This document shows positions 1 to 62,433 of a stretch of 62,433 nt of DNA, in pieces (position 1 is the stretch's first letter; every line of letters starts with the position of its first letter). The notes below the pieces were generated by a model. The model had not been told where the DNA came from and did not search any database. It saw only the letters and a program-made list of their open reading frames with translations. Source of the stretch: Patescibacteria group bacterium (GTDB lineage: Bacteria; Patescibacteriota; Patescibacteriia; 2-12-FULL-60-25); the NCBI GenBank assembly GCA_029210915.1, contig JARGGJ010000008.1, positions 1 through 62,433 on the forward strand. Direction: 5' to 3'. A program made the translations under genes and the position numbers.

Positions 1-146
1 ATGAAGGAGTTATGGCATATTATTAAATGGTACTTAAATCATTAGTTTGCTAGTCTAGAGCCATAACAAATAACAAAGCGAGCGGATGGGATTTATTTTA
101 TTATTTGTGATTTATTATTTATTATTTTGCGTAGCGATAGCGAAGC

Positions 147-458
147 ATGAGTATGGCTTGGAAATCTTTAAAATCATTGTTGAATAAATCTTTGCAGACG
201 GCGGGAATCGAAGAGCAGATAAATGCTCAGCGTGTTTTGGATACGGCAGATAAATTATTAAAGCAAAGATGGGGAGAGGAAATGGGGGGTATGATGATTT
301 TTAAATCTTTTGCCTCGGGTACATTGCAAGCTGTGTCCACTTCTCCGGGTGCGATGCAAACATTAAAAGCCGAGAGGATTGATTTTATGAATGCGATAAA
401 TTATCAACTTGGAAAACGAGTCGTGTATAAGATCAATATTAGGTTGCAGGGATACTAA
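147..458 (+). CDS. DciA-like protein (DUF721 family)
   Basis: A 103-residue protein with the layout of the DUF721/DciA family: an N-terminal helical part, then a beta-rich core ending in a short KINIRLQGY-type strand. DciA-type proteins help load the replicative helicase in bacteria without DnaC; that role is known for the family and only inferred here. It is shorter than many DciA proteins and has no extra C-terminal domain. The start could be the ATG at 147 or the next ATG at 153, and no Shine-Dalgarno site precedes either. It stands alone; the next gene is 300 bp away behind a repeat-filled gap. Confidence 0.6.
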   Translation: MSMAWKSLKSLLNKSLQTAGIEEQINAQRVLDTADKLLKQRWGEEMGGMMIFKSFASGTLQAVSTSPGAMQTLKAERIDFMNAINYQLGKRVVYKINIRLQGY

Positions 459-750
459 CTGGAAATAACCAATAACCAAGCTCCAATGTCCAATAAATCA
501 CCAATAATCAATAAATCAACCAATATTCAGTTAACAAAATATCCAATTGGTTATTTTGTTTGGATATATATCTAATTTTTCAAATTATTCACGCCAGAGG
601 CGGAGATTGTAATTTGTGTATTTTTATGGATATGAGATATTCGGAGTTTTGGTTTTGATTATTGTTTGGAAATTTTATTTTTTTTATATTGGTTATTGGT
701 GATTTATTGGTGATTGTAATATTGATTATTGGTTATTATGGTTATTATGG
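459..750. repeat. Imperfect palindrome of ACCAATAA-type words
   Basis: The gap after the DciA-like gene is built from variants of CCAATAA/AATCACCAATAATC on the left and their complement (TTATTGGTGATT) on the right, so the whole gap can fold on itself. The same word family recurs at 14266-14340 and 15255-15390. I see no gene in it. Confidence 0.6.
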
Positions 751-756
751 TATAAT
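751..756 (+). promoter_or_regulatory. -10 box of a leaderless gene
   Basis: TATAAT ends 9 nt before the ATG at 766, so transcription would begin at or next to the start codon and the mRNA would lack a leader and ribosome-binding site. Confidence 0.55.
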
Positions 757-765
757 GTGTGGGTT

Positions 766-1155
766 ATGAGTTTTAAATGGTATGCAGTTTTAATGGGATT
801 GGGTACGGGGCTCGCATGGGTTGCCTGGATTATTATTATACAAACGATGAATCCGGATGAAGCTGGTTTTTTGGGATTGTTTTTCTTTTTTATTACTTTG
901 TTTTTGGCATTGGTTGGAACAATATCCATGCTGGGTTTAATTTATCGCATAGGAATACGAAAAAGAACCGACATGATAATGCGAGAGGTGAGGGTTGCTT
1001 TTAGGCATGCGATGTTATTATCGTTTTTAGCGATTATTGCATTGTGGTTTTCTTCACAAGATTGGCTAAGGTGGTATACCTTGGTTGGGTTTTTGTTGGT
1101 GATTGTTGCTGTAGAATATTTGTTTTTGGTGTTGGTAGATGCCGAAAGACGTTGA
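766..1155 (+). CDS. Four-helix membrane protein, unknown
   Basis: I do not recognise the family. About 129 residues with four hydrophobic segments (near residues 5-25, 32-58, 83-97 and 103-124) and a basic loop, IRKRTDMIMREVR, between the second and third. The start is placed at the ATG at 766 rather than the GTG at 757, because the GTG directly abuts a TATAAT box and the ATG fits a leaderless transcript. It ends 233 bp before mreB; a role in the envelope is possible but not shown. Confidence 0.6.
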   Translation: MSFKWYAVLMGLGTGLAWVAWIIIIQTMNPDEAGFLGLFFFFITLFLALVGTISMLGLIYRIGIRKRTDMIMREVRVAFRHAMLLSFLAIIALWFSSQDWLRWYTLVGFLLVIVAVEYLFLVLVDAERR

Positions 1156-1237
1156 GTAATTTTATTGTTCATAACAATTAGCCTTATAAACACATTTTGT
1201 ATACGATATCCACTTGCTGGAACTTTTTTTTTGTGCC

Positions 1238-1388
1238 TAAATACTAAGCAAACTCGCTACCGGCAGATTGCTGATATCGCCAAAGGCGATCAAGAGCGGA
1301 TACCTCCAAAGGTGGTCGAGAGCTGATAGCAGGCAAAGTGTTATTAAGTTATTCGCCATTTGCTATCGGCTATCAGCTAAAAATAATT
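1238..1388. repeat. Hairpin-rich repeat upstream of mreB
   Basis: Contains the small hairpin ATCGCC-AAA-GGCGAT near 1275-1289 and the inverted words GCTGATAGC (1322-1330) and GCTATCGGCTATCAGC (near 1363-1379), ending right before the mreB start. It could be leader structure or a mobile palindrome; no gene is seen. Confidence 0.45.
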
Positions 1389-2435
1389 ATGCTAGAAAGA
1401 TTACTACATAGATTTTCAACGGATATAGGTTTGGACTTGGGAACTTCCACAACTTTGTTATACGCACAAGGCAGGGGTATTGTTGTTCATGAGCCATCTG
1501 TGGTGGCGATAAATAATCGAAATGGGCAAGTGTTGTCGATAGGTCATGAAGCTAAATCCATGTTGGGTAAAACTCCGCAACACGTAACCATGTCTAAACC
1601 CATGCAACGGGGAATTATTTCAGATTACGAAGTGGTAGAGAAGATGCTGAAGTATTTTTTTCAGAAGATAAACAGGGAATATAAATTATTTATTCCGAGG
1701 CCAAGAGTTGTTATTGGTGTACCGCTTGATGTTACAGAAGTGGAAAGAAAAGCTGTTGGTGATGTTGTAATGTCCGCAGGTGCTTATGATTTTGCTTTGG
1801 TAGAAAAACCGCTCGCGGCCGCAATTGGAATAGGATTGCCTATCTCAGAGCCGGTAGGAAACATGATTGTTGATATTGGGGGTGGAACTACAGAGATCGC
1901 AGTAATATCTTTAAATGGCATTGTTACCGCAAAATCCATCCCCATTGCGGGCGATGAAATGAACAGGAATATCATTCAATACGGCAGAGATGTGTTTAAT
2001 ATCCTACTCGGAGAAAGAGTGGCTGAAGAAGTTAAGATTGCGGTTGGTTCGGCAATTCCACTAAAAGAAAGAATAGAGGTATCAATGCGCGGGCGCGATC
2101 TTTTATCGGGTTTGCCTCGAGAAATTTTTATAACAGACAGCCAAGTCAGAGAGGCTATTGCACGTTCCGTAAGATCCATTGTTGAACATATAAAATCCAT
2201 TTTAGAAATTACACCACCGGAATTAGTAGCTGATATTTATCGCAGAGGTATAATTTTAACGGGTGGAGGTGCATTGCTTCGGGGGATGGATGAGGCTATT
2301 CGTGAACAAACAGGTATACCGGTCCGCGTGGTCGAGGACCCGGTTTCTACCGTTGCCCGCGGGGCAGGCATGTTGCTTGAAATACCGGAAATATTGAACG
2401 ATATTACGTTGCCCAAAACAGATAGAATTGTTTAG
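1389..2435 (+). CDS. mreB: Rod shape-determining protein MreB
   Basis: Actin-like ATPase of 348 residues that forms membrane-bound filaments directing lateral wall synthesis. Visible motifs: phosphate-1 loop DIGLDLGTSTT (residues 12-22), phosphate-2 loop VDIGGGTTEIAV (about 160-171) and adenosine loop ILTGGGALLRGMDE near the C-terminus. The N-terminal MLERLLHRFS is the expected amphipathic membrane helix, so the ATG at 1389 is preferred over an upstream start at 1338, which would only translate repeat sequence. It opens an mreB-mreC-mreD-PBP2 operon with 2 bp to mreC. Confidence 0.97.
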   Translation: MLERLLHRFSTDIGLDLGTSTTLLYAQGRGIVVHEPSVVAINNRNGQVLSIGHEAKSMLGKTPQHVTMSKPMQRGIISDYEVVEKMLKYFFQKINREYKLFIPRPRVVIGVPLDVTEVERKAVGDVVMSAGAYDFALVEKPLAAAIGIGLPISEPVGNMIVDIGGGTTEIAVISLNGIVTAKSIPIAGDEMNRNIIQYGRDVFNILLGERVAEEVKIAVGSAIPLKERIEVSMRGRDLLSGLPREIFITDSQVREAIARSVRSIVEHIKSILEITPPELVADIYRRGIILTGGGALLRGMDEAIREQTGIPVRVVEDPVSTVARGAGMLLEIPEILNDITLPKTDRIV

Positions 2436-2437
2436 GT

Positions 2438-3250
2438 ATGCAACGTCAAAGTAAAACCATGGTAATAATTTTTACAATCATAATGTCGGTTGTCTTTTTG
2501 CATGTAACAAGATTGTTGGTGCCAATAGAGGATTTGCTAAGGAGTATGTTAGCGCCACTGGGTTCCTTGGCAACAAAAGTTGGGACAGGTGCAAGCGAGC
2601 GAGTACAGGATTTAGAAGGTGATAGCATTTGCAATAATGAAATAGAGGAGCTGAGATTGCAATTAAACCATTTAAGCGTTGATTATGTTCAATTGCATGC
2701 TTTAAAGGAAGAGAACGCTGTTTTACGAAATACGTTAGGTTTTGTGGAACAACAAGGTTATGAATCCGTAATGGCTAATATTATAAGCCGTTCCGTTGTG
2801 CCCGATAGAGGATTTTTTATGATAGATAGAGGTTCGAAAGATGGAATTGAAATAGGTATGGCGGTTATTTTTGGTGAGGGTGTTTATGTTGGAAAAATTA
2901 CAAAGATTTATGAAAGAACCGCCATAGCCACTTTAACAACGGATCCAACAAGCAAGGTGGCAATATCTTTGGCCGGGCAACATAAATTGATAGGTTTGGT
3001 AGAAGGCAAGGGAAACAGAACCGCCACCGCAACGTTGATACCGCAAGAGGAAGAAGTACGTTCCAATGATGTATTTGTAACCTCCGGCACAGAGGAAAAG
3101 ATACCGCCTGATTTAGTGGTCGGTATAATTAATCAAGTTTTGGATGAGTCCACGGATCCTTTTAAAGAGGCTACAATTGAACCTATAGTACAAACGGATT
3201 ATCTAAACGTTGTGGCTGTACTTCGACCTAAGGTTTTAAGCCCGCTTTAG
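2438..3250 (+). CDS. mreC: Rod shape-determining protein MreC
   Basis: 270 residues: one membrane anchor (about 8-26), a predicted coiled coil (about 65-100, rich in E/L/N) and the MreC beta-domains, with a conserved stretch near SRSVVPDRGFFMIDRGSKDG. MreC links MreB filaments to the periplasmic wall enzymes and activates PBP2. It starts 2 bp after mreB and ends 1 bp before mreD, so the three are surely cotranscribed. Confidence 0.95.
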   Translation: MQRQSKTMVIIFTIIMSVVFLHVTRLLVPIEDLLRSMLAPLGSLATKVGTGASERVQDLEGDSICNNEIEELRLQLNHLSVDYVQLHALKEENAVLRNTLGFVEQQGYESVMANIISRSVVPDRGFFMIDRGSKDGIEIGMAVIFGEGVYVGKITKIYERTAIATLTTDPTSKVAISLAGQHKLIGLVEGKGNRTATATLIPQEEEVRSNDVFVTSGTEEKIPPDLVVGIINQVLDESTDPFKEATIEPIVQTDYLNVVAVLRPKVLSPL

Positions 3251-3251
3251 T

Positions 3252-3785
3252 ATGCGAATTTCCTCATATGCCGCGGTGACGGGTATAGCCGTAATGATAG
3301 GTGTGTATGAAGGCAGTATGGTTGGATCCTTGCCGGTAATTTTTACTTACCTGCATCCGGTTTTGCCCATGCTGGTTATGTTTTTTTTATTAAAAAGGCC
3401 TCAGGCGGCGTATATTACCGCAGGGGTTTCCGGTGTTGTGGTGGATTTAATCTCCGCAACACCAACGGGTTTTGCCACGGCCAGGTGGTTGTTAGTGGCC
3501 TTTGTTATCGATCTTATAGCCGAAAATATAATTACCAATAGATCCATGTATGGCTCTTGGGTATTGGTTTTTTTGGCAAGATTGTCTGAGTTGCTGATAA
3601 TATTTATTACATACTTTTTTTATAAATATCTCTTGGAAAGGATTTTTATTTTACAAAATTACGATGTTTATTTTTATTCCATTGTGATTGATTTGGTTTT
3701 GACCTCGGTGCTTTTTTTAGGAACAACTTTGTTTACAAAAAGATTTTTGACTTTTATTCCATTCATGAAAGGCCGATATGGATAA
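3252..3785 (+). CDS. mreD: Rod shape-determining protein MreD
   Basis: A 177-residue integral membrane protein with about five hydrophobic segments, matching MreD in size and position. Sequence similarity in this family is always low, so the assignment leans on order: it sits between mreC and the PBP2 gene and overlaps the latter by 8 bp. Confidence 0.85.
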   Translation: MRISSYAAVTGIAVMIGVYEGSMVGSLPVIFTYLHPVLPMLVMFFLLKRPQAAYITAGVSGVVVDLISATPTGFATARWLLVAFVIDLIAENIITNRSMYGSWVLVFLARLSELLIIFITYFFYKYLLERIFILQNYDVYFYSIVIDLVLTSVLFLGTTLFTKRFLTFIPFMKGRYG

Positions 3786-5739
3786 AGATTTTAAACAAAT
3801 TTTTTCATGGCCAGATAAAAGCCCTTGGGGTTTGCAGGTTTCGAATACACATGATTCCCAAGTTTCTTCCGAGGTGATGTATGAAGAGGATGCAACAAAA
3901 ATCAGAGAAAGGCCTATTTATGTTGGATTATCGATTCCTTTGCATAGGTTTTATTATCTTGCGGCGGCGCTTTTTTTAATGATAGGGGCATTAATGGCAA
4001 GAGCTTTTTGGATGCAAGGAATTTCGTATTCTTATTATCAAGCAAAAGCAGATTCCAATAGGCTAAGAACAATGGTTATTATACCACCCAGAGGTATGAT
4101 AGTGGACAGACAGGGGGTTGTTCTTGCTGAGAATGAATCAACGTTTGATGTAACGGTTGTACCGCTCGATTTGCCTCTTGAAGAATCAAAACGCAATGAG
4201 ATTTTGGGTACGATTGCAAGGGTAACGGGAACTGATATTGCCGCTTTAAAAAGCGTGGTTGATTCTTCGACTGTATGGGACAGGTCTGTGCCTTTGGTTC
4301 GAGATATCCCTTATGAGCAAGCGATAACATTAAAAATTAAATTGGCCGGAGAACAGTCGGTTGATATTGTGCATGGTTTAAAGCGAAAATATCGACAATC
4401 GGGGCAACTTTTAAGCTTGGGGCATATTTTGGGTTATGTTGGTAAAATATCGCCCGAACAATATGAAGAAAAAAAACAATTTGATTATCAGCAAACGGAT
4501 TTGGTTGGTAAGGCGGGTATAGAAGAGTCTTATGAGTTTTGGTTGGCCGGGCAAAGGGGAGAAAGAATAACCGAGGTAGACGCTTTTGGACAAGGTAAAA
4601 GAATTGTTCACGATGATGAGGCTGTATCGGGCCAGATATTGGAGTTATCGATTGATTTAAGATTACAAAAAGCCGCCGAGGATGCCATCAAAAAAAGTAT
4701 AGAAGAAAATGAAGATATAAAAAAGGGAGTAGCCATAGCAATGGATCCGAGGGATGGGTCTATCTTGGCATCTGTATCTTGGCCGGCTTATGATAATAAT
4801 GCATTTTCAGGGAAAGTATCGAGTACTGTTTACGCGGCGTTGTTAGATGATCCGAATACGCCACTTTTGCCCAGGGCTTGGGCGGGTTTATACCCTTCGG
4901 GTTCTACAATTAAACCGGTTTATGCGTTGGCGGCTTTGGCTGACGGAATCATTACCCCAAGGACAACAATTTTATCTACGGGAGGAATTTGGGTTAGTAG
5001 CAGGTTTTTTCCTGATTGGAAGCCCGGAGGGCATGGTTTAACGGATGTAAGGCGCGCTATTGCTTGGTCTGTGAATACTTTTTTTTATACAATAGGAGGT
5101 GGTACCGATAATTTTACAGGACTCGGAGCTAACAGAATGGCGGAGTGGTTGTATAAGTTTGGTTTTGGTGAACCGCTGGGTTTGGATGTGGCCGGGGAGT
5201 ATGCGGGGCTTGTGCCTACGCCCGAGTGGAGAGTGCAAAAAAGAAACGAGCGGTGGTATATTGGTGATACTTATAATTATGCAATTGGCCAAGGAGATTT
5301 TTTAGTGACGCCGTTGCAAATTGCGGTTTCAACCGCGGAAATTGCCAATGGAGGAAAAAGAATCAGGCCGCATTTTGTGATGAATCAAAATGCTTATGCC
5401 TCTTATGAAGAATCAGAGCCCATGAATATCTCCGACGAGCCTTTGGCCGGTGCGGATGATGTTGAGGTTGTGAGATTGGGTATGAGAGATACTGTTTTGT
5501 ATGGATCCGGAAGAAGTTTCTTGAACTTTCCGGTACCTGTGGCCGGTAAAACGGGTACTGCTCAGTGGAGGGCGGATAAGCCGAACCATGCTTGGTTTAC
5601 GGCTTTTGCGCCGTTCGAAGAGCCTCGCATAGTGGTTACGGTTTTGCTCGAAGAGGGCACGGAGGGCTCGGAAACGGCTATACCTGTTGCTCGGGCTATT
5701 TTAGAGGCTTGGAATACGTATTCCGATGAGTTGCCTTAA
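3778..5739 (+). CDS. mrdA: Penicillin-binding protein 2 (transpeptidase)
   Basis: 653 residues: a cytoplasmic tail of about 55, one membrane segment (about 58-80), a dimerisation domain beginning PPRGMIVDRQG, and a class B transpeptidase domain. The catalytic motifs are intact: SxxK as S376-TI-K379, SxN as S431-V-N433 and KTG at 591-593. It cross-links lateral wall peptidoglycan together with RodA, but no rodA gene lies in the window. The cytoplasmic tail is longer than usual for MrdA. The start overlaps mreD by 8 bp. Confidence 0.95.
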   Translation: MDKDFKQIFSWPDKSPWGLQVSNTHDSQVSSEVMYEEDATKIRERPIYVGLSIPLHRFYYLAAALFLMIGALMARAFWMQGISYSYYQAKADSNRLRTMVIIPPRGMIVDRQGVVLAENESTFDVTVVPLDLPLEESKRNEILGTIARVTGTDIAALKSVVDSSTVWDRSVPLVRDIPYEQAITLKIKLAGEQSVDIVHGLKRKYRQSGQLLSLGHILGYVGKISPEQYEEKKQFDYQQTDLVGKAGIEESYEFWLAGQRGERITEVDAFGQGKRIVHDDEAVSGQILELSIDLRLQKAAEDAIKKSIEENEDIKKGVAIAMDPRDGSILASVSWPAYDNNAFSGKVSSTVYAALLDDPNTPLLPRAWAGLYPSGSTIKPVYALAALADGIITPRTTILSTGGIWVSSRFFPDWKPGGHGLTDVRRAIAWSVNTFFYTIGGGTDNFTGLGANRMAEWLYKFGFGEPLGLDVAGEYAGLVPTPEWRVQKRNERWYIGDTYNYAIGQGDFLVTPLQIAVSTAEIANGGKRIRPHFVMNQNAYASYEESEPMNISDEPLAGADDVEVVRLGMRDTVLYGSGRSFLNFPVPVAGKTGTAQWRADKPNHAWFTAFAPFEEPRIVVTVLLEEGTEGSETAIPVARAILEAWNTYSDELP

Positions 5740-5828
5740 ATTGACAGTTGATTTTTATCTCATTATACTTAATAAACACAAATTAATTATATACGCAGGC
5801 CAGAATGTGCTTGCTTTGAATTGTTTAT

Positions 5829-6293
5829 ATGCCACAACAAGTACACTATTTTAGCGAGGAGGGTTTAGAAAAATTAAAAGAAGAATTAAACCTTCTAAAA
5901 ACTGTTCGCGTAAAGGAAACCTCGGCCAGAATCGAATCGGCTAAGGCGCTTGGGGATCTTAAAGAAAATTCCGAATATCACAGCGCAAAGGAAGAAATGG
6001 GTTTTGTGCAGGGCAGGATTCGCGAGATTGAAGAGATATTAAAAAATGTAAAAATTATTGATGAATCTTCAGGTGGAGATGTTGTTAGAGTTGGCTCTAC
6101 CGTGGAGGTTGACTCTAAGACGGGTCCGCGATCTTATAAGATTGTTGGCTCGGCGGAAGCGGACCCCGTAAACGGACTCATTTCCAACGAATCACCAATG
6201 GGGCAATCGTTTTTAGATTGTAAGGTTGGAGATGAAGTAGAGGTTAAAACCCCCGGAGGAATCGCTTATTACACTATTTTAAAGATTCAATAG
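5829..6293 (+). CDS. greA: Transcription elongation factor GreA
   Basis: 154 residues, the normal length. The N-terminal coiled coil contains the typical LKENSEYHSAKEEMGFVQGR segment with its acidic tip, and the C-terminal FKBP-like domain ends with GGIAYYTILKIQ. GreA rescues backtracked RNA polymerase by stimulating transcript cleavage. It lies 89 bp after the PBP2 gene and 5 bp before serS, forming a unit with it. Confidence 0.96.
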   Translation: MPQQVHYFSEEGLEKLKEELNLLKTVRVKETSARIESAKALGDLKENSEYHSAKEEMGFVQGRIREIEEILKNVKIIDESSGGDVVRVGSTVEVDSKTGPRSYKIVGSAEADPVNGLISNESPMGQSFLDCKVGDEVEVKTPGGIAYYTILKIQ

Positions 6294-6298
6294 TATCT

Positions 6299-7561
6299 AT
6301 GATAGATATAAAATATTTACGCGAACACACAGAAGATGTACGCGCTAATTGCGTGGCTCGAAGAGCAAAAGTTGATTTGGATGCAATTTTAAAAGTTGAT
6401 ACGGATTACAATGTTTTACTTCAAGAAGTAGAAAAAATAAGAGCAGATAGAAACGAAATCGCCAATCAATCTAAGGGCGGCAAGCCGTCGGAGGAGATGG
6501 TTGAGAAGGGCAAAAAATTAAAAGAAGAATTAGCTGCCAAAGAAGAGTTGTTAAAGGATTTAGAGGTTAAACGGGCGTTATTGTTGCACGCTATTCCCAA
6601 TTTGACTCATGAAGCAGTTCCTGACGGAGATGGTGATGAGGATAATAAGGTAATACGTAAAATTGGTGAACCGGCTAAACTTTCGGAGCCTTTGGACCAT
6701 GTGGCGCTGGCGGCAAAACACGATTTAATGGATTTTGAGCGCGGGGCTAAAGTAGCCGGTGCTAAGTTTTACTTTCTCAAAAATAAATTAGCGATACTTG
6801 AGCAGGCTGTTTTACGATATGGTATGGATTTTATGATGCGCGAAGGTTATGAGTTTATTACTACTCCGGATGTTGCAAAAGAAGAGGTGTTGATTGGTAA
6901 AGGATTCCAACCTCGCGGACCGGAGAAGCAGGTATATTTTATAGAGGATTCCGATCTGGCTTTGGTTGGAACTGCAGAGATTCCGATGTTGGGTTATCAT
7001 ATGAATGAGGTTTTTGAAGCGGAATTATTGCCCAAAAAATATGTGGCTTTTTCGCATTGCTTTAGAACCGAGTCCGGTTCGTATGGCAGAGAATCGTATG
7101 GTTTGTATAGAGTGCATCAGTTCTCGAAAGTTGAGATGTTTGCTTTTGCCAAGCCGGAGCAATCCGAGGCGATACATCTGGAGTTTTTAGCCATGGAAGA
7201 AAAGTTTTGGCAGAGTCTGGGGATACCTTATCAAGTTGTAGATTGCGCATCGGGTGATTTGGGAGCATCGGATTATCGCAGATATGATATCGAAGCTTGG
7301 ATGTGGGGCAGGAACGAAGGTAAAGGAGGCTACGGAGAGGTGACTTCGGCGTCAAACTGTATCGATTATCAAGCACGTGGAATGAATATCAAGTATAAAG
7401 ATAAAGAGGGGAATAAGGGTTTGGTACACACATTAAACGGAACGGTGGTGGCGGCTCCAAGAGCCTTGATTTCCATTCTCGAGAATTATCAGCAAATAAA
7501 TGGAACTATTAAGATCCCGGATGTCTTGGTTCCTTACTGCGGTTTTTCTGAAATTGGCTAA
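6299..7561 (+). CDS. serS: Seryl-tRNA synthetase
   Basis: 420 residues: an N-terminal tRNA-binding coiled coil (about 30-105) and a class II catalytic core. Motif 2 is seen as FRTESGSYGRESYGLYR, followed by HQFSKVEMF, and motif 3 lies near GEVTSASNCIDYQARGMNI, close to the usual SCSNCTDFQARR. It charges tRNA-Ser. It begins 5 bp after greA. Confidence 0.97.
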   Translation: MIDIKYLREHTEDVRANCVARRAKVDLDAILKVDTDYNVLLQEVEKIRADRNEIANQSKGGKPSEEMVEKGKKLKEELAAKEELLKDLEVKRALLLHAIPNLTHEAVPDGDGDEDNKVIRKIGEPAKLSEPLDHVALAAKHDLMDFERGAKVAGAKFYFLKNKLAILEQAVLRYGMDFMMREGYEFITTPDVAKEEVLIGKGFQPRGPEKQVYFIEDSDLALVGTAEIPMLGYHMNEVFEAELLPKKYVAFSHCFRTESGSYGRESYGLYRVHQFSKVEMFAFAKPEQSEAIHLEFLAMEEKFWQSLGIPYQVVDCASGDLGASDYRRYDIEAWMWGRNEGKGGYGEVTSASNCIDYQARGMNIKYKDKEGNKGLVHTLNGTVVAAPRALISILENYQQINGTIKIPDVLVPYCGFSEIG

Positions 7562-7582
7562 TGAATACTAAATTTATTCATT

Positions 7583-8737
7583 ATGTCAATAAAAAATCAA
7601 CATAATTATAGAACTTGGGTTGAAGTTTCCGATAAAGCCATATCTAAAAATATCAGTGCGGTGAGGAATTTGCTCTCACGTGAAACGGATTTGGTGGCCG
7701 TTGTTAAATCCAATGCTTACGGACATGGGTTAATGGAGGTGGTGCAAATTGCTTATAAAAATAATGTAAAGAGGTTTGCGGTAGATTCGATAGATGAGGC
7801 TTTAAAAATAAGAAGCGTTTATAGCGATGCTTGGATTTTAGTAATGGGTTATATTTTGCCCGTAAGATTATATGAGGCGATAGACGCGGATATATCTTTT
7901 GTGGCTTATTCGGATTTGTATCTTTCCGTATTGGAGTCTATTAAAACTGAGAAAAAAGCCAAGGTGCATTTAAAGATAGAAACCGGAACAATGAGGCAAG
8001 GTTTGTGCGGAGAGGAATTAAGCGCGTACGCAGAAAAAGTAAAAAATATTCCACAAGTTTTGATTGAGGGAATGTATACGCATTTTGCCAATATCGAAGA
8101 TACTTCGGATCATATTTTTGCGGAACAGCAGTTAAAGAATTTTAACTCCGCAATAGAACAATTAAAAAACATCGGTATTGATCCACCCTTAAAACACACC
8201 GCTTGTTCTGCGGCGATAATACTTTTGGAATCCACACATTTTAATATAGCGAGGCTGGGAATATCGCTTTATGGGCTTTGGTCATCAAAAGAGACGAAAG
8301 CTATTTCACAGCAAAAAAATCAAGATTTTTCGCTTAGTACGGCTTTAACTTGGAAAACAACAATTGCGCAAATTAAAAATGTTGAAGCGGGTACAGCTGT
8401 AAGTTATGGCCTAACTGAAAGTGTTGCAAGAAATTCTAAGTTGGCAATTTTACCGGTTGGTTACTGGGATGGATATGATAGAGGTTTAAGCAGTGTTGGT
8501 AATGTTTTGGTTGGAGGTAAGAGATGCAAAGTTATAGGAAGGGTTTGCATGAATATGATGATTGTTGATGTTACAGATGCGCCCGAAGCGCATGAAGGAT
8601 CTGAAGTTGTGTTACTTGGTTCCCAAAGTGAAGATCAAATAACGGCCGATATGATTGCAGGGAAAATAAATACAATAAATTACGAAGTTGTTACACGTAT
8701 AAATCCAAACTTGCCAAGAATTATTGTAGAAGATTAA
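7583..8737 (+). CDS. alr: Alanine racemase
   Basis: 384 residues, a fold-III PLP enzyme. K42 in VVKSNAYGHG is the PLP lysine and the tyrosine in AVSYGLT is the second catalytic base; the C-terminal domain carries GRVCMNMMIVDVT. It makes D-alanine for peptidoglycan stems, which fits its place between the MreBCD-PBP2 genes and an FtsQ-like gene. It starts 21 bp after serS. Confidence 0.95.
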   Translation: MSIKNQHNYRTWVEVSDKAISKNISAVRNLLSRETDLVAVVKSNAYGHGLMEVVQIAYKNNVKRFAVDSIDEALKIRSVYSDAWILVMGYILPVRLYEAIDADISFVAYSDLYLSVLESIKTEKKAKVHLKIETGTMRQGLCGEELSAYAEKVKNIPQVLIEGMYTHFANIEDTSDHIFAEQQLKNFNSAIEQLKNIGIDPPLKHTACSAAIILLESTHFNIARLGISLYGLWSSKETKAISQQKNQDFSLSTALTWKTTIAQIKNVEAGTAVSYGLTESVARNSKLAILPVGYWDGYDRGLSSVGNVLVGGKRCKVIGRVCMNMMIVDVTDAPEAHEGSEVVLLGSQSEDQITADMIAGKINTINYEVVTRINPNLPRIIVED

Positions 8738-8754
8738 ACGTTATTTTGTGAATT

Positions 8755-9603
8755 ATGATTTATAAACCGGAGGATACAATAGAAGAAGGTGGCAGAATCA
8801 AAGGCAGGGGAGAGAGGCCGGCTTCTTCTTCGGGAATTGCTTATCTTCTATTTATTATATTTGTTATTTTTGCCGGGATTTGGTTTTTATTTTTTTCTCA
8901 TTTTTTTTCGGTGAGTGAGTACGAGATTTCTGAATTGAATGTTTTAGAGAAACAAGCGGTAGTAGGGGAGATAGAGACATACTTGGACAGTAAACCGAAT
9001 CTTATTAAAGATAGAAGAAACATTTTACTTATAGACGAGCAAGATGTTGCGAAACATCTAATGAACACATTTTTTGTTGATTCGGTTACTGTGGATAAGA
9101 GTTATCCTAATATTTTACGACTCAAGATTAAGGAGCGTCAGAGGAGTGTGATTTTGGTGACAAAAAACAAAATTTATATTGTTGATGATTATGGTGTGAT
9201 AACTGATTACGCGGATGAACAAACCGCATCAACCACAAAAAACTTTTTATCATCTTCTGTTCCCGTAGATTCCCTAAAAGAAATTTTTGTAGTTGCGCCA
9301 ACATCTACAATTTATGAAAAAGGATTTGAATATACAGATTCCAAGCGCGTCCGTAATTGGCTGGATTTAGCGGCCAACTTAAGAGATGCGGGAATTTGGT
9401 TTAAAGCATTATATTTGGATGAAAATGAAGCCGGAATCGTAAAAATAATCTTAAAAGAAAACAAAGATGTGATAATTGATATAGATGCACCGCTCACATC
9501 TCAGATAGAAACTTTGCGCCAATTTATACAGGCTAAACCGGCTTGGGATGATATTCATGAGTATATAGATGTTAGGATACCGGGGAGGATCTACTACAAA
9601 TAA
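8755..9603 (+). CDS. FtsQ/DivIB-like division protein
   Basis: 282 residues: a short cytoplasmic tail, one membrane segment (about 28-48), then a POTRA-type domain (about 50-125: FFSVSEYEISELNV..., with a second-half motif PNILRLKIKERQR) and a C-terminal beta domain. FtsQ/DivIB connects early and late divisome proteins. Similarity in the family is weak, so the call rests on architecture and on the wall-gene context 17 bp after alr. ftsA and ftsZ, which often follow, are absent here. Confidence 0.75.
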   Translation: MIYKPEDTIEEGGRIKGRGERPASSSGIAYLLFIIFVIFAGIWFLFFSHFFSVSEYEISELNVLEKQAVVGEIETYLDSKPNLIKDRRNILLIDEQDVAKHLMNTFFVDSVTVDKSYPNILRLKIKERQRSVILVTKNKIYIVDDYGVITDYADEQTASTTKNFLSSSVPVDSLKEIFVVAPTSTIYEKGFEYTDSKRVRNWLDLAANLRDAGIWFKALYLDENEAGIVKIILKENKDVIIDIDAPLTSQIETLRQFIQAKPAWDDIHEYIDVRIPGRIYYK

Positions 9604-10309
9604 CTTAACTCAAATAGCAAATGGCAAATAGCAAGAGTCATATAGGTTATTAAGCGTTTTTTGAGTAAATTAAGGTCACATAAGACCTGGGAATGGGGAG
9701 GGGCGCTTAGAACGCAATTTTGGGGCTTGTTTGATTTTTTTGCTTAATTAAGCCAAAAAATAGCTTCTAGCCTCTAGCTGCTAGCTACTAGCAGGTTACT
9801 TAAATTCACGTTTATAGCCCTTGGCTATAAACGAGTACAAAAGCTCTAGAGTAAGTGGATTTTACGACGATTGAAGGAATCTGAAAGCGTTGTAAAATCC
9901 ACGCTATGTTATAAGACCAATGATAGGCTAAGATTACTAGTTTAGCTTTGTTTAGCTAAAAAGGTTTATCATGGGTCTTATAACATATATTGTGCGACGC
10001 TACATATTGTGATCTAAACTTGCTTTTAGCACTAGTTTGCCTTGGATCAAACTCTGACTTTCCTATTTCTCTTAATTTCAAAATTGATTTTCGCTTCATG
10101 CTACGTTTCATTTTTTAATTTTTTACCCTACGGGTAAAAATCCAAATTAAGAATTAAAAATTATGAATTAAGAATTATGGAATCGCTGTGCGATGATTTA
10201 TATATTTATGAAAAGTGATCGCTACTCTACTCTAATGGGTGTAGGGAGAATGTGATGAGTCGTAAAATATATCTATAAAAATATATATTTGTGATTAAAC
10301 GGAGATATA
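9604..10309. other. Convergent gap with nested long hairpins
   Basis: No gene is visible in about 700 bp between two convergent genes. It holds CAAATAGCAAATGG words (9611-9640), CTAGCTCTAG-type words (9766-9794), and three strong stems in a row: 9809-9819 with 9823-9833 (11 bp, 3-nt loop), 9855-9868 with 9889-9902 (14 bp, one G-U), and 9906-9918 with 9974-9986 (13 bp, extendable inward). Another stem joins about 10008-10048. It could be a structured RNA or stacked palindromic repeats. Confidence 0.5.
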
Positions 10310-10335
10310 AAAATTCTCGGTTCGCCGGGAATTTT
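10310..10335 (-). terminator. Intrinsic terminator after the lipoprotein gene
   Basis: An 11-bp stem (AAAATTCTCGG with CCGGGAATTTT, one G-U) closed by a TTCG tetraloop. Read on the minus strand it is followed by a T-rich run, just after the stop codon at 10342. Confidence 0.75.
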
Positions 10336-10341
10336 AGTTTT

Positions 10342-10860
10342 TTAGTTTTGCAGTATCCGTTGCATCAACTCTATCGCCTTCTCTTTGCTAAAGTCATCCT
10401 TGAATGCGGTTAGAATTAGCCAATCCTCTCCTCTGAATACATTGAGTTGGTTTAGATTGCCTCCCGCCCAGTAGGCTCCGTCGCCTAGCCCGGATACATC
10501 CTCCGCATCCACGCCGGAGAGATTTTTTGACTCCGCTTTTGCATTAGCATTAACTGTGGCCGCTTCAGCATCTCCTTGACTGCGACGTACTAAAAGCGTT
10601 ATAGCATCAAAAGTATCAGGGTTGCTGTATGAGCATGTGCTGACAACCCCCGCTGTATCTCTTAAGGTTGGTTCATCAACAGTTCCCAGGTAATCTGCGG
10701 CGATGGTTTTGGTTAAAAGGTTACAAGCATTGAGTGCATCGGTTGATTCGGTTTCGGTGTTTGTATTGTTTGGCTCTGTTGGGTTTGAGTTATCGCATCC
10801 CGCACCCATTAAACTTAGTGAGCAAATTAGGGCAGTTGTTATTAGCAGTGTCTTTTTCAT
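10342..10860 (-). CDS. Lipoprotein, DUF3558-like
   Basis: 172 residues with a lipoprotein signal peptide (MKKTLLITTALICSLS) and lipobox LMGAGC, placing the lipidated cysteine near residue 22. A Thr/Asn/Glu-rich linker (about 25-42) leads to a domain opening with ACNLLTKTIAADYLG, which resembles the start of DUF3558 (usually CDLLT...LG), although that family is best known from actinobacteria. Function unknown; surface-exposed by inference. A UUCG terminator follows it directly. Confidence 0.6.
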   Translation of the reverse strand: MKKTLLITTALICSLSLMGAGCDNSNPTEPNNTNTETESTDALNACNLLTKTIAADYLGTVDEPTLRDTAGVVSTCSYSNPDTFDAITLLVRRSQGDAEAATVNANAKAESKNLSGVDAEDVSGLGDGAYWAGGNLNQLNVFRGEDWLILTAFKDDFSKEKAIELMQRILQN

Positions 10861-10895
10861 ATATATAAGTATTTTAAGTTATTTAGAAAGTAAAG

Positions 10896-10980
10896 TCTAT
10901 CCAATGGCAAATAGCAAGAGTAACTTTAGCAACTCTTGCTATTTGCTATTTGCTATTTGCCATTTGTTATTTGCGATTTG
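10896..10980. repeat. CAAATAGCAAGAGT palindrome
   Basis: AATAGCAAGAGT and ACTCTTGCTATT form an inverted repeat, followed by tandem TTTGCTATTTG-type words that run into the end of the AlkD-like gene. The same words occur at 9611-9640. It may act as a terminator between the two minus-strand genes. Confidence 0.5.
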
Positions 10981-11675
10981 GTAAGGTATCCATCTCTCTC
11001 GCCTCGTGGGAGTTTTTCTATGGCGTAACGTAAAGCTGTACGGGGCATTCGCGATGAATGATCGTCTAAAAATTCTTTGAGGACTTTGATATCTTTTTTG
11101 CCTACCTCGCGGAGCATCCAGCCTACGGCTTTGTGGATGAGGTCGTGTTTATCGCCTAGGAGCTGCTTTGCGATTTTTAAAGTAGGTTTAAAGTCGCGGT
11201 TGCGGATGAAAGTGTAGGTGGCGAGCATGGCTATACGGCGATCCCAGAGTAAATCTGACTTAGCGAGTTTGTCGAGAACTTTAACGTCTCCAAAATTGAA
11301 GAGGTAATCGCCGACTATTTGTGGAGTTGATGTGTCGACCAAGTCCCAGTTGTTGATCCATTCGCTGTTAGCGAGATAGGCTTCGTAGATTTGCTTTTTG
11401 AGTTTGTCGTCGCCTTTTTTGTAGAGGTTGACCATCAGTACGAGGGCTGTGAAGCGTTCTTCGTGGATTTTGCTGTGGAGCAGTTTTAAAACATCTGCCA
11501 GAGGCAAATTTTGGTAGTTTTTAGCGATCGAGCGTTGCTCGGGGACAGTTAGCCCCAAAAAGATATCACCTTCGCCATACTCCCCTTTTCCGGTCTTAAA
11601 AAAGCGCTGGCAGATTTTGGCGCGATACGGGGTACCGCCTTGTTTTAGGTCGGCGCGGAGTTCACTTAAAGACAT
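10953..11675 (-). CDS. AlkD-like DNA alkylation repair protein
   Basis: 240 residues of HEAT-like helical repeats matching the AlkD family: LTVPEQRSIAKNY near the N-terminus, NNWDLVDTSTPQIVGDYL in the middle and HDLIHKAVGWMLREVGKKD. AlkD enzymes are DNA glycosylases that excise positively charged alkylated bases. The last residues, TKSQITNGK, are encoded by a repeat word shared with the neighbouring gap, so the C-terminal end appears to have been extended by the repeat. A single-gene unit. Confidence 0.85.
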   Translation of the reverse strand: MSLSELRADLKQGGTPYRAKICQRFFKTGKGEYGEGDIFLGLTVPEQRSIAKNYQNLPLADVLKLLHSKIHEERFTALVLMVNLYKKGDDKLKKQIYEAYLANSEWINNWDLVDTSTPQIVGDYLFNFGDVKVLDKLAKSDLLWDRRIAMLATYTFIRNRDFKPTLKIAKQLLGDKHDLIHKAVGWMLREVGKKDIKVLKEFLDDHSSRMPRTALRYAIEKLPRGERDGYLTKSQITNGK

Positions 11676-11686
11676 GGGAAACAGAT

Positions 11687-11920
11687 AATTATGAATTAAG
11701 AATTATGAATGTTGGAATCGAGAATTTTAATGCATAATGTATGATGAATAATGCATAATTATGGAATTGCTCTCTTTCACTTCGGTCAAGGCAATGTACG
11801 CGAAATTAATTATATATTATTAATCAAGTACCAATATTATGCATCATGCATTATGAATTATGAATTGAATAAAGTTATGCCGTAGGTCTAGAATATTTGG
11901 CATTAGTAATTCATAATTTG
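11687..11920. repeat. About 235-bp dispersed repeat, copy A
   Basis: Aligns over its length with 15958-16214. Shared blocks include ATGATGAATAATGCATAATT, ATTATTAATCAAGTACCA, ATTATGCATCATGCAT and TTATGCCGTAGG. The outer arms are complementary (GCATAATG...CATTATGC), so the element folds into a long hairpin with a conserved central region. No open frame spans it. Confidence 0.7.
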
Positions 11921-11930
11921 GTTTTTTACT

Positions 11931-12554
11931 TCAGGATATCGGTGATTTTGGTTCCCAAATGTTGATGTCGATCCAGGCTTTGAAGCTGGCAAGGTAGTCG
12001 CGGAGGGTAAAGAAGTTGATTTTTTCGTAGGTTTGCAAATCCGAGGCTATACCGGTGGAATCTACGCCCAAGGCGTTGCAAATGTAGAGAGCGCGGACCA
12101 GGTGGAATTGTTGAGTGACTAGGATTGCGTTGTCGATGTTGAACTCTTGTTTGGCGCGCTTACAACTTTCGTAAGTGCGGTAGCCATGGCGATCTTCGAT
12201 GATGGCTTGATTGGGTATTTGCAAGTCCAGTAAAAAGTTGTGCATGGATGTGATCTCGTCGGCGCGATTAAGACCACCGTCGCCGGTGATGAGGATTGTG
12301 GGAGCTTTGCTGGCTTCATAAAGCTCGGCTCCGCGGATGAGGCGGTCTTTAAGTGCATCGGATGGTGTGCCATCGGGTTTTAGAGATGCGCCGAGGATGA
12401 TGATGGCTTGCGCTTGCGGAGCTTTATCGAATTCCACGATTTTATCCAAGTTGGATGTGCGGACGTAAAAGATTACGGATAGTATAAATGCGATTATGCA
12501 AAAAAATCCGCCCAGAGACAGTTTGATGAGTGTTTTGCGGGAGATGTTTTGCAT
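11931..12554 (-). CDS. SanA/YdcF-like DUF218 membrane protein
   Basis: 207 residues: an N-terminal membrane anchor (about 10-30) and a DUF218 domain with AIIILGASLKPDGTPS, ITGDGGLNRADE and TQQFHLVRALYICNALG. The family includes E. coli SanA and YdcF; members are linked to envelope barrier function, but the reaction is not established. The acidic and His positions of the family are retained. No neighbour suggests a partner. Confidence 0.8.
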   Translation of the reverse strand: MQNISRKTLIKLSLGGFFCIIAFILSVIFYVRTSNLDKIVEFDKAPQAQAIIILGASLKPDGTPSDALKDRLIRGAELYEASKAPTILITGDGGLNRADEITSMHNFLLDLQIPNQAIIEDRHGYRTYESCKRAKQEFNIDNAILVTQQFHLVRALYICNALGVDSTGIASDLQTYEKINFFTLRDYLASFKAWIDINIWEPKSPIS

Positions 12555-12565
12555 ATTATCTGAAC

Positions 12566-12656
12566 TCTACAAACAAGTTCGTCAAGATTAAAGTAACAAG
12601 TTCATCAAGAGTTACTAAAGTTACTCTTCATGAACTTGTTACTTGATGAACTTTAT
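12566..12656. repeat. TTCATCAAGAGTAAC palindrome, copy 1
   Basis: AACAAGTTCATCAAGAGTTAC on the left pairs with GTTACTCTTCATGAACTTGTT on the right. Related copies lie at 13758-13832 and 55418-55488, each in a gap between genes, suggesting a small dispersed palindrome that may end transcription. Confidence 0.55.
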
Positions 12657-13705
12657 ACTTGAGTGTTGGGTTGTTCGATAGCCAGAGGATCGATGCCTTG
12701 GGCTTCGCCCGTGATGCGGAGGACATCTTTATCGATTTTGGCGAATTCTTTGTAGCCAAGGTTGTACTGGTTAACGGCTGTGCCCAGGTTTTTGCCGAGG
12801 CTTTGCATGTGAGTGTCGTATTTGCCTAAGTGTCGGCCAAGCTCGCCGACGCGCTTGATGATTTCTTTGGCTTGTTCTTCGATTTGCAGTGCGCGCAGAC
12901 CTTGGAGGACGGTTTGCAGGTAAGCCAAGAAAGATGTTGGTGAGACGATGAGGACGTGATACTTGGCGGCCGCGCGATGGATGATGTTTTCCGCATCCTC
13001 CCCTTCTCCGATTTTGTTGTTTAGGAGATCAAAATAGATGGCTTCGTGAGGGATGAACATGAAGGCAAAATCCATTGTGTTTTCTTTGGGGCGAATGTAT
13101 TTGGAGGTTTCTTGAACTCGTTTTTTAAGATCGTTAACGAAAATCTTTTCCAGAGCATCTCGCTCGGCTTGTTCTGTGGCATTGGCCCAGCGGTTGTAGT
13201 TTTCGAGGCTGAATTTGGAGTCTACAGGTACAATTTTTTCTTTGATAAACACGGCCGCGTCTACGATTTCGCCATCTTGGAAGCGATATTGCATTTGGAA
13301 ATTTTCCGGAGGGAGAATGTTTTTAAGGAGTGTTTCCAAGAAGTATTCGCCCAAAACTCCTCTTTGTTTAGGGTTTTTTAAAATCTGTTGGAGTTTTTGC
13401 AATTCTCCGGTTTCATTTAGAACTTGGCGCGATATCTCCTCTACCTTGGCCATGCGCTCGGAGACCTCGCGAACCGTGTTGGTTACGCTTTTATGCTGGT
13501 CGCGGAAGGCGTTGTGGCTCTCTCCTAGGCGGTCATTGACTTCTTTTTGCATCTGCGATAATTGTTGCTGCATCATGAGCATGCTCTGAGACTCCACCGG
13601 AGTTTGGGATTGCTTTTCGATGGCCATCAGTTTCCATAAAACGATGGCAAAGCCAACCGCAAATAGTATAACCAAGGCAAATAAAAGTAGGGATGAGGGT
13701 TCCAT
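12653..13705 (-). CDS. rmuC: DNA recombination protein RmuC
   Basis: 350 residues: one N-terminal membrane segment (about 4-24), a long coiled coil (about 35-110) and the RmuC domain with LGEYFLETLLKNILPPENFQMQ-type and PVDSKFSLENYNR motifs, then IHRAAAKYHVLIVSPTS. RmuC is nuclease-like and limits inversions at inverted repeats, which is noteworthy in a genome so full of palindromes. The start is placed at the ATG at 13705 rather than the GTG at 13711. A TAATAT box ends 9 nt before it. Confidence 0.9.
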   Translation of the reverse strand: MEPSSLLLFALVILFAVGFAIVLWKLMAIEKQSQTPVESQSMLMMQQQLSQMQKEVNDRLGESHNAFRDQHKSVTNTVREVSERMAKVEEISRQVLNETGELQKLQQILKNPKQRGVLGEYFLETLLKNILPPENFQMQYRFQDGEIVDAAVFIKEKIVPVDSKFSLENYNRWANATEQAERDALEKIFVNDLKKRVQETSKYIRPKENTMDFAFMFIPHEAIYFDLLNNKIGEGEDAENIIHRAAAKYHVLIVSPTSFLAYLQTVLQGLRALQIEEQAKEIIKRVGELGRHLGKYDTHMQSLGKNLGTAVNQYNLGYKEFAKIDKDVLRITGEAQGIDPLAIEQPNTQV

Positions 13706-13757
13706 AATCACGCTATATTACAGCAATATAAATATATAGGCAATCAAGGTGAGTTAT

Positions 13758-13832
13758 ACGTTCATCAAGACTAAAGTTCATCAAGATTGTCTTAAAGTTA
13801 CTCTTGATTAACTTGTTACTTTAGTCTTTTAT
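13758..13832. repeat. TTCATCAAGAGTAAC palindrome, copy 2
   Basis: GACTAAAGTTCATCAAGA pairs imperfectly with CTTGATTAACTTGTTACTTTAGTC. It lies between divergently transcribed rmuC and the acidic-protein gene. Confidence 0.5.
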
Positions 13833-13924
13833 CTTATTGAATGGGTTATCCACTTGTCTTAAAAAAACGTATTTGTTATGTTGGCAAAAACCAATCTAAA
13901 AGCTCTTAATTTACAAAAGAATCT

Positions 13925-14263
13925 ATGGTAACAATTCCATACACATTGGGTCCGGCAGATGACTGGGATCCACAAGGATACGAAGAAGAAGAGGAAGACA
14001 TGATTGCCCCGGGCATGCATGTTTTGGATGAAGATGAAGAGGAAGAAGATGATGATGAATTATCAGATGCTGATGCGGGCTTAGTAAATGAGCCTGTTTT
14101 AGAAGATATCGAGGATGAAGACGAAGAAGAAGAAATTGACGAAGAATCAAGTTTTAAAGATCTGGAAAAAGACGCTTTGGCCGAGCTCGAGGAACTTGAG
14201 GATCTTGTGCTTCAATCCGAGCGTGAAACTTTAAAGTTGACTGATTTTACAGAGGAGGAATAA
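13925..14263 (+). CDS. Highly acidic small protein, unknown
   Basis: 112 residues, dominated by Glu and Asp, with runs such as DEDEEEEDDDE near residue 35 and EDEDEEEEIDEE near 65. Probably disordered in the middle, with a short helical C-terminus (LEKDALAELEELEDLVLQSE). The composition recalls the acidic tail of the RNA polymerase delta subunit, but no folded domain supports that. No Shine-Dalgarno site. It is the only plus-strand gene between rmuC and the next membrane protein. Confidence 0.55.
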   Translation: MVTIPYTLGPADDWDPQGYEEEEEDMIAPGMHVLDEDEEEEDDDELSDADAGLVNEPVLEDIEDEDEEEEIDEESSFKDLEKDALAELEELEDLVLQSERETLKLTDFTEEE

Positions 14264-14265
14264 CA

Positions 14266-14340
14266 ACTTGAAATAACCAATAAACAACAAAACAATATCC
14301 AATAAATAACCAATAATCAAATTCCAATAATCAATTATTG
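14266..14340. repeat. ACCAATAA-word repeat
   Basis: Tandem variants of AATAACCAATAATCAA in the gap after the acidic-protein gene; the same words occur at 459-560 and 15255-15320. Confidence 0.5.
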
Positions 14341-14400
14341 AGTGATTGATTTATATACCGATGATAAATAAAGCAGGGCTTAGGGCTCTGTTTTTTTGGT

Positions 14401-14526
14401 ACAACCTCCTCCAACCTCCTCCTTGTCAAGAGGAGGCTTAAACATCTGTTTAACAAGTCTCCCTTGACAAGGGGACCCGCCTGCTTTGCAAGCAAAGCGT
14501 TGCGGGCAGGGATTTAGAGGGGTTAT
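14401..14526 (-). repeat. CCCCTCTAAATCCCTGCCCGC element, copy 1
   Basis: On the minus strand it reads TAACCCCTCTAAATCCC, then TGCCCGCAACGC, GGCGGGTCCCCTTGTCAAGG and GGGAGACTTG. The same order recurs on the plus strand at 38301-38426. It holds several palindromes, including CCTCCTCTTGACAAGGAGGAGG. Its edge overlaps the stop codon of the next gene. Confidence 0.65.
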
Positions 14527-15239
14527 TCCTTCTCTAACTCCATCACCTCCGTGGTTGTAGAATTCTTAATTGCTTTGTATTCTTCGCGTCTTTCCTCGCC
14601 GGCGGGGATGATGCTTGGGGCGAGGTTCATGAACATGATTTTGCTGACGATGATGAGGATTACCATCCAGCCCATGCCGGCAAATGCCCAGGATCTGATA
14701 TGGCGGACGCAGTAAAATAAAGCTACGCCGTAGCCGATTGATGGGAATGCGAGGGTTACGACCCAGTCGTTTTTTTCCAAGGCCGAGATATCGGTGCTTT
14801 TGGTGAGGTGTAAAATAGCCATCAATCTTAGGATGATTGGGAAGATGAGGAGGATGGCGAAAAAGATGACCAGAGCGTTACTGCCCAAGGCAAAAAGTGA
14901 GTTTGTGATGAGCGTTGCGTCTGCCTTGCTCATAAGCGAACGGACTACGAATGGGAGAGCGAGGAAAATACCGATCAGTGGAGTGAACAAGGTCCAAAAA
15001 GCCCAACGTTGCCAAACACACCAGTACCAAATTGTTGCAGTTGGGTTTAGGAGGATGGCTAGCGCCCAAAAGAGGCGTTGGCCGTATGGAGCGCGTGGAG
15101 TTCTGTACGCATGTATAACAGACCAAAGCCAAAAGAAGATAAAGCCCAAAATTGAGATTCCCAGTAAAATAAAAGCCGCCAAACCCAGCGTTGTAAGCGG
15201 TTCGGAGGGGAGGGTTAGGACAGGGATGTAGATTGTCAT
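14523..15239 (-). CDS. Polytopic membrane protein, unknown
   Basis: 238 residues with about six hydrophobic segments. The first third (LWSVIHAYRTPRAPYGQRLFWALAILLNPTA, positions about 42-72) is reminiscent of the short membrane module found before phospholipase D nucleases, but there is no further match. The acidic C-terminal tail ends TTEVMELEKE. I chose the ATG at 15239; the only upstream alternative is a TTG at 15269. The stop codon lies inside a dispersed repeat. Confidence 0.55.
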   Translation of the reverse strand: MTIYIPVLTLPSEPLTTLGLAAFILLGISILGFIFFWLWSVIHAYRTPRAPYGQRLFWALAILLNPTATIWYWCVWQRWAFWTLFTPLIGIFLALPFVVRSLMSKADATLITNSLFALGSNALVIFFAILLIFPIILRLMAILHLTKSTDISALEKNDWVVTLAFPSIGYGVALFYCVRHIRSWAFAGMGWMVILIIVSKIMFMNLAPSIIPAGEERREEYKAIKNSTTTEVMELEKE

Positions 15240-15249
15240 CTGAACGGAT

Positions 15250-15390
15250 ATTAGCAAAGAAATAACCAATCATCAAGCTCCAATATCCAATAAATTACCG
15301 ATCTATCAATAACCAAATAATCAATTGGTGATTGTGTGAATTTGGTGTTTGGTTGTTTATTGGATATTGTTTTGTTGGTTATTGGTGATT
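15250..15390. repeat. Palindrome of ACCAATAA words
   Basis: Left arm AATAACCAATCATCAAGCTCC-like words and right arm GTTATTGGTGATT-like words flank the centre AATCAATTGGTGATTG. It spans the gap between the membrane-protein start and the end of the adenosyltransferase gene. Confidence 0.5.
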
Positions 15391-15915
15391 TTAGTAGTCG
15401 ATTCCCGGCCTCGCCTTGGTTCCGTTGTAAAAATAGTGTTTGTGGAGCTTCATTTCTGTCATAAGGTCACATGAGTCACGGAAGGATTGGGGGGCGTTTC
15501 TGCCGGTCAAAATGAGCTCCATATTGGGTGGTTTGGTATCAAGGATGGCGAGGATGTCTGCTTCGGCGACGATGCCGAGTGATGTAGAGCTGTTTATCTC
15601 GTCTAAGATGATTAGGTCGTGTTGGTTGTTTGCGAAAAGATCACGGACAATAGCGAGGCCACGCTCCCCTTCTTGCTTATCCTGGTCTGTGACTCCAAAT
15701 CTAAATTTACCTTTTTCGTCGATGCGATTTAATCCGGTGGCATGGAAATTGACTTCGGGGAAGCGTTCGCGGATAGTGATGCGTTCGTTGTAATCATCGC
15801 CACCTTTATCGAAAGCGACCCACGCGATTTTTTTCCCTGCTCCAATCGCACGCACTAAAACTCCCAGAGCTGCCGTGGTTTTGCCTTTGCCATCGCCGGT
15901 ATACACATGGAGCAT
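15391..15915 (-). CDS. Cob(I)yrinate/cobalamin adenosyltransferase
   Basis: 174 residues of the CobA/CobO/BtuR family: P-loop GDGKGKTT at residues 7-14, LIILDEINSSTSLGIV (Walker B region) and LTGRNAPQSFRDSCDLMTEM, close to the family signature LTGR-P--L---AD--TEM. It transfers adenosyl from ATP to reduced corrinoid. No other cobalamin genes are in the window, so it probably serves salvaged B12; the cobalamin-dependent reductase gene nrdJ at 33812-37033 is the obvious user. The family usually reads AD where this protein has CD. Confidence 0.9.
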   Translation of the reverse strand: MLHVYTGDGKGKTTAALGVLVRAIGAGKKIAWVAFDKGGDDYNERITIRERFPEVNFHATGLNRIDEKGKFRFGVTDQDKQEGERGLAIVRDLFANNQHDLIILDEINSSTSLGIVAEADILAILDTKPPNMELILTGRNAPQSFRDSCDLMTEMKLHKHYFYNGTKARPGIDY

Positions 15916-15957
15916 AAATAATAAATTACAAATAATAAATAATAAAGAGGGAAACTA

Positions 15958-16214
15958 AATTATGAATTATGAATTTTTGAACCTTTTTAATATAATGCCA
16001 AATGCCAAATAATTGAATCGAGGATATTTTATGCATAATGCATGATGAATAATGCATAATTATGGAATCGCTCCCTTCCACTTAGGTCAGTGCGGGTCGC
16101 GATTATTAATCAAGTACCAAATATTATGCATCATGCATAATGCATTGTTAATTGAGTATGGTTATGCCGTAGGCCTCGTACATTCTTAATTTTTAATTCA
16201 TAATTCATAATTTG
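15958..16214. repeat. About 235-bp dispersed repeat, copy B
   Basis: Second copy of the element at 11687-11920, with shared blocks in the same order and the same long-hairpin potential. The centre differs (CGCTCCCTTCC against TGCTCTCTTTC), yet a short AATCGC/GCGATT pairing is kept here. Confidence 0.7.
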
Positions 16215-16242
16215 TATCCCAATCAGTTTGGTTTAATTTGGT

Positions 16243-16271
16243 TTGACTGGATGGTTGTTTTGTATTAGTAT
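16243..16271 (+). promoter_or_regulatory. Sigma-70-type promoter
   Basis: TTGACT at 16243-16248, a 17-bp spacer, then TAGTAT at 16266-16271. The expected start lies about 30 nt before the ATG at 16311. Confidence 0.6.
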
Positions 16272-16310
16272 CTCGCATGCGATAGGAATTGGCAAAAGGA
16301 GTATGAAACG

Positions 16311-16613
16311 ATGAGAGTCGCACTTTCCATGGATAGAATGATAGAGCAGTACTTTCAAAGTTGCATCGAGATTGAGTTTGAGTATCGTAAGCCCGGTGAT
16401 GTTGCCGAGTTTGGATGCCAAGATGCTTGTTTGTTCGAACTTTTGTCGGGGTATGTAAAGAAAATTCTGGCCAGATCAGAATCCGCACAATATCCCCAAA
16501 TACATCGGCGGCCTATAAGATGGAATACAATTATCAAATCGCGCATATGTGCGTTTCGTTTGGAAATCTATCCGCCGGAGAAGATTAAGGTGACGCTTAT
16601 CGAGCGAAGTTGA
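16311..16613 (+). CDS. Small orphan protein, unknown
   Basis: 100 residues, no recognisable family: MRVALSMDRMIEQYF at the N-terminus, a Cys-containing middle (GCQDACLFELLSGYV) and a basic, strand-like C-terminus (ICAFRLEIYPPEKIKVTLIE). An AAGGAG Shine-Dalgarno site lies 11 nt upstream and a TTGACT/TAGTAT promoter before that, so it looks real despite its size. It shares a transcript with the next gene and one terminator at 16986. Confidence 0.6.
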   Translation: MRVALSMDRMIEQYFQSCIEIEFEYRKPGDVAEFGCQDACLFELLSGYVKKILARSESAQYPQIHRRPIRWNTIIKSRICAFRLEIYPPEKIKVTLIERS

Positions 16614-16637
16614 AACACCTCAAAGAAGGAGTTTACG

Positions 16638-16943
16638 ATGATTGTTCATCTGAGTGAGGCTTTGTTGGTAACCGAGGATGGTATTGATGTACAGGATCTG
16701 AAGCGCCGGATTGGCGTATTTTGCAAAGCGTACAAAAATCCAAATTTGCGTTGTATATCTTTTTGGCTCACTGCCGGAGATTTGCCAAATGCCAAAAGGC
16801 TTCGGGAATATAACGAAAAATTGCGACAAGATTTATTTCGAGCAGAAAATCATCGTATCTCTGTGTTGATTGACGGCGAAATAAGGTTGTTCGATCTGGA
16901 GGTTAAACTGCCGTTTTTTCTTCATGCTACGATCGTTGAGTAG
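16638..16943 (+). CDS. Small orphan protein, unknown
   Basis: 101 residues, second gene of a two-gene unit, with AAGGAG 7-8 nt before the ATG. Not recognised: LKRRIGVFCKAYKNPNL in the first half, a helical stretch NAKRLREYNEKLRQDLF, and a C-terminal strand ISVLIDGEIRLFDLEVKLP. It is similar in size to its upstream partner and has a comparable C-terminal beta hairpin, so the two could be distant relatives or act together. Confidence 0.6.
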   Translation: MIVHLSEALLVTEDGIDVQDLKRRIGVFCKAYKNPNLRCISFWLTAGDLPNAKRLREYNEKLRQDLFRAENHRISVLIDGEIRLFDLEVKLPFFLHATIVE

Positions 16944-16985
16944 ATGTGGATTAGTTCCTTAACCATTATTTGAACTTTATTGGTT

Positions 16986-17012
16986 CCCTCTTTTTTTGGA
17001 GGGTCTTTTTTT
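16986..17012 (+). terminator. Intrinsic terminator
   Basis: CCCTC and GAGGG form a 5-bp stem around a T-rich loop, followed by TCTTTTTTT. It ends the two-gene unit. Confidence 0.65.
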
Positions 17013-17070
17013 ACCTTGATTTGCAGGATTTGCTTGATTAGCAGGATTGTTGCTTGAGAATCTATGAATC

Positions 17071-17128
17071 TAAGCAACTCGCTTAGATTCATAGATTCTT
17101 AAGTTTTCAGTTTTGTTCGCACTACGAC
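17071..17128. repeat. 58-bp direct repeat, left copy
   Basis: Identical to 17711-17768 except at one position (T at 17100, C at 17740). It includes the right half of a hairpin whose arms are 17058-17075 and 17081-17098 (18 bp, perfect). The two copies flank the toxin gene. Confidence 0.8.
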
Positions 17129-17208
17129 AATTTCCAGTAACAAGTGTATCTAATTTTTAAACTTCACGATTATACTTGACAGTACTAAACGTATTAGTTA
17201 AATTGTAT

Positions 17209-17667
17209 TTACAAATGGGCTTCGGCCTCCGAGACCTCGGCATAACAATGCCGAGGATCGTTTTTTATTAAGGCTGTTACTTTATCTTCTATTATCGCAA
17301 AATCATCTTTGGGATATGTTCTTATTTTTCGTATTAATCTTTTACTGCTGATTGTTCTAATTTGCGATAAGATAACTGCGTAGTTTTTACCATTAAAATT
17401 ATAGTGATGATAGTAAATCCCCTCTTTTACTTTGCTGGTTTGCGGTAAAATCCACATTGTATGTTTACCGAATTTTCTGATTACAAGTACGGGGCGTTCA
17501 AAATTGTCATTTTTTCCGTCCTGCTCGAATCCGATATTTGCCCCCAGATGAGCCCACCAAATTTCTCTTTCATTAAAATACACACATTTTTCATGTGGTT
17601 TTAAATATATTCGAACTTTGATTTTTGTCCAAGCAATAAAACGAGCAAGATATTCCGGTGTTGTCAT
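17209..17667 (-). CDS. PemK/MazF-like toxin (mRNA interferase fold)
   Basis: 152 residues. The core EIWWAHLGANIGFEQDGKN, then RPVLVIRKFGKHTMWILP and a late SQIRTISSKRL, follow the PemK/MazF plan (EIW...G...RP.LV...Q.RT.S..RL). Such toxins cut mRNA and are normally held by an antitoxin encoded upstream, but none is visible here: the N-terminal extension starts directly at a leaderless promoter. The gene sits between two 58-bp direct repeats 640 bp apart, like a cassette. Confidence 0.8.
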   Translation of the reverse strand: MTTPEYLARFIAWTKIKVRIYLKPHEKCVYFNEREIWWAHLGANIGFEQDGKNDNFERPVLVIRKFGKHTMWILPQTSKVKEGIYYHHYNFNGKNYAVILSQIRTISSKRLIRKIRTYPKDDFAIIEDKVTALIKNDPRHCYAEVSEAEAHL

Positions 17668-17673
17668 TGATTG

Positions 17674-17679
17674 ATTATA
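17674..17679 (-). promoter_or_regulatory. -10 box of leaderless toxin gene
   Basis: On the minus strand TATAAT ends 6 nt before the ATG at 17667, so the transcript would begin at the start codon. Confidence 0.6.
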
Positions 17680-17710
17680 TCCTGAAAGACGAGTTTTGTT
17701 TATGAATATT

Positions 17711-17768
17711 TAAGCAACTCGCTTAGATTCATAGATTCTCAAGTTTTCAGTTTTGTTCGCACTACGAC
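17711..17768. repeat. 58-bp direct repeat, right copy
   Basis: Right copy of the repeat at 17071-17128, with 57 of 58 positions the same. Its left hairpin arm (TATGAATATT) has decayed relative to the left copy. Confidence 0.8.
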
Positions 17769-17774
17769 TAAGTA

Positions 17775-17996
17775 CTACGACTTAGTCCTATAGTTTTTCA
17801 TTAAGTCGTAGATTGCGGCGAGTGTGAAAACGGTTTGCAGGATGATAAAAATTGTATTTTTTAGATACAGGCTATAAGTTGCCAAGAAGATTCCGCCGAT
17901 TATGTATAGAATGTTTTGGTTACGGCGGTTTTTGGTGATGACACCAAAGGTGATGAGCAATAAGCCAATGGCGCCCATGATTGTGAAGATGTTCAT
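17775..17996 (-). CDS. Small three-helix membrane protein
   Basis: 73 residues, three hydrophobic segments (about 5-21, 29-44, 48-64), ending in a basic tail, KNYRTKS. It resembles the short membrane module seen in the N-terminal part of lipid-A-disaccharide synthase-like proteins (LAB_N type), a weak match. Its stop codon lies at the edge of the direct repeat that bounds the toxin cassette. Confidence 0.55.
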   Translation of the reverse strand: MNIFTIMGAIGLLLITFGVITKNRRNQNILYIIGGIFLATYSLYLKNTIFIILQTVFTLAAIYDLMKNYRTKS

Positions 17997-18002
17997 GATT
18001 AC

Positions 18003-18072
18003 ATTGTAGTATCTTGTATCTAGTATCTAGCAGTCTGCGAGATACAAGATACTAGTCGCAAGATACCGGTAT
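18003..18072. repeat. AGTATCTTGTATCTAG palindrome
   Basis: AGTATCTTGTATCT pairs with AGATACAAGATACT around GTATCTAGCAGTCTGCG. The same words flank the four-helix-bundle gene at 44104-44195 and 44582-44668. Confidence 0.6.
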
Positions 18073-18075
18073 GGT

Positions 18076-18699
18076 TTAGTTAGTGGGGGTTGGATCGTTT
18101 TCTTTAATTCTTTTTCGGCAGGATTGCTCTACTTCAAATGCATTTGGAATATCTGAAATGTAAATAATATCCGGGACATATCTATCGGGGCCGTTTTTTT
18201 GGCTAACCATTTTGCCGGATCTTAATCGTAGTGCGATATTACCTTTTTGTTCATCCCCGCTTACCTCGATGTCACCCGAAAATTGTTCCCAATCGATGGA
18301 TCGAAGGTTTCCTTTGCGATATTGTATTAAACGCAGTGGAGTGCCAATAAAGTAACCACCTTTTTTTAAAGTTTTATAAATTCCCCCTGATAGCATACCG
18401 ATACCAATTGTTATAAAAATTCCAATAACCAAAGCAGGTATCATGATAGGACCCAAATTATCACGGCTGGCAACTGTTGGAACGCCGTTTGTTTCAAAGT
18501 GGACTTCGTTTCCAAGGAACAGAGGCCCTAAAAAGGCGATCACGAAGACGCTCGTAAAAGCGAGCCAAACCATTCCAAACGCAATTAAAGATAATGATTT
18601 TTTAAGCGGTTCTGCTCGGCCTGCTTTAACAGCAAAATCTTGATTTTCGGATCCCAGTGCAGATACCAGTTCCTGAGGTAATGATGAATTTCCGAGCAT
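18076..18699 (-). CDS. Two-helix membrane protein, unknown
   Basis: 207 residues. Hydrophobic segments near 36-60 and 84-106, followed by a soluble beta-rich C-terminal half (TPLRLIQYRKGNLRSIDWEQFSG and following) that has the look of a PH-like membrane-associated domain. Function unknown. A TATAAT box lies 14 nt before the ATG on the minus strand, implying a very short leader. Confidence 0.55.
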   Translation of the reverse strand: MLGNSSLPQELVSALGSENQDFAVKAGRAEPLKKSLSLIAFGMVWLAFTSVFVIAFLGPLFLGNEVHFETNGVPTVASRDNLGPIMIPALVIGIFITIGIGMLSGGIYKTLKKGGYFIGTPLRLIQYRKGNLRSIDWEQFSGDIEVSGDEQKGNIALRLRSGKMVSQKNGPDRYVPDIIYISDIPNAFEVEQSCRKRIKENDPTPTN

Positions 18700-18767
18700 A
18701 ATTTTGTTTTGCTATTATATACTTAAAATGCAATTTTGTAATCTTTATATTAGCTGATGATCGCTCT

Positions 18768-18806
18768 AGGACTAGGACTAGGACTAGGACTAAGTACTAG
18801 GACTAA
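18768..18806. repeat. AGGACT short tandem repeat
   Basis: Four tandem CTAGGA/AGGACT units and a related CTAAGTACTAGGACTAA run. The last codons and stop of the glycosyltransferase gene lie inside it. Confidence 0.6.
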
Positions 18807-20052
18807 TAATAGTTTGATACAGTTCCTCTGTAAAATTTTCTTGCTCCATTTGTTTCGCGATTGTTTCTGCCTGTTCTTTGTATGAAGCGTTGTTAACCAG
18901 GTCTAAGATTTTGGGTTCTAGGTTTGTTGCTGTGATTTTTCCGACTTCAATACCTTTTGGGCCGGCTCCTAATTTGTTGATGGTTTTATTCCAAATGTAT
19001 TGGTCGATAATATGAGGGATTATCAAAGATGCGCAACCGTTTTTTAGGGCTGCGTGAGTTGTGCCTGTTCCGCCGTGGTGAATAACGGCGTACATTTTTG
19101 GGAGAATGTAATCGTAGGGTATTAGGTTTACGAAATGGAGGAGATCCTTGTTATATTCTTTGGGTTCTTCTAACCCGCCGCAGGCAGTATTTATGATTGC
19201 CGGGATATTGTGCTTTTGCAGGATGTCTAAAATTATTTTCGTCTTTTCTGCGGGCTTGGGGTTTGTCATGCTGCCAAAGGTGACGAGGATTATTTTGTTA
19301 TGACGTTTTAGGAATTGATTCAGCTCTTCACTTGGTTGCCAGTTTATAGCTTTGTTTCGTTCGTGATAGCCGAGTACTTGTATGTTACTTGGCCAGTAAC
19401 TTGGTCTTTGGAAAAGTGATGGGGAGATTGTGTAAATTGCACCGTTGGCTGAACGGGCTTTTTTAATTTGCTTACGGGTAATGTCTTTAATATTTATCCA
19501 TTTCGCAGATGCTTTGATTGTTTCTATCAAACCAAAATCCGCAACTATGTAAGTGAGCTTGTTTAGCAACGTTCCATAATTATCGCCTAAGCCAAGGTGT
19601 GCGTGATCCTTTACATAATTGAGATAAGGCACAGGGTTTATTTGTATGGCTTTGCCTGGGTGTTTAGTGCTCCAGACAACCGGGTAAAGAGCTTTTATGT
19701 GATGCAAAACTAAATCAGGATTTTCGCGGTCGATTACCTCGCGTTGTTTGTTGGCTAGTTCTTTGTTGACCTCGAGTGAACTCTTGGCGAGCTTGAATGT
19801 TGCAATAAACTTCTTTATTTTTGACCCACCACCTCCCATAACTGTTTTGCCAAGATCGCTAAATAACATTTCAATAAATTTTGATCCTAAAGATGCAAAC
19901 TCTAAGCCTGCATCTTCTGCAAGGCTTCTGAATTGCTCCGGGAATGCACAGATAACATGGTGTCCTTTTTTCTTTAACATTTCCCCTATCGTCAAAAAAG
20001 GCTCCATGTCGCCACGGGATCCGACTGATGCGAGGATGATTTTTTTGGGCAT
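18790..20052 (-). CDS. GT1-family glycosyltransferase (sterol/UDP-glucosyl type)
   Basis: 420 residues with the GT-B fold of the MGT/UGT group. The N-terminal domain begins IILASVGSRGDMEPFLTIGE, typical of sterol 3-beta-glucosyltransferases, and the nucleotide-sugar site is HHGGTGTTHAALKNG...PHIIDQYIWNKTINKLGAGP. It would move a sugar from an NDP donor to a lipid or small molecule; the acceptor is unknown. The last residues (ISPST) are encoded by a short tandem repeat, indicating the end of the gene was rewritten by the repeat. Confidence 0.85.
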   Translation of the reverse strand: MPKKIILASVGSRGDMEPFLTIGEMLKKKGHHVICAFPEQFRSLAEDAGLEFASLGSKFIEMLFSDLGKTVMGGGGSKIKKFIATFKLAKSSLEVNKELANKQREVIDRENPDLVLHHIKALYPVVWSTKHPGKAIQINPVPYLNYVKDHAHLGLGDNYGTLLNKLTYIVADFGLIETIKASAKWINIKDITRKQIKKARSANGAIYTISPSLFQRPSYWPSNIQVLGYHERNKAINWQPSEELNQFLKRHNKIILVTFGSMTNPKPAEKTKIILDILQKHNIPAIINTACGGLEEPKEYNKDLLHFVNLIPYDYILPKMYAVIHHGGTGTTHAALKNGCASLIIPHIIDQYIWNKTINKLGAGPKGIEVGKITATNLEPKILDLVNNASYKEQAETIAKQMEQENFTEELYQTIISPST

Positions 20053-20085
20053 AAGGCAAGTAATTTAATTTTAAAACCACCTTTT

Positions 20086-20271
20086 TTAGGTGGCTTCGTG
20101 CTGTAACTTGTTAATGTTTTTTATCAGCTTCCTTTGATCTTCGTTGGCTTTTCGGGCAGCCTTTTCGAATACTTGTATTTTTTCTTTATCAGATGCATAT
20201 AAGAAAAAATCAGCAAAACCATCGGTATGCCTCTTTGTTGTTTTTTTCTTAAAGATATTGGTTAATTTCAT
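20086..20271 (-). CDS. Small basic/helical protein, unknown
   Basis: 61 residues: a basic N-terminus (MKLTNIFKKKTTKRHTDGF) and a helical remainder with EKIQVFEKAARKANEDQRKLI. The composition is like small antitoxins, but no toxin follows it. Its ATG overlaps the TGA of an upstream fragment (ATGA), so the two were once translated together. A hairpin GCCACC...GGTGGT followed by T-rich sequence overlaps its stop and could terminate it. Confidence 0.5.
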   Translation of the reverse strand: MKLTNIFKKKTTKRHTDGFADFFLYASDKEKIQVFEKAARKANEDQRKLIKNINKLQHEAT

Positions 20272-20412
20272 ATTAATTCCTTCAGATCTTTCTCAGTGTA
20301 TCGATTTTGGGTTAAATCGTCAATAAAAAACTTGCCTTCACTATTTGTGATGACTGCGCCGGGCGGAGATGAGTATTTGTATATGACTAATGCAGTTGCG
20401 TGTAGGGAGCAT
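20268..20412 (-). pseudogene. 5'-truncated ORF with no usable start
   Basis: The frame reads ALVIYKYSSPPGAVITNSEG, then KFFIDDLTQNRYTEKDLKELI and a stop that overlaps the next ATG, but no ATG, GTG or TTG lies between the upstream in-frame stop and this sequence. The missing 5' end coincides with the promoter of the plus-strand ncRNA. A DNA stretch of about 42 bp around GGCGCAGTCATCA is also found, frameshifted, at 23990-24031. It looks like a gene remnant; a non-standard start cannot be excluded. Confidence 0.4.
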
Positions 20413-20440
20413 TGACATTGTGGATAAAAGATGTTATCTT
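20412..20440 (+). promoter_or_regulatory. Strong sigma-70-type promoter of ncRNA
   Basis: Perfect TTGACA at 20412-20417, a 17-bp spacer and TATCTT at 20435-20440. The predicted start is about A20447. Confidence 0.65.
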
Positions 20441-20446
20441 ATAACT

Positions 20447-20544
20447 ACAAAGACCTGTATTCTGAACTGTCACCGGATGGTGGCGTGGCTGGGACAACCA
20501 GCATAGGAACGTGGTCGGGAAAGCCCTTTACAGGTGCTTTTTTT
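20447..20544 (+). ncRNA. Unknown structured ncRNA, about 98 nt
   Basis: A self-contained RNA gene by layout: a strong promoter just upstream, closing stem 20453-20459 (ACCTGTA) with 20529-20535 (TACAGGT), then GC and a T7 run at 20538-20544. Inside are hairpins CACC-GGAT-GGTG (20471-20482) and GCTGG-GACAA-CCAGC (20488-20502), and a 3' part GTGGTCGGGAAAGCCC. No open frame and no downstream plus-strand gene, so it is not a leader. It lacks the GGAAG-AGCAGC core of SRP RNA and matches no riboswitch I know. Confidence 0.6.
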
Positions 20545-20595
20545 GTTAACGAAAGTACCATTCGTCTTCGATATGATTCTGGATAATGGATTTAT

Positions 20596-20850
20596 TTACA
20601 ACTCTTTATTTATTAGTTCCCATGTCACCTCTTCTTTTGTTATATTTTCGATTTCTTTTATAAGATAATACAAAACTTCTTTTGGTATTTTGGGGTGATA
20701 TGGGATGGTGATACTTTTGTGATTTTTATATTCGGCTAATGCGTGGCTGCCATCACCCCCTGTTTTATCAATGATAAAACCTAAGCGTGCCAAAGCTCTT
20801 AAAAATCTATTATATTTTATATGCCCCGGAAGTGCACTAAGCGGCGGCAT
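20596..20850 (-). CDS. hicA: HicA-like toxin
   Basis: 84 residues. The double-stranded-RNA-binding-like HicA fold is indicated by FLRALARLGFIIDKTGGDGSHALAEY (catalytic His in GSH), then KSITIPYHPKIPKEVLYYLIKEI. HicA is an mRNA interferase. The gene starts inside the 3' end of the upstream antitoxin-like gene (14-bp overlap), the usual translational coupling. Confidence 0.85.
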   Translation of the reverse strand: MPPLSALPGHIKYNRFLRALARLGFIIDKTGGDGSHALAEYKNHKSITIPYHPKIPKEVLYYLIKEIENITKEEVTWELINKEL

Positions 20851-21163
20851 ATTCCAACGCTTCTCCTTGACGTGTTATGGCTGCTTCTTCTTTATAAGCA
20901 CTGGGAATTTTAAAAGATGTAAGTATGGCGTCTTTAATCTTATCGTCCAGTTCTTCCATGCTTTTAGCTGATGCTATTATACTGCCATAATTGTAATTTT
21001 GACTTATTGCAATATTAAATTCACCTTGTTTTTCGTATTTAAATTCGATGTTTCCGTAGTTCCTAAAATATCTTTGTAAATCAACCAAGCCCATAGGAAC
21101 GAATTCCAGTGAGTTGTTTAGTTGTTTGGTTAACCAGTCTTTGGTGATTTTTACGATATTCAT
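20837..21163 (-). CDS. hicB: HicB-like antitoxin
   Basis: 108 residues from the ATG at 21163 (an upstream GTG at 21193 is less likely). The middle, FNIAISQNYNYGSIIASAKSMEELDDKIKDAIL, has the HicB pattern of a strand, a sensitive loop and a helix that blocks HicA. The N-terminal part (KDWLTKQLNNSLEFVPMG) is longer than in standard HicB, and there is no obvious DNA-binding C-terminus. The call depends partly on its coupling to hicA. Confidence 0.65.
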   Translation of the reverse strand: MNIVKITKDWLTKQLNNSLEFVPMGLVDLQRYFRNYGNIEFKYEKQGEFNIAISQNYNYGSIIASAKSMEELDDKIKDAILTSFKIPSAYKEEAAITRQGEALEYAAA

Positions 21164-21377
21164 ATTGATATTAGTAAGATACCAATTAATCACAAAAAAT
21201 AGAAGATGTCTAGGGTGAAATGATTAATTTTGCTTAAATAAAGCGTTTTTCAGTTCAGATTTAGGTCTAAGTTATTTCTGGTGTCCATTTTTTGAATTGT
21301 TGCAATTTTTGCAACAATTGGTTTTCTTTCCATTAATTTCCATTAGGCCTCACAGCAAATCTTCTAATTCCTTATGT

Positions 21378-21857
21378 CTATTCATTATTGTTTAATATAA
21401 AATCTCTTAGCCAATTTGCATCAGTTGTATTCAGTAGTAACGAACCATCCGCTTTTCCGGGCGTATCATGATTATGATGTCCCAATTGTTGTCCAGGTGA
21501 TGCTGTCCAAATATTGATGGATGAGATTCCAGCTAAAGATTGTAAAGGACCTTTTAAGATATTTATATTTTGAATTGAATGATACGCGATGGTTTTTGAC
21601 TTTTTAAACAAGATACCCTTGTTTATTGTTATTTTATCTTCTTCAACGTTGTAAGAAATATTAAAATGAGATATTGCATAACAAATGGCTATTGGTATAC
21701 CTATAAAAATAAGAATACTAGCAAAGGTTTGTAACCATTCATAAAGCCCGCTTAAAATTATGGGTGATGTAAAAAGCAAAATAAAAAAAATTAGCCGAAG
21801 ATAGCGATATAATAATGAACTTATAGGTAGGCCAATCGTTTGATTAAGATTGATCAT
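21378..21857 (-). CDS. Bacterial PH-domain (bPH2/DUF304) membrane protein
   Basis: 159 residues: two hydrophobic segments (about 18-40 and 46-66) followed by a bPH2-type domain with NISYNVEEDKITINKGILFKK and SIQNINILKGPLQSLAGISSINIWTAS, matching the YdbS/YdbT pattern (R/Q.QNI....G.L....G...I...TAS). It ends with a His-rich loop, GHHNHD. Membrane-associated, function unknown. Confidence 0.75.
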   Translation of the reverse strand: MINLNQTIGLPISSLLYRYLRLIFFILLFTSPIILSGLYEWLQTFASILIFIGIPIAICYAISHFNISYNVEEDKITINKGILFKKSKTIAYHSIQNINILKGPLQSLAGISSINIWTASPGQQLGHHNHDTPGKADGSLLLNTTDANWLRDFILNNNE

Positions 21858-21934
21858 AATTATACTTCAAAAAATATTAAAATTAGATAATTATATTATA
21901 TCATCTTTTAACAATATTTAACTCAACTACAATA

Positions 21935-22876
21935 TTATATTTTTCCAATTATCCCATCCTCCTCCAAGCGATTCATTAAACGACAGGTTTGCGCAAAGCC
22001 GATGTATAGGTGTTTTTGTATTAATGAGGCGGAGATTTTTTTGTGCTTTTTGGCAATTTTTTTTACTTCTTCGTATAGCTCTTCCTCATCTCGCAATTGG
22101 CAGGGTTGTGATTTATCAGAATACTTAAAACAAACACAACCATCCGTAGTATTGGTTTTTTGTTTTGCATTATGCATCATGCATTTTGCATTAATGTTTG
22201 TATAAACCACATCCTTCCTCTCCACCACAACCTTCCAGCCTAAGCGCTTTGCTGTGGCGTAGAGTTTGCTGTTTGGGTTAAAGCAGATTGGCTGTTCTAC
22301 GAGTTTTAAAAAAGATATATCCCCTTCCGAATCGCCGACTCCAATGGATGATTTTAGGGTGAGATTTTCTTTGGCTACCGCCCGGGTTAGGATTTTGGCT
22401 TTGTCGGAGATTAGATCCAGATATTCTGTTTTGCCGGTGAACTTGCCTTTGGCATCCGTTTCATGGATACGGCCGTAAACTTTATCGAAGCCAAGGGTTT
22501 TGGCAAATGGGGCTACTATGTCGAGGGGTGAGTGGGATATGGCAAGCAAGTAGTAACCTTTCTTTTGCAGATCCCCCACCAAACCACGAGTATAACGATA
22601 AACGCGTTTGCCGTTTGCCTTTACAACAGAGCGCGCCACACGCGTAAAATCGGCCTTGGAGACGCCTTTTATCTTAGATTCGAAGGCGCGTACAACTGCC
22701 ATAATATAATCATCATACGAGCCCTCACGGTTTAGCCATTTGGAGTGTGCTTTATTATATTCCTCCGCCACACTCGCAGGGAAAATGCCCTCACGAATAA
22801 GCGCGTCGGTTAGCTCTATCAGCAAGCTGGAGCGAAAGATTGTACCGTCGATGTCGAAGATGGCGAGTTTTTTCAT
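21935..22876 (-). CDS. HAD phosphatase fused to FtsK-gamma-like domain
   Basis: 313 residues. Residues 1-210 form a HAD-IB hydrolase (SerB-like): nucleophile motif DIDGT at 8-12 (D8, D10), motif II SHS near 114-116 and GDSEGD at 181-186. Residues about 265-313, LYEEVKKIAKKHKKISASLI onward to LEEDGIIGKI, match the winged-helix gamma domain of FtsK that reads KOPS DNA, an odd partner for a small-molecule phosphatase. Residues about 227-240 (NINAKCMMHNAK) are encoded by an intergenic repeat word. The start is at 22876; the longer frame upstream only translates repeat. Confidence 0.85.
   Translation of the reverse strand: MKKLAIFDIDGTIFRSSLLIELTDALIREGIFPASVAEEYNKAHSKWLNREGSYDDYIMAVVRAFESKIKGVSKADFTRVARSVVKANGKRVYRYTRGLVGDLQKKGYYLLAISHSPLDIVAPFAKTLGFDKVYGRIHETDAKGKFTGKTEYLDLISDKAKILTRAVAKENLTLKSSIGVGDSEGDISFLKLVEQPICFNPNSKLYATAKRLGWKVVVERKDVVYTNINAKCMMHNAKQKTNTTDGCVCFKYSDKSQPCQLRDEEELYEEVKKIAKKHKKISASLIQKHLYIGFAQTCRLMNRLEEDGIIGKI
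22165..22195. repeat. GCATTATGCATCATGCA repeat word inside a gene
   Basis: This stretch, in frame within the HAD gene, is the same word as in the dispersed repeats at 11687, 15958 and 51264-51352. It lies in the linker between the HAD and FtsK-gamma-like domains. Confidence 0.6.
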
Positions 22877-22884
22877 AACTATAT

Positions 22885-22955
22885 CGTACACCCCTCCTTT
22901 CGCGAAAGGAAGGGGTACATCGTCGAGCTGAGCTCGTTTACACAACGTACAAATT
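22885..22955. repeat. Palindromes upstream of the HAD gene
   Basis: ACCCCTCCTTTC-GCG-AAAGGAAGGGGT and the palindrome CGAGCTGAGCTCG, followed by CAACGTACAA words. Related CGTAC words occur at 23934-23962, and CATCGAGCTCAGCTCGAC at 58285-58302. Confidence 0.5.
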
Positions 22956-22972
22956 TTAAACTTGCATGTTAG

Positions 22973-23923
22973 TTATTTACTTAATAACATTAAAATCAAC
23001 CCTATCATACGTTCTTTTTCTTTGGGATTGCTTTCTGCGACCAGAAGCGTTAGTGCCGTTAAAGCCTCCGGGGTTAATCGGTTTCTATTTAGTAGGTTTG
23101 CCTTTTTCAAAAACCAAATAAAAGCAAAAGCACCGGATCGTTTATTTCCATCCACGAATGGGTGATTCTTTACGATAAAATACAGCAAATGCGCGGCTTT
23201 ATCCTCGAGCGCAGGGTAAAGTTCGCGTCCGTTGAATGATTGAAACACACTGCTGAAAATCCCCGTTAAAGCACCTTCTGAACGTTCTTGCCCGAATAAA
23301 TCACCAGCCTCTTTTTTGGCTTTCAATGTTTGCTTGAGCTTACCTAGCGCCGCGAATATCTGATCGGCGGTGACCTTGACTTGCTTTTTTGTAGCGCCTT
23401 TTTTTGGCAGAGTCTCTTTATCGTAAGCATCCAAAGAGAGCCATGTGGATGCAAACATCTTTACCAACTCTAAAGCATCCTCGGCACCCACCTGTTCTCC
23501 TGCTGGCAATAGGCTTTTGACATCTTCGACGGCTTTCAAAAAAGCATCATAATTGTTTACCAGCTGTTTTTTATTGATCGTATAGCCCAGTAAAATATGT
23601 TCGCGAAGGGTTTTAGTAGCCCATTTTCTAAACTCGATAGCAACTCTTGAATTGGTTCTGTACCCTATCGCCAATATAACATCTAAAGTGTACAGGGCTA
23701 CCGGTTTATCGGAATTTGCAATATGCATTTTTTGCATATTGCTTTTTTCATTAATTTCCCGATCCTTAAAAATATTCTTGATATGGCGCGAAACAACGGA
23801 CTGATCGACTCCAAATAGTTTAACAATTTGTGCTTGGCTTGCCCATAATGTCTCTTTTTTATAATCCCCTTTAAATTCAATGGATCCGGATTTACCTTGA
23901 TAGATTATCATCTCATTTTTCAT
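22973..23923 (-). CDS. RhuM-domain/Fic fusion protein
   Basis: 316 residues. The N-terminal half is a RhuM (virulence-type) domain: EMIIYQGKSGSIEF, LWASQAQIVKLFGVDQSVVSRHI, ALYTLDVILAIGYRTNS and WATKTLREHILLGYTINKKQ. The C-terminal half is a Fic/Doc domain with the catalytic motif HPFVDGNKRSG at 254-264. Fic enzymes attach AMP or similar groups to target proteins; the RhuM part probably binds DNA or the target. No inhibitory antitoxin gene is adjacent. The start is taken at 23923 (MKNEMIIYQ). A possible abortive-infection effector. Confidence 0.85.
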   Translation of the reverse strand: MKNEMIIYQGKSGSIEFKGDYKKETLWASQAQIVKLFGVDQSVVSRHIKNIFKDREINEKSNMQKMHIANSDKPVALYTLDVILAIGYRTNSRVAIEFRKWATKTLREHILLGYTINKKQLVNNYDAFLKAVEDVKSLLPAGEQVGAEDALELVKMFASTWLSLDAYDKETLPKKGATKKQVKVTADQIFAALGKLKQTLKAKKEAGDLFGQERSEGALTGIFSSVFQSFNGRELYPALEDKAAHLLYFIVKNHPFVDGNKRSGAFAFIWFLKKANLLNRNRLTPEALTALTLLVAESNPKEKERMIGLILMLLSK

Positions 23924-23989
23924 AACTAACATCGTACATCGTACGGCGTACTTCGTACAAATTTAAATTTTAATAGTTTAATTGCCATC

Positions 23990-24031
23990 ATTGTTTTTGA
24001 TGACTGCGCCGGCGAAGATGAGGATGGGAGG
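23990..24031 (-). pseudogene. Short gene remnant related to 20320-20362
   Basis: On the minus strand this reads CTCATCTTCGCCGGCGCAGT and continues in close parallel to the truncated ORF at 20268-20412, with one base missing that shifts the frame. It directly follows the Mrr-like gene. It can only encode about 18 residues ([18 protein letters not shown]). Confidence 0.35.
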
Positions 24032-24033
24032 CA

Positions 24034-24726
24034 TTACTTCGTCGTATATTTACATTTCGGGTAATTAGAGCAACCTTTGAACTCGCCAAATTTTCCGTTT
24101 CGTTTTACTAGTGTTCCCCCACATTTCGGGCAATTACTATTGTTATTTTCCGCGATTGTAACAGGTGTGCTATTTTTTTTTGCCATTTTTATATGGCGAA
24201 TAAGATCGAAACCGTCGATTAGTTCGATGGGTTTATCCTCGGCAAATTTTTCTGCTTCAAGTGTAAATGTATTGGTGGTTATAATGTAACCCTTTCCATT
24301 AGCTAATTTATTGGCAAGTGCTCCGTAAAAATCCCGGACAGCACTTACGGGTACTTTGTTGGTTATATATTTTTTGCATTGAATGTAATTAGTTATACCG
24401 TTTTTTGTAGCAATTACATCAATCCCTCCATCATGTGATTTGCCAACCGCATCGGCTTTATAACCTAATTTTGTAAATAAGTGCGCTATATATTCTTCGA
24501 ATTCAGTTGGTTTTAATCCTCTTAACCATTGTAGTAGTTCTTGATCGGTTCGCCAACTCTTTCCTTTGTTGAATTTGATGTCATTATCGATTTTTTTCTT
24601 CAAAAGTTCAAAAAGTGTAATGGCGATAAAAAAGGCGCCCATTAATAAAAATATTGGCCAAGCCATGGAAAGGCTTGAAAAAATGATTTTTAACATTTGC
24701 CAAAAATCGAGTTGTATGAGGTTCAT
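24034..24726 (-). CDS. Membrane-anchored Mrr-like restriction endonuclease
   Basis: 230 residues: one or two N-terminal hydrophobic segments (about 12-42), an Mrr catalytic domain (about 66-170) with [19 protein letters not shown], the nuclease motif [12 protein letters not shown] followed by YIQCKKY (D...QxK), and a C-terminal topoisomerase-type zinc finger [20 protein letters not shown] then [12 protein letters not shown]. Mrr enzymes attack methylated or foreign DNA. It is the last gene of the defence block, but a TATAAT 7 nt before its ATG gives it its own leaderless promoter. Confidence 0.88.
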
Positions 24727-24733
24727 GAAGCTT

Positions 24734-24739
24734 ATTATA
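24734..24739 (-). promoter_or_regulatory. -10 box of leaderless mrr-like gene
   Basis: TATAAT on the minus strand ends 7 nt before the ATG at 24726, inside the 24-bp gap after the previous gene. Confidence 0.55.
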
Positions 24740-24750
24740 ACACAATTCCC

Positions 24751-24978
24751 TTAGTTATCTGATATCGAAAAATACTCCCCCTTCTCACTCTTTAGTTCGA
24801 ATGCCTGCACTTCCGTATAATCCGAATCGCGTATCCAATCATTTTCCTGTAATAGATTTTCAAAAGCTTGGCGTGAATTTTCTCCGTTTGTGATGCCGAG
24901 GAATTGGAGGTTTTCGATGTCTTCAAGATTGGGTGCTTGGGTTAAGCCTTCTTGGGTGATGAAGATGAATGGGGGCAT
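24751..24978 (-). CDS. Small acidic protein in defence block, unknown
   Basis: 75 residues, not recognised: MPPFIFITQEGLTQAPNLED at the start, then LQFLGITNGENSRQAFENLL and a C-terminal AFELKSEKGEYFSISDN. Acidic overall. It lies 11 bp after the previous small gene and 24 bp before the Mrr-like gene, so it belongs to the block by position. A role as immunity or DNA-mimic protein would fit the acidity but is only a guess. Confidence 0.55.
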   Translation of the reverse strand: MPPFIFITQEGLTQAPNLEDIENLQFLGITNGENSRQAFENLLQENDWIRDSDYTEVQAFELKSEKGEYFSISDN

Positions 24979-24989
24979 AAAATTATTGG

Positions 24990-25181
24990 TTACACGTACC
25001 AGAGCTGAAACTGCGGGTATGTGTTGTTATCTTTAAAATTCAAATCTTTGTCATCATTCCAAACCAACTCTGTGAAATTTTCCAAATCTTCACTGTAACC
25101 GCGACACATAACTTTAAGTCGATTAAATGGATTGATGTATAAGATAATTTTTGCAAATGTTGGCAGTAAGTTGATTTCCAT
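24990..25181 (-). CDS. Small protein after dpnI-like gene, unknown
   Basis: 63 residues from the ATG at 25181 (MEINLLPTFAKIILYINPFN...); a longer frame up to 25217 would overlap the DpnI gene. It carries a YSEDLENFTELVWNDDKDL acidic stretch and ends with aromatics (YPQFQLWYV). It begins 4 bp after the dpnI-like stop, so the two are almost certainly cotranslated. I do not recognise it. Confidence 0.5.
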   Translation of the reverse strand: MEINLLPTFAKIILYINPFNRLKVMCRGYSEDLENFTELVWNDDKDLNFKDNNTYPQFQLWYV

Positions 25182-25185
25182 ATAT

Positions 25186-25956
25186 TTAGGAGAGTCGATA
25201 GTGACCCCGAGATACAAATTTTAAAAATCCTTTATCGCGTAAAATTTGTAACTGTTGTCTTAATTTATCTTTGATGTGCTGGTTATTTGGGTATTGCTTG
25301 CTTAATTCTTTTTCAAAGGAATAAATTTCATCAAGATTAAATTCTGACTTCCCAAGTTTATCGATAATCCGCATAGTATCGAGGAGCCAGCCTTTAGCGG
25401 AATTATCTTTTTCTTGGCTTAAAAACTCTGTTTTTTGCCAACTTGTTATTACTTTTTGCTTTGGCGTGTCAATGCCGTTTTTTACGTAATAAATCCTTCC
25501 AGCTTCTGGAATATCTTTTAAGATAATATTGCATCCAACCCAGCCGGCTCTTTTTGCGGTTAGTGGTAAGGGTTTACGTTTTTCGATTATTTTTGGGATG
25601 AAAAAATGTTTTGGGATTACGAGAAAATTAATCACTTCGTATTTACGGCTGTCGTAGCTTAAAAAGAAAAAGTTGGGGTTGTTGTTACTATTCAAGCGTT
25701 CGATCATGGTTCTGTATGCACCATCTACAATTTTGTTGCCAACATAATCTTTTTTACTTTTAAGCTCATAATCTTCTTTGCAATTCGAACAATAAAAATC
25801 TGCAACCGGTTTATTGCATTCATAATTATCAATACTTTTATTACCGCAATTTGGGCAGTATATCTGATGATCAACCCAATTTTCTGTGAGTACTCTTATT
25901 TTTTGCGAATTACTTTTATAATCAACCGCAAGTTTTGTATTAAAATGCAGATTCAT
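25186..25956 (-). CDS. DpnI-like methyl-dependent restriction endonuclease
   Basis: 256 residues, strikingly close to pneumococcal DpnI as I remember it: same length, same beginning (MNLHFN...YKSNSQK), zinc-binding cysteines C34, C37, C56 and C59, and catalytic D53, E64 and K66 in PVADFYC...YELKSKK. The C-terminal winged helix is kept (IKDKLRQQLQILRDKGFLKF). DpnI cuts GATC only when the adenine is methylated. It forms an operon with a PD-(D/E)xK protein upstream (8 bp) and a small protein downstream (4 bp). High similarity to a Firmicute enzyme suggests transfer. Confidence 0.95.
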   Translation of the reverse strand: MNLHFNTKLAVDYKSNSQKIRVLTENWVDHQIYCPNCGNKSIDNYECNKPVADFYCSNCKEDYELKSKKDYVGNKIVDGAYRTMIERLNSNNNPNFFFLSYDSRKYEVINFLVIPKHFFIPKIIEKRKPLPLTAKRAGWVGCNIILKDIPEAGRIYYVKNGIDTPKQKVITSWQKTEFLSQEKDNSAKGWLLDTMRIIDKLGKSEFNLDEIYSFEKELSKQYPNNQHIKDKLRQQLQILRDKGFLKFVSRGHYRLS

Positions 25957-25964
25957 AACTTAAA

Positions 25965-26435
25965 TCAAACAATAAACTCATTAAGCAATTTCGTATATTG
26001 AGCTTGTAATTGTTTTGAAACGCGCGAGTGCGTTAACTCGGGTATGTCGCCTTTATTCTCTACGATATCGCAGACTTTGGCGAAGAAAAAGCCTTTTGGT
26101 GTTGCTAGGAATAACCAAGATGGTTTCCACGATAGGAGCATCCTTTTTGCAGTTGGTAATATGTACGTTTTATCGAGCCGCCTCATGTATTTCACCTCTA
26201 CCAAATGAACTTCATGTGTGTTGTTATCGATAACCACAAAATCAGGCGCGCGCCTGATTATTTCCATGGCTTCTTTGGCATTAATTGTATCTTGCCTAAT
26301 TGCTAATTCAGGTAAAATATTTTCGTATCCAAAAGAGAGCACAGTGAAGCCACCGGCATCACGGAGCATTTGTTCAAATAACGTTTCTGCAATTTTGCCT
26401 TTGACTAGATTTTTAGAGAAATCTTTATTGTTCAT
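25965..26435 (-). CDS. PD-(D/E)xK nuclease-like protein
   Basis: 156 residues. The stretch APDFVVIDNNTHEVHLVEVK (about 83-102) has the spacing of a PD-(D/E)xK active site, with D and ExK on neighbouring strands; an upstream helix carries a conserved-looking E (AETLFEQMLRD). It could be a Holliday-junction- or VRR-like nuclease or a specificity partner for DpnI. It lies 9 bp from the DUF262-HNH gene and 8 bp from the DpnI gene. Confidence 0.6.
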   Translation of the reverse strand: MNNKDFSKNLVKGKIAETLFEQMLRDAGGFTVLSFGYENILPELAIRQDTINAKEAMEIIRRAPDFVVIDNNTHEVHLVEVKYMRRLDKTYILPTAKRMLLSWKPSWLFLATPKGFFFAKVCDIVENKGDIPELTHSRVSKQLQAQYTKLLNEFIV

Positions 26436-26444
26436 ATTATATAA

Positions 26445-27848
26445 TTAATTTATGATTTCTTTACTTGACTTAGTTCTATTATGTGGCCGGCATAAAACCT
26501 GTGCATTCGATATGTCTGATTGGCCACCTTTTACATGAGCTAATATGTGATCTGCTTCATATTCAGTCCAGCTTACTCTAGCTTCTTTTTCTGATTTGCT
26601 TTCACGTAGGCATTCTTGACACAACCCCTTGTCTCTACGATATATTGAAATTCTTTCGGCTTCGTTGAAGCTACGTTTTTCATCCTTCAAGATCATCTTG
26701 TGGCCACATTTTATTACATATTCAAAAAATAATTGTCTTAATATTTGGGTACGTGTCTCCGTATTGTTTTTGTCCATTTGTCTACTGGAAGAAAAATGTA
26801 AAATTTCTCCGTCATCATCATTTGGGTCAGACCAATGTGGATAAAAGTCTTCAATTAGAAAGTTTTTAAACATTGTCATTTCATCATTACCAAAAGCGTA
26901 AAATTTTCTTAAATGCCTTAGTAATAGATAAAAAGAAATGACCACATAATCCCGACTCAGTTCTTTGAGCCCAGTGGCTTTATCTAGAATAGGATCATCT
27001 TTAAAGATATTATAGAAATTATCTAAATTTGAAAGTACGGCTTTCGCCTCTGGTTCTTTTTCGTATGAATAGTTACCGATTCCATTTGAGACTCTAGATC
27101 CATCAATGAATTTTGCCACGGCAATATCTTTTAGCTCTGTAGCATTACCTTCTTTCTCTAGCATTAAGAAACGTGTTAGCAAAAGCAGATGTTGCATGCG
27201 TGTATTGTCGCTTTTATATATTTTAAAGAATTTGTGTTTATTTAAATTTTTATCTACTGGTTTGTAAGTATCGTAATCAAATGTAATATCATCCGCATAC
27301 TTTACGACAAAATTACGTACCAAGCTCGCTAAACGTGCATGGGCAATTTCCATAAAATTTAATGATTCACCCTGCTGTAAGCGCCAAAAAATTTCTGTAG
27401 CTATTTTTTGATGATCTGGATTCTTTGGATCGTCTATACCTTTTACGATGTCTGCCTCATACTGCAATTCTTTATCAATAAAACGTTTGAATTCACTGTC
27501 CAATTCTTCATATTTTTTATCAGGTAATTCTTCATGTATGTCATTTAAACTTTTAGGCAGTTTAATTTTTCCTTCAAAAAATTCCTGGACGACAATAATG
27601 CGTTGTTGCCCGTCAACGACCTCGTTAACCGTTTTGTCATCATCTAGCCGAACTTCTCGAATTACGATTTTAGGAATGTAATAGCGGCGGAATAGACTAT
27701 CCAGTAATGCCTGTTTTTTACCTTTGCTCCAGACACTTTTGCGCTGGTAAGGTGGGCGTGTGACAAATTCATCCTTGTATTGATAAAAATCAAAAATAGG
27801 GATGGGTTTAAGGTTGATGGTGTATTCTGGTTTTGGGTTAAAAGGCAT
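26445..27848 (-). CDS. DUF262-HNH protein (GmrSD/SspE-type)
   Basis: 467 residues. An N-terminal DUF262 domain with the ParB-like motif VVDGQQR (DGQQR at 79-83), a long helical middle, and a C-terminal HNH nuclease: zinc cysteines CQEC at 410-413, catalytic ADH at 432-434, and NAQVLCRPHN. DUF262 proteins such as GmrSD and SspE use NTP hydrolysis to sense modified DNA; here both activities are in one chain with a classic HNH rather than DUF1524. Member of the compact defence block. Confidence 0.85.
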   Translation of the reverse strand: MPFNPKPEYTINLKPIPIFDFYQYKDEFVTRPPYQRKSVWSKGKKQALLDSLFRRYYIPKIVIREVRLDDDKTVNEVVDGQQRIIVVQEFFEGKIKLPKSLNDIHEELPDKKYEELDSEFKRFIDKELQYEADIVKGIDDPKNPDHQKIATEIFWRLQQGESLNFMEIAHARLASLVRNFVVKYADDITFDYDTYKPVDKNLNKHKFFKIYKSDNTRMQHLLLLTRFLMLEKEGNATELKDIAVAKFIDGSRVSNGIGNYSYEKEPEAKAVLSNLDNFYNIFKDDPILDKATGLKELSRDYVVISFYLLLRHLRKFYAFGNDEMTMFKNFLIEDFYPHWSDPNDDDGEILHFSSSRQMDKNNTETRTQILRQLFFEYVIKCGHKMILKDEKRSFNEAERISIYRRDKGLCQECLRESKSEKEARVSWTEYEADHILAHVKGGQSDISNAQVLCRPHNRTKSSKEIIN

Positions 27849-27896
27849 AGTATAATCGTGTTAAAAAATTTTATAATTTAGTAATAGATTTTTATA

Positions 27897-29738
27897 TTAC
27901 AGTTTCAATTGATATTTATTAAGTAAAAATTTATTAATATCTTGCTTAGTAAGATTGCTTAATAGGAATTTTTTTTCCTTAATATCCAATTCTAAAATTC
28001 CAAAATTCTTTACATAGTTTTTTGCGTACGAAAAATATCCTGCTGAATAGGGTTTGCTCGTATTCACCATATAATACTCAAATACGCTGGATTCTAATAT
28101 TAGTTTCAAAATTTTTAGTTCAGTGGGTGTTTCATCAAATATAGCATAACCACAATAAATCAACATATCTTTTTGGTCAGTGAAAACAAAGTGTGGTTTC
28201 TTTGCCATGTAAGGGAAAAGTAGCTTAAAACCATTGTCACTCAACGCCTGTGTTCTTCCGAATGCATACCAAGCTCCGTAATCTCCATTACCCTTATCTC
28301 TCTTTTGTAAATCCACCTTGTTGTCTAAAAGATACCCGTATGCTTTTGGGAATTTTTTTTGGAAGTATTTTTCATCTATCAACGATAAAGGATTGACTCC
28401 ATTTGTGTAGGGATAAATTAATTTCTCTTTTACTGATTCGATTTCATGTTCGTATTTTAGAATGTTCGGCTTTATAATGTCTCGACAAATTGCTTTTTCA
28501 ATTTCGTATTGCTTGCCATTGTGAGTAATCACGAAATAATTTTCCGTTTCTGCTACGGGCTTAAAAATATAGGTGTCGTTGCTAAGTGTTGCAATCCCAT
28601 TTCTGATTTTATACGATGCTCCTAAAGATTTCCCCGCTGACTCAATTCGTTTAATGTTCTCAATTATTCGTTTGTCATTCAGCAACCAACCTCTTTGAGG
28701 ATCCAAATCTTGGTACGGAATCTTACTGAATAGTTTTATTCCATTGCCAGCAAGTGTTTTGCTGTTTTCCTTCTTGAAAGAAATTGTTGTTGTTTGATTT
28801 TTTGAAATCAAACAAATACAAGTGTAAGCTAATTTGCCTTCAAATATTTTTTCGTGTCCAAAATCAATTATACTCAAATCAAATTTATTGTGCTGCAAAT
28901 ATTTTCTCAATTCTCTTGCATTTACACTCCTGTAAAATGAATTTACAGTTATGTAACCTAACACACCATTTTCATTTAGTTGCTTCAACCCGATTTCAAA
29001 AAAAGGAATGTATAAATCAGGATTCCCTGCTTTCGTTACTGCCCAATTTGACAAAAGATTTTTTGAAGCTATATCAATGTTTTTTGCTCTCACATAAGGC
29101 GGATTACCCACAATCAAATCAAATCCGTCATTATCTTTTACTTTCTCTTCGTGTTTGAACCAGTCAAACGAAAGTGAGTTTGCACAATGAAGGTTAAACA
29201 CGAACTCTTTTCTGTCCTCCCCGCTTGCCAATGCCAAAAGTGAAAGAAGAATTTTTGTTCTCTTGATACTACTTTCGCTTATGTCTAAACCAAAAATGTT
29301 GTCTTTGAATATTTGAAAAAGTGTTTTGTTTGTTTCTGCTTTTAATTTGTTTGCAATTGTAAAAAGAAATGCACCACACCCACAAGCTATGTCAGCCGCT
29401 AAAACTGCTTGGTGTTCCTTCTGTATTTTTTTTAGAGAATGTTCAACAATAAAATTCTTGATGTAGTTGGGAGTATAAACTGCTCCATTGTTGACTTTCT
29501 CTCTTGTTGGAATTGCTAATTCAAATGCTTCAATTAAATCGTCAAAACCAAATTTGAAAGTTGAATAAACAAGGTATTTGTGAAGTGGTGAGTTTTCTGA
29601 AATCAATAATGATTTTATCAAAGCATTGTTCTTTACATTGATTGAATTTGCTTTGACAAATACAGAAACGATAATCTTGTTCAATGAAGATTCATCCTCA
29701 TTGAACTGGTTAATGATATATTTGAATTCTTTCTGCAT
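27897..29738 (-). CDS. N6-adenine DNA methyltransferase (Eco57I class)
   Basis: 613 residues. SAM-binding motif I, DIACGCGAF, at 116-124, preceded by NGAVYTPNYI; catalytic motif IV NPPY at 212-215; then LGYITVNSFYRS and a C-terminal target-recognition region with KLLFPYMAKKPHFVFTD. No nuclease domain is visible, so it acts as a solitary methyltransferase or as partner of a separate nuclease in the block. It starts 6 bp after the type IIG-like gene ends. Confidence 0.9.
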   Translation of the reverse strand: MQKEFKYIINQFNEDESSLNKIIVSVFVKANSINVKNNALIKSLLISENSPLHKYLVYSTFKFGFDDLIEAFELAIPTREKVNNGAVYTPNYIKNFIVEHSLKKIQKEHQAVLAADIACGCGAFLFTIANKLKAETNKTLFQIFKDNIFGLDISESSIKRTKILLSLLALASGEDRKEFVFNLHCANSLSFDWFKHEEKVKDNDGFDLIVGNPPYVRAKNIDIASKNLLSNWAVTKAGNPDLYIPFFEIGLKQLNENGVLGYITVNSFYRSVNARELRKYLQHNKFDLSIIDFGHEKIFEGKLAYTCICLISKNQTTTISFKKENSKTLAGNGIKLFSKIPYQDLDPQRGWLLNDKRIIENIKRIESAGKSLGASYKIRNGIATLSNDTYIFKPVAETENYFVITHNGKQYEIEKAICRDIIKPNILKYEHEIESVKEKLIYPYTNGVNPLSLIDEKYFQKKFPKAYGYLLDNKVDLQKRDKGNGDYGAWYAFGRTQALSDNGFKLLFPYMAKKPHFVFTDQKDMLIYCGYAIFDETPTELKILKLILESSVFEYYMVNTSKPYSAGYFSYAKNYVKNFGILELDIKEKKFLLSNLTKQDINKFLLNKYQLKL

Positions 29739-29744
29739 AGTTTA

Positions 29745-32700
29745 TTAGTTTAGAATTTCTATTCTGTCAACATTTCTTCCTCTGTCATTGAAGAATGTTT
29801 TTTCGTCATCGGTCAGGCCGTAAAACTGATAACACAATTCATCCAACAAATTCCATTGCGCAATAAGTAATCTTGTTAATGCTCTCTTTTGAGTTGGTGA
29901 CGATGTTTTGTATTTTTTTTGCAAAACACCAATTAGTTTTGCTTTAATTGCTAATTGTGCTCTTAATTTTGTGTTATCGGTAAAATTTTGTACTGGAAAA
30001 GGAACTGGTTCAAGAAATTGTTTATTGAATTTGAAGTAGCCGTTTGTCTGTGGATTCGCTATTGATTTTGCTAAAACCGAATAAATTGTTGAGTTGATAA
30101 TTGCTGATAAAGCATACAAAGTATTTTCATCTTTTTCAGGTGTGTCAATGAAAAAAACATTGGCATTATCGCAATAAGTTTTGTCTGAAAAAGTAAGCGA
30201 AGCGAAGGTATCCAGTGCAGTCATCGGAATTAATATCTTTGGATAAGTTGCATTGTGATTTTGCACCCGTGTGTAAAGATGCCACTTCGCTGCTTCGCTA
30301 CAAGTTTCTACATTCTGCTGAATAGTTTTCTTATTCCTTCCTAAATAATCTGCGGCTAAAGGGAAACGCTTTTTAAAATCAGTGAAAGAAATTTCTGTTA
30401 CGACACCTTCAACTACATCATAAGGAAAAATTACAAACACATCTGCGTTGTCATTTCTGTAATGGTAAAAATTTTCATTGCAGATTAGCGGTCTGCAAGC
30501 GGCTAATTCAATTTCAAAATCTTCTTCAATATGAGATTTACCTCTGATAATTCCATTTTTAACAGAATTCGGTCTTATGTGATATGCTTTATCCCAAAGA
30601 ACTTGAATACCAACTCGGACTTTTGCATAGTCGCCCAAACAACCAAACTCTAATAATCTTGTTTTTATCTCAATTAGTTCGTTGTCGTCAAAGCTCCAGG
30701 GGTTTGCATTGACGGCTGTTGCCGGCAGAATGGAATATTGTCCGGGTGCAACATCAGGTGTTTGAGCTTCTCTTAATTGTGAAGCAAGTGTTTCAGCATT
30801 ACCTTTGAAAAGTTTAAAACTAAAATTTTCTGGTGAAGATTTATCCAAGAGCAACAACGCAACATAAGTAATTCTGTCTTTGAAAATTGACGTTGTATCA
30901 AAATCAATAACTGATGAAAGATAATTTGAGGTGCTAATCATCTCTCTTATTTTTTTTCCGTATTCAGTTTTGAAAAATCTTTTCTGAACAATGAATCCAA
31001 GTCGTCCAGTAGGGTTTAATAAACCGATTCCTCTTTCAATAAAGGGAATTGCTAAATCAATTTTGCCATTCTTAGAAGAAGGGAATCTCTCCTTGATGTA
31101 AAGGTGCATGTAAGGCAAATCAACATTGTAGTTCTTTACTTCAACATAGGGTGGATTGCCAATGATATAATCAAAGCCACCTTTCTGTTCAAAGATTTCA
31201 TTAAAACCATGTTCTCCTTTCCAATCGAAAATATTAGTCTTTAGGAGTTCTTCCTCGTTGTCTTCAACAGAAGGGAAGATCTCCAAAATATCTGATTCAA
31301 CTAATGAGTTGCCACATCGTATATTGTTGCCAATCCCATTTAGAATTTTACTGCCAAAAATTCCGATTTCATTATACGATTCAAGATATTCAGAAGCATC
31401 AACAATTTTTAAAGACAAAGACATCTTTGTAACTTCTACAGCTTCTGGGTCAATATCAACGCCAAAGATGCAATTGTCCATAATAGCCTTCTTACCTAAA
31501 ATATTTACAATTACATCTGTAGTAGTTTTGACAAAGTATTTCTGAAAATCTGGATGATTAGATTCAAGATATAATTCTCTAAAAACTGCTTCTATATAGT
31601 CAAATGCTTCAATGGCAAAAACGCCACTCCCACAAGCAATGTCTAAAATTTTATGAGAGAAAATATTTTCAATACCTAAATCATGAAGTTTACTTTCCCG
31701 AATTGTTCGCCTGATAATCTCCTGAACAAGGTATTGAGGTGTACTAACCGCACCTTTTGTTTTTAGATACTCGCTCTTGATTTCGTCTTTTACTTCATTA
31801 CCCTCAATCAAAAGTTTTTTTGAAAGAAATATCTCATAGATATCGCTTAAAAGTTTTGTTGGTATAACATCAAAACGATAAGGAGAGGGGTAATAAAGAT
31901 ATTGAATCAACGAATCAAAAACCCCGTTGGAGATTTTGATTTCGTGAATCTCTTTTATTCGGTCAAATAAATGCCCATCATAGTGTTTGAAGAAATTAAA
32001 GTAGGACGACTTTTTAAAAGCATTCCAAAATCCTTTATCACGGAACGAAAGTAAAAGGCCTTCTTCTTCAATTTTTCGTGCCTCGCAAACACGAATGAAT
32101 AAAACTCTATTGATAATGATTTGAACAATGTAGCTGAGGTTATCAGAATTATCGCCAATGAATTTAGGATTGTTTTTAAAAATATCGGCTGCCAAAGCTA
32201 AACGGAAGTCAGATAATTGTTGGGCAAATTTTAAATCAGGTGTAATTTTCTCAATGTATTTATTGTCCTTTAAGGAAGCAGAATAAATCTCATTGAGTTT
32301 TCCTTTGTAGATATTCTCCTTTAGTAGATGTGTTTCTAGAACATCGTAGTTTGCAACATAATCTTCAATGCCAAAATACAATCTTCCTAATGTCACGTCT
32401 TGTCCTTGAACTGGTGTGTATGTGCAATCGTAGATTGCAAATTCTTCAAAGTTTGAAATGAATGCACATGGAGCTAAGATTGACCAGCCGTATGATTTAA
32501 TTTGAAATGCTGCTTCTGCATCAGCGTTGATTTTTACAGAAATATCTTTTGCATCAAGGAATGTCAATTTCTCCTTTGCTATTCTGAAAGTGTAATCGGG
32601 TCGTGTATTTTGTGAACTGATTAATTTTAATTTTTCTTTTTCTACTTTTGATAAAACTTTTTCTTGTAAAATTTGAGAAGTGTCTCTTACATCCCAATCA

Positions 32701-32834
32701 AATATTGCCAATAGTTCATTCAGCCAGGTTCTGATTGTCTCCTCTGAGGTCAAATCAAGTTTGCCTGCTTTTTTAAACTTGTTATATTCAGCGATAAGAT
32801 CAGTTAGTTTTTGTTTTCTTTGTTGTGAATTCAT
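29745..32834 (-). CDS. Type IIG-like restriction-methylation enzyme
   Basis: 1029 residues. The N-terminal nuclease domain carries RPDYTF (D80) and FLDAKD (D94, K96), a PD-(D/E)xK arrangement; helical linker; methyltransferase core with motif I DIACGSGVF at 398-406 and NPPY at 560-563; and a C-terminal target-recognition region of TaqI-like type (ILPATAVNANPW...). One polypeptide would both cut and methylate. It is the first gene of the block; a TATAAA box ends 8 nt before its ATG. Confidence 0.92.
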   Translation of the reverse strand: MNSQQRKQKLTDLIAEYNKFKKAGKLDLTSEETIRTWLNELLAIFDWDVRDTSQILQEKVLSKVEKEKLKLISSQNTRPDYTFRIAKEKLTFLDAKDISVKINADAEAAFQIKSYGWSILAPCAFISNFEEFAIYDCTYTPVQGQDVTLGRLYFGIEDYVANYDVLETHLLKENIYKGKLNEIYSASLKDNKYIEKITPDLKFAQQLSDFRLALAADIFKNNPKFIGDNSDNLSYIVQIIINRVLFIRVCEARKIEEEGLLLSFRDKGFWNAFKKSSYFNFFKHYDGHLFDRIKEIHEIKISNGVFDSLIQYLYYPSPYRFDVIPTKLLSDIYEIFLSKKLLIEGNEVKDEIKSEYLKTKGAVSTPQYLVQEIIRRTIRESKLHDLGIENIFSHKILDIACGSGVFAIEAFDYIEAVFRELYLESNHPDFQKYFVKTTTDVIVNILGKKAIMDNCIFGVDIDPEAVEVTKMSLSLKIVDASEYLESYNEIGIFGSKILNGIGNNIRCGNSLVESDILEIFPSVEDNEEELLKTNIFDWKGEHGFNEIFEQKGGFDYIIGNPPYVEVKNYNVDLPYMHLYIKERFPSSKNGKIDLAIPFIERGIGLLNPTGRLGFIVQKRFFKTEYGKKIREMISTSNYLSSVIDFDTTSIFKDRITYVALLLLDKSSPENFSFKLFKGNAETLASQLREAQTPDVAPGQYSILPATAVNANPWSFDDNELIEIKTRLLEFGCLGDYAKVRVGIQVLWDKAYHIRPNSVKNGIIRGKSHIEEDFEIELAACRPLICNENFYHYRNDNADVFVIFPYDVVEGVVTEISFTDFKKRFPLAADYLGRNKKTIQQNVETCSEAAKWHLYTRVQNHNATYPKILIPMTALDTFASLTFSDKTYCDNANVFFIDTPEKDENTLYALSAIINSTIYSVLAKSIANPQTNGYFKFNKQFLEPVPFPVQNFTDNTKLRAQLAIKAKLIGVLQKKYKTSSPTQKRALTRLLIAQWNLLDELCYQFYGLTDDEKTFFNDRGRNVDRIEILN

Positions 32835-32842
32835 ATTGGTGG

Positions 32843-32848
32843 TTTATA
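32843..32848 (-). promoter_or_regulatory. -10 box before the type IIG-like gene
   Basis: TATAAA on the minus strand ends 8 nt before the ATG at 32834, the likely start of the whole defence transcript. Confidence 0.45.
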
Positions 32849-33067
32849 TGTTTAATTGTATTCGCTTGCCCCTTATAAATAAATCGTTTTCGTAGCGGAG
32901 CGGAGTAAACACCTTACTACCCCTTTCTATTAAATAAAAAAACAAAATTAAATTCTTTTTTAGAGCTGGGCGATAGCCCAAAAGTGAAACATGCATTTCA
33001 CATAATATAATGGTATCTATACGAAAATATTTCGTATAACAACCATATTTTGCATGTTTTATCATTA

Positions 33068-33108
33068 TAGCAATAAGCCCTGTCGTAGGACAGGGGCTTA
33101 TTTTATCT
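33068..33108 (-). terminator. Hairpin terminator, probably the original nrdJ terminator
   Basis: AATAAGCCC-TGTC and GACA-GGGGCTTATT form a long stem with loop GTAG. It sits 6 bp beyond the stop codon of the duplicated nrdJ tail. T-rich sequence flanks it on both strands. Confidence 0.6.
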
Positions 33109-33113
33109 TTTCT

Positions 33114-33236
33114 TTAGGAACAACCTGACGTCGCACCGCAATTCAAACACTCATAACACGCTTCATTCCTCACCATCATACTTCCACATGTATCGCACGC
33201 CGGGACGTCGGATTGGTTGTCGAAGGTGGAGGTTAG
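33114..33236 (-). pseudogene. Duplicated 3' end of nrdJ
   Basis: On the minus strand the frame reads LTSTFDNQSDVPACDTCGSM then MVRNEACYECLNCGATSGCS and a stop. This parallels the last 40 residues of NrdJ with only a few replacements; several base differences from 33812-33934 are silent. So the zinc-ribbon tail exists twice, about 698 bp apart in the same orientation, with a rhuM fragment between. It has no start of its own. Confidence 0.75.
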
Positions 33237-33589
33237 AATTGGTAGCATACTGGGGGCTGTGGTGAAGTGTGAGGTTTGGTTTTTCTTAGTATATATTGCT
33301 TATGATTTATCCACAATATACTGTAATGTTCTATTTTGCGAGAAATGGCTCTACCACCCTCTTTTTGAACTATCAAGTATTCCTTGACAGTTGCCTCTCT
33401 GGATAATTCACCTTCATCAAAGATATTAATGATATGCAGGCTGATATTTTGTTTTGTAGTGCCAAAAAGCTCGGCGAGTTGCGCTTGCGAAAGCCAAACA
33501 GTTTCCCCGTCGATGCGTACATCAATAACAGCCTGACCGCCGTCAGAAGTGTAGATGATTATTTCGTTATTTAATTTTTCTTCTTTCAT
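33233..33589 (-). pseudogene. Truncated RhuM-family gene
   Basis: From the ATG at 33589: KLNNEIIIYTSDGGQAVIDV, then ETVWLSQAQLAELFGTTKQN and HIINIFDEGELSREATVKEY, a clear RhuM N-terminus. After KIEHY the expected family sequence (usually NLDVIISVGYR) is lost and the frame runs into the duplicated nrdJ tail region out of frame, ending at 33233. Roughly the C-terminal two thirds of a normal RhuM protein are missing. The full RhuM-Fic gene at 22973-23923 shows what is absent. Confidence 0.7.
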
Positions 33590-33694
33590 ATTATTCGACT
33601 TCTTCAACGTCAACTACGTTTTTATCAATTGCCATACGGAGTTCGTTTTGCTGGGTGACAATTCAAGGTGGCGGTGTGTTGATTTTATACCACA

Positions 33695-33736
33695 AACCTC
33701 GCCATTGCTAGGCGAGGTTTTAGGTTTTATTTAGAA
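33695..33736. terminator. Hairpin after nrdJ
   Basis: AACCTCGCC and GGCGAGGTT, a perfect 9-bp stem with a 7-nt loop, followed on the plus strand by TTAGGTTTTATTT. It lies 76 bp beyond the nrdJ stop; the better T-tract is on the plus strand, so its direction is uncertain. Confidence 0.5.
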
Positions 33737-33749
33737 TTGCGTTTCATAT

Positions 33750-33808
33750 TGGAGCCCCCTTTAATGAAAGGGGGATGCCCTGAGAGTAGTCGAAGGGCGG
33801 GGGGAAAC
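33750..33808. repeat. Composite palindromic element
   Basis: CCCCCTTT-AATG-AAAGGGGG followed by GCCCTGAGAGTAGTCGAAGGGC, a variant of the CCCTGAGC...GTCGAAGGG repeat common in bacterial genomes. It lies just beyond the nrdJ stop codon. Confidence 0.6.
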
Positions 33809-33811
33809 TTG

Positions 33812-36800
33812 CTAGCTACACCCACTCGTCGCCCCACAGTTCAAACACTTATAACACGCTCCATTCCTTACCATCATACTTCCACATGTATCGCACGCCG
33901 GGGCGTCGGATTGGTTGTCGAAGGTGGAGGTGAGGGTGGGTTGGGAGGTTTGGGGTTGGGAATCTAGGAGGCTGGGTTGGGCGGATTCTGTTTCTTTGGT
34001 GCTTAGGGATTGGTCGCGCGGGATATCCTCGATTTGGAGCTCGGCGGTGGCGCTCGTGTCTACGTTGATGCCGATGGCTCGGCGGTCTTCGGCGCTTAGG
34101 AATTTTAGGCCCAGCCAGCGGAAGATGTAATCCACGATGGATTTGGCCACGCGGATGTTGGCGTTGGTTGTGAAGCCGGATGGTTCAAAGCGGACGTGGG
34201 CGAATTTGTTGACCAGGATTTTTAGGGGGACGCCGTATTGGAGGCCAATAGAAACCGAGGTGCTAAAGACATCGAGCAAACCCGAGAGCACGCTCCCCTC
34301 TTTGCTCATGGTAACAAAGATTTCGCCCGGCGTGCCATCGTCGTAAAGACCAACTGTGATGAAGCCTTTGTGCGGGCCGATTTGGAATTTATGAGTCAAA
34401 GCTTTTCGCTCATCGGGCATTCGGCGCCTGCGCGGAGTATACGTCTGTGTTGCTTTTACAACTTGAGTCGGTTCCACTTGTTTATCCAGGACCATGGACC
34501 CAGGACTATGTACCTTTTCAGCTTCCTTCTCCTTAGCTTCCCCCTTCTTAAAAGACTCTTTCGTAGTGGTAAGTGCTTGTACTCGTTTGGAGCCGTCGCG
34601 GTAGATGGCGATGGCTTTGAGGCCGAGGCGCCAGCCTTCCAAGTAGGCGTTCATTACGTCTTCAACCGTGGCATCGGTGGGCATGTTAACTGTTTTGGAG
34701 ATGGCACCCGAGAGGAAAGGTTGAACCGCGCCCATCATGCGCAGGTGGCCCATGTAGTGGATTGTGCGGGTGCCTTTGGCGGCTTTGAAGGCGCAATCAA
34801 AGACCGGGAGGTGCTCGTCTTGCAGGTATGGGGCGCCTTCGATGGTGTCGTTTTTGTCGATCCAATCGATGATGTCGCGGATTTGTTGCTCCGTGTATTT
34901 GAGGCGGTGCAGGGCTTCGGGGACTGTGCCGTTTACTATCTTCATCATTCCTCCGCCAACCAGCCATTTGTATTTAACGAGGGCGATATCCGGTTCGATG
35001 CCTGTGGTGTCGCAATCCATGAGGAAAGCGATGGTGCCTGTGGGGGCAAGGACGCTAAGTTGGGCGTTTCTGTAGCCAAAATCGCCTCCGCGATTTATCG
35101 CTTCATCCCAGGAGGATTTGGCGCGATCGAGGACATGGGCAGGGACGCCGGTGGAATCCAGTTTATAAGCCGAGTCGCGGTGCATTTCCATAACTTTGGC
35201 CATTGGTTCTTTGTTTAGGGCGTAGCCATCGAATGCGCCTAATTTTTCGGCGATGCGGGCCGATTGATCGTAGCCTACGCCGGTCATGATGCTTGTGATG
35301 GCTGCGGCCATGTTGCGGCCGGCGTCGGAATCGTAAGGGAGGCCCATGCTCATGAGGAGGGCGCCTAAGTTGGCGTAGCCAAGGCCGATGGGGCGGTACA
35401 TGTGCGAGTTAAACTCAATAGCCGGAGTTGGGTATGAGGAATAGTTGATGGTGATTTCTTGAGCTGTGGCAACGATGCGGATGATTTGTTCGTAGGCTTC
35501 TACATCGAAACTGCCATCCTCTGTGCGGCATTTCATTAGGTTGATGGAAGCGAGGTTGCAGGCGCTGTCGTTTAGGAACATGTATTCCGAGCAAGGGTTG
35601 GAGCCGTGGATTCTGTCTGTGTTACTGCAGGTGTGCCATTTGTTGATTGTGGTGTCGTATTGAACGCCAGGGTCGCCACATTGCCACGCTGCTTCGCCGA
35701 TTTGGTGGAAGAGATCGCGGGCTTTGAATTTTTCGCAGGGTTCGCCGGTGGTAACGTATTTGGTCCAAAAATCGCCATCTTCCTCTACTGCATTCATGAA
35801 AGTATCGGTGAGACGGACGCTATTGTTGGCATTTTGGAAAAAGATGGATGAGTAGGCCTCGCCATTGATGGAGCCGTCGTAGCCGGCATCGATGAGGGTG
35901 TGAGCTTTCTTCTCCTCCTTGGCTTTGCACCAGGTGAATTCTTGAATGTCGGGGTGATCCACGTTTAGCATTACCATTTTGGCGGCACGGCGAGTCTTTC
36001 CGCCGGATTTGATGACGCCCGCAAAAGCATCGAAACCGCGCATAAAGGAGACGGGTCCGCTCGATAAGCCGGATGATTGGGCTAGGCCCTCTTTGCTCGA
36101 GCGGAGGGATGATAAGTTGGAGCCGGTGCCGGATCCGAATTTGAAGAGCATGCCTTCGGTTACAGCGAGCTGGAGGATGCTGCGCATGTCGTCTTGAACC
36201 GAGTTGATGAAGCAGGCACTGCATTGCGGATGCGGGTTTACGCCAACGTTAAACCAAACCGGGGAGTTAAAAGCGGCTTTTTGGTTTATTAAAATTGATG
36301 TGAGCTCGGCTTCGAAAGTTTCGGCGTCTTTTTCGGAGTGAAAGTATCCGCCGAGTTTGCCCCAACCGCTGATGGTTTGGGCTACTCTATCGACGACCTG
36401 TCTCATTGATGTTTCACGCTCGGGTGTGTCTAATTTTCCGCGGAAGTATTTGGAGACGATGATGTTGGTAGCCGTTTGTGAGTAGGTTTTGGGTACCTCT
36501 ACGCCAAGTTGCTCAAAGACTTTGACGCCTTTTTCGTTCGTGATGACTGCGTCGCGGTGCTCCCAAATGAGCTCGTCGTAAGGATGTACTCCTTCGGTAC
36601 TGAAAAATCTTTTGATTTTGATGCCTGCGCCGTAGGTTTCTTTTTCTTCGACGCCTTTTTTGGTGACTCTATAAGTGATGTAATTTCTTGCAACCGTGAT
36701 AAAATTGGTATTAATAAGCGCCGCGCCTATGACCTCGCGGACTTCTTCGGAACTTGGCACTGTGTGGCCATCGAATTTTTTGGATAAGTCGTGCATCACA

Positions 36801-37033
36801 TAAGCGTGCACACGATCCACTTCGGGAGTTGCTTTTTCGGGTTTGTAGCCCGATGCTTCGAAAGCTTTTTTGATAGATTGTTTGATCTTATCAGTTTTAA
36901 AAGTATCAATCCTGCCATCACGGCGGCGAATGGATTTAATGGCTTTTAAAAATGCCGTAACAGCATCGGTGTTCACCGATTTTGTAGGGCTCGCGGTCGT
37001 TTGACCGACGTTAAACTTATCCTGTGGTTGCAT
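33812..37033 (-). CDS. nrdJ: Adenosylcobalamin-dependent ribonucleotide reductase
   Basis: 1073 residues, class II. An ATP-cone domain (about 30-125, RRRDGRIDTFKTDKIKQSI onward), the ten-stranded barrel with NPCSEYMFLNDSACNLASIN, GLGYANLGALLMSMGLPYDSD and APTGTIAFLMDCDTTGIEP, then a TSCPD-type C-terminal domain and a zinc ribbon CDTCGSMM...CYKCLNCG. It makes deoxynucleotides without oxygen using AdoCbl, which the CobA-like enzyme could supply. A linker near residues 840-847 is encoded by an intergenic repeat word. Two NrdR boxes lie upstream, and its 3' end is duplicated at 33114. Confidence 0.97.
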   Translation of the reverse strand: MQPQDKFNVGQTTASPTKSVNTDAVTAFLKAIKSIRRRDGRIDTFKTDKIKQSIKKAFEASGYKPEKATPEVDRVHAYVMHDLSKKFDGHTVPSSEEVREVIGAALINTNFITVARNYITYRVTKKGVEEKETYGAGIKIKRFFSTEGVHPYDELIWEHRDAVITNEKGVKVFEQLGVEVPKTYSQTATNIIVSKYFRGKLDTPERETSMRQVVDRVAQTISGWGKLGGYFHSEKDAETFEAELTSILINQKAAFNSPVWFNVGVNPHPQCSACFINSVQDDMRSILQLAVTEGMLFKFGSGTGSNLSSLRSSKEGLAQSSGLSSGPVSFMRGFDAFAGVIKSGGKTRRAAKMVMLNVDHPDIQEFTWCKAKEEKKAHTLIDAGYDGSINGEAYSSIFFQNANNSVRLTDTFMNAVEEDGDFWTKYVTTGEPCEKFKARDLFHQIGEAAWQCGDPGVQYDTTINKWHTCSNTDRIHGSNPCSEYMFLNDSACNLASINLMKCRTEDGSFDVEAYEQIIRIVATAQEITINYSSYPTPAIEFNSHMYRPIGLGYANLGALLMSMGLPYDSDAGRNMAAAITSIMTGVGYDQSARIAEKLGAFDGYALNKEPMAKVMEMHRDSAYKLDSTGVPAHVLDRAKSSWDEAINRGGDFGYRNAQLSVLAPTGTIAFLMDCDTTGIEPDIALVKYKWLVGGGMMKIVNGTVPEALHRLKYTEQQIRDIIDWIDKNDTIEGAPYLQDEHLPVFDCAFKAAKGTRTIHYMGHLRMMGAVQPFLSGAISKTVNMPTDATVEDVMNAYLEGWRLGLKAIAIYRDGSKRVQALTTTKESFKKGEAKEKEAEKVHSPGSMVLDKQVEPTQVVKATQTYTPRRRRMPDERKALTHKFQIGPHKGFITVGLYDDGTPGEIFVTMSKEGSVLSGLLDVFSTSVSIGLQYGVPLKILVNKFAHVRFEPSGFTTNANIRVAKSIVDYIFRWLGLKFLSAEDRRAIGINVDTSATAELQIEDIPRDQSLSTKETESAQPSLLDSQPQTSQPTLTSTFDNQSDAPACDTCGSMMVRNGACYKCLNCGATSGCS
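34496..34514. repeat. CCAGGACCATG repeat word inside nrdJ
   Basis: CCAGGACCATGGACCCAGG and the following ACTATGTACC, in frame in the nrdJ linker, repeat the words of the palindrome at 38165-38230. They encode the residues HSPGSMVLD. Confidence 0.55.
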
Positions 37034-37049
37034 AGGCTGAATAACTCGT

Positions 37050-37242
37050 AGTTCGAATATCGTATTTCGTATTTCGAATAACGACTCTTGAACTTCGATG
37101 GATTATCTCCGGTTTTCTTAGTGTACTAACCCGTTGGCTAATACAGACGCGTTTTAAGAAGTTTCCGAAGTGATTTGAATTTTATTATTTCTTTCTAACT
37201 AACCGCGAAATTCGAAATACGATATTCGAAATTCGTTGTTCG
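37050..37242 (-). promoter_or_regulatory. Long inverted repeat in the nrdJ leader
   Basis: TTCGAATATCGTATTTCG near 37052-37069 and its exact complement near 37213-37230 would close a stem about 140 nt apart within the 320-nt nrdJ leader. I see no cobalamin-riboswitch core (no B12 box) between them. Confidence 0.5.
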
Positions 37243-37333
37243 GTGTGTCCGCGGGAATGCGTTATTTTGACGCAAATAGCGCAGACAAAACACAATCGCA
37301 GCATTTGTGTGCGATGCGGTTGTGGCCACCCGA

Positions 37334-37349
37334 CCACAACATCTTGTGG
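37334..37349. promoter_or_regulatory. NrdR box 1
   Basis: CCACAACATCTTGTGG, a near-palindrome matching the NrdR consensus ACACwATATwTTGTGT in its outer half-sites. Separated by 16 bp from box 2. Confidence 0.8.
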
Positions 37350-37359
37350 TCTAAGTAGA

Positions 37360-37365
37360 ATTATA
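37360..37365 (-). promoter_or_regulatory. -10 box of nrdJ, between the NrdR boxes
   Basis: On the minus strand TGGTATAAT is an extended -10 element. It lies exactly in the spacer between the two NrdR boxes, so NrdR binding would block RNA polymerase. Confidence 0.75.
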
Positions 37366-37381
37366 CCACAAGATGTTGTGT
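37366..37381. promoter_or_regulatory. NrdR box 2
   Basis: CCACAAGATGTTGTGT. Start-to-start distance to box 1 is 32 bp, three helical turns, as is usual for tandem NrdR boxes. Confidence 0.8.
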
Positions 37382-37454
37382 TCAACTGGGGATAAGAACC
37401 CCAATTAAGAATTACCAATTAACAATTAACAATTTTACTAATAATCTCATCAGT

Positions 37455-37554
37455 CGTAGGGGCAATGCCTTGTGCTTGCCCGTACTGATGCAACCACGTA
37501 ACTCAGTTCCACCTTCGGTGTAAGTACGGATAACCACAAGGGTTTATCCCTACG
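37455..37554. mobile_element. CGTAGGG palindromic element (MITE/REP-like), copy 1
   Basis: About 100 bp with ends CGTAGGGGCAA and TTTATCCCTACG and internal CACAAGGGTTTATCC, CCGTAC and GTACGG. Related to 39628-39713. No transposase is in the window, so it would be non-autonomous. The left arm differs from the right (GGGGCAATGCC against GGGTTTATCC), so this copy looks chimeric. Confidence 0.65.
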
Positions 37555-37571
37555 AGGATATGAATATTTGT

Positions 37572-38153
37572 TTAAAGGCCTAATGATAAGTTTATTTTTG
37601 GTGCTTCTTCCGGGAGGGCGGGGGCGATGGGCATGATTACTTCTTGCTTTTCGCCGAGTTTGTTGAAGTAGTAAACTTTTTTTTCTGTAAGCGCTTTTTC
37701 GTATATGTCTTTGGTTACGCGGACATCTTGCAGGCAGTAATCGCGGAGTTTGTCGATTTCGCCGTCGCGCCAGTACTCGACAGCTTTTAAGCCGGTACCG
37801 CTCTTCCCTATCCCCAAAGTTGCATGAGCAACATCGTCCAGTTTTACTCTGTGGCCGATGCGCTTTTCGATTTCCACCATGATATCTATCGTGGGGAATT
37901 TCATAATATCACCCGTGTAATAAGTTTGCATACAGGGGTAATCGAAGCCGAAAAGGTTGTAGCCGATGATGCGGGAAGATCGCTCCATGCGAGGCCAGAG
38001 TTTTGGCAGATCGGGCTCTAAGAATGTCTCGTAAGTATCCGTCTCATAAAAGTAGACGCCGATTAGGGAGATTTGAAGCAGGTTGGCCTGGTAGGCGCCA
38101 ACGTCTTGGAACGTGTTTTGGGTTTCGATGTCGAGTACGATTTCGTTACGCAT
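37572..38153 (-). CDS. DnaQ/RNase H-like 3'-5' exonuclease
   Basis: 193 residues from the ATG at 38153. DEDD-type exonuclease motifs: Exo I IVLDIETQNTF (D7, E9), Exo II GYNLFGFDYPCM, and Exo III near DYCLQDVRVTKDIYEKAL. It resembles the stand-alone exonuclease domain related to family B DNA polymerases (YprB-like). It would trim 3' ends of DNA or RNA. A longer upstream frame to 38225 merely translates the adjacent repeat, so the shorter start is chosen. Confidence 0.85.
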   Translation of the reverse strand: MRNEIVLDIETQNTFQDVGAYQANLLQISLIGVYFYETDTYETFLEPDLPKLWPRMERSSRIIGYNLFGFDYPCMQTYYTGDIMKFPTIDIMVEIEKRIGHRVKLDDVAHATLGIGKSGTGLKAVEYWRDGEIDKLRDYCLQDVRVTKDIYEKALTEKKVYYFNKLGEKQEVIMPIAPALPEEAPKINLSLGL

Positions 38154-38154
38154 A

Positions 38155-38232
38155 AACTTTGGTACATTGTCCTTAGTACATGGTCCTGGCTCCGATCGAA
38201 GCCAGGACCATATACCCAGGACCATGTACGTT
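38155..38232. repeat. CCAGGACCATGTAC palindrome
   Basis: ATGGTCCTGGCT (38183-38194) and AGCCAGGACCAT (38203-38214) form a perfect 12-bp stem with loop CCGATCGA, flanked by more GTACATGGTCC/GGACCATGTAC words. The same word is found in frame in nrdJ at 34496. Confidence 0.6.
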
Positions 38233-38300
38233 ATTAAGTTGATAGTGCCTAATTTAGCATAACGGTATTTTTAGCGCGATATGTGGACAAAAGTTAAAGC

Positions 38301-38490
38301 TTAACCCCTCTAAATCCCTGCCCGCCACGCTATGCTGGTATGGCAGGCGGGCTGGCTTGCGAGGCGGGCGGGTCCCCTTGTTCCACCTACGCATAAAGCT
38401 TCGGTGGACTTCGCATGGGAGACTTGATTACCAAGCAACAGCCCCCTGACAAGGCAAAGCTCAGCTTAGCTGACGGGGTTTGGGGGTTTT
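38301..38490 (+). repeat. CCCCTCTAAATCCCTGCCCGC element, copy 2
   Basis: TTAACCCCTCTAAATCCCTG, GGCGGGTCCCCTTGT and GGGAGACTTG appear in the same order as in copy 1 at 14401-14526 (opposite strand). An extra GGTGGA...TCCACC segment and a CCCCCTGACAAGG...GGGGGTTT tail follow. Confidence 0.65.
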
Positions 38491-38495
38491 TGGAC

Positions 38496-38523
38496 TTGAC
38501 GATGCTTTGGGTTATGCTACACT
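38496..38523 (+). promoter_or_regulatory. Sigma-70-type promoter
   Basis: TTGACG, a 16-bp spacer and TACACT, about 45 nt before the ATG at 38575. Confidence 0.55.
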
Positions 38524-38574
38524 ACCGCCTCAACGTTGTGATTGATTCAACGATGTTCTTTACACGGAGGGCAC

Positions 38575-38961
38575 ATGGTTAACCGATACAGTGACGCGGA
38601 TATCCGTAACTTTATTAACTGGGTTTTAATGCAAGATGATTTGGAATTATTGGATGATGTAAAAAGATTTTTGCGGCAATTGTATGTTTTTGCCAAAATG
38701 CAATATGGAGGTGATGAGTATTGTATTCAATTGGAAATTTTGCAAAATCATCTTTCTCGATTATTAAGAACAGTTGAGAGGTTTGATCGTGCGGCTGTTC
38801 CAATTGCCCTCCACTTGTTGGCAACTTATCGCAAGCGCGACAGAACTACTTTGGATTGGGCGCGTGCTTATGTGCCCATCGCTTGTGATGTACTGCACCT
38901 GGATCCGATTCAAGCTTGTCACCCTCCATGTCAGTGCAGATCTTCGATACCGCCTGCGTAA
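38575..38961 (+). CDS. Small orphan protein, paralogue of the next gene
   Basis: 128 residues; GGAGG lies 5-6 nt before the ATG at 38575. Not a family I recognise. The first 75 residues align with the protein at 39123: INWVLMQDDLELLDDVKRFL / VVWARSQQDKELREAVDVFA, QLYVFAKM / QLFIFSKM, GGDEY / GGMEF. So F-x2-W, QD-x-EL, V-x2-F, QL-[YF]-x-F-x-KM and GG-x-E are shared. The C-terminus is Cys-rich (CHPPCQCR). Probably a soluble all-helical protein. Confidence 0.65.
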   Translation: MVNRYSDADIRNFINWVLMQDDLELLDDVKRFLRQLYVFAKMQYGGDEYCIQLEILQNHLSRLLRTVERFDRAAVPIALHLLATYRKRDRTTLDWARAYVPIACDVLHLDPIQACHPPCQCRSSIPPA

Positions 38962-39007
38962 CTTAAGATACCAGCTTCCAGCCTCTAGCTACTAGCCATT
39001 GGTTTCT

Positions 39008-39038
39008 AGCCTCTATGTATATGGAGGCTTCTTTTTTT
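39008..39038 (+). terminator. Intrinsic terminator
   Basis: AGCCTC and GAGGCT form a stem with a T-run at 39032-39038, after the first paralogue. Confidence 0.65.
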
Positions 39039-39077
39039 GTTGAAATTTTACTTATAGATTAAAGATTGAGGTTTATA

Positions 39078-39105
39078 TTGACCAATATTTAAAGAATGGT
39101 ATAGT
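39078..39105 (+). promoter_or_regulatory. Sigma-70-type promoter
   Basis: TTGACC, 16 bp, TATAGT. It ends 17 nt before the ATG at 39123, leaving room for the AAGGGGGG site. Confidence 0.6.
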
Positions 39106-39122
39106 GATTTAAAGGGGGGTTC

Positions 39123-39476
39123 ATGCACATTACAAAAGAAGCCGAGGAATTGAGCGAATTCGTCGTTTGGGCAAGGTCGCAACAAGATAAGGAGTTGCGA
39201 GAAGCTGTAGATGTTTTTGCCTATCAATTGTTTATTTTTTCGAAAATGGTGCCGGGCGGTATGGAGTTTAGTTATCAGTATAATCGCCTTAGGCAAGTTA
39301 TCGAGAAATTACAAGGTTTAACCAGTGGCTTGGACAAGCCAAAACTTCCACAATATCTCATGGAGATGGCCAACCAAAAACTCGATGAGGAAGCGTTGTT
39401 AAAATTAAAGGATCTGGTTTTCGCTGTAGATGATTTTCTAGAACCTTCGCTCAAAATAATGCTGGAAAAGCATTGA
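39123..39476 (+). CDS. Small orphan protein, paralogue of the previous gene
   Basis: 117 residues, with an AAAGGGGGG ribosome site just before the ATG. It shares the F-x2-W...QD-x-EL...QL-F-x-F-x-KM-x2-GG-x-E core with the protein at 38575 but has a different, acidic C-terminus (LKDLVFAVDDFLEPSLKIML). Each copy has its own promoter and terminator, so they are separately controlled duplicates rather than an operon. Function unknown. Confidence 0.65.
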   Translation: MHITKEAEELSEFVVWARSQQDKELREAVDVFAYQLFIFSKMVPGGMEFSYQYNRLRQVIEKLQGLTSGLDKPKLPQYLMEMANQKLDEEALLKLKDLVFAVDDFLEPSLKIMLEKH

Positions 39477-39513
39477 TGTAAATCTTCTTAAGAAGTAACT
39501 TAAAAACCTTTCT

Positions 39514-39532
39514 TGCCTACGGGCATTTTTTT
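39514..39532 (+). terminator. Intrinsic terminator
   Basis: TGCC-TACG-GGCA with a T7 run, after the second paralogue. Confidence 0.55.
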
Positions 39533-39627
39533 ATTGTCTGAACCTTTACCATGATTAAACACGATTACTCGCTCAAATTTACTCATTTACTCGATTACTG
39601 TATGAGTTGGTTTATAAACGATATTAA

Positions 39628-39713
39628 CGTAGGGATAAACCCTTGTGGTTATCCGTGCTTTGTAACCGGCTTTCCAGTTCTGAGCACGGATAGACACAAG
39701 ATCTATCCCTACG
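39628..39713. mobile_element. CGTAGGG palindromic element (MITE/REP-like), copy 2
   Basis: 86 bp with ends CGTAGGGATA and TATCCCTACG, internal CCGTGC/GCACGG and the CACAAG/CTTGTG words. Symmetric, unlike copy 1 at 37455-37554. Confidence 0.7.
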
Positions 39714-39797
39714 AATAAAACGGGTAATCAAGTATCAGCCAGAGGCTGATCCGCCTATGGAGGAAATTAGGTTTGTAATCGGCTCGTAAATCAAGGT

Positions 39798-40577
39798 TCA
39801 AGACAGCCTATAAGCTCCCAAGATACTTGCATTGGTTTTGTCTTTAAGCGGGACAGCTCGGCAGGCGGGTTTTTTGCCGCGATGCAGGTTGCGCATTTTG
39901 CCCATGGCGTGGCTCCAGGCATCGAAAGTTTGGGATAAGGATCCGCTTATGGCGATGCAGTTTGGTTCGTATAAGGTATCAAGGTTAGCCAGTAGCGCGC
40001 CCATATTTGCGCCATATTCAACAAAAAGCTCGGCACCGTCTGCAATGTCGTCTTCGAGTTTAGAGTAGATGTTTAAGCCGGAATTACCCGTTTTACGCAA
40101 AAAGAAATGATTGGAGCAAAAATCTTGCATGTAACGGCTTTCGTGCGGTTCGGAAATCGCTTCTCTGAAATCCGCGACCAAGCGATCGAGGTTGTGTTGT
40201 TCAATTTCTATATCTTTGGTTGTTTTGCGGATGACACTTAAATTTAAAGAGTTGCCGATTTCCAAGAGCAGATAAGTCCCCTGATTTTTGAACTGGCCGA
40301 GTTGTGCTTCGTAGTAGGCGCGAGTTAAACATGATTCAAATTGATTTTTAGCAAGCTTCCAGTTTTCACAATTGGGATAAAGCCCCGGCTCGGGCAAGAT
40401 GACGATTGGTTCAGTTTTGAGTTTGAGCTCGTTTGTGATGCGGTCGATTTCAGTTTTAATGGCAACTTCGTTCTTACCGGTAAAAGGAAAAACACCCAAG
40501 ACAACCATCTTGGTGGAGTTTTCAACCAGTACGGCTTTGAGTTCTTGTTTGAGGATTTGGATTACTAATTTTTTCAT
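39798..40577 (-). CDS. ROK/ASKHA-like sugar-kinase fold protein
   Basis: 259 residues. LLLEIGNSLNLSVIRKTTKD resembles a phosphate loop and the end, AGALLANLDTLYEPNCIAIS-like sequence followed by ASILGAYRL, follows the C-terminal pattern of ROK proteins (G..L.NL....P..I.I.G.....A..GA). The classic DxGGT loop is not obvious, so it may be a degenerate or non-catalytic member. Stand-alone gene; substrate unknown. Confidence 0.5.
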   Translation of the reverse strand: MKKLVIQILKQELKAVLVENSTKMVVLGVFPFTGKNEVAIKTEIDRITNELKLKTEPIVILPEPGLYPNCENWKLAKNQFESCLTRAYYEAQLGQFKNQGTYLLLEIGNSLNLSVIRKTTKDIEIEQHNLDRLVADFREAISEPHESRYMQDFCSNHFFLRKTGNSGLNIYSKLEDDIADGAELFVEYGANMGALLANLDTLYEPNCIAISGSLSQTFDAWSHAMGKMRNLHRGKKPACRAVPLKDKTNASILGAYRLS

Positions 40578-40586
40578 ATGTGTATA

Positions 40587-40656
40587 ACGTAGCTCTTACT
40601 ACGTGGATCGTACTACGTTGTACGAGTTACGTAGTACTTAGTACGATTAGTAGTAA
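40587..40656. repeat. CTACGTAGTAC-word repeat
   Basis: Overlapping variants of GTACTACG/CGTAGTAC fill the gap upstream of the kinase-like gene; related words occur at 17764-17789. Confidence 0.5.
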
Positions 40657-40736
40657 TTTAGATTTTCCCATAGATACGGTTATTAATCAATAAATTGTTT
40701 TTTATCTAATAATTATTGAATTTTAGCCTGTTAGTG

Positions 40737-40765
40737 TTGACAAAAAACAAAAAATATGCTTAAAT
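40737..40765 (+). promoter_or_regulatory. Sigma-70-type promoter
   Basis: TTGACA, 17 bp and TTAAAT with an upstream TG (TGCTTAAAT), about 80 nt before the ATG at 40846. Confidence 0.5.
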
Positions 40766-40845
40766 AAGCATCTTTGTACATTAATAATCGATATTTGAAT
40801 AAAAGATATTAGGTTCTACGGGACACTAAAAAACAGGAGTGTAAA

Positions 40846-41817
40846 ATGCCGAAGACAGAAATCAACGTAAATGGCGTAACGGTTAAAACTGATCTGGTTG
40901 TGGCCTCAATTTCCGATTCTCGAGTACGGTTTACCGATGGGAGTTGGTGTGATGTGAATACCGGTATGGTTATCTGTAAAGGTAAGGGTTATATCCATAT
41001 TACTACCAGCCCCAAAGATTTGCCGGGTGCGTGCATTGTAGATCGGGTGGTGTTTGATTCCAACAAGATTCAAGCACCCGGTATCAAAGCCGTTGAAATA
41101 CAAAATGTTAGCGCCGTGCTCGAGGTGCGACCGACTCACGAGGATAGAGTTACGGTTACGGTAACGGGTGCGGGTTCCGCTTATCAAGATATTGAGGTGG
41201 CGCAAGATGGTGCCACTTTGTACATAAAAGATAAAGGCGGTACCGGAGTTCACATTGAGCAGATGGTTGTAAGCGGGAGGGGTGCTGTTGGCATTCATCT
41301 GGGAGACAGTTTCAATGTTTCCATCAGTGAAAGCAGCGTTAGCTCGGTTCAGATCGGCGGTTCAACATCGGCGTCTAAGAAAAGATTTTTGAGGATTACG
41401 ATTCATGTGCCCATTGGAACAAGGTTGGCTATTCATGAAGTCGATGGCAATATCACAATTGGTGATACGTATGGCGAGGTACGCCTAAGTACTGCTGGTA
41501 CGAACCATACCACAATCGGCAGGATCGGTGATCTTGAGCTCGTTAAGTCGGGCGTGGGTGATGTGTTTGTTGAATCGGTACAAGGGAATTGTACCATCAA
41601 AAATAAGGGAGTGGGTTCGGTTACGGTACGCGATGGCGAGGTTGCCATGTTGCATGCAAAAGTTTCGGGTACCGGACCAATCCAATACAAAGGCACGGCA
41701 ACCAATGCCAAGCTGATAATTAAGGGTGTGGGCGGTATCGAAGTTACCCACGTCACAAACGAGCCGGAAATAAAGCTTAAGGGCGTGGGTAGAATAGTGG
41801 TTTCAAACTGGCCATAA
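40846..41817 (+). CDS. DUF2807-like (GIN domain) beta-helix protein
   Basis: 323 residues, almost all short beta strands. From about residue 85: VEIQNVSAVLEVRPTHEDRV, and LRITIHVPIGTRLAIHEVDG with repeating G-x-G-x-[IV] turns (LVKSGVGDVFVES, CTIKNKGVGSVTVRDG, LIIKGVGGIEVTHV, IKLKGVGRIVVSNW). This matches the GIN/DUF2807 fold, usually the head of surface proteins, but there is no signal peptide or membrane segment, so it appears cytosolic. Own promoter, AGGAG site 6-7 nt before the ATG, and a strong terminator. Confidence 0.65.
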   Translation: MPKTEINVNGVTVKTDLVVASISDSRVRFTDGSWCDVNTGMVICKGKGYIHITTSPKDLPGACIVDRVVFDSNKIQAPGIKAVEIQNVSAVLEVRPTHEDRVTVTVTGAGSAYQDIEVAQDGATLYIKDKGGTGVHIEQMVVSGRGAVGIHLGDSFNVSISESSVSSVQIGGSTSASKKRFLRITIHVPIGTRLAIHEVDGNITIGDTYGEVRLSTAGTNHTTIGRIGDLELVKSGVGDVFVESVQGNCTIKNKGVGSVTVRDGEVAMLHAKVSGTGPIQYKGTATNAKLIIKGVGGIEVTHVTNEPEIKLKGVGRIVVSNWP

Positions 41818-41833
41818 GGCCAAACTTCTCAAC

Positions 41834-41862
41834 AGTGATGAATGTAAGTTCATCACTTTTTT
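41834..41862 (+). terminator. Intrinsic terminator
   Basis: AGTGATGAA and TTCATCACT form a 9-bp stem with a 6-nt loop and a T6 run. Confidence 0.8.
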
Positions 41863-41914
41863 GTTATTAAACATCCATCGATATTTACCCAGATCTCACT
41901 TTATAAACCACTTA

Positions 41915-41957
41915 ACTCGTTATAAACGTTATGAACGTTATGTACGTTATAAACGTT
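41915..41957. repeat. GTTATAAACGTTATGAACG tandem words
   Basis: About four imperfect copies of an 11-nt unit, CGTTATRAACG. They abut the end of the glycosidase gene. Confidence 0.55.
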
Positions 41958-41958
41958 T

Positions 41959-42960
41959 TCAGTTAAACAAGTTCTTCGCCTCTTCCCAAAACTCAGGTGT
42001 ATCGTGAGTCACTTTCATGTAATACCACCATTCCACCCCCCAAAAATCGATGCGCGGTAATCCCATTTTTTTGGCAAAAGCTATGTTTCTTTGCATTTGT
42101 TTTAAGTCAAAGGTTTGATATTGCTCATCCAAAGTTGACTCGGGGATTGTTTTGTCGACCCAGGGCTCCATTTGAAATTCGCTGACATAAATCTTTTCTG
42201 TGCCGTAAAAGAGTTTGGCTACTTGGCTTTTTCGTAAATAAAGTTGCGGTGGTACGAACCAATATCTAAAGACTCCAACAGGGCTTTTGACTACGCGATA
42301 AACGCTGAAACCCAAGTGTTGAACCTTGTTCCCAAGCCCCCAGAGCGTGAGCTCACCGGAATCCGTGGTAGCAATGGGTTTTGTGTTATCAAGCTCGCGG
42401 ACGTATGCGATTTCTTCATCGATAAAATCTTTGCGGATTTCGGGGCAAATGCCAAAAGGAAAGTTGGGCTCGTTTTCCACTTGCCACGATGTAACTGCGG
42501 GATGATCTTTGTAGCGAGTAACAACTTCTTTGAGATAGATTTTGACTGATTCTTCGAGCTCGGGTTCGGAATAACCGTAGACCCATGTGGGGCTCCAGCA
42601 TTCGGGCCAACGCGGGAGTTTGTGCCCAACAGCTAAAGTTACACTCCCTCCCCTTTCGGCGATAGCATCCAAGTCTCTATCTAACCATTCCCAGTCCCAA
42701 GTATATTTTGATGGTTGTAATAAACTCCAATATGCGGGAATTCGAAAATGACGCACTCCCAGCTCGTCGAGTGATGCGATGAGTGCTTCGTCTGCGGATA
42801 CTCCAAGATCTTCGGCATAAGGGCGGCTGAATGTGACTCCGGCTTGGAAATCGTTGTTTAGATTTAAGTTCATTGATTCAAATATACAAATTGAGGCAAA
42901 AATCAGTATGATGGCGGTTATGGAGATCCATTTAATAAGTCGTTTGTGTTTTTGTTCCAT
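41959..42960 (-). CDS. Membrane-anchored glycoside hydrolase (TIM-barrel, clan GH-A type)
   Basis: 333 residues: a signal anchor (about 10-28) and a barrel domain. SLDELGVRHFRIPAYWSLLQ opens the barrel; the acid/base glutamate is E164 in WQVENEPNF and the probable nucleophile is E261 in YVSEFQMEPW. These are the positions of clan A glycosidases such as GH5 or GH39. The substrate is unknown; location outside the membrane suggests use on external or wall-linked sugar. Stand-alone gene. Confidence 0.8.
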   Translation of the reverse strand: MEQKHKRLIKWISITAIILIFASICIFESMNLNLNNDFQAGVTFSRPYAEDLGVSADEALIASLDELGVRHFRIPAYWSLLQPSKYTWDWEWLDRDLDAIAERGGSVTLAVGHKLPRWPECWSPTWVYGYSEPELEESVKIYLKEVVTRYKDHPAVTSWQVENEPNFPFGICPEIRKDFIDEEIAYVRELDNTKPIATTDSGELTLWGLGNKVQHLGFSVYRVVKSPVGVFRYWFVPPQLYLRKSQVAKLFYGTEKIYVSEFQMEPWVDKTIPESTLDEQYQTFDLKQMQRNIAFAKKMGLPRIDFWGVEWWYYMKVTHDTPEFWEEAKNLFN

Positions 42961-43009
42961 ATTTATGTAAATGATAGCAAATTTTGATAATAAGGGATAC
43001 GTAAATTAA

Positions 43010-43137
43010 ATATTGACCAAATATTTACCAAGATACAAATATTTACCAAACACATAATGACCAATTACTACCTAAATACTATTTGTTGGCGTTTGGTTAT
43101 ATTTGGGATTACTTGGGAAATATTTGGTGGATATTTG
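43010..43137. repeat. ATATTTACCAA-word palindrome
   Basis: Left words TTGACCAAATATTTACCAAG and right words GGGAAATATTTGGTGGATAT mirror each other. They fill the gap between the glycosidase start and the EamA stop. Confidence 0.5.
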
Positions 43138-44088
43138 TTATACAATCAACCCCAATCCCACTGCCATAATGATGAGCGCTATGGCTTTTTTGAGAATGAC
43201 GGATTTGTTGAGTGATTCGCCGAGCAAAGTTTTGGCTTTGGATTTGAAGATGAAGGCGACGATTACTAGGAGGGCGAATTGCATGACTTGTAAGGAGTTG
43301 ACGATTGCCGCGGAGCCGATGGAGATGGCGTATTGAACCCCCACAAACCCCAATCCACCCATCGTTTGGCCAAAGATGGCGAGCAGAGCTGCGGTTTTGG
43401 GTTTGAGGATCATTCCCCCTTTGCTTCCCCCCTTATTAATGGGGGCTTTCTTGTCTTTTTTGTTGATGCCAAAGATTGTCATGATTTCTTGGCCGGCTTT
43501 GGCGTCGAGGATGACCACGATGATGAGTGCGGTGATTGCCGCGATGACACGAGTGCTGACGAAACCGCTTAAAAAGCCTACGTCATCATATATGGCTTTG
43601 ATGGTGACTGACATAATGGCAAATAAAAGTGCCGAGCTTCCGCTTAAAATCAGCGCTTGTTTGGTGAGGCGCTCGGAGGATTTACCGCTTGAGAGGATGA
43701 CTGTGGCGACGATGAGGAGGAAGAAGCCGATCAGTTCGTAGGTGCCCAAGCGTTCATGTAAAAAGATTGTGGTTCCGGCCAAGGTCAGCATTGGTATAAA
43801 AGCGGAGATAACGGGGACGACACGGCTGGCTTCGCCTCGGGATAAAGCCGCGAAGAACGCCCAAAGCGCGGTTGTAAAGGAGATGCCGCTTACTATTGTT
43901 AAAAATAGCGTCATCCCTTGTGGCCAATCAATGACCCATGGTGCAAGAACGATGGCAAAAATAGATAAAAGTCCGACTAACCCGGCATAAGTTGCGGATC
44001 TTTTAAAAGCATTGTTTAACAGGATTTTATCTATGATGAAGGCGACGCCATTGAAAGCATGGCCTAGTAGTGCTATTAGAACCCACAT
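43138..44088 (-). CDS. EamA/DMT-family transporter
   Basis: 316 residues with about ten hydrophobic helices in two repeats, as in EamA permeases (first repeat WVLIALLGHAFNGVAFIIDK..., end of second repeat LIIMAVGLGLIV). It would export or import a small metabolite. The loop between helices 6 and 7 contains INKGGSKGG, encoded by the palindromic word CCCCCCTTATTAATGGGGG, so a repeat sits in frame within the gene. Confidence 0.85.
   Translation of the reverse strand: MWVLIALLGHAFNGVAFIIDKILLNNAFKRSATYAGLVGLLSIFAIVLAPWVIDWPQGMTLFLTIVSGISFTTALWAFFAALSRGEASRVVPVISAFIPMLTLAGTTIFLHERLGTYELIGFFLLIVATVILSSGKSSERLTKQALILSGSSALLFAIMSVTIKAIYDDVGFLSGFVSTRVIAAITALIIVVILDAKAGQEIMTIFGINKKDKKAPINKGGSKGGMILKPKTAALLAIFGQTMGGLGFVGVQYAISIGSAAIVNSLQVMQFALLVIVAFIFKSKAKTLLGESLNKSVILKKAIALIIMAVGLGLIV
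43415..43446. repeat. CCCCCCTTATTAATGGGGG palindrome inside the EamA gene
   Basis: A palindrome of the type found at 33753 and 22889 lies in frame and encodes a Lys/Gly-rich cytosolic loop. Confidence 0.6.
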
Positions 44089-44103
44089 AAGTTTGTATTT
44101 AGT

Positions 44104-44195
44104 ATCTTGTATCTAGTATCTAGCAGAAATTTTTGTTGAAACTGCAAGATATTAAATACAAGTTGCAAGATACATTTTGAATTAAGTATCTAGCA
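44104..44195. repeat. AGTATCTTGTATCTAGCAG repeat, left flank
   Basis: Variants of AGTATCTTGTATCTAG and its complement, downstream of the four-helix-bundle gene. The matching set lies at 44582-44668, so this gene is bracketed by one repeat family. Confidence 0.6.
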
Positions 44196-44196
44196 G

Positions 44197-44580
44197 TTAT
44201 GAAAAATGTTTGTTACAAGAGGTTATTAAAGAGTTAATTAGTTTTAACGTATCAGTAGTTTTTGTAATGCATGTCAAGAATATGTCTTCGTTAATGTACC
44301 CTACATCTTTTGCGATATGTAGCTGATCTTGCAGTTCTGTTAGTGATCCTTTGGACATGTAGTAAAAATGACTTTTATCTTTAGCGGTTTTTCGGCTAAA
44401 TCCTTCCGCAATGTTAGATGTAACGGAAACGGCTGATCTTCTCATTTGATTCGTTAAACCAAATAGTTCTTCTTTGGGAAATTTTTGTGAATGTTTATAA
44501 ATAAGTAAAACCAATTCGTGGCCTACTTGCCAAGCGTATAAATCGGTAAAATCTTTTATTGGCTTATAATCATTATCCAT
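44197..44580 (-). CDS. Four-helix bundle protein (23S IVS-type)
   Basis: 127 residues from the ATG at 44580. Family motifs: KDFTDLYAWQVGHELVLLIY, FPKEELFGLTNQMRRSAVSV, SNIAEGFSRKTAKDKSHFYY and GSLTELQDQL. In many bacteria this family is encoded by insertions in 23S rRNA genes; here it is free-standing and flanked on both sides by the same repeat. The function is unknown. Confidence 0.9.
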   Translation of the reverse strand: MDNDYKPIKDFTDLYAWQVGHELVLLIYKHSQKFPKEELFGLTNQMRRSAVSVTSNIAEGFSRKTAKDKSHFYYMSKGSLTELQDQLHIAKDVGYINEDIFLTCITKTTDTLKLINSLITSCNKHFS

Positions 44581-44581
44581 A

Positions 44582-44668
44582 TATAGAGTATCTAGCAACT
44601 AGTATCTTGTATCTAGCAGTTTTACTAAATGCTACTGCAAGATACAAGATACTAGATACGAGATACTT
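44582..44668. repeat. AGTATCTTGTATCTAGCAG repeat, right flank
   Basis: AGTATCTTGTATCTAGCAG and its complement CTGCAAGATACAAGATACT make a hairpin of about 18 bp around TTTTACTAAATGCTA-type sequence. It may serve as terminator between the beta-CASP and four-helix-bundle genes. Confidence 0.65.
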
Positions 44669-44673
44669 TTCGG

Positions 44674-46023
44674 TTAGACAGTTATCGTTTGCCCCGGCCT
44701 TGGTACTTTGGCTTCGATATGAAGCGCTTCTGTGATGCGCGTGGCAAGGGCGGCGGAGGCGTGTTCTTCTCCGTGGGTGCAGTAAACCAAGGGCGGGCGT
44801 TTTTTAGCGGAGCGGATCCAGCTCACGAGCATTTTTTGATCGGCGTGCGCACTGAAGCCACCGATGCTGACTACATTGGCTTTGACGGTTACGTATTCGT
44901 CTAAAACTTTGACGCGTTTTTGCCCGCTGTATAGTTTACGGCCAAGAGTGCCCTCGGCTTGGAAGCCGATGATCAGTAGTGTGCATTTAGGATCGCTCAG
45001 ATAGCGCACCAGATGGTGTTGGATACGCCCGCCGTTCATCATGCCGGCTCCGGCTATGATGACTTTGGGCCAACGGGAATCGTTTATGCGTTTGGATTGG
45101 TCGCGAGTACGGGTAACGGTTAAGCCGGGAAAATCAAAAAGCGCGTCACCGCCAACCATTTGGTTATAAGCACTGATACTGTAGTATTTGGGATATGATC
45201 GGAAAACATCGGTAACATTGGCGGCAAGCGGGCTGTCCATGAAAATATCGACGTGAGGAATGCGTTTTTTTTCGGCGAGATTGTTTAGCTCGAGTAAGAG
45301 TTCTTGAGTGCGTTCTAGGGCAAAAGCCGGTATGAGGAGGACTCCGCCTTGGTTGATTGTTTCTGTGACTGCGTTTTCTAGTATTTGCCAACGCTCGGCT
45401 TTTTTTTCGTGGATGCGATCGCCATAGGTGGATTCGATGAACAAAACATCGGTTTTATTCAGAGCATCTTTTTGTTTTAAAATCGGGGTGTCGATGTTGC
45501 CCAAATCGCCCGAGAATGTGGCCGTTTTTCTGCCTTCTTCCGTGATTTCTATAAAAGCACTGCCAAGGATATGGCCGGCGTTGTGAAATTGAATTTGCAA
45601 GTCTTTAAAACAAAGGGCTCCGGAATCGTCGATAGCTTTTAATTTGCGGACGGCGATTTTGACGTCCTCTTTGCTAAACAGTACAGGTGCGCCGAATTTT
45701 CTTTGGTTTTCGGCCATTATCATTTCGGCGTCGTACCAAAGCAGTTTGGCAAATTCTTTGGTGGGAGGTGTGGTGTAAATTGGGCCTGTGAATCCCCTTT
45801 TGATTAGTTGAGGGATACGGCCGGAGTGGTCTATGTGCGCGTGAGTCAAAATAACCGCGTCGATATCGTGCGGGTTGAATCCAAAATCGTTGTAATTTTT
45901 AGCTTGAGCAAACTGCCCGCCTTGGAAAAGGCCGCAATCAATTAAAATTTTGGTTTTATCCGTCTCGAGCAAATAGCAAGAACCGGTAACTTCACGAACA
46001 GCACCGAAGGGAGTGATTTTCAT
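44674..46023 (-). CDS. Beta-CASP metallo-beta-lactamase-fold RNA hydrolase
   Basis: 449 residues from the ATG at 46023. Metal motif HAHIDHSG at 61-68, then FSGDLGNIDTPIL, ESTYGDRIHE, the beta-CASP part with GAGMMNGGRIQHHL, GGFSAHADQ and a final THGEEHA. The architecture matches bacterial YSH1/CPSF-like exonucleases that process RNA. Stand-alone gene with TATAAT 6 nt before the start (leaderless). Confidence 0.92.
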   Translation of the reverse strand: MKITPFGAVREVTGSCYLLETDKTKILIDCGLFQGGQFAQAKNYNDFGFNPHDIDAVILTHAHIDHSGRIPQLIKRGFTGPIYTTPPTKEFAKLLWYDAEMIMAENQRKFGAPVLFSKEDVKIAVRKLKAIDDSGALCFKDLQIQFHNAGHILGSAFIEITEEGRKTATFSGDLGNIDTPILKQKDALNKTDVLFIESTYGDRIHEKKAERWQILENAVTETINQGGVLLIPAFALERTQELLLELNNLAEKKRIPHVDIFMDSPLAANVTDVFRSYPKYYSISAYNQMVGGDALFDFPGLTVTRTRDQSKRINDSRWPKVIIAGAGMMNGGRIQHHLVRYLSDPKCTLLIIGFQAEGTLGRKLYSGQKRVKVLDEYVTVKANVVSIGGFSAHADQKMLVSWIRSAKKRPPLVYCTHGEEHASAALATRITEALHIEAKVPRPGQTITV

Positions 46024-46029
46024 GAAACT

Positions 46030-46035
46030 ATTATA
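46030..46035 (-). promoter_or_regulatory. -10 box of leaderless beta-CASP gene
   Basis: TATAAT on the minus strand ends 6 nt before the ATG at 46023. Confidence 0.6.
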
Positions 46036-46045
46036 GCACAATAGT

Positions 46046-46128
46046 CATAACGTCTTAACGTCTTAACGTCGTAAAGTACTAACGTACAAACTTAAATAAC
46101 CCCGTTATGACGTTATGACGTTATGACT
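46046..46128. repeat. CGTCTTAACGTCTTAACG / CGTTATGACGTTATGACG words
   Basis: Tandem 9-nt units TAACGTCTT on the left and GACGTTATG on the right, partly complementary, fill the gap before the beta-CASP gene. Confidence 0.55.
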
Positions 46129-46141
46129 TTTTACGAATTTT

Positions 46142-46975
46142 TCAGAACGCGTACATCCGTAGAGTTTCCTCGTGTCTTTTTAAGAGTGTGTTGCCCAGTT
46201 TTAAGAGGAAATTTTGATCTTTGGTTAGATGATTGTAGGCTGTTCCGGATTTGGTTTCTTGCCATGTCTGAGGTGAATAGAAACCTTTGTCATTTTCGAA
46301 AAAATCAGCATTTATAATACGCATTACCGGTTCCTCGGTGTTACCGTTTAGGCCTTTTGTCCAGGGTTGGCAATAGGCAAAAAACTCCAAATTAATTTTG
46401 TCTCCAGTTTGTGTAACATCTTTAAGCGGTGCAACGGCACAAGAACCAAAAACGGCAGAGGGAATTAAATGGGATTTAGCGGCTTGTTCCATGGAGTAAA
46501 TTAACGGCAGTTGTTCGATACGATCCGCGGTGACGGTTTTGAAAGTGGGACACAGAATATCTGTAAGCGGACCGGTGTTGTTTAGGCATTGTTTTTGAAT
46601 GATGAGGTTTAGGAGCATTGTATCCATGTTGGGGTTGCGCAAGAGCTGGAGAACAAAAGCTGTTTGTAGAATCAACAGCGCACCGCCGGCAACTATGAGT
46701 AAACGAAAAGACGTATCGCTATGACCAAAAATATTTTGGAAAGTTTCAGAGAATATCCATGTTTTTCCGCGGATGATGGCCTCGAGAATAATCAATATAA
46801 ATGTAAAACAACCACCAAGTATAAAACCAAGTGCCGGATGCAAACCCATGGCTGTTAAAGATATTGCCACTACCGGCAAACTCATGATTGTAACCGCCGC
46901 CCAAACAAAATCAGAACCGGCTGATTCATTTGTCTGCATTATTTTTGGCGTCTTTCGTGTTGTGGATTTTTTCAT
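46142..46975 (-). CDS. Membrane protein with extracellular Cys domain, unknown
   Basis: 277 residues: two hydrophobic segments near 25-45 and 48-68, another at about 92-110, then a soluble region of about 165 residues with four cysteines (QKQCLNNTGPLTDILCPTF, SCAVAPL, YCQPW) that could form two disulphides. No family recognised. A GAGGGGT stretch precedes the ATG and a TATAAT box lies about 20 nt further up. Confidence 0.55.
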   Translation of the reverse strand: MKKSTTRKTPKIMQTNESAGSDFVWAAVTIMSLPVVAISLTAMGLHPALGFILGGCFTFILIILEAIIRGKTWIFSETFQNIFGHSDTSFRLLIVAGGALLILQTAFVLQLLRNPNMDTMLLNLIIQKQCLNNTGPLTDILCPTFKTVTADRIEQLPLIYSMEQAAKSHLIPSAVFGSCAVAPLKDVTQTGDKINLEFFAYCQPWTKGLNGNTEEPVMRIINADFFENDKGFYSPQTWQETKSGTAYNHLTKDQNFLLKLGNTLLKRHEETLRMYAF

Positions 46976-47327
46976 ACCCCTCTTTGATTAAAATTATTAT
47001 ACCACAATTTTAATCAAAGAAACATAATCAAACATAAACAAGATACAAATATACCAAACGTCTACAGATTTTAAATAATAAATTACAACCCACTTCGCTA
47101 AAGCTATGAGGGTCAGGAATAACAAACAATAAAGAACGAGCTAGGTACTAAGTACTAGGTACTAGGTACTAGGTACTAGGTACTAGGATAAGAATCTAAG
47201 CCGATCGAACTGCTAGATACTAAATACAAAATACAAAATACTTAGTTGATAAGGTATAAATCCAATATGATGAAATATCATCAAGTAGAGATTATGGTTA
47301 ATGTTTTTTAAATAATGTTAATTTGGG
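46976..47327. other. Repeat-bearing gap, no gene seen
   Basis: 350 bp with AT-rich sequence, the AGGTACTA tandem repeat at 47141-47187 and TAGATACTAAATACAAAATAC words near 47212. I see no open frame or promoter I would defend. Confidence 0.5.
47141..47187. repeat. AGGTACTA short tandem repeat
   Basis: About five tandem copies of the 8-nt unit AGGTACTA, nearly perfect. The unit contains the palindrome TAGTACCTA-like core; related words sit at 18768 and 40587. Confidence 0.75.
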
Positions 47328-48278
47328 TTATGCTTTGGGGTTCATCAGCCTTTTGCCAAATCTTGCCAGTAGATTGCGAGGCGTAAATAGTGGAGCGTAT
47401 TTGGTGATGAAGGAGGTTTTGCCAACAACGACTATTGTTTTGCCTTGTTTTAATGCTTCGATAGTTTGTTCCGCAACAGTATTTGGGTCGCTGAGTTGCA
47501 TGAGATCTTTATGTTCTGAAGCGTTGATGCCGGCTCGTTTTTGGAAGTTTGTTGATGTGGCTCCGGGGCAAGCACAGAGAACGCGGACGCCTTTATTTTT
47601 GACCTCTTCGGCTAAAGCTTCGCTAAAGTTTATAACAAAAGCTTTGGTTGCCGCGTAAGTAGCCATATAAGGCACAGGAAAAAATCCGGAAGTTGATGCA
47701 ATGTTAATAATTGCGCCTTTTTTGCGGTCGAGCATCTCGGGGAGAAAGAGTTTTGTAAGTGCCAAAAGCGAGCGACAATTTAGATTGACCATGTTTAAGG
47801 AATCTTCGTAGCGGATTTTGCTCTCGGCTTCGTATTTGCCGAAACCTGCGTTGTTGATGAGTATGTCTACGTTAATTCCCATTCGTTTGAGTTTGTTGGG
47901 AAGATCAGGGAGAGTTTTAGAGCGAGCTAAATCAGTTGGGATAAAGCGAACATCCACACCATGTTTCTCGCGCAGTTCTGCGGATAGGGTTTTTAATTTT
48001 GCTTCGTTTTGTGCGATTAGGATTAAGGGTTTCTTTTTTGATGCCAAAAGACGGGCGAACGCCTCCCCTATTCCCGAGGATGCCCCGGTTATAAGCGCAT
48101 AATCTTTTTTAACCTGTGTTGTTTCCAGCGACGTTCTTAGTGTGTCTACCATTTTTGGTTCGGTTTCTTCTTTTAGTTTAAGAGCCTCTTTTGCCGGGGC
48201 TAGCTCGGGTTGAACAGGCGCTTGGTTAAGAGCGTGGTCGGTTGTAGGTTGTGTTAAGGGATTTTGTGGGTCGTTCAT
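47328..48278 (-). CDS. Short-chain dehydrogenase/reductase (SDR)
   Basis: 316 residues. Classical SDR: cofactor motif TGASSGIG near 64-71, NNAG (in ILINNAGFGKYE), catalytic S in ASTSG and YxxxK as Y-AATK. C-terminal ...PGATSTNFQKRAG. It reduces or oxidises a carbonyl substrate with NAD(P). An unusual N-terminal extension of about 57 residues rich in Pro/Gln/Glu (QNPLTQPTTDHALNQAPVQP) may be disordered, or the true start may be the Met at about residue 43. Confidence 0.85.
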   Translation of the reverse strand: MNDPQNPLTQPTTDHALNQAPVQPELAPAKEALKLKEETEPKMVDTLRTSLETTQVKKDYALITGASSGIGEAFARLLASKKKPLILIAQNEAKLKTLSAELREKHGVDVRFIPTDLARSKTLPDLPNKLKRMGINVDILINNAGFGKYEAESKIRYEDSLNMVNLNCRSLLALTKLFLPEMLDRKKGAIINIASTSGFFPVPYMATYAATKAFVINFSEALAEEVKNKGVRVLCACPGATSTNFQKRAGINASEHKDLMQLSDPNTVAEQTIEALKQGKTIVVVGKTSFITKYAPLFTPRNLLARFGKRLMNPKA

Positions 48279-48439
48279 ATTGGTAAATGCTTATATTTCA
48301 GTAGTTTAATTTTAGTGTGAGTTAGTTTATCTTACTCTGATTTTTGCTTATTTGTCTATACTTATTTTTAATCAATGATATCTTGTGAAATGGCAATTTG
48401 ATAAAAAAATACCCCATTGGTTTGGGGTTTTATATGGCT

Positions 48440-48709
48440 TTAGAGGCAAGCACGAAGCGCGTCGTGCATTTTTTCTTCCGGGTAATCAACGTCGTACTTA
48501 CTTAGTATTGTGCCAATTTCCGGGAAATCCGCATCCAATTTATACCACATCTCAACCAGGCTTTTCCAACTATTGGGGTTACGCATGCGAATTTGCAGGA
48601 GTTGAAGAAGTAGATTGGATTTTCTAATTTCCGCAGGTATGGAAGAAAGGGCTGTTTCGAGCTCGTTAACGAGCTGTGCTTGAAGGATTTTTAATTGCTC
48701 GTTTAGCAA
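48440..48709 (-). CDS. Small helical protein, unknown
   Basis: 89 residues, entirely helical in appearance: LNEQLKILQAQLVNELETAL, then IRKSNLLLQLLQIRMRNPNS, WKSLVEMWYKLDADFPEIGT. The start is TTG at 48709 with GGAAAGGA upstream. Not recognised. It stands alone between the SDR and MscS genes. Confidence 0.5.
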   Translation of the reverse strand: MLNEQLKILQAQLVNELETALSSIPAEIRKSNLLLQLLQIRMRNPNSWKSLVEMWYKLDADFPEIGTILSKYDVDYPEEKMHDALRACL

Positions 48710-48862
48710 GTTTGAATCCTTTCCGGAGTTTGCATTTGATTTTTTCCAAATGTCAACATGTATAATTGCTCATATACTTAATCATGCATATTTGGCTTTG
48801 TCAAGGCAAAAAGGCTTTTTGCGCGTTGTTTCAAGAGTTTAAAATTTTGCTAAATGTAGATA

Positions 48863-49939
48863 TTATTTAACCAAATGAATGGTTTGGGTTGGGAAGGCTA
48901 TACTTATACCTTTATCTCGGAAGGTTTCATGGATTGCCAAATTAATGGCTTGTTGGACATCCATGTATACATCGTATTCTTCGGATTCGATAAAGTAGAC
49001 TATTTCGTAAATTAGCGCCGAGTCGCCGAATTTGGCAAAATGTGCGCGATCGAATCGAGCTTGAGAAATATCTTTAACAATATTTTGAATGGTCATTGGA
49101 ATGTCTTTTAGTAGTTTTGGATCTGTGCTGTATTCGACCCCCAAATTAAATACGGCTCTGCGCTCTTTTAGGCGTTTAAAGTTTTGGATACGAGCGGTTG
49201 TCAGTTCTTGATTGGAGATTATTATTTCCTCTCCTTGCAGTGAGCGGATACGGGTTGTTTTAATACCGATTTTTTCGACATTTCCGCTGTGCTCCCCCAC
49301 CACAATAAAATCTCCAACTACAAATGGTTTATCAAACCAAATGGCAAATGAGCTGAATAGATCGGCAAGGATGTTTTGTAATGCAAATGCTATCGCGATA
49401 CCGCCGATTCCCAAGCCGGCAATTAGTGATGTTATGTCCAGGCCTAGATTTGAAAGGATTAAAAGTATGCCTAATGACCAAACTACGATTTTGGTAATTA
49501 TGGCCAAATAACCCATTGCGCTTTTTGAACTTGATTCTTTTTGCCCGGATGCAAGTTTTTTAAAAACAAAGTTAATAAATGTGGAGCTTGCGGTTAGTAC
49601 CTGAATTACCAGAATAATGATTAGCGCGGAATCAAGCAGCCATCTAATATTATCGGGATAATTTAATAATCGTAACGCAATGTAAAAAGATAAGAACCAA
49701 TAAAAAGGAGGTTTGATATGCTTAACCGTAGCTATAAGTGCGTCATCCAAGTCGTTTTTTGTTTTTTTTGAAAAAGATTCCAGTTTTACTAGGATGATTT
49801 TTTGAACCAGCAAAAAAAATAGAATTGATATGATTAATATGATAAGCGCCGTTACATACATCCTTAGGGTATTGCCTAAAAACATTTGACCCCAGAATCC
49901 GTTTTGGGATGTTAAAAAAGTGATAATTTTGTCTTGCAT
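48863..49939 (-). CDS. MscS-family mechanosensitive channel
   Basis: 358 residues: about five hydrophobic segments, the pore helix GLDITSLIAGLGIGGIAIAF (Gly/Ala-rich packing), then the beta domain starting DLFSSFAIWFDKPFVVGDFI with GNVEKIGIKTTRIR, and the alpha-beta vestibule. It releases solutes on hypo-osmotic shock. A TCATACT box ends 10 nt before the ATG. Confidence 0.92.
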   Translation of the reverse strand: MQDKIITFLTSQNGFWGQMFLGNTLRMYVTALIILIISILFFLLVQKIILVKLESFSKKTKNDLDDALIATVKHIKPPFYWFLSFYIALRLLNYPDNIRWLLDSALIIILVIQVLTASSTFINFVFKKLASGQKESSSKSAMGYLAIITKIVVWSLGILLILSNLGLDITSLIAGLGIGGIAIAFALQNILADLFSSFAIWFDKPFVVGDFIVVGEHSGNVEKIGIKTTRIRSLQGEEIIISNQELTTARIQNFKRLKERRAVFNLGVEYSTDPKLLKDIPMTIQNIVKDISQARFDRAHFAKFGDSALIYEIVYFIESEEYDVYMDVQQAINLAIHETFRDKGISIAFPTQTIHLVK

Positions 49940-50051
49940 ATTAAAATTGAGTATGACACAAAAAAACTATAAAGTCCAACGGAAAAATGTGTCTTTATTG
50001 TACTGTTTAACATGGATTTGTTGCTTATTTATAAATTTTTATATAGCATGC

Positions 50052-50057
50052 TAAAAT
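50052..50057 (+). promoter_or_regulatory. -10 box of leaderless gene pair
   Basis: TAAAAT ends 9 nt before the ATG at 50067. Confidence 0.45.
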
Positions 50058-50066
50058 GATTAAACT

Positions 50067-50390
50067 ATGCATTTAGAAATAATTGTGATTGCCGGCGTGG
50101 TTATTGCCGGTATTGGAGCTGTAACTTTGGCAACGAAGTTAAAAAAAAGTGAAAAGTTTAAAAATCTTACAGATGAGGATAGAGATTTATTAAAGCAAGA
50201 AATCGAAAAAGGTTTGGTTTTGAAAGATGAGTTTGTGGATACTTATTATAATATCATTAGAAACGAAGGGTATATGCATGCATTTGGCGGGCATGAGAAA
50301 CAAGCCGAAGATCTTTTATATAAAATGATAGAGGAAAGCAAAGCTCATAAATCTTCTTTATTAAACATTAAAAAACAACTGGGCCTATGA
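50067..50390 (+). CDS. Membrane-anchored helical protein, unknown
   Basis: 107 residues: one N-terminal membrane segment (about 3-22) and a helical remainder with LTDEDRDLLKQEIEKGLVLK, IIRNEGYMHAFGGHEKQAED. The GGHE and the spaced E/H residues faintly recall ferritin-like helices. Its TGA overlaps the ATG of the next gene (ATGA), so the two are translationally coupled and likely act together. Confidence 0.55.
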   Translation: MHLEIIVIAGVVIAGIGAVTLATKLKKSEKFKNLTDEDRDLLKQEIEKGLVLKDEFVDTYYNIIRNEGYMHAFGGHEKQAEDLLYKMIEESKAHKSSLLNIKKQLGL

Positions 50391-50578
50391 AAACCGCATA
50401 CGATTTGAAAGAGATATTGGAAAAAGCCCTAATGTGGGAGAAGGGCGCAGAGAAAAATTGCGATATGATATTGCATATTTTAACAATTAACGGGTTTCAT
50501 GATTCGGTTCTACACATAAAGAATGATGAGATTAAGCATCAAGAATGGGTAAGGCAACTTATTAAGTTTTTGGAGTAA
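50387..50578 (+). CDS. Small helical protein coupled to the previous gene
   Basis: 63 residues, two helices: YDLKEILEKALMWEKGAEKN and SVLHIKNDEIKHQEWVRQLI. The second resembles the E-x2-H helix of ferritin-like/rubrerythrin proteins, which needs four helices; together with the partner it could make one. That is an inference. Starts inside the stop codon of its partner. Confidence 0.55.
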   Translation: MKTAYDLKEILEKALMWEKGAEKNCDMILHILTINGFHDSVLHIKNDEIKHQEWVRQLIKFLE

Positions 50579-50681
50579 AAATACTATTTTGACTCACAAT
50601 CAGTTGAGCCTGATTTGATTCCATCTTGATATAGAGCGGATTCAACTTAAACCTACGGCATGCTCTATAACCGGATTGTGA

Positions 50682-50687
50682 TATAAT
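50682..50687 (+). promoter_or_regulatory. -10 box of leaderless 3D-domain gene
   Basis: TATAAT ends 7 nt before the ATG at 50695. Confidence 0.6.
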
Positions 50688-50694
50688 AAATTAA

Positions 50695-51258
50695 ATGACG
50701 ATTAAACGTGGAAACATGCGCACTGGGCGGGTGGTGAAAAAGATGTCTTTGCATGCGCCTTCAGATAAAGTTTTAATGAGGGGTTCATGGTTTTTGACGT
50801 CTTTTGTTTTGTTTTTGATTGTTTTGGTTGCCGGTGTAGCAATCGGTACTTTCTTTTTTAATTATGTCTCGCAAGGTGTTGATGCCAAGGTGCTTAGAAC
50901 CGTAAATTTATCCGCGGATACTTGCGCGTTGGGAATCGAGCCGAATCAAGTAATCAAAGTAATAGCCACGGCTTATTCCAGCAGTCCCGCACAAACCGAT
51001 TCCACTCCTTGCATAACGGCCACGGGTTTTGATGTATGCCGGAATTACGCATTATACGGGTCTGCAAACACCATTGCCTCAAATTTTTTACCACTACATT
51101 CCATAGTAAAAATCCCCGAAATATACGGAGATCAACTTTTTATAGTTCGTGATAGAATGAACCCGCGATACGGGCGTTATAACATCGATATTTGGATGCC
51201 AACTTACTCGGAGGCAAGAAGGTTTGGGAGCAGGCAGGTTACGATTGAAGTCTACTAA
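50695..51258 (+). CDS. 3D-domain (RlpA/MltA-fold) exported protein
   Basis: 187 residues: a cytoplasmic tail with basic residues, one membrane segment (about 36-60), then a 3D-type double-psi barrel with VIKVIATAYSSSPAQTDSTP, TATGFDV, IVKIPEIYGDQLFIVRDRMN and NIDIWMP (aspartates of the 3D motif). Related domains belong to lytic transglycosylases and Rpf-like wall enzymes, so a wall-remodelling role outside the membrane is likely. Leaderless start. Confidence 0.75.
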   Translation: MTIKRGNMRTGRVVKKMSLHAPSDKVLMRGSWFLTSFVLFLIVLVAGVAIGTFFFNYVSQGVDAKVLRTVNLSADTCALGIEPNQVIKVIATAYSSSPAQTDSTPCITATGFDVCRNYALYGSANTIASNFLPLHSIVKIPEIYGDQLFIVRDRMNPRYGRYNIDIWMPTYSEARRFGSRQVTIEVY

Positions 51259-51263
51259 TATAA

Positions 51264-51352
51264 TTTATAATGCATGATGATTGAATCCTTTTGGGATTTT
51301 TTTTGAAAAGTGTATTATTATTATGCATCATGCATTATGCATTATGCATTAG
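51264..51352. repeat. GCATGATG...CATCATGC palindrome
   Basis: ATAATGCATGATGATTGAAT and TTATTATGCATCATGCATTA are inverted arms, a short member of the 235-bp repeat family (11687, 15958). A GATTGAATCC-TTTT-GGGATT stretch lies at its centre. Confidence 0.55.
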
Positions 51353-51354
51353 GT

Positions 51355-51558
51355 TTATTCTGCTGTGATTGTTACAACGTAACCCAGAACAATAAAAATA
51401 ATACCAAAAATACCTATTAATTGTTCGAGTTTGATGATTTTTAAAACACTGTTATCTATGCGGTGTTCTTTTAATACACGTTGATGAACTTTGAGAACAG
51501 TGAAAGCGATAAAGATTTCGCCGATGGTTTGCATTGTAAAGCCAATGTATTGTTGCAT
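51355..51558 (-). CDS. Small two-helix membrane protein
   Basis: 67 residues with hydrophobic segments near 7-23 and 46-64 separated by a basic loop (HQRVLKEHRIDNSVLKIIK). Unknown family. It abuts the palindrome at 51264-51352 on its 3' side. Confidence 0.5.
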   Translation of the reverse strand: MQQYIGFTMQTIGEIFIAFTVLKVHQRVLKEHRIDNSVLKIIKLEQLIGIFGIIFIVLGYVVTITAE

Positions 51559-51608
51559 ATACCTTGATGAAAAAGATTAAAGGATTATCAGGATTGATGA
51601 TGAGGGGC

Positions 51609-51695
51609 TAAAGATAAAGGATGAAGGATGAAGGATGAAGGATTAACCCATGATGAAGGATGAAGGATGAAGGATGAAGGATTAACCCATGATGA
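51609..51695. repeat. AGGATGAAGGATGAAGGATTAACCC tandem repeat
   Basis: The 7-nt unit GATGAAG recurs in two larger blocks, AAGGATGAAGGATTAACCCA. A 72-residue open frame on the minus strand across it (51588-51806) is only a translation of the repeat. Confidence 0.7.
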
Positions 51696-51842
51696 AGGGA
51701 AGATATCGAGAGAGAACGTTGTTGTTGAAAAGATTTTATTAAAGAATGGTTTGATTATTTTCCGGTTAAATTGATTATAGCATATTTCCAAAACGGTTAG
51801 CGTCACGAGCCGGTTTTACTTACTTCGAGAGGCTGGCTGTGT

Positions 51843-51848
51843 TATAAT
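51843..51848 (+). promoter_or_regulatory. -10 box of leaderless gene with GTG start
   Basis: TATAAT ends 6 nt before the GTG at 51855. Confidence 0.55.
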
Positions 51849-51854
51849 GGGAAT

Positions 51855-53030
51855 GTGAAGTTTTTGAATATTTACACAGCTTCTTGGGCACCAAGTTCTA
51901 CACTGCATTTAAAAGATTATTACAGGGCTTTGGCTTATTGGGAATCATCAAATTTTAAACGCAGTACAATAAAAACTTGGGTTAAGGACATGGAGATTGA
52001 AGAAATTCAATATAGCTCCGAGTCCATAAATGTAATTGGAGGGCGGTTTGTTAACCGATTGTTTTTTCGTGTATCAGAAGATGGAATGATAATTGTTGGT
52101 AAAAATGTTGAAGATGCCGGTAAAGATTCGCAAAGGCTCGATCAATTTTTATCAAAAAAGATGAATCAGCTTTGGGATAATCTTTTTTCAAGAGGCGCTG
52201 CTCTGCCAAAAGTTTTTGAAGAAATTGAATCAAGGCACCCTGTACTCATTACACTTTCAAAGGCCAAACCGGATGATTTAGATAAGGTCTTCAGAGATTT
52301 TAAAGTTATTCCCTATAAAAAAATTCAACTCGAGAAGGGCGAGGTTTGGATTGGTGAAACTTTGGTTATTATAAATAATTCCGATTATTCCAAGGAGGTT
52401 ACAGATAAAATGGTCGAGCATTTGTTATTTGCCCGAGTTTACGAGATACAATTGGAGCGCTTTGTTAAAGGGTACGAGGTTTTGTGGAATAAGGTGGATG
52501 GAATAAGAAAACAAAGTTTTATACAGCAAACGGAATTGGCCCATGTTCATGATTTGGTATTAAATATTCAAAGCCAAGCCAGCTTTTTTACCGCACGGCT
52601 GAACCAAATGCAACATTTTTTAGACTGGCGCCGTAAGTTAATAGATGAATATGTTGTAGACCCGGCATTAAATGCAACTTTTAAACGTTTTTTCATGTCT
52701 TTAAATTCATCTCAAAAATATTTGCAAGAACTTTGGGGTATGCTAACCAACTATATTCGCTCCACGGTCAGTTTGATGAGTTTCTTGTATAGTGACAATG
52801 AAAGAAAGAATTTGGCGTTATTGCAAAAGTTATTTTTAATTTCGACAGTTGCCGCAATTATTACTTTGGGAGGCATAGCTATTATAGATCTTCAAAGAAT
52901 TGTAGTTTTTGGCGGTTTGGCTATAGTGCTCTCTGCATTTGTACATTATTTACTATTTACGGTCTTATCCAAATACAGAAAAATATCTCTTTTTAAAAGA
53001 GATATAGAACTGGAGAAAGGTAAAACTTAA
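51855..53030 (+). CDS. C-terminally anchored membrane protein, unknown
   Basis: 391 residues. A large soluble N-terminal part, a helical stretch (about 205-300: LVLNIQSQASFFTARLNQMQ, FKRFFMSLNSSQKYLQELWG), and two adjacent hydrophobic helices near 325-345 and 350-370. The arrangement of a long helix followed by two terminal membrane helices recalls CorA/RMD1-type proteins, but the GMN signature of CorA is absent. GTG start placed directly after a TATAAT box. The 3' end overlaps the convergent aldolase-like gene by 4 bp. Confidence 0.6.
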   Translation: MKFLNIYTASWAPSSTLHLKDYYRALAYWESSNFKRSTIKTWVKDMEIEEIQYSSESINVIGGRFVNRLFFRVSEDGMIIVGKNVEDAGKDSQRLDQFLSKKMNQLWDNLFSRGAALPKVFEEIESRHPVLITLSKAKPDDLDKVFRDFKVIPYKKIQLEKGEVWIGETLVIINNSDYSKEVTDKMVEHLLFARVYEIQLERFVKGYEVLWNKVDGIRKQSFIQQTELAHVHDLVLNIQSQASFFTARLNQMQHFLDWRRKLIDEYVVDPALNATFKRFFMSLNSSQKYLQELWGMLTNYIRSTVSLMSFLYSDNERKNLALLQKLFLISTVAAIITLGGIAIIDLQRIVVFGGLAIVLSAFVHYLLFTVLSKYRKISLFKRDIELEKGKT

Positions 53031-53908
53031 ACTTTTTTGGCTTTTTGCCAAAGGTTTACAAAATGAGAATAGTTATTTGCGATACGGGTGATAGCCTGTT
53101 TTTTTGTAATCTTTTTAGCTAAAAGATCTTGCAGTGGTTTAAAGAATACCGTGCGCCCTACGGCAAAACCGACTATTTGATCGAAACTGGCGGCATCGCC
53201 CAGCCATTTTTCGACACTTTTTTGATCTTGGCCACGGCCAAGCACGATTACTTCCGTATCTTTGCCCAGTGCTTTTAAAACTTTCTTCCAATCGGCTTTG
53301 CTGAAACCTTCCATTTTCCAAAGCTCGGGTTGAATCGCCTTTTTTATTTCTTTAATCGCCTTGATTGTGTGTATTGGACGTATTTTTGTATCGTAAGCTT
53401 TAGCTGTTTTGGCAAGCTTTATGTCTTTTTCTGTGGCCGGGACAAGGAGCTCGAACATCATTTTGTGACCATGTGATTTACAATAGTCGTTTAAGCGCGA
53501 AAGGCGTTTGAGTTGAATTTTATTAATCTCGGTATTTTGAGGATTGTAGCGAACCAAGATTTTTACATAATCGGGTTTGATTTTTTCGATCCATTTGCCG
53601 AAAGCATTGCCATAATTAAATGTAAAAGCTTCTTCTCCGCTTTTCTCTGCCGGCATCGTGACCGTGAATCCTCTCTTTTTTGCGTCTTTTAAGATTGGAG
53701 TGCCATAATCTTGATCGACCAAAATGCCAAAATGTTTCTTATTGGGTTTGCCCGAGGCAACTTCGACCAGGCCTTGGTAAACAATATCTTTGTAATCGCT
53801 GATTTGTTGCTTCTGCTTTTTGGAGAGTTCTCCGCTCCAACCAAAAAGGTGTTTGGAGAAGGAACTGCGATGGTCGAATGGGAGAATTAGGAGGGGTTCG
53901 TGGTTCAT
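53027..53908 (-). CDS. IolC C-terminal-like aldolase (DUF2090)
   Basis: 293 residues. LLILPFDHRSSFSKHLFGW, ILVDQDYGTPILKDAKKRGF, and YVKILVRYNPQNTE, FELLVPAT, WKMEGFSKADW and VIVLGRGQD match the DUF2090 barrel seen at the C-terminus of IolC, related to fructose-bisphosphate-type aldolases. It would cleave or form a phosphorylated sugar or keto-acid. The ATG overlaps the stop of the CobW-like gene (4 bp), so they are translationally coupled. Confidence 0.82.
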   Translation of the reverse strand: MNHEPLLILPFDHRSSFSKHLFGWSGELSKKQKQQISDYKDIVYQGLVEVASGKPNKKHFGILVDQDYGTPILKDAKKRGFTVTMPAEKSGEEAFTFNYGNAFGKWIEKIKPDYVKILVRYNPQNTEINKIQLKRLSRLNDYCKSHGHKMMFELLVPATEKDIKLAKTAKAYDTKIRPIHTIKAIKEIKKAIQPELWKMEGFSKADWKKVLKALGKDTEVIVLGRGQDQKSVEKWLGDAASFDQIVGFAVGRTVFFKPLQDLLAKKITKKQAITRIANNYSHFVNLWQKAKKV

Positions 53909-54843
53909 AATTTTGCGTTGGTTAATTGTTCACAAATTTTGTTCTTTAATAGTTGGTTCGCACCAGGGCCAATGAATAATAATTCTGTTCTTTGCTGATC
54001 GTTTTGAATGCCTTGCCAAGTGAAACGATTCATTACACCATTTAAAACCTTGTTACCATCATTTGTTTTCACAATGCCTTTGATGCGGTAAATATCTTGT
54101 TTCGAGATAGATTCGCAAATTTTTTGCACATCCTCTATTGTAAATTCCCCATCCATTTTACAACTAAAAGCGTTTACGTGCACGTGATGGCTGGGGGTGG
54201 TTTTTATATCGGATTCGATTGAGGAAATATCTTTAGACGCCAGTTTGTTGCAATCGAGGCTTAAGATCATTTCGGCGCTGACCGAACCATCTTTGGTTTT
54301 GATGCGAGGTGTTTCCGGATAGATATCCAAGATTTCGTCGAGGATGTGATCCAGTTGTTTTTCGTCGATGAGTCCGATTTTATTAAGTATAATAAAATCA
54401 ATGTATTTGTTGTGTGACTGGCGGATCATGCTATGGTCGTCGAAAGCTTCAAAATTTAAAGCGTCGATGACTTCTATAAAGCTGTCGATTTGTAATTCGG
54501 AAAATCTTTTTAGCTCTAGCGCGATTGGGGCGGGGTGAGCCGTGCCGGCGGTTTCGAGAATGATACGATCGGGATTAAGTTCTAAAACTTGTTTAACGGC
54601 TTCTTCTAATCTGCCTATTGCGGTACAGCAAACGCAACCATTCATAATCTCTTCTGTTTTTAAACCTTGTTCTTTGGCGAGCGCTCCGTCTACATTAACG
54701 TCTCCATACTCATTTTTAACCCAGACGACCTTACAGTCATCTCCGGCGATCTGTTTTACCAGTGATAAAATAACAGTAGTTTTGCCCGAGCCGAGTTGGC
54801 CCATGACGATGTTTATTGGTATCTTTTTGTGTTCAACGCTCAT
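53905..54843 (-). CDS. CobW/G3E-family metal-chaperone GTPase
   Basis: 312 residues: P-loop GQLGSGKT at 15-22, metal-binding GCVCC at 69-73, ILETAGTAHP and a guanine-specificity NKIG in place of NKxD, then the CobW C-terminal domain (HHVHVNAFSCKM...). G3E GTPases insert Zn, Co or Ni into client proteins. Coupled to the DUF2090 aldolase-like gene, whose class II relatives need a metal, so that protein is a plausible client. Confidence 0.9.
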   Translation of the reverse strand: MSVEHKKIPINIVMGQLGSGKTTVILSLVKQIAGDDCKVVWVKNEYGDVNVDGALAKEQGLKTEEIMNGCVCCTAIGRLEEAVKQVLELNPDRIILETAGTAHPAPIALELKRFSELQIDSFIEVIDALNFEAFDDHSMIRQSHNKYIDFIILNKIGLIDEKQLDHILDEILDIYPETPRIKTKDGSVSAEMILSLDCNKLASKDISSIESDIKTTPSHHVHVNAFSCKMDGEFTIEDVQKICESISKQDIYRIKGIVKTNDGNKVLNGVMNRFTWQGIQNDQQRTELLFIGPGANQLLKNKICEQLTNAKL

Positions 54844-54844
54844 A

Positions 54845-54935
54845 CATTCGCTAGTTCGTAAAGTTGAAAGTTTATAAAGTCAGCTGTTCGGTTTTAAGAA
54901 CTTTATAAACTTTATAAATTTTCAACTGTAGTAGT
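54845..54935. repeat. AAGTTTATAAAGTT-word palindrome
   Basis: AAAGTTGAAAGTTTATAAAG mirrors CTTTATAAATTTTCAACT. The same words occur at 57541-57575 and 55398-55420. Confidence 0.55.
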
Positions 54936-54956
54936 ATAGCGCAGATGCGGGAACTA

Positions 54957-54980
54957 AAAAAGCTCCTTGCGGAGCTTTTT
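54957..54980 (-). terminator. Intrinsic terminator
   Basis: AAAAAGCTCC-TTGC-GGAGCTTTTT; on the minus strand it is followed by TTTAG, directly after the stop of the gene at 54985. Confidence 0.75.
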
Positions 54981-54984
54981 GTGG

Positions 54985-55395
54985 TTATCGCCAGAAGGCG
55001 GAGGTAATGTTCCATCCTCCTTTTAGGAGTTTGATGGCTTTCTCAAGTTCGTGTTGGCTAAGGCCGACGTCGTAAGGGCCTTTTTCATTTGAAATTTCGC
55101 CTGTGTATTTACTTTCAAGAAGATTCAATGCCCTATCATCTCCAAGTTGACCGAGTGCCCACACCGCTCCGTTTTTGCTCACATTGGTTTCGAAATCAGC
55201 ATCTACGGTTTGCATTAACGCTTCTACGCAATCACCTTCGAATTGCATTTGAGCTTCATTGCAGGTATTTTTTACACCATAACCTATCCAGCTCGTTGTA
55301 ACCAAGAAAAAATAAAAGAAAAGCAAGATTAAGATGCCACCCAGGTAGATTGCGAGGTTAATTTTTTGTTTATTGTCCATTTGGGAGAGTTTCAT
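54985..55395 (-). CDS. Membrane-anchored HEAT-like protein
   Basis: 136 residues: one membrane segment (about 13-33), then a loop with two cysteines (NTCNEAQMQFEGDC) and a helical pair NGAVWALGQLGDDRALNLLE, typical of a HEAT/PBS-lyase repeat. Function unknown; probably faces outward. It ends at a strong terminator. Confidence 0.6.
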   Translation of the reverse strand: MKLSQMDNKQKINLAIYLGGILILLFFYFFLVTTSWIGYGVKNTCNEAQMQFEGDCVEALMQTVDADFETNVSKNGAVWALGQLGDDRALNLLESKYTGEISNEKGPYDVGLSQHELEKAIKLLKGGWNITSAFWR

Positions 55396-55417
55396 ATCTA
55401 TAAGAGTTTATAAAGTT

Positions 55418-55488
55418 TAAAGTTGCAGGTTCATCAAGAGCACATTAAGGCTACTCTTGATGAACTTTATTCTTGATGAACGTTGTAC
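55418..55488. repeat. TTCATCAAGAG palindrome, copy 3
   Basis: TTCATCAAGAG (55430-55440) and CTCTTGATGAA (55454-55464) form an 11-bp stem, then more TTCTTGATGAACG words overlap the end of the regulator gene. Confidence 0.6.
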
Positions 55489-55676
55489 TTAAAGATTTCT
55501 TCGATTGGGAGATTGAAAAGTTTGGATAATTTGAATGCCAGTTCCAGAGTTGGAGAGTATTTGTTTTTTTCGATAGCAAAGATTGTTTGGCGGGTTACAC
55601 CAACTTTTTCCGCAAGATCTTCTTGTGTCAGATTATGCTTCGCACGTAAAATTTTCAGGTTATTGGTCATCTCCAT
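55467..55676 (-). CDS. XRE-family HTH regulator
   Basis: 69 residues, a bare helix-turn-helix: LKILRAKHNLTQEDLAEKVG then VTRQTIFAIEKNKYSPTLEL. Close to small YozG/Xre repressors. Its start overlaps the end of the DUF2178 membrane-protein gene by 17 bp, a pairing seen widely, where the regulator controls the two-gene operon. Its last codons come from the TTCTTGATGAAC repeat word (YNVHQE). Confidence 0.9.
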   Translation of the reverse strand: MEMTNNLKILRAKHNLTQEDLAEKVGVTRQTIFAIEKNKYSPTLELAFKLSKLFNLPIEEIFKYNVHQE

Positions 55677-56055
55677 AAAATTTATTGAAGTATTGATAGC
55701 TTAAAGCGTAAATTGCAACACTAAGCAGTGCTGTGAAGCTTAAAACCGTTCCCACGCTTTCCGTAAAAGCATCGCCGGTATTTTTACCGTTTATAATAAG
55801 GAAAAGCGATAAGAGTGCGATAAAAGTTGTATGAATCGCATAAGTGAATCTGGCGGAAGTACCGGCAATTTTTTCTGTACGTTCATCGCTTAAAATAACT
55901 TTGGTACGTTTGCGAACCAAAATCATAAATGCCATGCCTATAACAACAGCCGCCAACGCGAGTAGCGTGTTTTCTGTTGTAGACGCAATGGCGACTGTAG
56001 CGCCTATAAACATTGCTACAAAAATACGTGCCAGTTTGAATTGCTTGAAGTTCAT
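55660..56055 (-). CDS. DUF2178 membrane protein
   Basis: 131 residues with four hydrophobic helices. The central loop VRKRTKVILSDERTEKIAGT and the following SARFTYAIH are the hallmark of DUF2178, always found next to an XRE regulator as here. The -10 box TATAAT lies about 17 nt before the ATG, within repeated ACATTATGTA/TTTACATAG half-sites that could be the operator. Confidence 0.85.
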   Translation of the reverse strand: MNFKQFKLARIFVAMFIGATVAIASTTENTLLALAAVVIGMAFMILVRKRTKVILSDERTEKIAGTSARFTYAIHTTFIALLSLFLIINGKNTGDAFTESVGTVLSFTALLSVAIYALSYQYFNKFYGDDQ

Positions 56056-56196
56056 AATCTACTATGTAAAGTATTATATACATAATGTAAAATATCTTTT
56101 ACATCTTGTCAAGTAGTAAAAAAAAACCGCTGTTTAGCAGTTTTTCTTTTATCCTTAATCCTTAATCCTTAATCCTTTATTAATAATCGGTCTTAC

Positions 56197-56931
56197 TTAA
56201 TCCCGTTTATATCGTTCCACAAAGTTTTTAAGGATTTTGGAGGGATGAATGACTTCTTCATTTTTTACTTGTTCGATAAGCGGTTCCGCTTCTTCGGGTG
56301 GGAAGTACCCGGCGTTTTTGTAAACGTTAACGCGGACGATTAAACCATCCGTATCAAGTTCGGGGTGGAATTGGCAACCGTAAATATTGTTTTTAACGCG
56401 GAACATTTGAATTGGGCAACTTGGTGATGAGGCAAGGTGGATTGCTCCATCGGGTAAGCCTTGGCAGGCTTCTTTATGGCCTCCAAAAGCACGGAAAGTT
56501 TTTGGTATGCCGGCTAAAATCGAATCGCTCTCCCCTGCTTCGGTTAATGTGACGTTGATAGCACCAACCGGTTCTGTGTATTTTTCTTTTGAGACTACGG
56601 CGCCCAAGTGATTTGCAACGGCGCCAATTCCGTAACAAGCTCCAACGTAAGGAAAATCTTTTTCGATCACTTCATCCAGAAGGCGTTTTAAATCGGCTTC
56701 GTATTGTTTTTGGTAGTTTTGCTTTTTTTCCTCGGGATCGCTGACATTACCGGGGCCACCGCCTTGCATTATGCCTGAGTAATCATCGAGATTGATTCGA
56801 GGGATGCCATACTGTTCCATGCGTACCCGGTGAACATCTTGGGGCTCTAAACCGCTGAATTTCATAAAAGCCTCGTATTCGTTATCGGAGGCGGCGTCTT
56901 CGGGGCGGATTTGCAATAGGAGGAATTTTTT
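56197..56931 (-). CDS. Class I glutamine amidotransferase (GMP synthase-like)
   Basis: 244 residues from the ATG at 56931. Nucleophile C100 in VGACYGIGA, and the His-Glu pair in GCQFHPELD. An N-terminal motif IMQGGGPGNV is the oxyanion strand. Stand-alone GATases of this type may hydrolyse gamma-glutamyl bonds or serve as partner of an unlinked synthase; no synthase is nearby. Confidence 0.85.
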   Translation of the reverse strand, partial: KKFLLLQIRPEDAASDNEYEAFMKFSGLEPQDVHRVRMEQYGIPRINLDDYSGIMQGGGPGNVSDPEEKKQNYQKQYEADLKRLLDEVIEKDFPYVGACYGIGAVANHLGAVVSKEKYTEPVGAINVTLTEAGESDSILAGIPKTFRAFGGHKEACQGLPDGAIHLASSPSCPIQMFRVKNNIYGCQFHPELDTDGLIVRVNVYKNAGYFPPEEAEPLIEQVKNEEVIHPSKILKNFVERYKRD

Positions 56932-57146
56932 CATATCGTCTGAACCTTGACCGTGTCCCACGTAGCTTTTAGCGAAGTGGGATTCACATGATTAATGGAT
57001 TATCTTGATTATTATTTTATAAATACAAAATACCAAATAGTTGGTATTAAGATTATTTTATAGCATGGAGTTTGTTAGGAATCAAGCATTGCTTCAGAAC
57101 CCCTCTCATGATCTTAAGAGAGGGGCAGGGGTGAGTTTATTCTAAG

Positions 57147-57536
57147 CTATTCTAAGCAATGCTTAGCTTGAGTGATATCGGTTAAGCTTGGCGCGGCGCC
57201 GTTAACCAACTCCATGGCTCGTTTTTCACCCAGTGCATCGATTGCACATTGTTGTTGGGCAGGTGTGAGGCTGGTTGGCACTTTTGACGGGTCGACGCCT
57301 GCAGATTCCAGAAGAGCCTCTTGTTGTGGGTTTAAAAGCGGATGATCGTAGCCGGTTGATTCTATTGGCGGGCTGATAAGCGCGGATCCGGTATCCACTA
57401 CGTTTATGCCCCAGGGTTTGATGAGTATTATGGCAATAGCTATCAAAGATATAAACAAAATAAATGCTGTTGTTATCATTCCGATTACAATGAAGATTAT
57501 TTGCCAGATTTTTAGACCTTGTTTTTCGTTGGACAT
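57147..57536 (-). CDS. Membrane-anchored small protein, unknown
   Basis: 129 residues: one membrane segment (about 9-40) and an outward domain with DHPLLNPQQEALLESAGVDP, VPTSLTPAQQQCAIDALGEK and a final CLE. The two cysteines may pair. The Pro/Gln helix-loop-helix pattern resembles a short protein-interaction module, but I do not recognise a named family. Confidence 0.55.
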   Translation of the reverse strand: MSNEKQGLKIWQIIFIVIGMITTAFILFISLIAIAIILIKPWGINVVDTGSALISPPIESTGYDHPLLNPQQEALLESAGVDPSKVPTSLTPAQQQCAIDALGEKRAMELVNGAAPSLTDITQAKHCLE

Positions 57537-57597
57537 ATTAAGTGAGTTTATAAAGTTGAAAGTTTATAAAGTTATCGAGTGTAAAGCGTTAAACTGG

Positions 57598-58263
57598 TTA
57601 CAAAAGGGCGTGCAGTGCTATCGCTATGCTGTGGCCTACATTCAGTGACTCCAGTTTATCATTATGATTTATGTAAATAGATTCACCTTTGATTTTTGAT
57701 TGGATTCCCCCGCCCTCGGACCCGGCAATTAGGATTAATGGTTTTTTGAGTTTGGCTTTTTTGATATCAATAGCATCCTTTTTCTTTTCCAAACGGTAAA
57801 TTGGCATGTCGAGACTTTTAATTAACTTTGACGATTCTTTTGCGCTCACATGCATCCAAGGAACATGAAACATTGCTCCTACGCTTGAGCGGACTACTTT
57901 AGGGTTGGTAACGTCTGCAGAGTCGATGAGGATGAGGCTGGCGTTAAATCCAAGGCAGAGGCGAAGGATGGAGCCTACGTTGCCAGGATCTTGAACACCA
58001 TCTAGAACGACAATGATCTTATTGGACATAATATCGTCTAAAGTCAATTTAGGGATGGATGCTACGGCAGCGATGTTTTGCGGGGTTTCTGTGGTTACGA
58101 GTTTATCGAAGTCTGAAGTATCTTTATTGGTGAAAGTGTACTCGATAGCATCTCCAGCTGTTTTGATTACTTTCTCCCCTTCCACCAAACAAAGACCGTT
58201 TTTTTCACGTCCTTTTTTGGTGCTGAGAGAGCGGATGAGTTTTTCTTGATTGATACTTAACAT
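57598..58263 (-). CDS. SpoU/TrmH-family RNA 2'-O-methyltransferase
   Basis: 221 residues from the ATG at 58263. An N-terminal substrate-binding domain (LVEGEKVIK) and the knotted SPOUT domain: DGVQDPGNVGSILRLCLGFN (motif 1), LILIAGSEGGGI (motif 2) and ESLNVGHSIAIALH (motif 3). It methylates a ribose in rRNA or tRNA. Motif 3 has NVGHS where NVSVA is usual. Confidence 0.9.
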   Translation of the reverse strand: MLSINQEKLIRSLSTKKGREKNGLCLVEGEKVIKTAGDAIEYTFTNKDTSDFDKLVTTETPQNIAAVASIPKLTLDDIMSNKIIVVLDGVQDPGNVGSILRLCLGFNASLILIDSADVTNPKVVRSSVGAMFHVPWMHVSAKESSKLIKSLDMPIYRLEKKKDAIDIKKAKLKKPLILIAGSEGGGIQSKIKGESIYINHNDKLESLNVGHSIAIALHALL

Positions 58264-58284
58264 AATACCAGTACATCGTACATC

Positions 58285-58305
58285 ATCGAGCTCAGCTCGA
58301 CAACG
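58285..58305. repeat. ATCGAGCTCAGCTCGA palindrome
   Basis: CATCGAGCTCAGCTCGACAA matches the word upstream of the HAD gene (22920-22936), in the gap between the methyltransferase and the transporter. Confidence 0.5.
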
Positions 58306-58333
58306 CACATCGTATTAGGCCTACAGTGTACAG

Positions 58334-58362
58334 TTGACAATTTAATAATTCTGAACTAGTGT
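58334..58362 (+). promoter_or_regulatory. Sigma-70-type promoter
   Basis: TTGACA, 17 bp, TAGTGT, about 30 nt before the transporter ATG. Confidence 0.6.
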
Positions 58363-58393
58363 TTGCCTCAGAACTTTCACAAAGGAGAAGCTG

Positions 58394-58867
58394 ATGGGCT
58401 ACAAAGAAGCTGTTGCCCGGAATCCGCGCCTTCTCTTTTGGGGGAAGGTGTTTATGGAGGCTAAAGGCCTCGCGATTATTGAGGTGCTGTTTTTTATGCA
58501 CCGAGGGCTAACTATTGATGAGGTTTATTATCTTAGTATTGCTTGGTCCATTGCAACTCTTATCACAGAAGTTCCGTCCGGTTATTTGGCGGATCGTATT
58601 GGTCGTAAAAGAACAATCATGATTGGCATGGTTTTGTATCTAACGGCATGTATAATTCGAATCTATGCATTTGGATTTTTCCATTTTGCAGTTGTGTTCG
58701 TTTTGTTTTCGATTGGTTTTTCGTGCATGTCGGGCACAGAAGAGGCTTTGTTGTTTGATAGTTTGAAAGAAGTAAACAAAGTACATGAGATGCAAAAACT
58801 TAATGCAAGATTGCGTTCAGGAAAGTTTGTAGCTAGGATCTGTATTGCTATTGTTGCTATTTTTTAG
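58394..58867 (+). CDS. MFS transporter, N-terminal part (frameshifted)
   Basis: 157 residues, AAGGAG 6 nt before the ATG. Four to five helices with the MFS loop-2/3 signature GYLADRIGRKRTIMIGM. The frame stops at TAG (58865) within GCTATTTTTTAG; a shift of -1 in the T6 run joins it smoothly to the next frame (IVAIFLVKELKESQYT). So this and the following ORF are one gene of about 398 codons, broken by a one-base indel, a sequencing error, or a programmed shift. Confidence 0.8.
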   Translation: MGYKEAVARNPRLLFWGKVFMEAKGLAIIEVLFFMHRGLTIDEVYYLSIAWSIATLITEVPSGYLADRIGRKRTIMIGMVLYLTACIIRIYAFGFFHFAVVFVLFSIGFSCMSGTEEALLFDSLKEVNKVHEMQKLNARLRSGKFVARICIAIVAIF

Positions 58868-58896
58868 TTAAAGAGCTAAAAGAATCACAGTATACT

Positions 58897-59589
58897 TTGT
58901 TGGCACAAATTGATGTTGCGATGATGCTGATTGCTTTTATCATCATCAGTTTCATCAAAGAGCCGAATATTAAATCTAAGGAACTTGGAAAGGATAAAGA
59001 AATCTTTTTACAAAGTTTAAAGACGATTATCACTCAACCGTGGTTGGTGCGGGCGACGATGAGCAAGTTGTTGTTATTTTTTGCGGGGTTCTTTATTTTT
59101 AGAACTTACCAGCCATTATTGCATATTAATGGTGCCACGGTAACAATAATCGGGTGCTTTTATCTTGTAACCCGAGGCGGAATCTTTTTAACTCATTGGT
59201 ATAGCGGAAACCTGGTGAACTTTTTAGGTACCGCAAGATGGATAAACGGTTCAGCCGTAATAGCAATTGCGGGTTTGGTGGTTACATTGGTTTCACAAAA
59301 CATTTGGCTCTGGATTGTCCCATTTGCCATAGCTTCGGTAATGATTGACGTACGCGACCCCTTATTTTCAAAAGCTATCAATGATCGGATAGATTCACGT
59401 AATCGAGCTACAACAATTTCGATTCTGAATATGGCGAAAGCGGTTTTCGACATTCCCCTTCTCCTTTTTGTTGGCTGGCTTACAACTTACTCAATCAATT
59501 TCTCCCTTATTGCCGCAATAGTTGCTTGTGGTATTGCTGTTATCTTCTTCTGGTCAAAAGAAAAAGAGTTTGAGAGCATCAATCTTTAG
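58897..59589 (+). CDS. MFS transporter, C-terminal part (frameshifted)
   Basis: 230 residues from a nominal TTG, though the frame is open from 58866. It supplies the remaining helices (MMLIAFIIISFIKEP, SKLLLFFAGFFIFRTYQPLL, FIIP-like later segments) and NRATTISILNMAKAVFDIP typical of the second MFS half. Alone it would not make a working transporter. A strong terminator follows. Confidence 0.8.
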   Translation: MLAQIDVAMMLIAFIIISFIKEPNIKSKELGKDKEIFLQSLKTIITQPWLVRATMSKLLLFFAGFFIFRTYQPLLHINGATVTIIGCFYLVTRGGIFLTHWYSGNLVNFLGTARWINGSAVIAIAGLVVTLVSQNIWLWIVPFAIASVMIDVRDPLFSKAINDRIDSRNRATTISILNMAKAVFDIPLLLFVGWLTTYSINFSLIAAIVACGIAVIFFWSKEKEFESINL

Positions 59590-59602
59590 ATCAGATAACT
59601 CG

Positions 59603-59623
59603 CTCCCCTTAGGGAGTTTTTTT
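59603..59623 (+). terminator. Intrinsic terminator
   Basis: CTCCC-CTTA-GGGAG followed by T7. It ends the transporter and overlaps the last codon of the convergent CAP gene. Confidence 0.8.
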
Positions 59624-60326
59624 ATTTAATATCAAAGAAGATTTGTGTGAAGTAATAGATGCTTTCTTTGGATATTCCCACGCCTACTCCGGTTATATCA
59701 TAATTAGGATTTTCCAAAGCTTGTTTATGATCAGGGCTACCCAGCCACGATTCCAAAGCTGTTTGGGCGGGATCTTGCATGTTATTCCAAGCTAAATTTT
59801 CTGCGGCTTCTGTGTATGATCCTAATTTATCGGCTAGAGTATCTACTCTTTGATCAAATCCCACATGGCTGGGGAGAATAAGCCCTTCGGCCATGTTTTG
59901 GCTGTGTAACAGTGATTCCTCGGCGATATCGTCTACCCATGTTAAAGCGGGTACTCCGATAGATACCCGATGACTGTTAACCAAATTGAATGTGTTATTA
60001 GCTAATTCGGATGCTTTTGATTCCGGCTCATTGTTTTGCGGTTCATCTGTTATATCTTGTGAATCGTCAGGAATCGGATTTAAGCTTGCTAATGGTATTT
60101 GTTGCAAATTTAGATTAGTGATACCCAAACCTTTTTCGCGCATTAACTGAAAAGCGTCGGCCGGGCGACCCAGATAGTATCTTTCATTATTTTCAGGATA
60201 AACATAGAATGCTTCACCGTTTTTTTGGACTTGAATATGAATACGGCCGCTTAGATCGTCACGTAAAGCCGCTTCTGTAGCCATTGGCATAAAAATTGCC
60301 AAGGCGATGATAAGTAATTTTTTCAT
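59622..60326 (-). CDS. Secreted CAP-domain (SCP/YkwD-like) protein
   Basis: 234 residues from the ATG at 60326. Signal peptide MKKLLIIALAIFMPMATEAA, a small domain with YVYPENNERYYLGRPADAFQ (the repeat unit often seen in such surface proteins), an acidic linker, then the CAP domain: NLVNSHRVSIGVPALTWVDD, LLHSQNMAEGL, ENLAWNN and WLGSPDHKQALENPNYDITG. CAP proteins occur in extracellular adhesion or lytic roles; activity is not established. Confidence 0.88.
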   Translation of the reverse strand: MKKLLIIALAIFMPMATEAALRDDLSGRIHIQVQKNGEAFYVYPENNERYYLGRPADAFQLMREKGLGITNLNLQQIPLASLNPIPDDSQDITDEPQNNEPESKASELANNTFNLVNSHRVSIGVPALTWVDDIAEESLLHSQNMAEGLILPSHVGFDQRVDTLADKLGSYTEAAENLAWNNMQDPAQTALESWLGSPDHKQALENPNYDITGVGVGISKESIYYFTQIFFDIK

Positions 60327-60417
60327 ACATATAAATCCAAAAAATAACAAGTGATGCACTAATGTTGCACGTATACTTGTTAATACGGATTTATATTGAT
60401 GTACCTTTCAGTTTTTT

Positions 60418-61815
60418 TTAGAAAATTCCTAATTTATCGCCTAAAACCAGAATGCTGAAATAGCCAAAAAACACGAAGATTAGCAATAATATGAGTTTGC
60501 GGGGCCAGGATGGATGGAAGATTTTTGGTAGAGTTTTGTTGTTGAGGATAGAGACTAGCGCAATATGGATGAACATGGCGAAAGCGTTGATGACGGCACC
60601 GAGCACTAAGAGTGTTTTTGGTTCGGATATGTTGAAGAGAAATAAAAGGCAACCGAAAGCGATTTGAGCCCAAAGAAAACTGTAGTAGATCTTTGAGAGA
60701 TTGATTTTAGCTTTTTCGTTTTTACCAAGTTTTTTTTCGGCATAATTCTCGGCCATGATGCGCGATGTGGAATCCATGACGCCAAGTTGTGTTTGGAAGA
60801 GCATGATTGTAACAACAGCCAAGAAGAGAGTTCCAAGCAGAGGAAAAGTCAGTTGGGCAATCGCGGAGCCTTCGGTGATGACGAAGTTGATGCCTTCCGC
60901 GTTGCCTGTGACGCCGTAGGCCGTTGTGTATGCTAAAAGCATGAGTAGAAGCATGGAGATGCTTCCAATTAACCAAAATACTAAAAGATGTTCGATACTG
61001 ATACGGCGCCACCATTCTTTATAACGTGCGATGTTGGTTTTGGTTATCTCAAAATTTTCACCGCTTAATTTTATTTTCTCGTCTTTTTTAGCAACAAATA
61101 AGCCGGCAATTTTTTGCGAGTATTTGCCCATGCCGTAGCCTTTTTCTTTTACGTAGATGGATTGTGTAAGATTTAAATTACCGCCGGCGCCGGAATATGC
61201 AAAAGCGGCGAGGAATGTGGCGAGTACCAATCCTTCAGGGAAAAAGCTATAATCCGCTCCCCTGCCGATGATGCCCGCGGCCAGATCTGACCAATCGGAT
61301 TTTGAACTTATGTAGATGGCGATGAGGAAAATAAACGGTACTCCGATCATGATGACTGTGCGTGTGATTTTTTCCATCAACCCGTAAACTGTTTTGCCGG
61401 CGCTTAAGATGAGCCCGATTATAATCAGGAATGCTATGGCAATCCATTTGTATTCATCGATACCGAGTAAAGATGCAAATACATGAGCGGAAGCTGCGAT
61501 AATCCCGGGTAGGCCGAAACCAATGAAAGTCGACATTATAAACCAATAAGCTGTCCATTTGAATAATCTGTTCAAACCCACAAAAACGCTCTCACCCTTG
61601 ATGAGGGCGTAGCGTTCGATTTCCATGTTTATGAAGTATTGGAAGGTGATGCCGAGTATTGCTCCCCAAGCGATTCCCAAGCCGTAATTGGCAGCCATAT
61701 AAGGCCAAAGAATAACCTCGCCGGAGCCTAAACCTAAAGCCAAGATGATGAAACTGGGACCGATTAGTTTTTTGAAAGCTATTGGTTTGGGGAATTCTTT
61801 ATATGTTGATTTCAT
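60418..61815 (-). CDS. Nramp-like metal ion transporter
   Basis: 465 residues with about eleven hydrophobic helices. The first helix region reads GPSFIILALGLGSGEVILWP where Nramp proteins normally carry DPGN, and a later ...AGGNLNLTQSIYVKEKGYGM fits helix 6 of the family. The metal-site DPGN is therefore altered, as in the divergent Nramp-related clades that carry other ions. Leaderless: TATAAT lies 6 nt before the ATG. It may import a divalent ion. Confidence 0.75.
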   Translation of the reverse strand: MKSTYKEFPKPIAFKKLIGPSFIILALGLGSGEVILWPYMAANYGLGIAWGAILGITFQYFINMEIERYALIKGESVFVGLNRLFKWTAYWFIMSTFIGFGLPGIIAASAHVFASLLGIDEYKWIAIAFLIIIGLILSAGKTVYGLMEKITRTVIMIGVPFIFLIAIYISSKSDWSDLAAGIIGRGADYSFFPEGLVLATFLAAFAYSGAGGNLNLTQSIYVKEKGYGMGKYSQKIAGLFVAKKDEKIKLSGENFEITKTNIARYKEWWRRISIEHLLVFWLIGSISMLLLMLLAYTTAYGVTGNAEGINFVITEGSAIAQLTFPLLGTLFLAVVTIMLFQTQLGVMDSTSRIMAENYAEKKLGKNEKAKINLSKIYYSFLWAQIAFGCLLFLFNISEPKTLLVLGAVINAFAMFIHIALVSILNNKTLPKIFHPSWPRKLILLLIFVFFGYFSILVLGDKLGIF

Positions 61816-61821
61816 GAAAGT

Positions 61822-61827
61822 ATTATA
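61822..61827 (-). promoter_or_regulatory. -10 box of leaderless Nramp-like gene
   Basis: TATAAT on the minus strand ends 6 nt before the ATG at 61815. Confidence 0.6.
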
Positions 61828-61872
61828 ACATGATTTGCGTTAAGCACTTAGAATAAATATTTTTCTATTTTA

Positions 61873-61897
61873 AAACCTCAAGTACTGCTTGAGGTTT
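61873..61897 (-). terminator. Intrinsic terminator
   Basis: AAACCTCAAG and CTTGAGGTTT form a 10-bp stem with a 5-nt loop, T-rich on the minus-strand exit, after the orphan gene at 61914. Confidence 0.65.
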
Positions 61898-61913
61898 ATG
61901 ATTGAGTAGTGAT

Positions 61914-62288
61914 TTACCGGATCAGATTCTTTGGTGGATCTGATCCTTTGTTTGTTATGAGGATGCAGTCGAAAGCGCCGAGGCTATCCGCATCACCGCT
62001 CCAGTGCTTGTAGCCGCCTTGGAGTGTGAGGACATAAACGTAAACGTCGTACTTTTGTGCAACCATTTTGAGCGCTTCCCAGAGGATGTGCCCCGGTTGG
62101 ATTCGTGCGCACGATCGATTCGCGAAATTAATTCTGAAATCGTTTTCCGGATTTTTTGCGAGCCATGCTTCATGAAGATGACTATCGAGGACTTCTGTTG
62201 CTCTGGTCGTGCACCAAACATAACAGAGATCGTCGAAGCATTTAGGTTCATACCGACCTTCACCATAATCTTGAGTTCCAAAGAACAT
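61914..62288 (-). CDS. Orphan soluble protein, unknown
   Basis: 124 residues from the ATG at 62288, with AAGGAG 8 nt upstream. Not recognised. An N-terminal MFFGTQDYGEGRYEPKCFDD, two cysteines nearby (CYVWC), a His-containing helix and a C-terminal YVLTLQGGYKHWSGDADSLG. It has its own TTGACA promoter and terminator, like the orphan genes at 16311, 38575 and 39123. Confidence 0.6.
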   Translation of the reverse strand: MFFGTQDYGEGRYEPKCFDDLCYVWCTTRATEVLDSHLHEAWLAKNPENDFRINFANRSCARIQPGHILWEALKMVAQKYDVYVYVLTLQGGYKHWSGDADSLGAFDCILITNKGSDPPKNLIR

Positions 62289-62322
62289 TTTTATCTCCTT
62301 TTTTCGGATATATTTGACGATA

Positions 62323-62351
62323 GTATTAACACGGAAATGGCTTTTTGTCAA
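62323..62351 (-). promoter_or_regulatory. Sigma-70-type promoter
   Basis: On the minus strand TTGACA (62346-62351), 17 bp and TAATAC (62323-62328), about 35 nt before the ATG at 62288. Confidence 0.65.
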
Positions 62352-62367
62352 GGGTGTGTACAGTTAA

Positions 62368-62417
62368 CCTCTAAGGGTAACTATCTAGGCATCTAAGGGT
62401 AACTAAGGTTAACTAAG
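62368..62417. repeat. TCTAAGGGTAACT short repeats
   Basis: Three imperfect copies of CTAAGGGTAACT in the last 60 bases, upstream of the promoter. The window ends here, so the full element is not visible. Confidence 0.5.
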
Positions 62418-62433
62418 CCAATTATGCCCGGTT

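Follow-up and report, generated by a model that had tools for sequence, protein, structure and literature searches.

A probable DUF3800-IX RNA orphaned from its partner nuclease gene in a patescibacterial defence island

The AbiF nuclease (Abi_2/AbiD/F) is neutralised by a non-coding RNA antitoxin, RCd22, an AbiF motif RNA (PMC12373285). In the type III toxin-antitoxin systems (ToxIN, CptIN, TenpIN), a protein nuclease likewise has a small structured RNA as its partner. The AbiF motif RNA and a further class, DUF3800-IX, reportedly come from the same 2017 discovery set. DUF3800 proteins linked to CRISPR loci, which occur with Cas12a2 and at some VI-F and V-A2 loci (PMC10910872; PMC12669027), belong to the same superfamily as the DUF3800-IX partner and have an RNase H-type fold. 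DUF3800-IX RNA differs from the RNAs of those loci in being no crRNA, and inspection of neighbourhoods, short of a systematic search, revealed neither a CRISPR array nor a Cas protein. For the DUF3800-associated RNA families of Rfam, the literature found assigns no function. The locus described here very probably holds an intact member of DUF3800-IX that has been orphaned from its nuclease partner. The class itself is already catalogued in Rfam, and the useful addition is the orphan pattern, which is lopsided.

The window, meaning the whole stretch of DNA analysed, comprises 62,433 nucleotides of a Patescibacteria group bacterium (contig JARGGJ010000008.1, positions 1 to 62,433). Searched in full with the Rfam 15 covariance models, it has a sole above-threshold match, to RF02968 (DUF3800-IX), at 20452-20520 on the plus strand (54.5 bits, E 4.8e-9; curated gathering cut-off 36.8 bits). 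This core covers model positions 1-67 of 67 and has no second copy in the 1.455-Mb genome. The preliminary description had assigned the RNA to an unknown class outside common models and had named a significant match to a known class as grounds against that assignment; the Rfam search returned such a match. Its broader claim of an independently transcribed, structured, non-coding RNA is borne out by the Rfam match, by covariation and by the promoter.

The RNA has its own sigma-70-type promoter and terminator. The promoter (20412-20440, plus strand) consists of TTGACA (20412-20417), a 17-nt spacer and TATCTT (20435-20440), as first reported, with TG preceding the -10 box. Scanning for promoters alone gives a chance-level result in this region (5 found, 4.7 expected). 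Across 53 DUF3800-IX RNA loci, a promoter with at most 3 mismatches of 12 stands at the same fixed distance in 74% of relatives versus 8% of shuffles, the -10 box usually ending 11-12 nt upstream of the closing stem. The intrinsic terminator (20517-20544, plus strand) is a separate hairpin running into T7 (20538-20544), and the T-run is similarly placed in most type A relatives. The transcript is expected to start at about 20447 and to end at 20544, giving an RNA of about 98 nt. The earlier statement that the stretch has no open frame does not hold literally, since a 51-codon ATG frame (20431-20586, plus strand) crosses the RNA. A coding gene over the RNA was considered and rejected: the ATG lies upstream of where transcription is expected to begin, and just 6 of 30 relatives keep the frame open.

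The minimum free energy of the window RNA is -34.8 kcal/mol (z -2.54; 4 of 200 dinucleotide shuffles as good). Taken alone, this z-score gives modest support, and the Rfam match and covariation constitute the strong evidence. Where a 7-bp closing stem had been proposed, the fold has an irregular closing stem (20452-20463 paired with 20506-20516) made up of a 4-bp outer stem and an irregular inner stem; the two inner hairpins and the T7 run of the same proposal are both found. The first hairpin (20468-20485, plus strand; UGUCACC-GGAU-GGUGGCG, 20468-20474 with 20479-20485) is the most conserved part, and the second (20488-20502, plus strand; GCUGG/CCAGC, 20488-20492 with 20498-20502) shows many compensatory changes in relatives. 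An RNAalifold consensus from 33 type A relatives comprises the outer stem, the inner closing stem and both hairpins, and at 12 of its 19 predicted pairs both sides have changed with the pair kept in at least one sequence. The sequence of the first hairpin is near-invariant, with free covariation in the outer stem and in the second hairpin. The window RNA has the consensus structure of RF02968, with closing stem, two inner hairpins and the conserved junction (GAAC on one side, UAGG on the other), and it carries the same conserved GAACUGUC, GCGU and UAGG stretches. From this pattern of conservation we infer that DUF3800-IX is probably a protein-recognised RNA.

DUF3800-IX RNA is detected in 10 of 96 relatives and in 17 of 380 genomes of the phylum, a patchiness that speaks against the housekeeping role first considered. 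The exact core pattern occurs on 31 named contigs, mostly of Patescibacteria lineages, with some from other phyla on short contigs that are possibly misbinned. Because loci found by pattern are biased to type A, only the Rfam-based genome sample was used for rates. Contig edges cut short several of the comparison loci. The usual partner of the RNA is a convergent DUF3800 gene, present in most loci with a stop codon that falls 0-65 nt past the RNA. Subtype A combines the RNA start TACAAAG with the protein tail ..EDEWxFK, and subtype B the RNA start GGAATT with the tail ..VQIWPK. Across 28 pairs, the distances between RNAs and those between proteins are correlated (Mantel rho 0.845, 0 of 2000 permutations, p <= 0.0005), also within subtypes (0.76 in A, 0.82 in B), so that the RNA and the DUF3800 protein are inherited as a unit. 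The RNAs nearest to that of the window lie in other lineages of the phylum (97% identity in genome G158, Peregrinibacteria; 96% in a Buchananbacteria and an Azambacteria contig) while G001, a genome of the window's own genus, has a type B RNA, a distribution that suggests horizontal transfer. A phage or plasmid origin was considered and rejected: phage and plasmid collections held no similar DNA at blastn sensitivity, and the exact core pattern was not found in IMG/VR.

An RNase HII-like fold is predicted for the partner. For an AF2 model built from 14 type A proteins (pLDDT 93.4, pTM 0.91), the top nine Foldseek matches are all RNase HII, drawn from several archaea (probability 1.00, E 7.6e-5 to 1e-3, TM 0.52-0.60), in agreement with the RNase H-type fold published for DUF3800 (PMC10910872). 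The likeness is structural only (TM ~0.57), hhalign of the partner against genuine RNase HII having found no sequence homology. Acids invariant in the 14 partners are D6, D7, D10, E57, D128 and D173. In PADLOC, related profiles stand among the phage-defence candidates (PDC-M04A).

The window locus departs from the rest of RF02968 in that the name-giving gene is missing except for its last 15 codons. An intact convergent DUF3800 gene, and with it a complete two-gene module, is absent. The remnant, KSIIQNHIEDEWYFR and a stop codon, lies antisense at 20546-20593 (minus strand), between the RNA and hicA and at the distance from the RNA expected for the family. It scores 35.6 against 18 family tails, within the range of true members (31-50), and by the same scoring the highest value among the window's other 6334 stop-terminated 15-mers is 4.6. 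Neither the Pfam profile nor the family's own profile detects a DUF3800 protein in the window genome, an assembly of 49 contigs and 98.2% completeness whose missing DNA could hold such a gene.

A hicA-like toxin gene (20596-20850, minus strand; PF07927, E 1.1e-5, 25.9 bits, just below the cut-off of 27) stands where the DUF3800 body would be, its stop codon (20596-20598) directly past the remnant. It is followed by a hicB-like gene (20837-21193, minus strand), so called by position only and without a Pfam family. On the left of the RNA, a reading frame without a start codon (20268-20408, minus strand) ends where the promoter begins and forms the left edge of the RNA unit; this truncated frame and the adjoining HicA had both been recognised at the outset. 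Two overlapping minus-strand frames of no known family occupy 20086-20408, one of 46 residues (the start-less one) and one of 61. No relatives of the 46-residue frame were found in 56 other genomes searched, and an empty-site comparison gave no syntenic relative, in the genomes searched, of the truncated left frame or of the bPH_2 gene. The limits of the RNA unit are therefore drawn from the truncated frame and from the DUF3800 tail. Given the surviving 15-codon tail and the start-less frame at the promoter, the RNA unit has outlived the partner gene, the body of which is lost in the window, with hicBA now in its place.

The RNA had also been proposed as the partner of a nearby toxin or defence gene. 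A defence-type protein partner is indeed probable; HicBA in that role is not sustained. Regulation of HicBA by the RNA might be suspected since hicA is convergent and ends 75 nt behind it. However, the hicB homologues in genomes G001 and G013 do not adjoin this RNA, HicBA is present at no other inspected orphan RNA locus, and the gap between RNA and hicA is filled by the DUF3800 remnant. Such regulation is extremely improbable, and the HicBA pair is a chance neighbour.

The surroundings form a defence island (17209-32834) that includes a PemK/MazF toxin (17209-17667), HicA (20596-20850), a RhuM/Fic protein (22973-23932), an Mrr-type restriction enzyme (24034-24726), DpnI (25186-25956) and a GmrSD_N/HNH protein (26445-27848). 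Two large frames (27897-29738 and 29745-32834) look DNA methylase-like by eye. An unusual combination of a HAD-type hydrolase and an FtsK-gamma-like DNA-binding domain (PF12710, PF09397) occurs in one frame at 21935-22945.

DUF3800 tails also persist beside orphan RNAs in G088, in G069 (with an internal stop), in G219 and at locus L101, and the leftover tails vary from about 1 to 19 codons. Among the products of genes now found behind orphan RNAs are HicA (window), a weak PIN-domain match (L101), Fic (G219) and a DUF1016 nuclease (locus L113). Genomes G158 and G171, of the same genus, share a common locus with 94% identity over the flanking 7 kb. From the DUF3800 stop through terminator and RNA, 106 nt are identical in both, and the switch falls exactly at the stop codon, beyond which G158 has the DUF3800 gene and G171 another gene. 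The replacement in G171 (locus L068, 7500-7976 of G171:C7) encodes a 158-residue protein of no clear family (best Pfam match LPD3, E 0.018).

Is the element mainly a DNA site, an attC-like recombination or integration hotspot at which cargo (DUF3800, HicA, PIN, Fic) is swapped? Breakpoints a short way past the terminator at several loci (window, G171, L101) would fit, as would the other defence or toxin-type genes behind orphan RNAs, the position of the G114 RNA within a type ISP restriction-modification gene and the two copies around the DUF3800 gene in G158 and G113. However, the fixed-distance promoter in most copies, the compensatory changes and the co-inheritance with one protein family argue for a transcribed RNA, and DUF3800 tails of such differing length argue against one precise site, so that this reading is very unlikely. 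In G114 (locus L066, 7680-7990 of G114:C28), the RNA that interrupts the type ISP gene is without a nuclease, and uninterrupted homologues of the gene read straight over the joint. The G158 copies (locus L073, 7145-8051 of G158:C6) are on the same strand and flank a single DUF3800 gene, one being of type A and one of type B; those in G113 (locus L074, G113:C7) are also on the same strand around one DUF3800 gene.

Loss is not distributed evenly between the two components. Among the 380 genomes sampled, each of the 14 strong DUF3800-IX nuclease genes is accompanied by a convergent structured RNA. Thirteen of these RNAs belong to RF02968, and a divergent one, found in G141, is missed by Rfam. Conversely, 6 of 19 classifiable RNAs are without a nuclease gene. 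The asymmetry is small, with a Fisher p of 0.027, or 0.20 if the divergent G141 RNA is not counted. Since the nuclease is not seen without a structured RNA while a lone RNA is tolerated, DUF3800-IX RNA may restrain the nuclease, as this lopsided orphan pattern, the RNase HII fold and the AbiF precedent together suggest. We regard such restraint as a real possibility, if somewhat short of an even chance. In a complete module, the RNA would bind the DUF3800 nuclease in trans and hold it in check, either in the manner of an RNA antitoxin or as the holding RNA of a phage-triggered ribonucleoprotein. In the window genome, the RNA would then have no task, or would guard the cell against DUF3800 modules that arrive from outside.

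Alternatively, the RNA may be an activating cofactor or a guide of the DUF3800 nuclease and no inhibitor, orphan RNAs being dead leftovers. This is conceivable, at a chance only a little below that of restraint, with the remainder left to other roles. The association of RNase H-fold DUF3800 proteins with the CRISPR loci cited above favours it, as does the tendency of orphan RNAs to decay, clear in G069 and G030b. However, no variable, guide-like end is present in the RNA, whose predicted transcript runs from about 5 nt before the closing stem to the terminator. Moreover, a protein harmless without its cofactor predicts that lone genes of either kind are equally frequent, whereas the lone RNA is common and the lone nuclease is not seen.

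Under the preferred explanation, restraint of the nuclease, DUF3800-IX would act as AbiF and its RNA do, both pairing a structured RNA with a defence nuclease. Binding and neutralisation are shown for AbiF only, and the two differ in the nuclease (HEPN fold versus RNase HII-like), in the fold of the RNA and in layout: the AbiF RNA lies upstream, is co-transcribed and has a duplicated motif, whereas the DUF3800-IX RNA is single and convergent. In contrast to type III toxin-antitoxin systems, DUF3800-IX has no tandem RNA repeats and is not co-transcribed with its nuclease, whose fold is unrelated; the layout found is a single RNA with, in relatives, a convergent gene. It is more doubtful whether DUF3800-IX RNAs as a class are convergently transcribed and serve as antitoxins, or as holding RNAs, for a defence nuclease of RNase HII-like fold that is often lost with the RNA retained. 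If so, they would belong to a toxin-antitoxin layout unlike types I and III: other toxin or defence genes often take over the site of the nuclease gene and the protective RNA is kept, as in the window.

Whether solitary RNAs still work bears on the same question. Orphan RNAs have lower bit scores than paired ones (median 50.4 versus 56.0, p 0.003), which suggests that many are decaying. The window RNA is without visible decay, a state that fits recent loss of the partner as well as continued use. Its selection and continued function, for example in shielding the cell from DUF3800 modules that enter it, would accord with its intact promoter, stems and terminator and its 54.5 bits, and with the orphan in G171, which matches the paired copy at every position of RNA and terminator, against about 94% identity in the flanks. 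However, partner loss may just be recent, other orphan RNAs are decaying, and likeness alone cannot date the loss, the RNAs being 87-93% alike while partner proteins are 59-68% identical. Continued function in the window is thus rather unlikely.

Taken alone, the window gives a modest result: an RNA that remains, within a defence island, from a broken RNA-nuclease module. Together with its relatives, it provides a lead that can be tested: a nuclease and its cognate RNA, of which the RNA persists the longer. Should the RNA restrain the nuclease, the family would be explained and would join AbiF among RNA-controlled defence nucleases, with consequences for the Cas12a2-associated DUF3800 proteins. 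The divergent RNA of G141 (locus L135, about 1360-1480, G141:C2 just below 277260) has a promoter, a closing stem, two inner hairpins and a T-run, and is convergent with a DUF3800-IX gene. With a fold z of -2.63 and no Rfam match, it may belong to a further DUF3800 RNA class.
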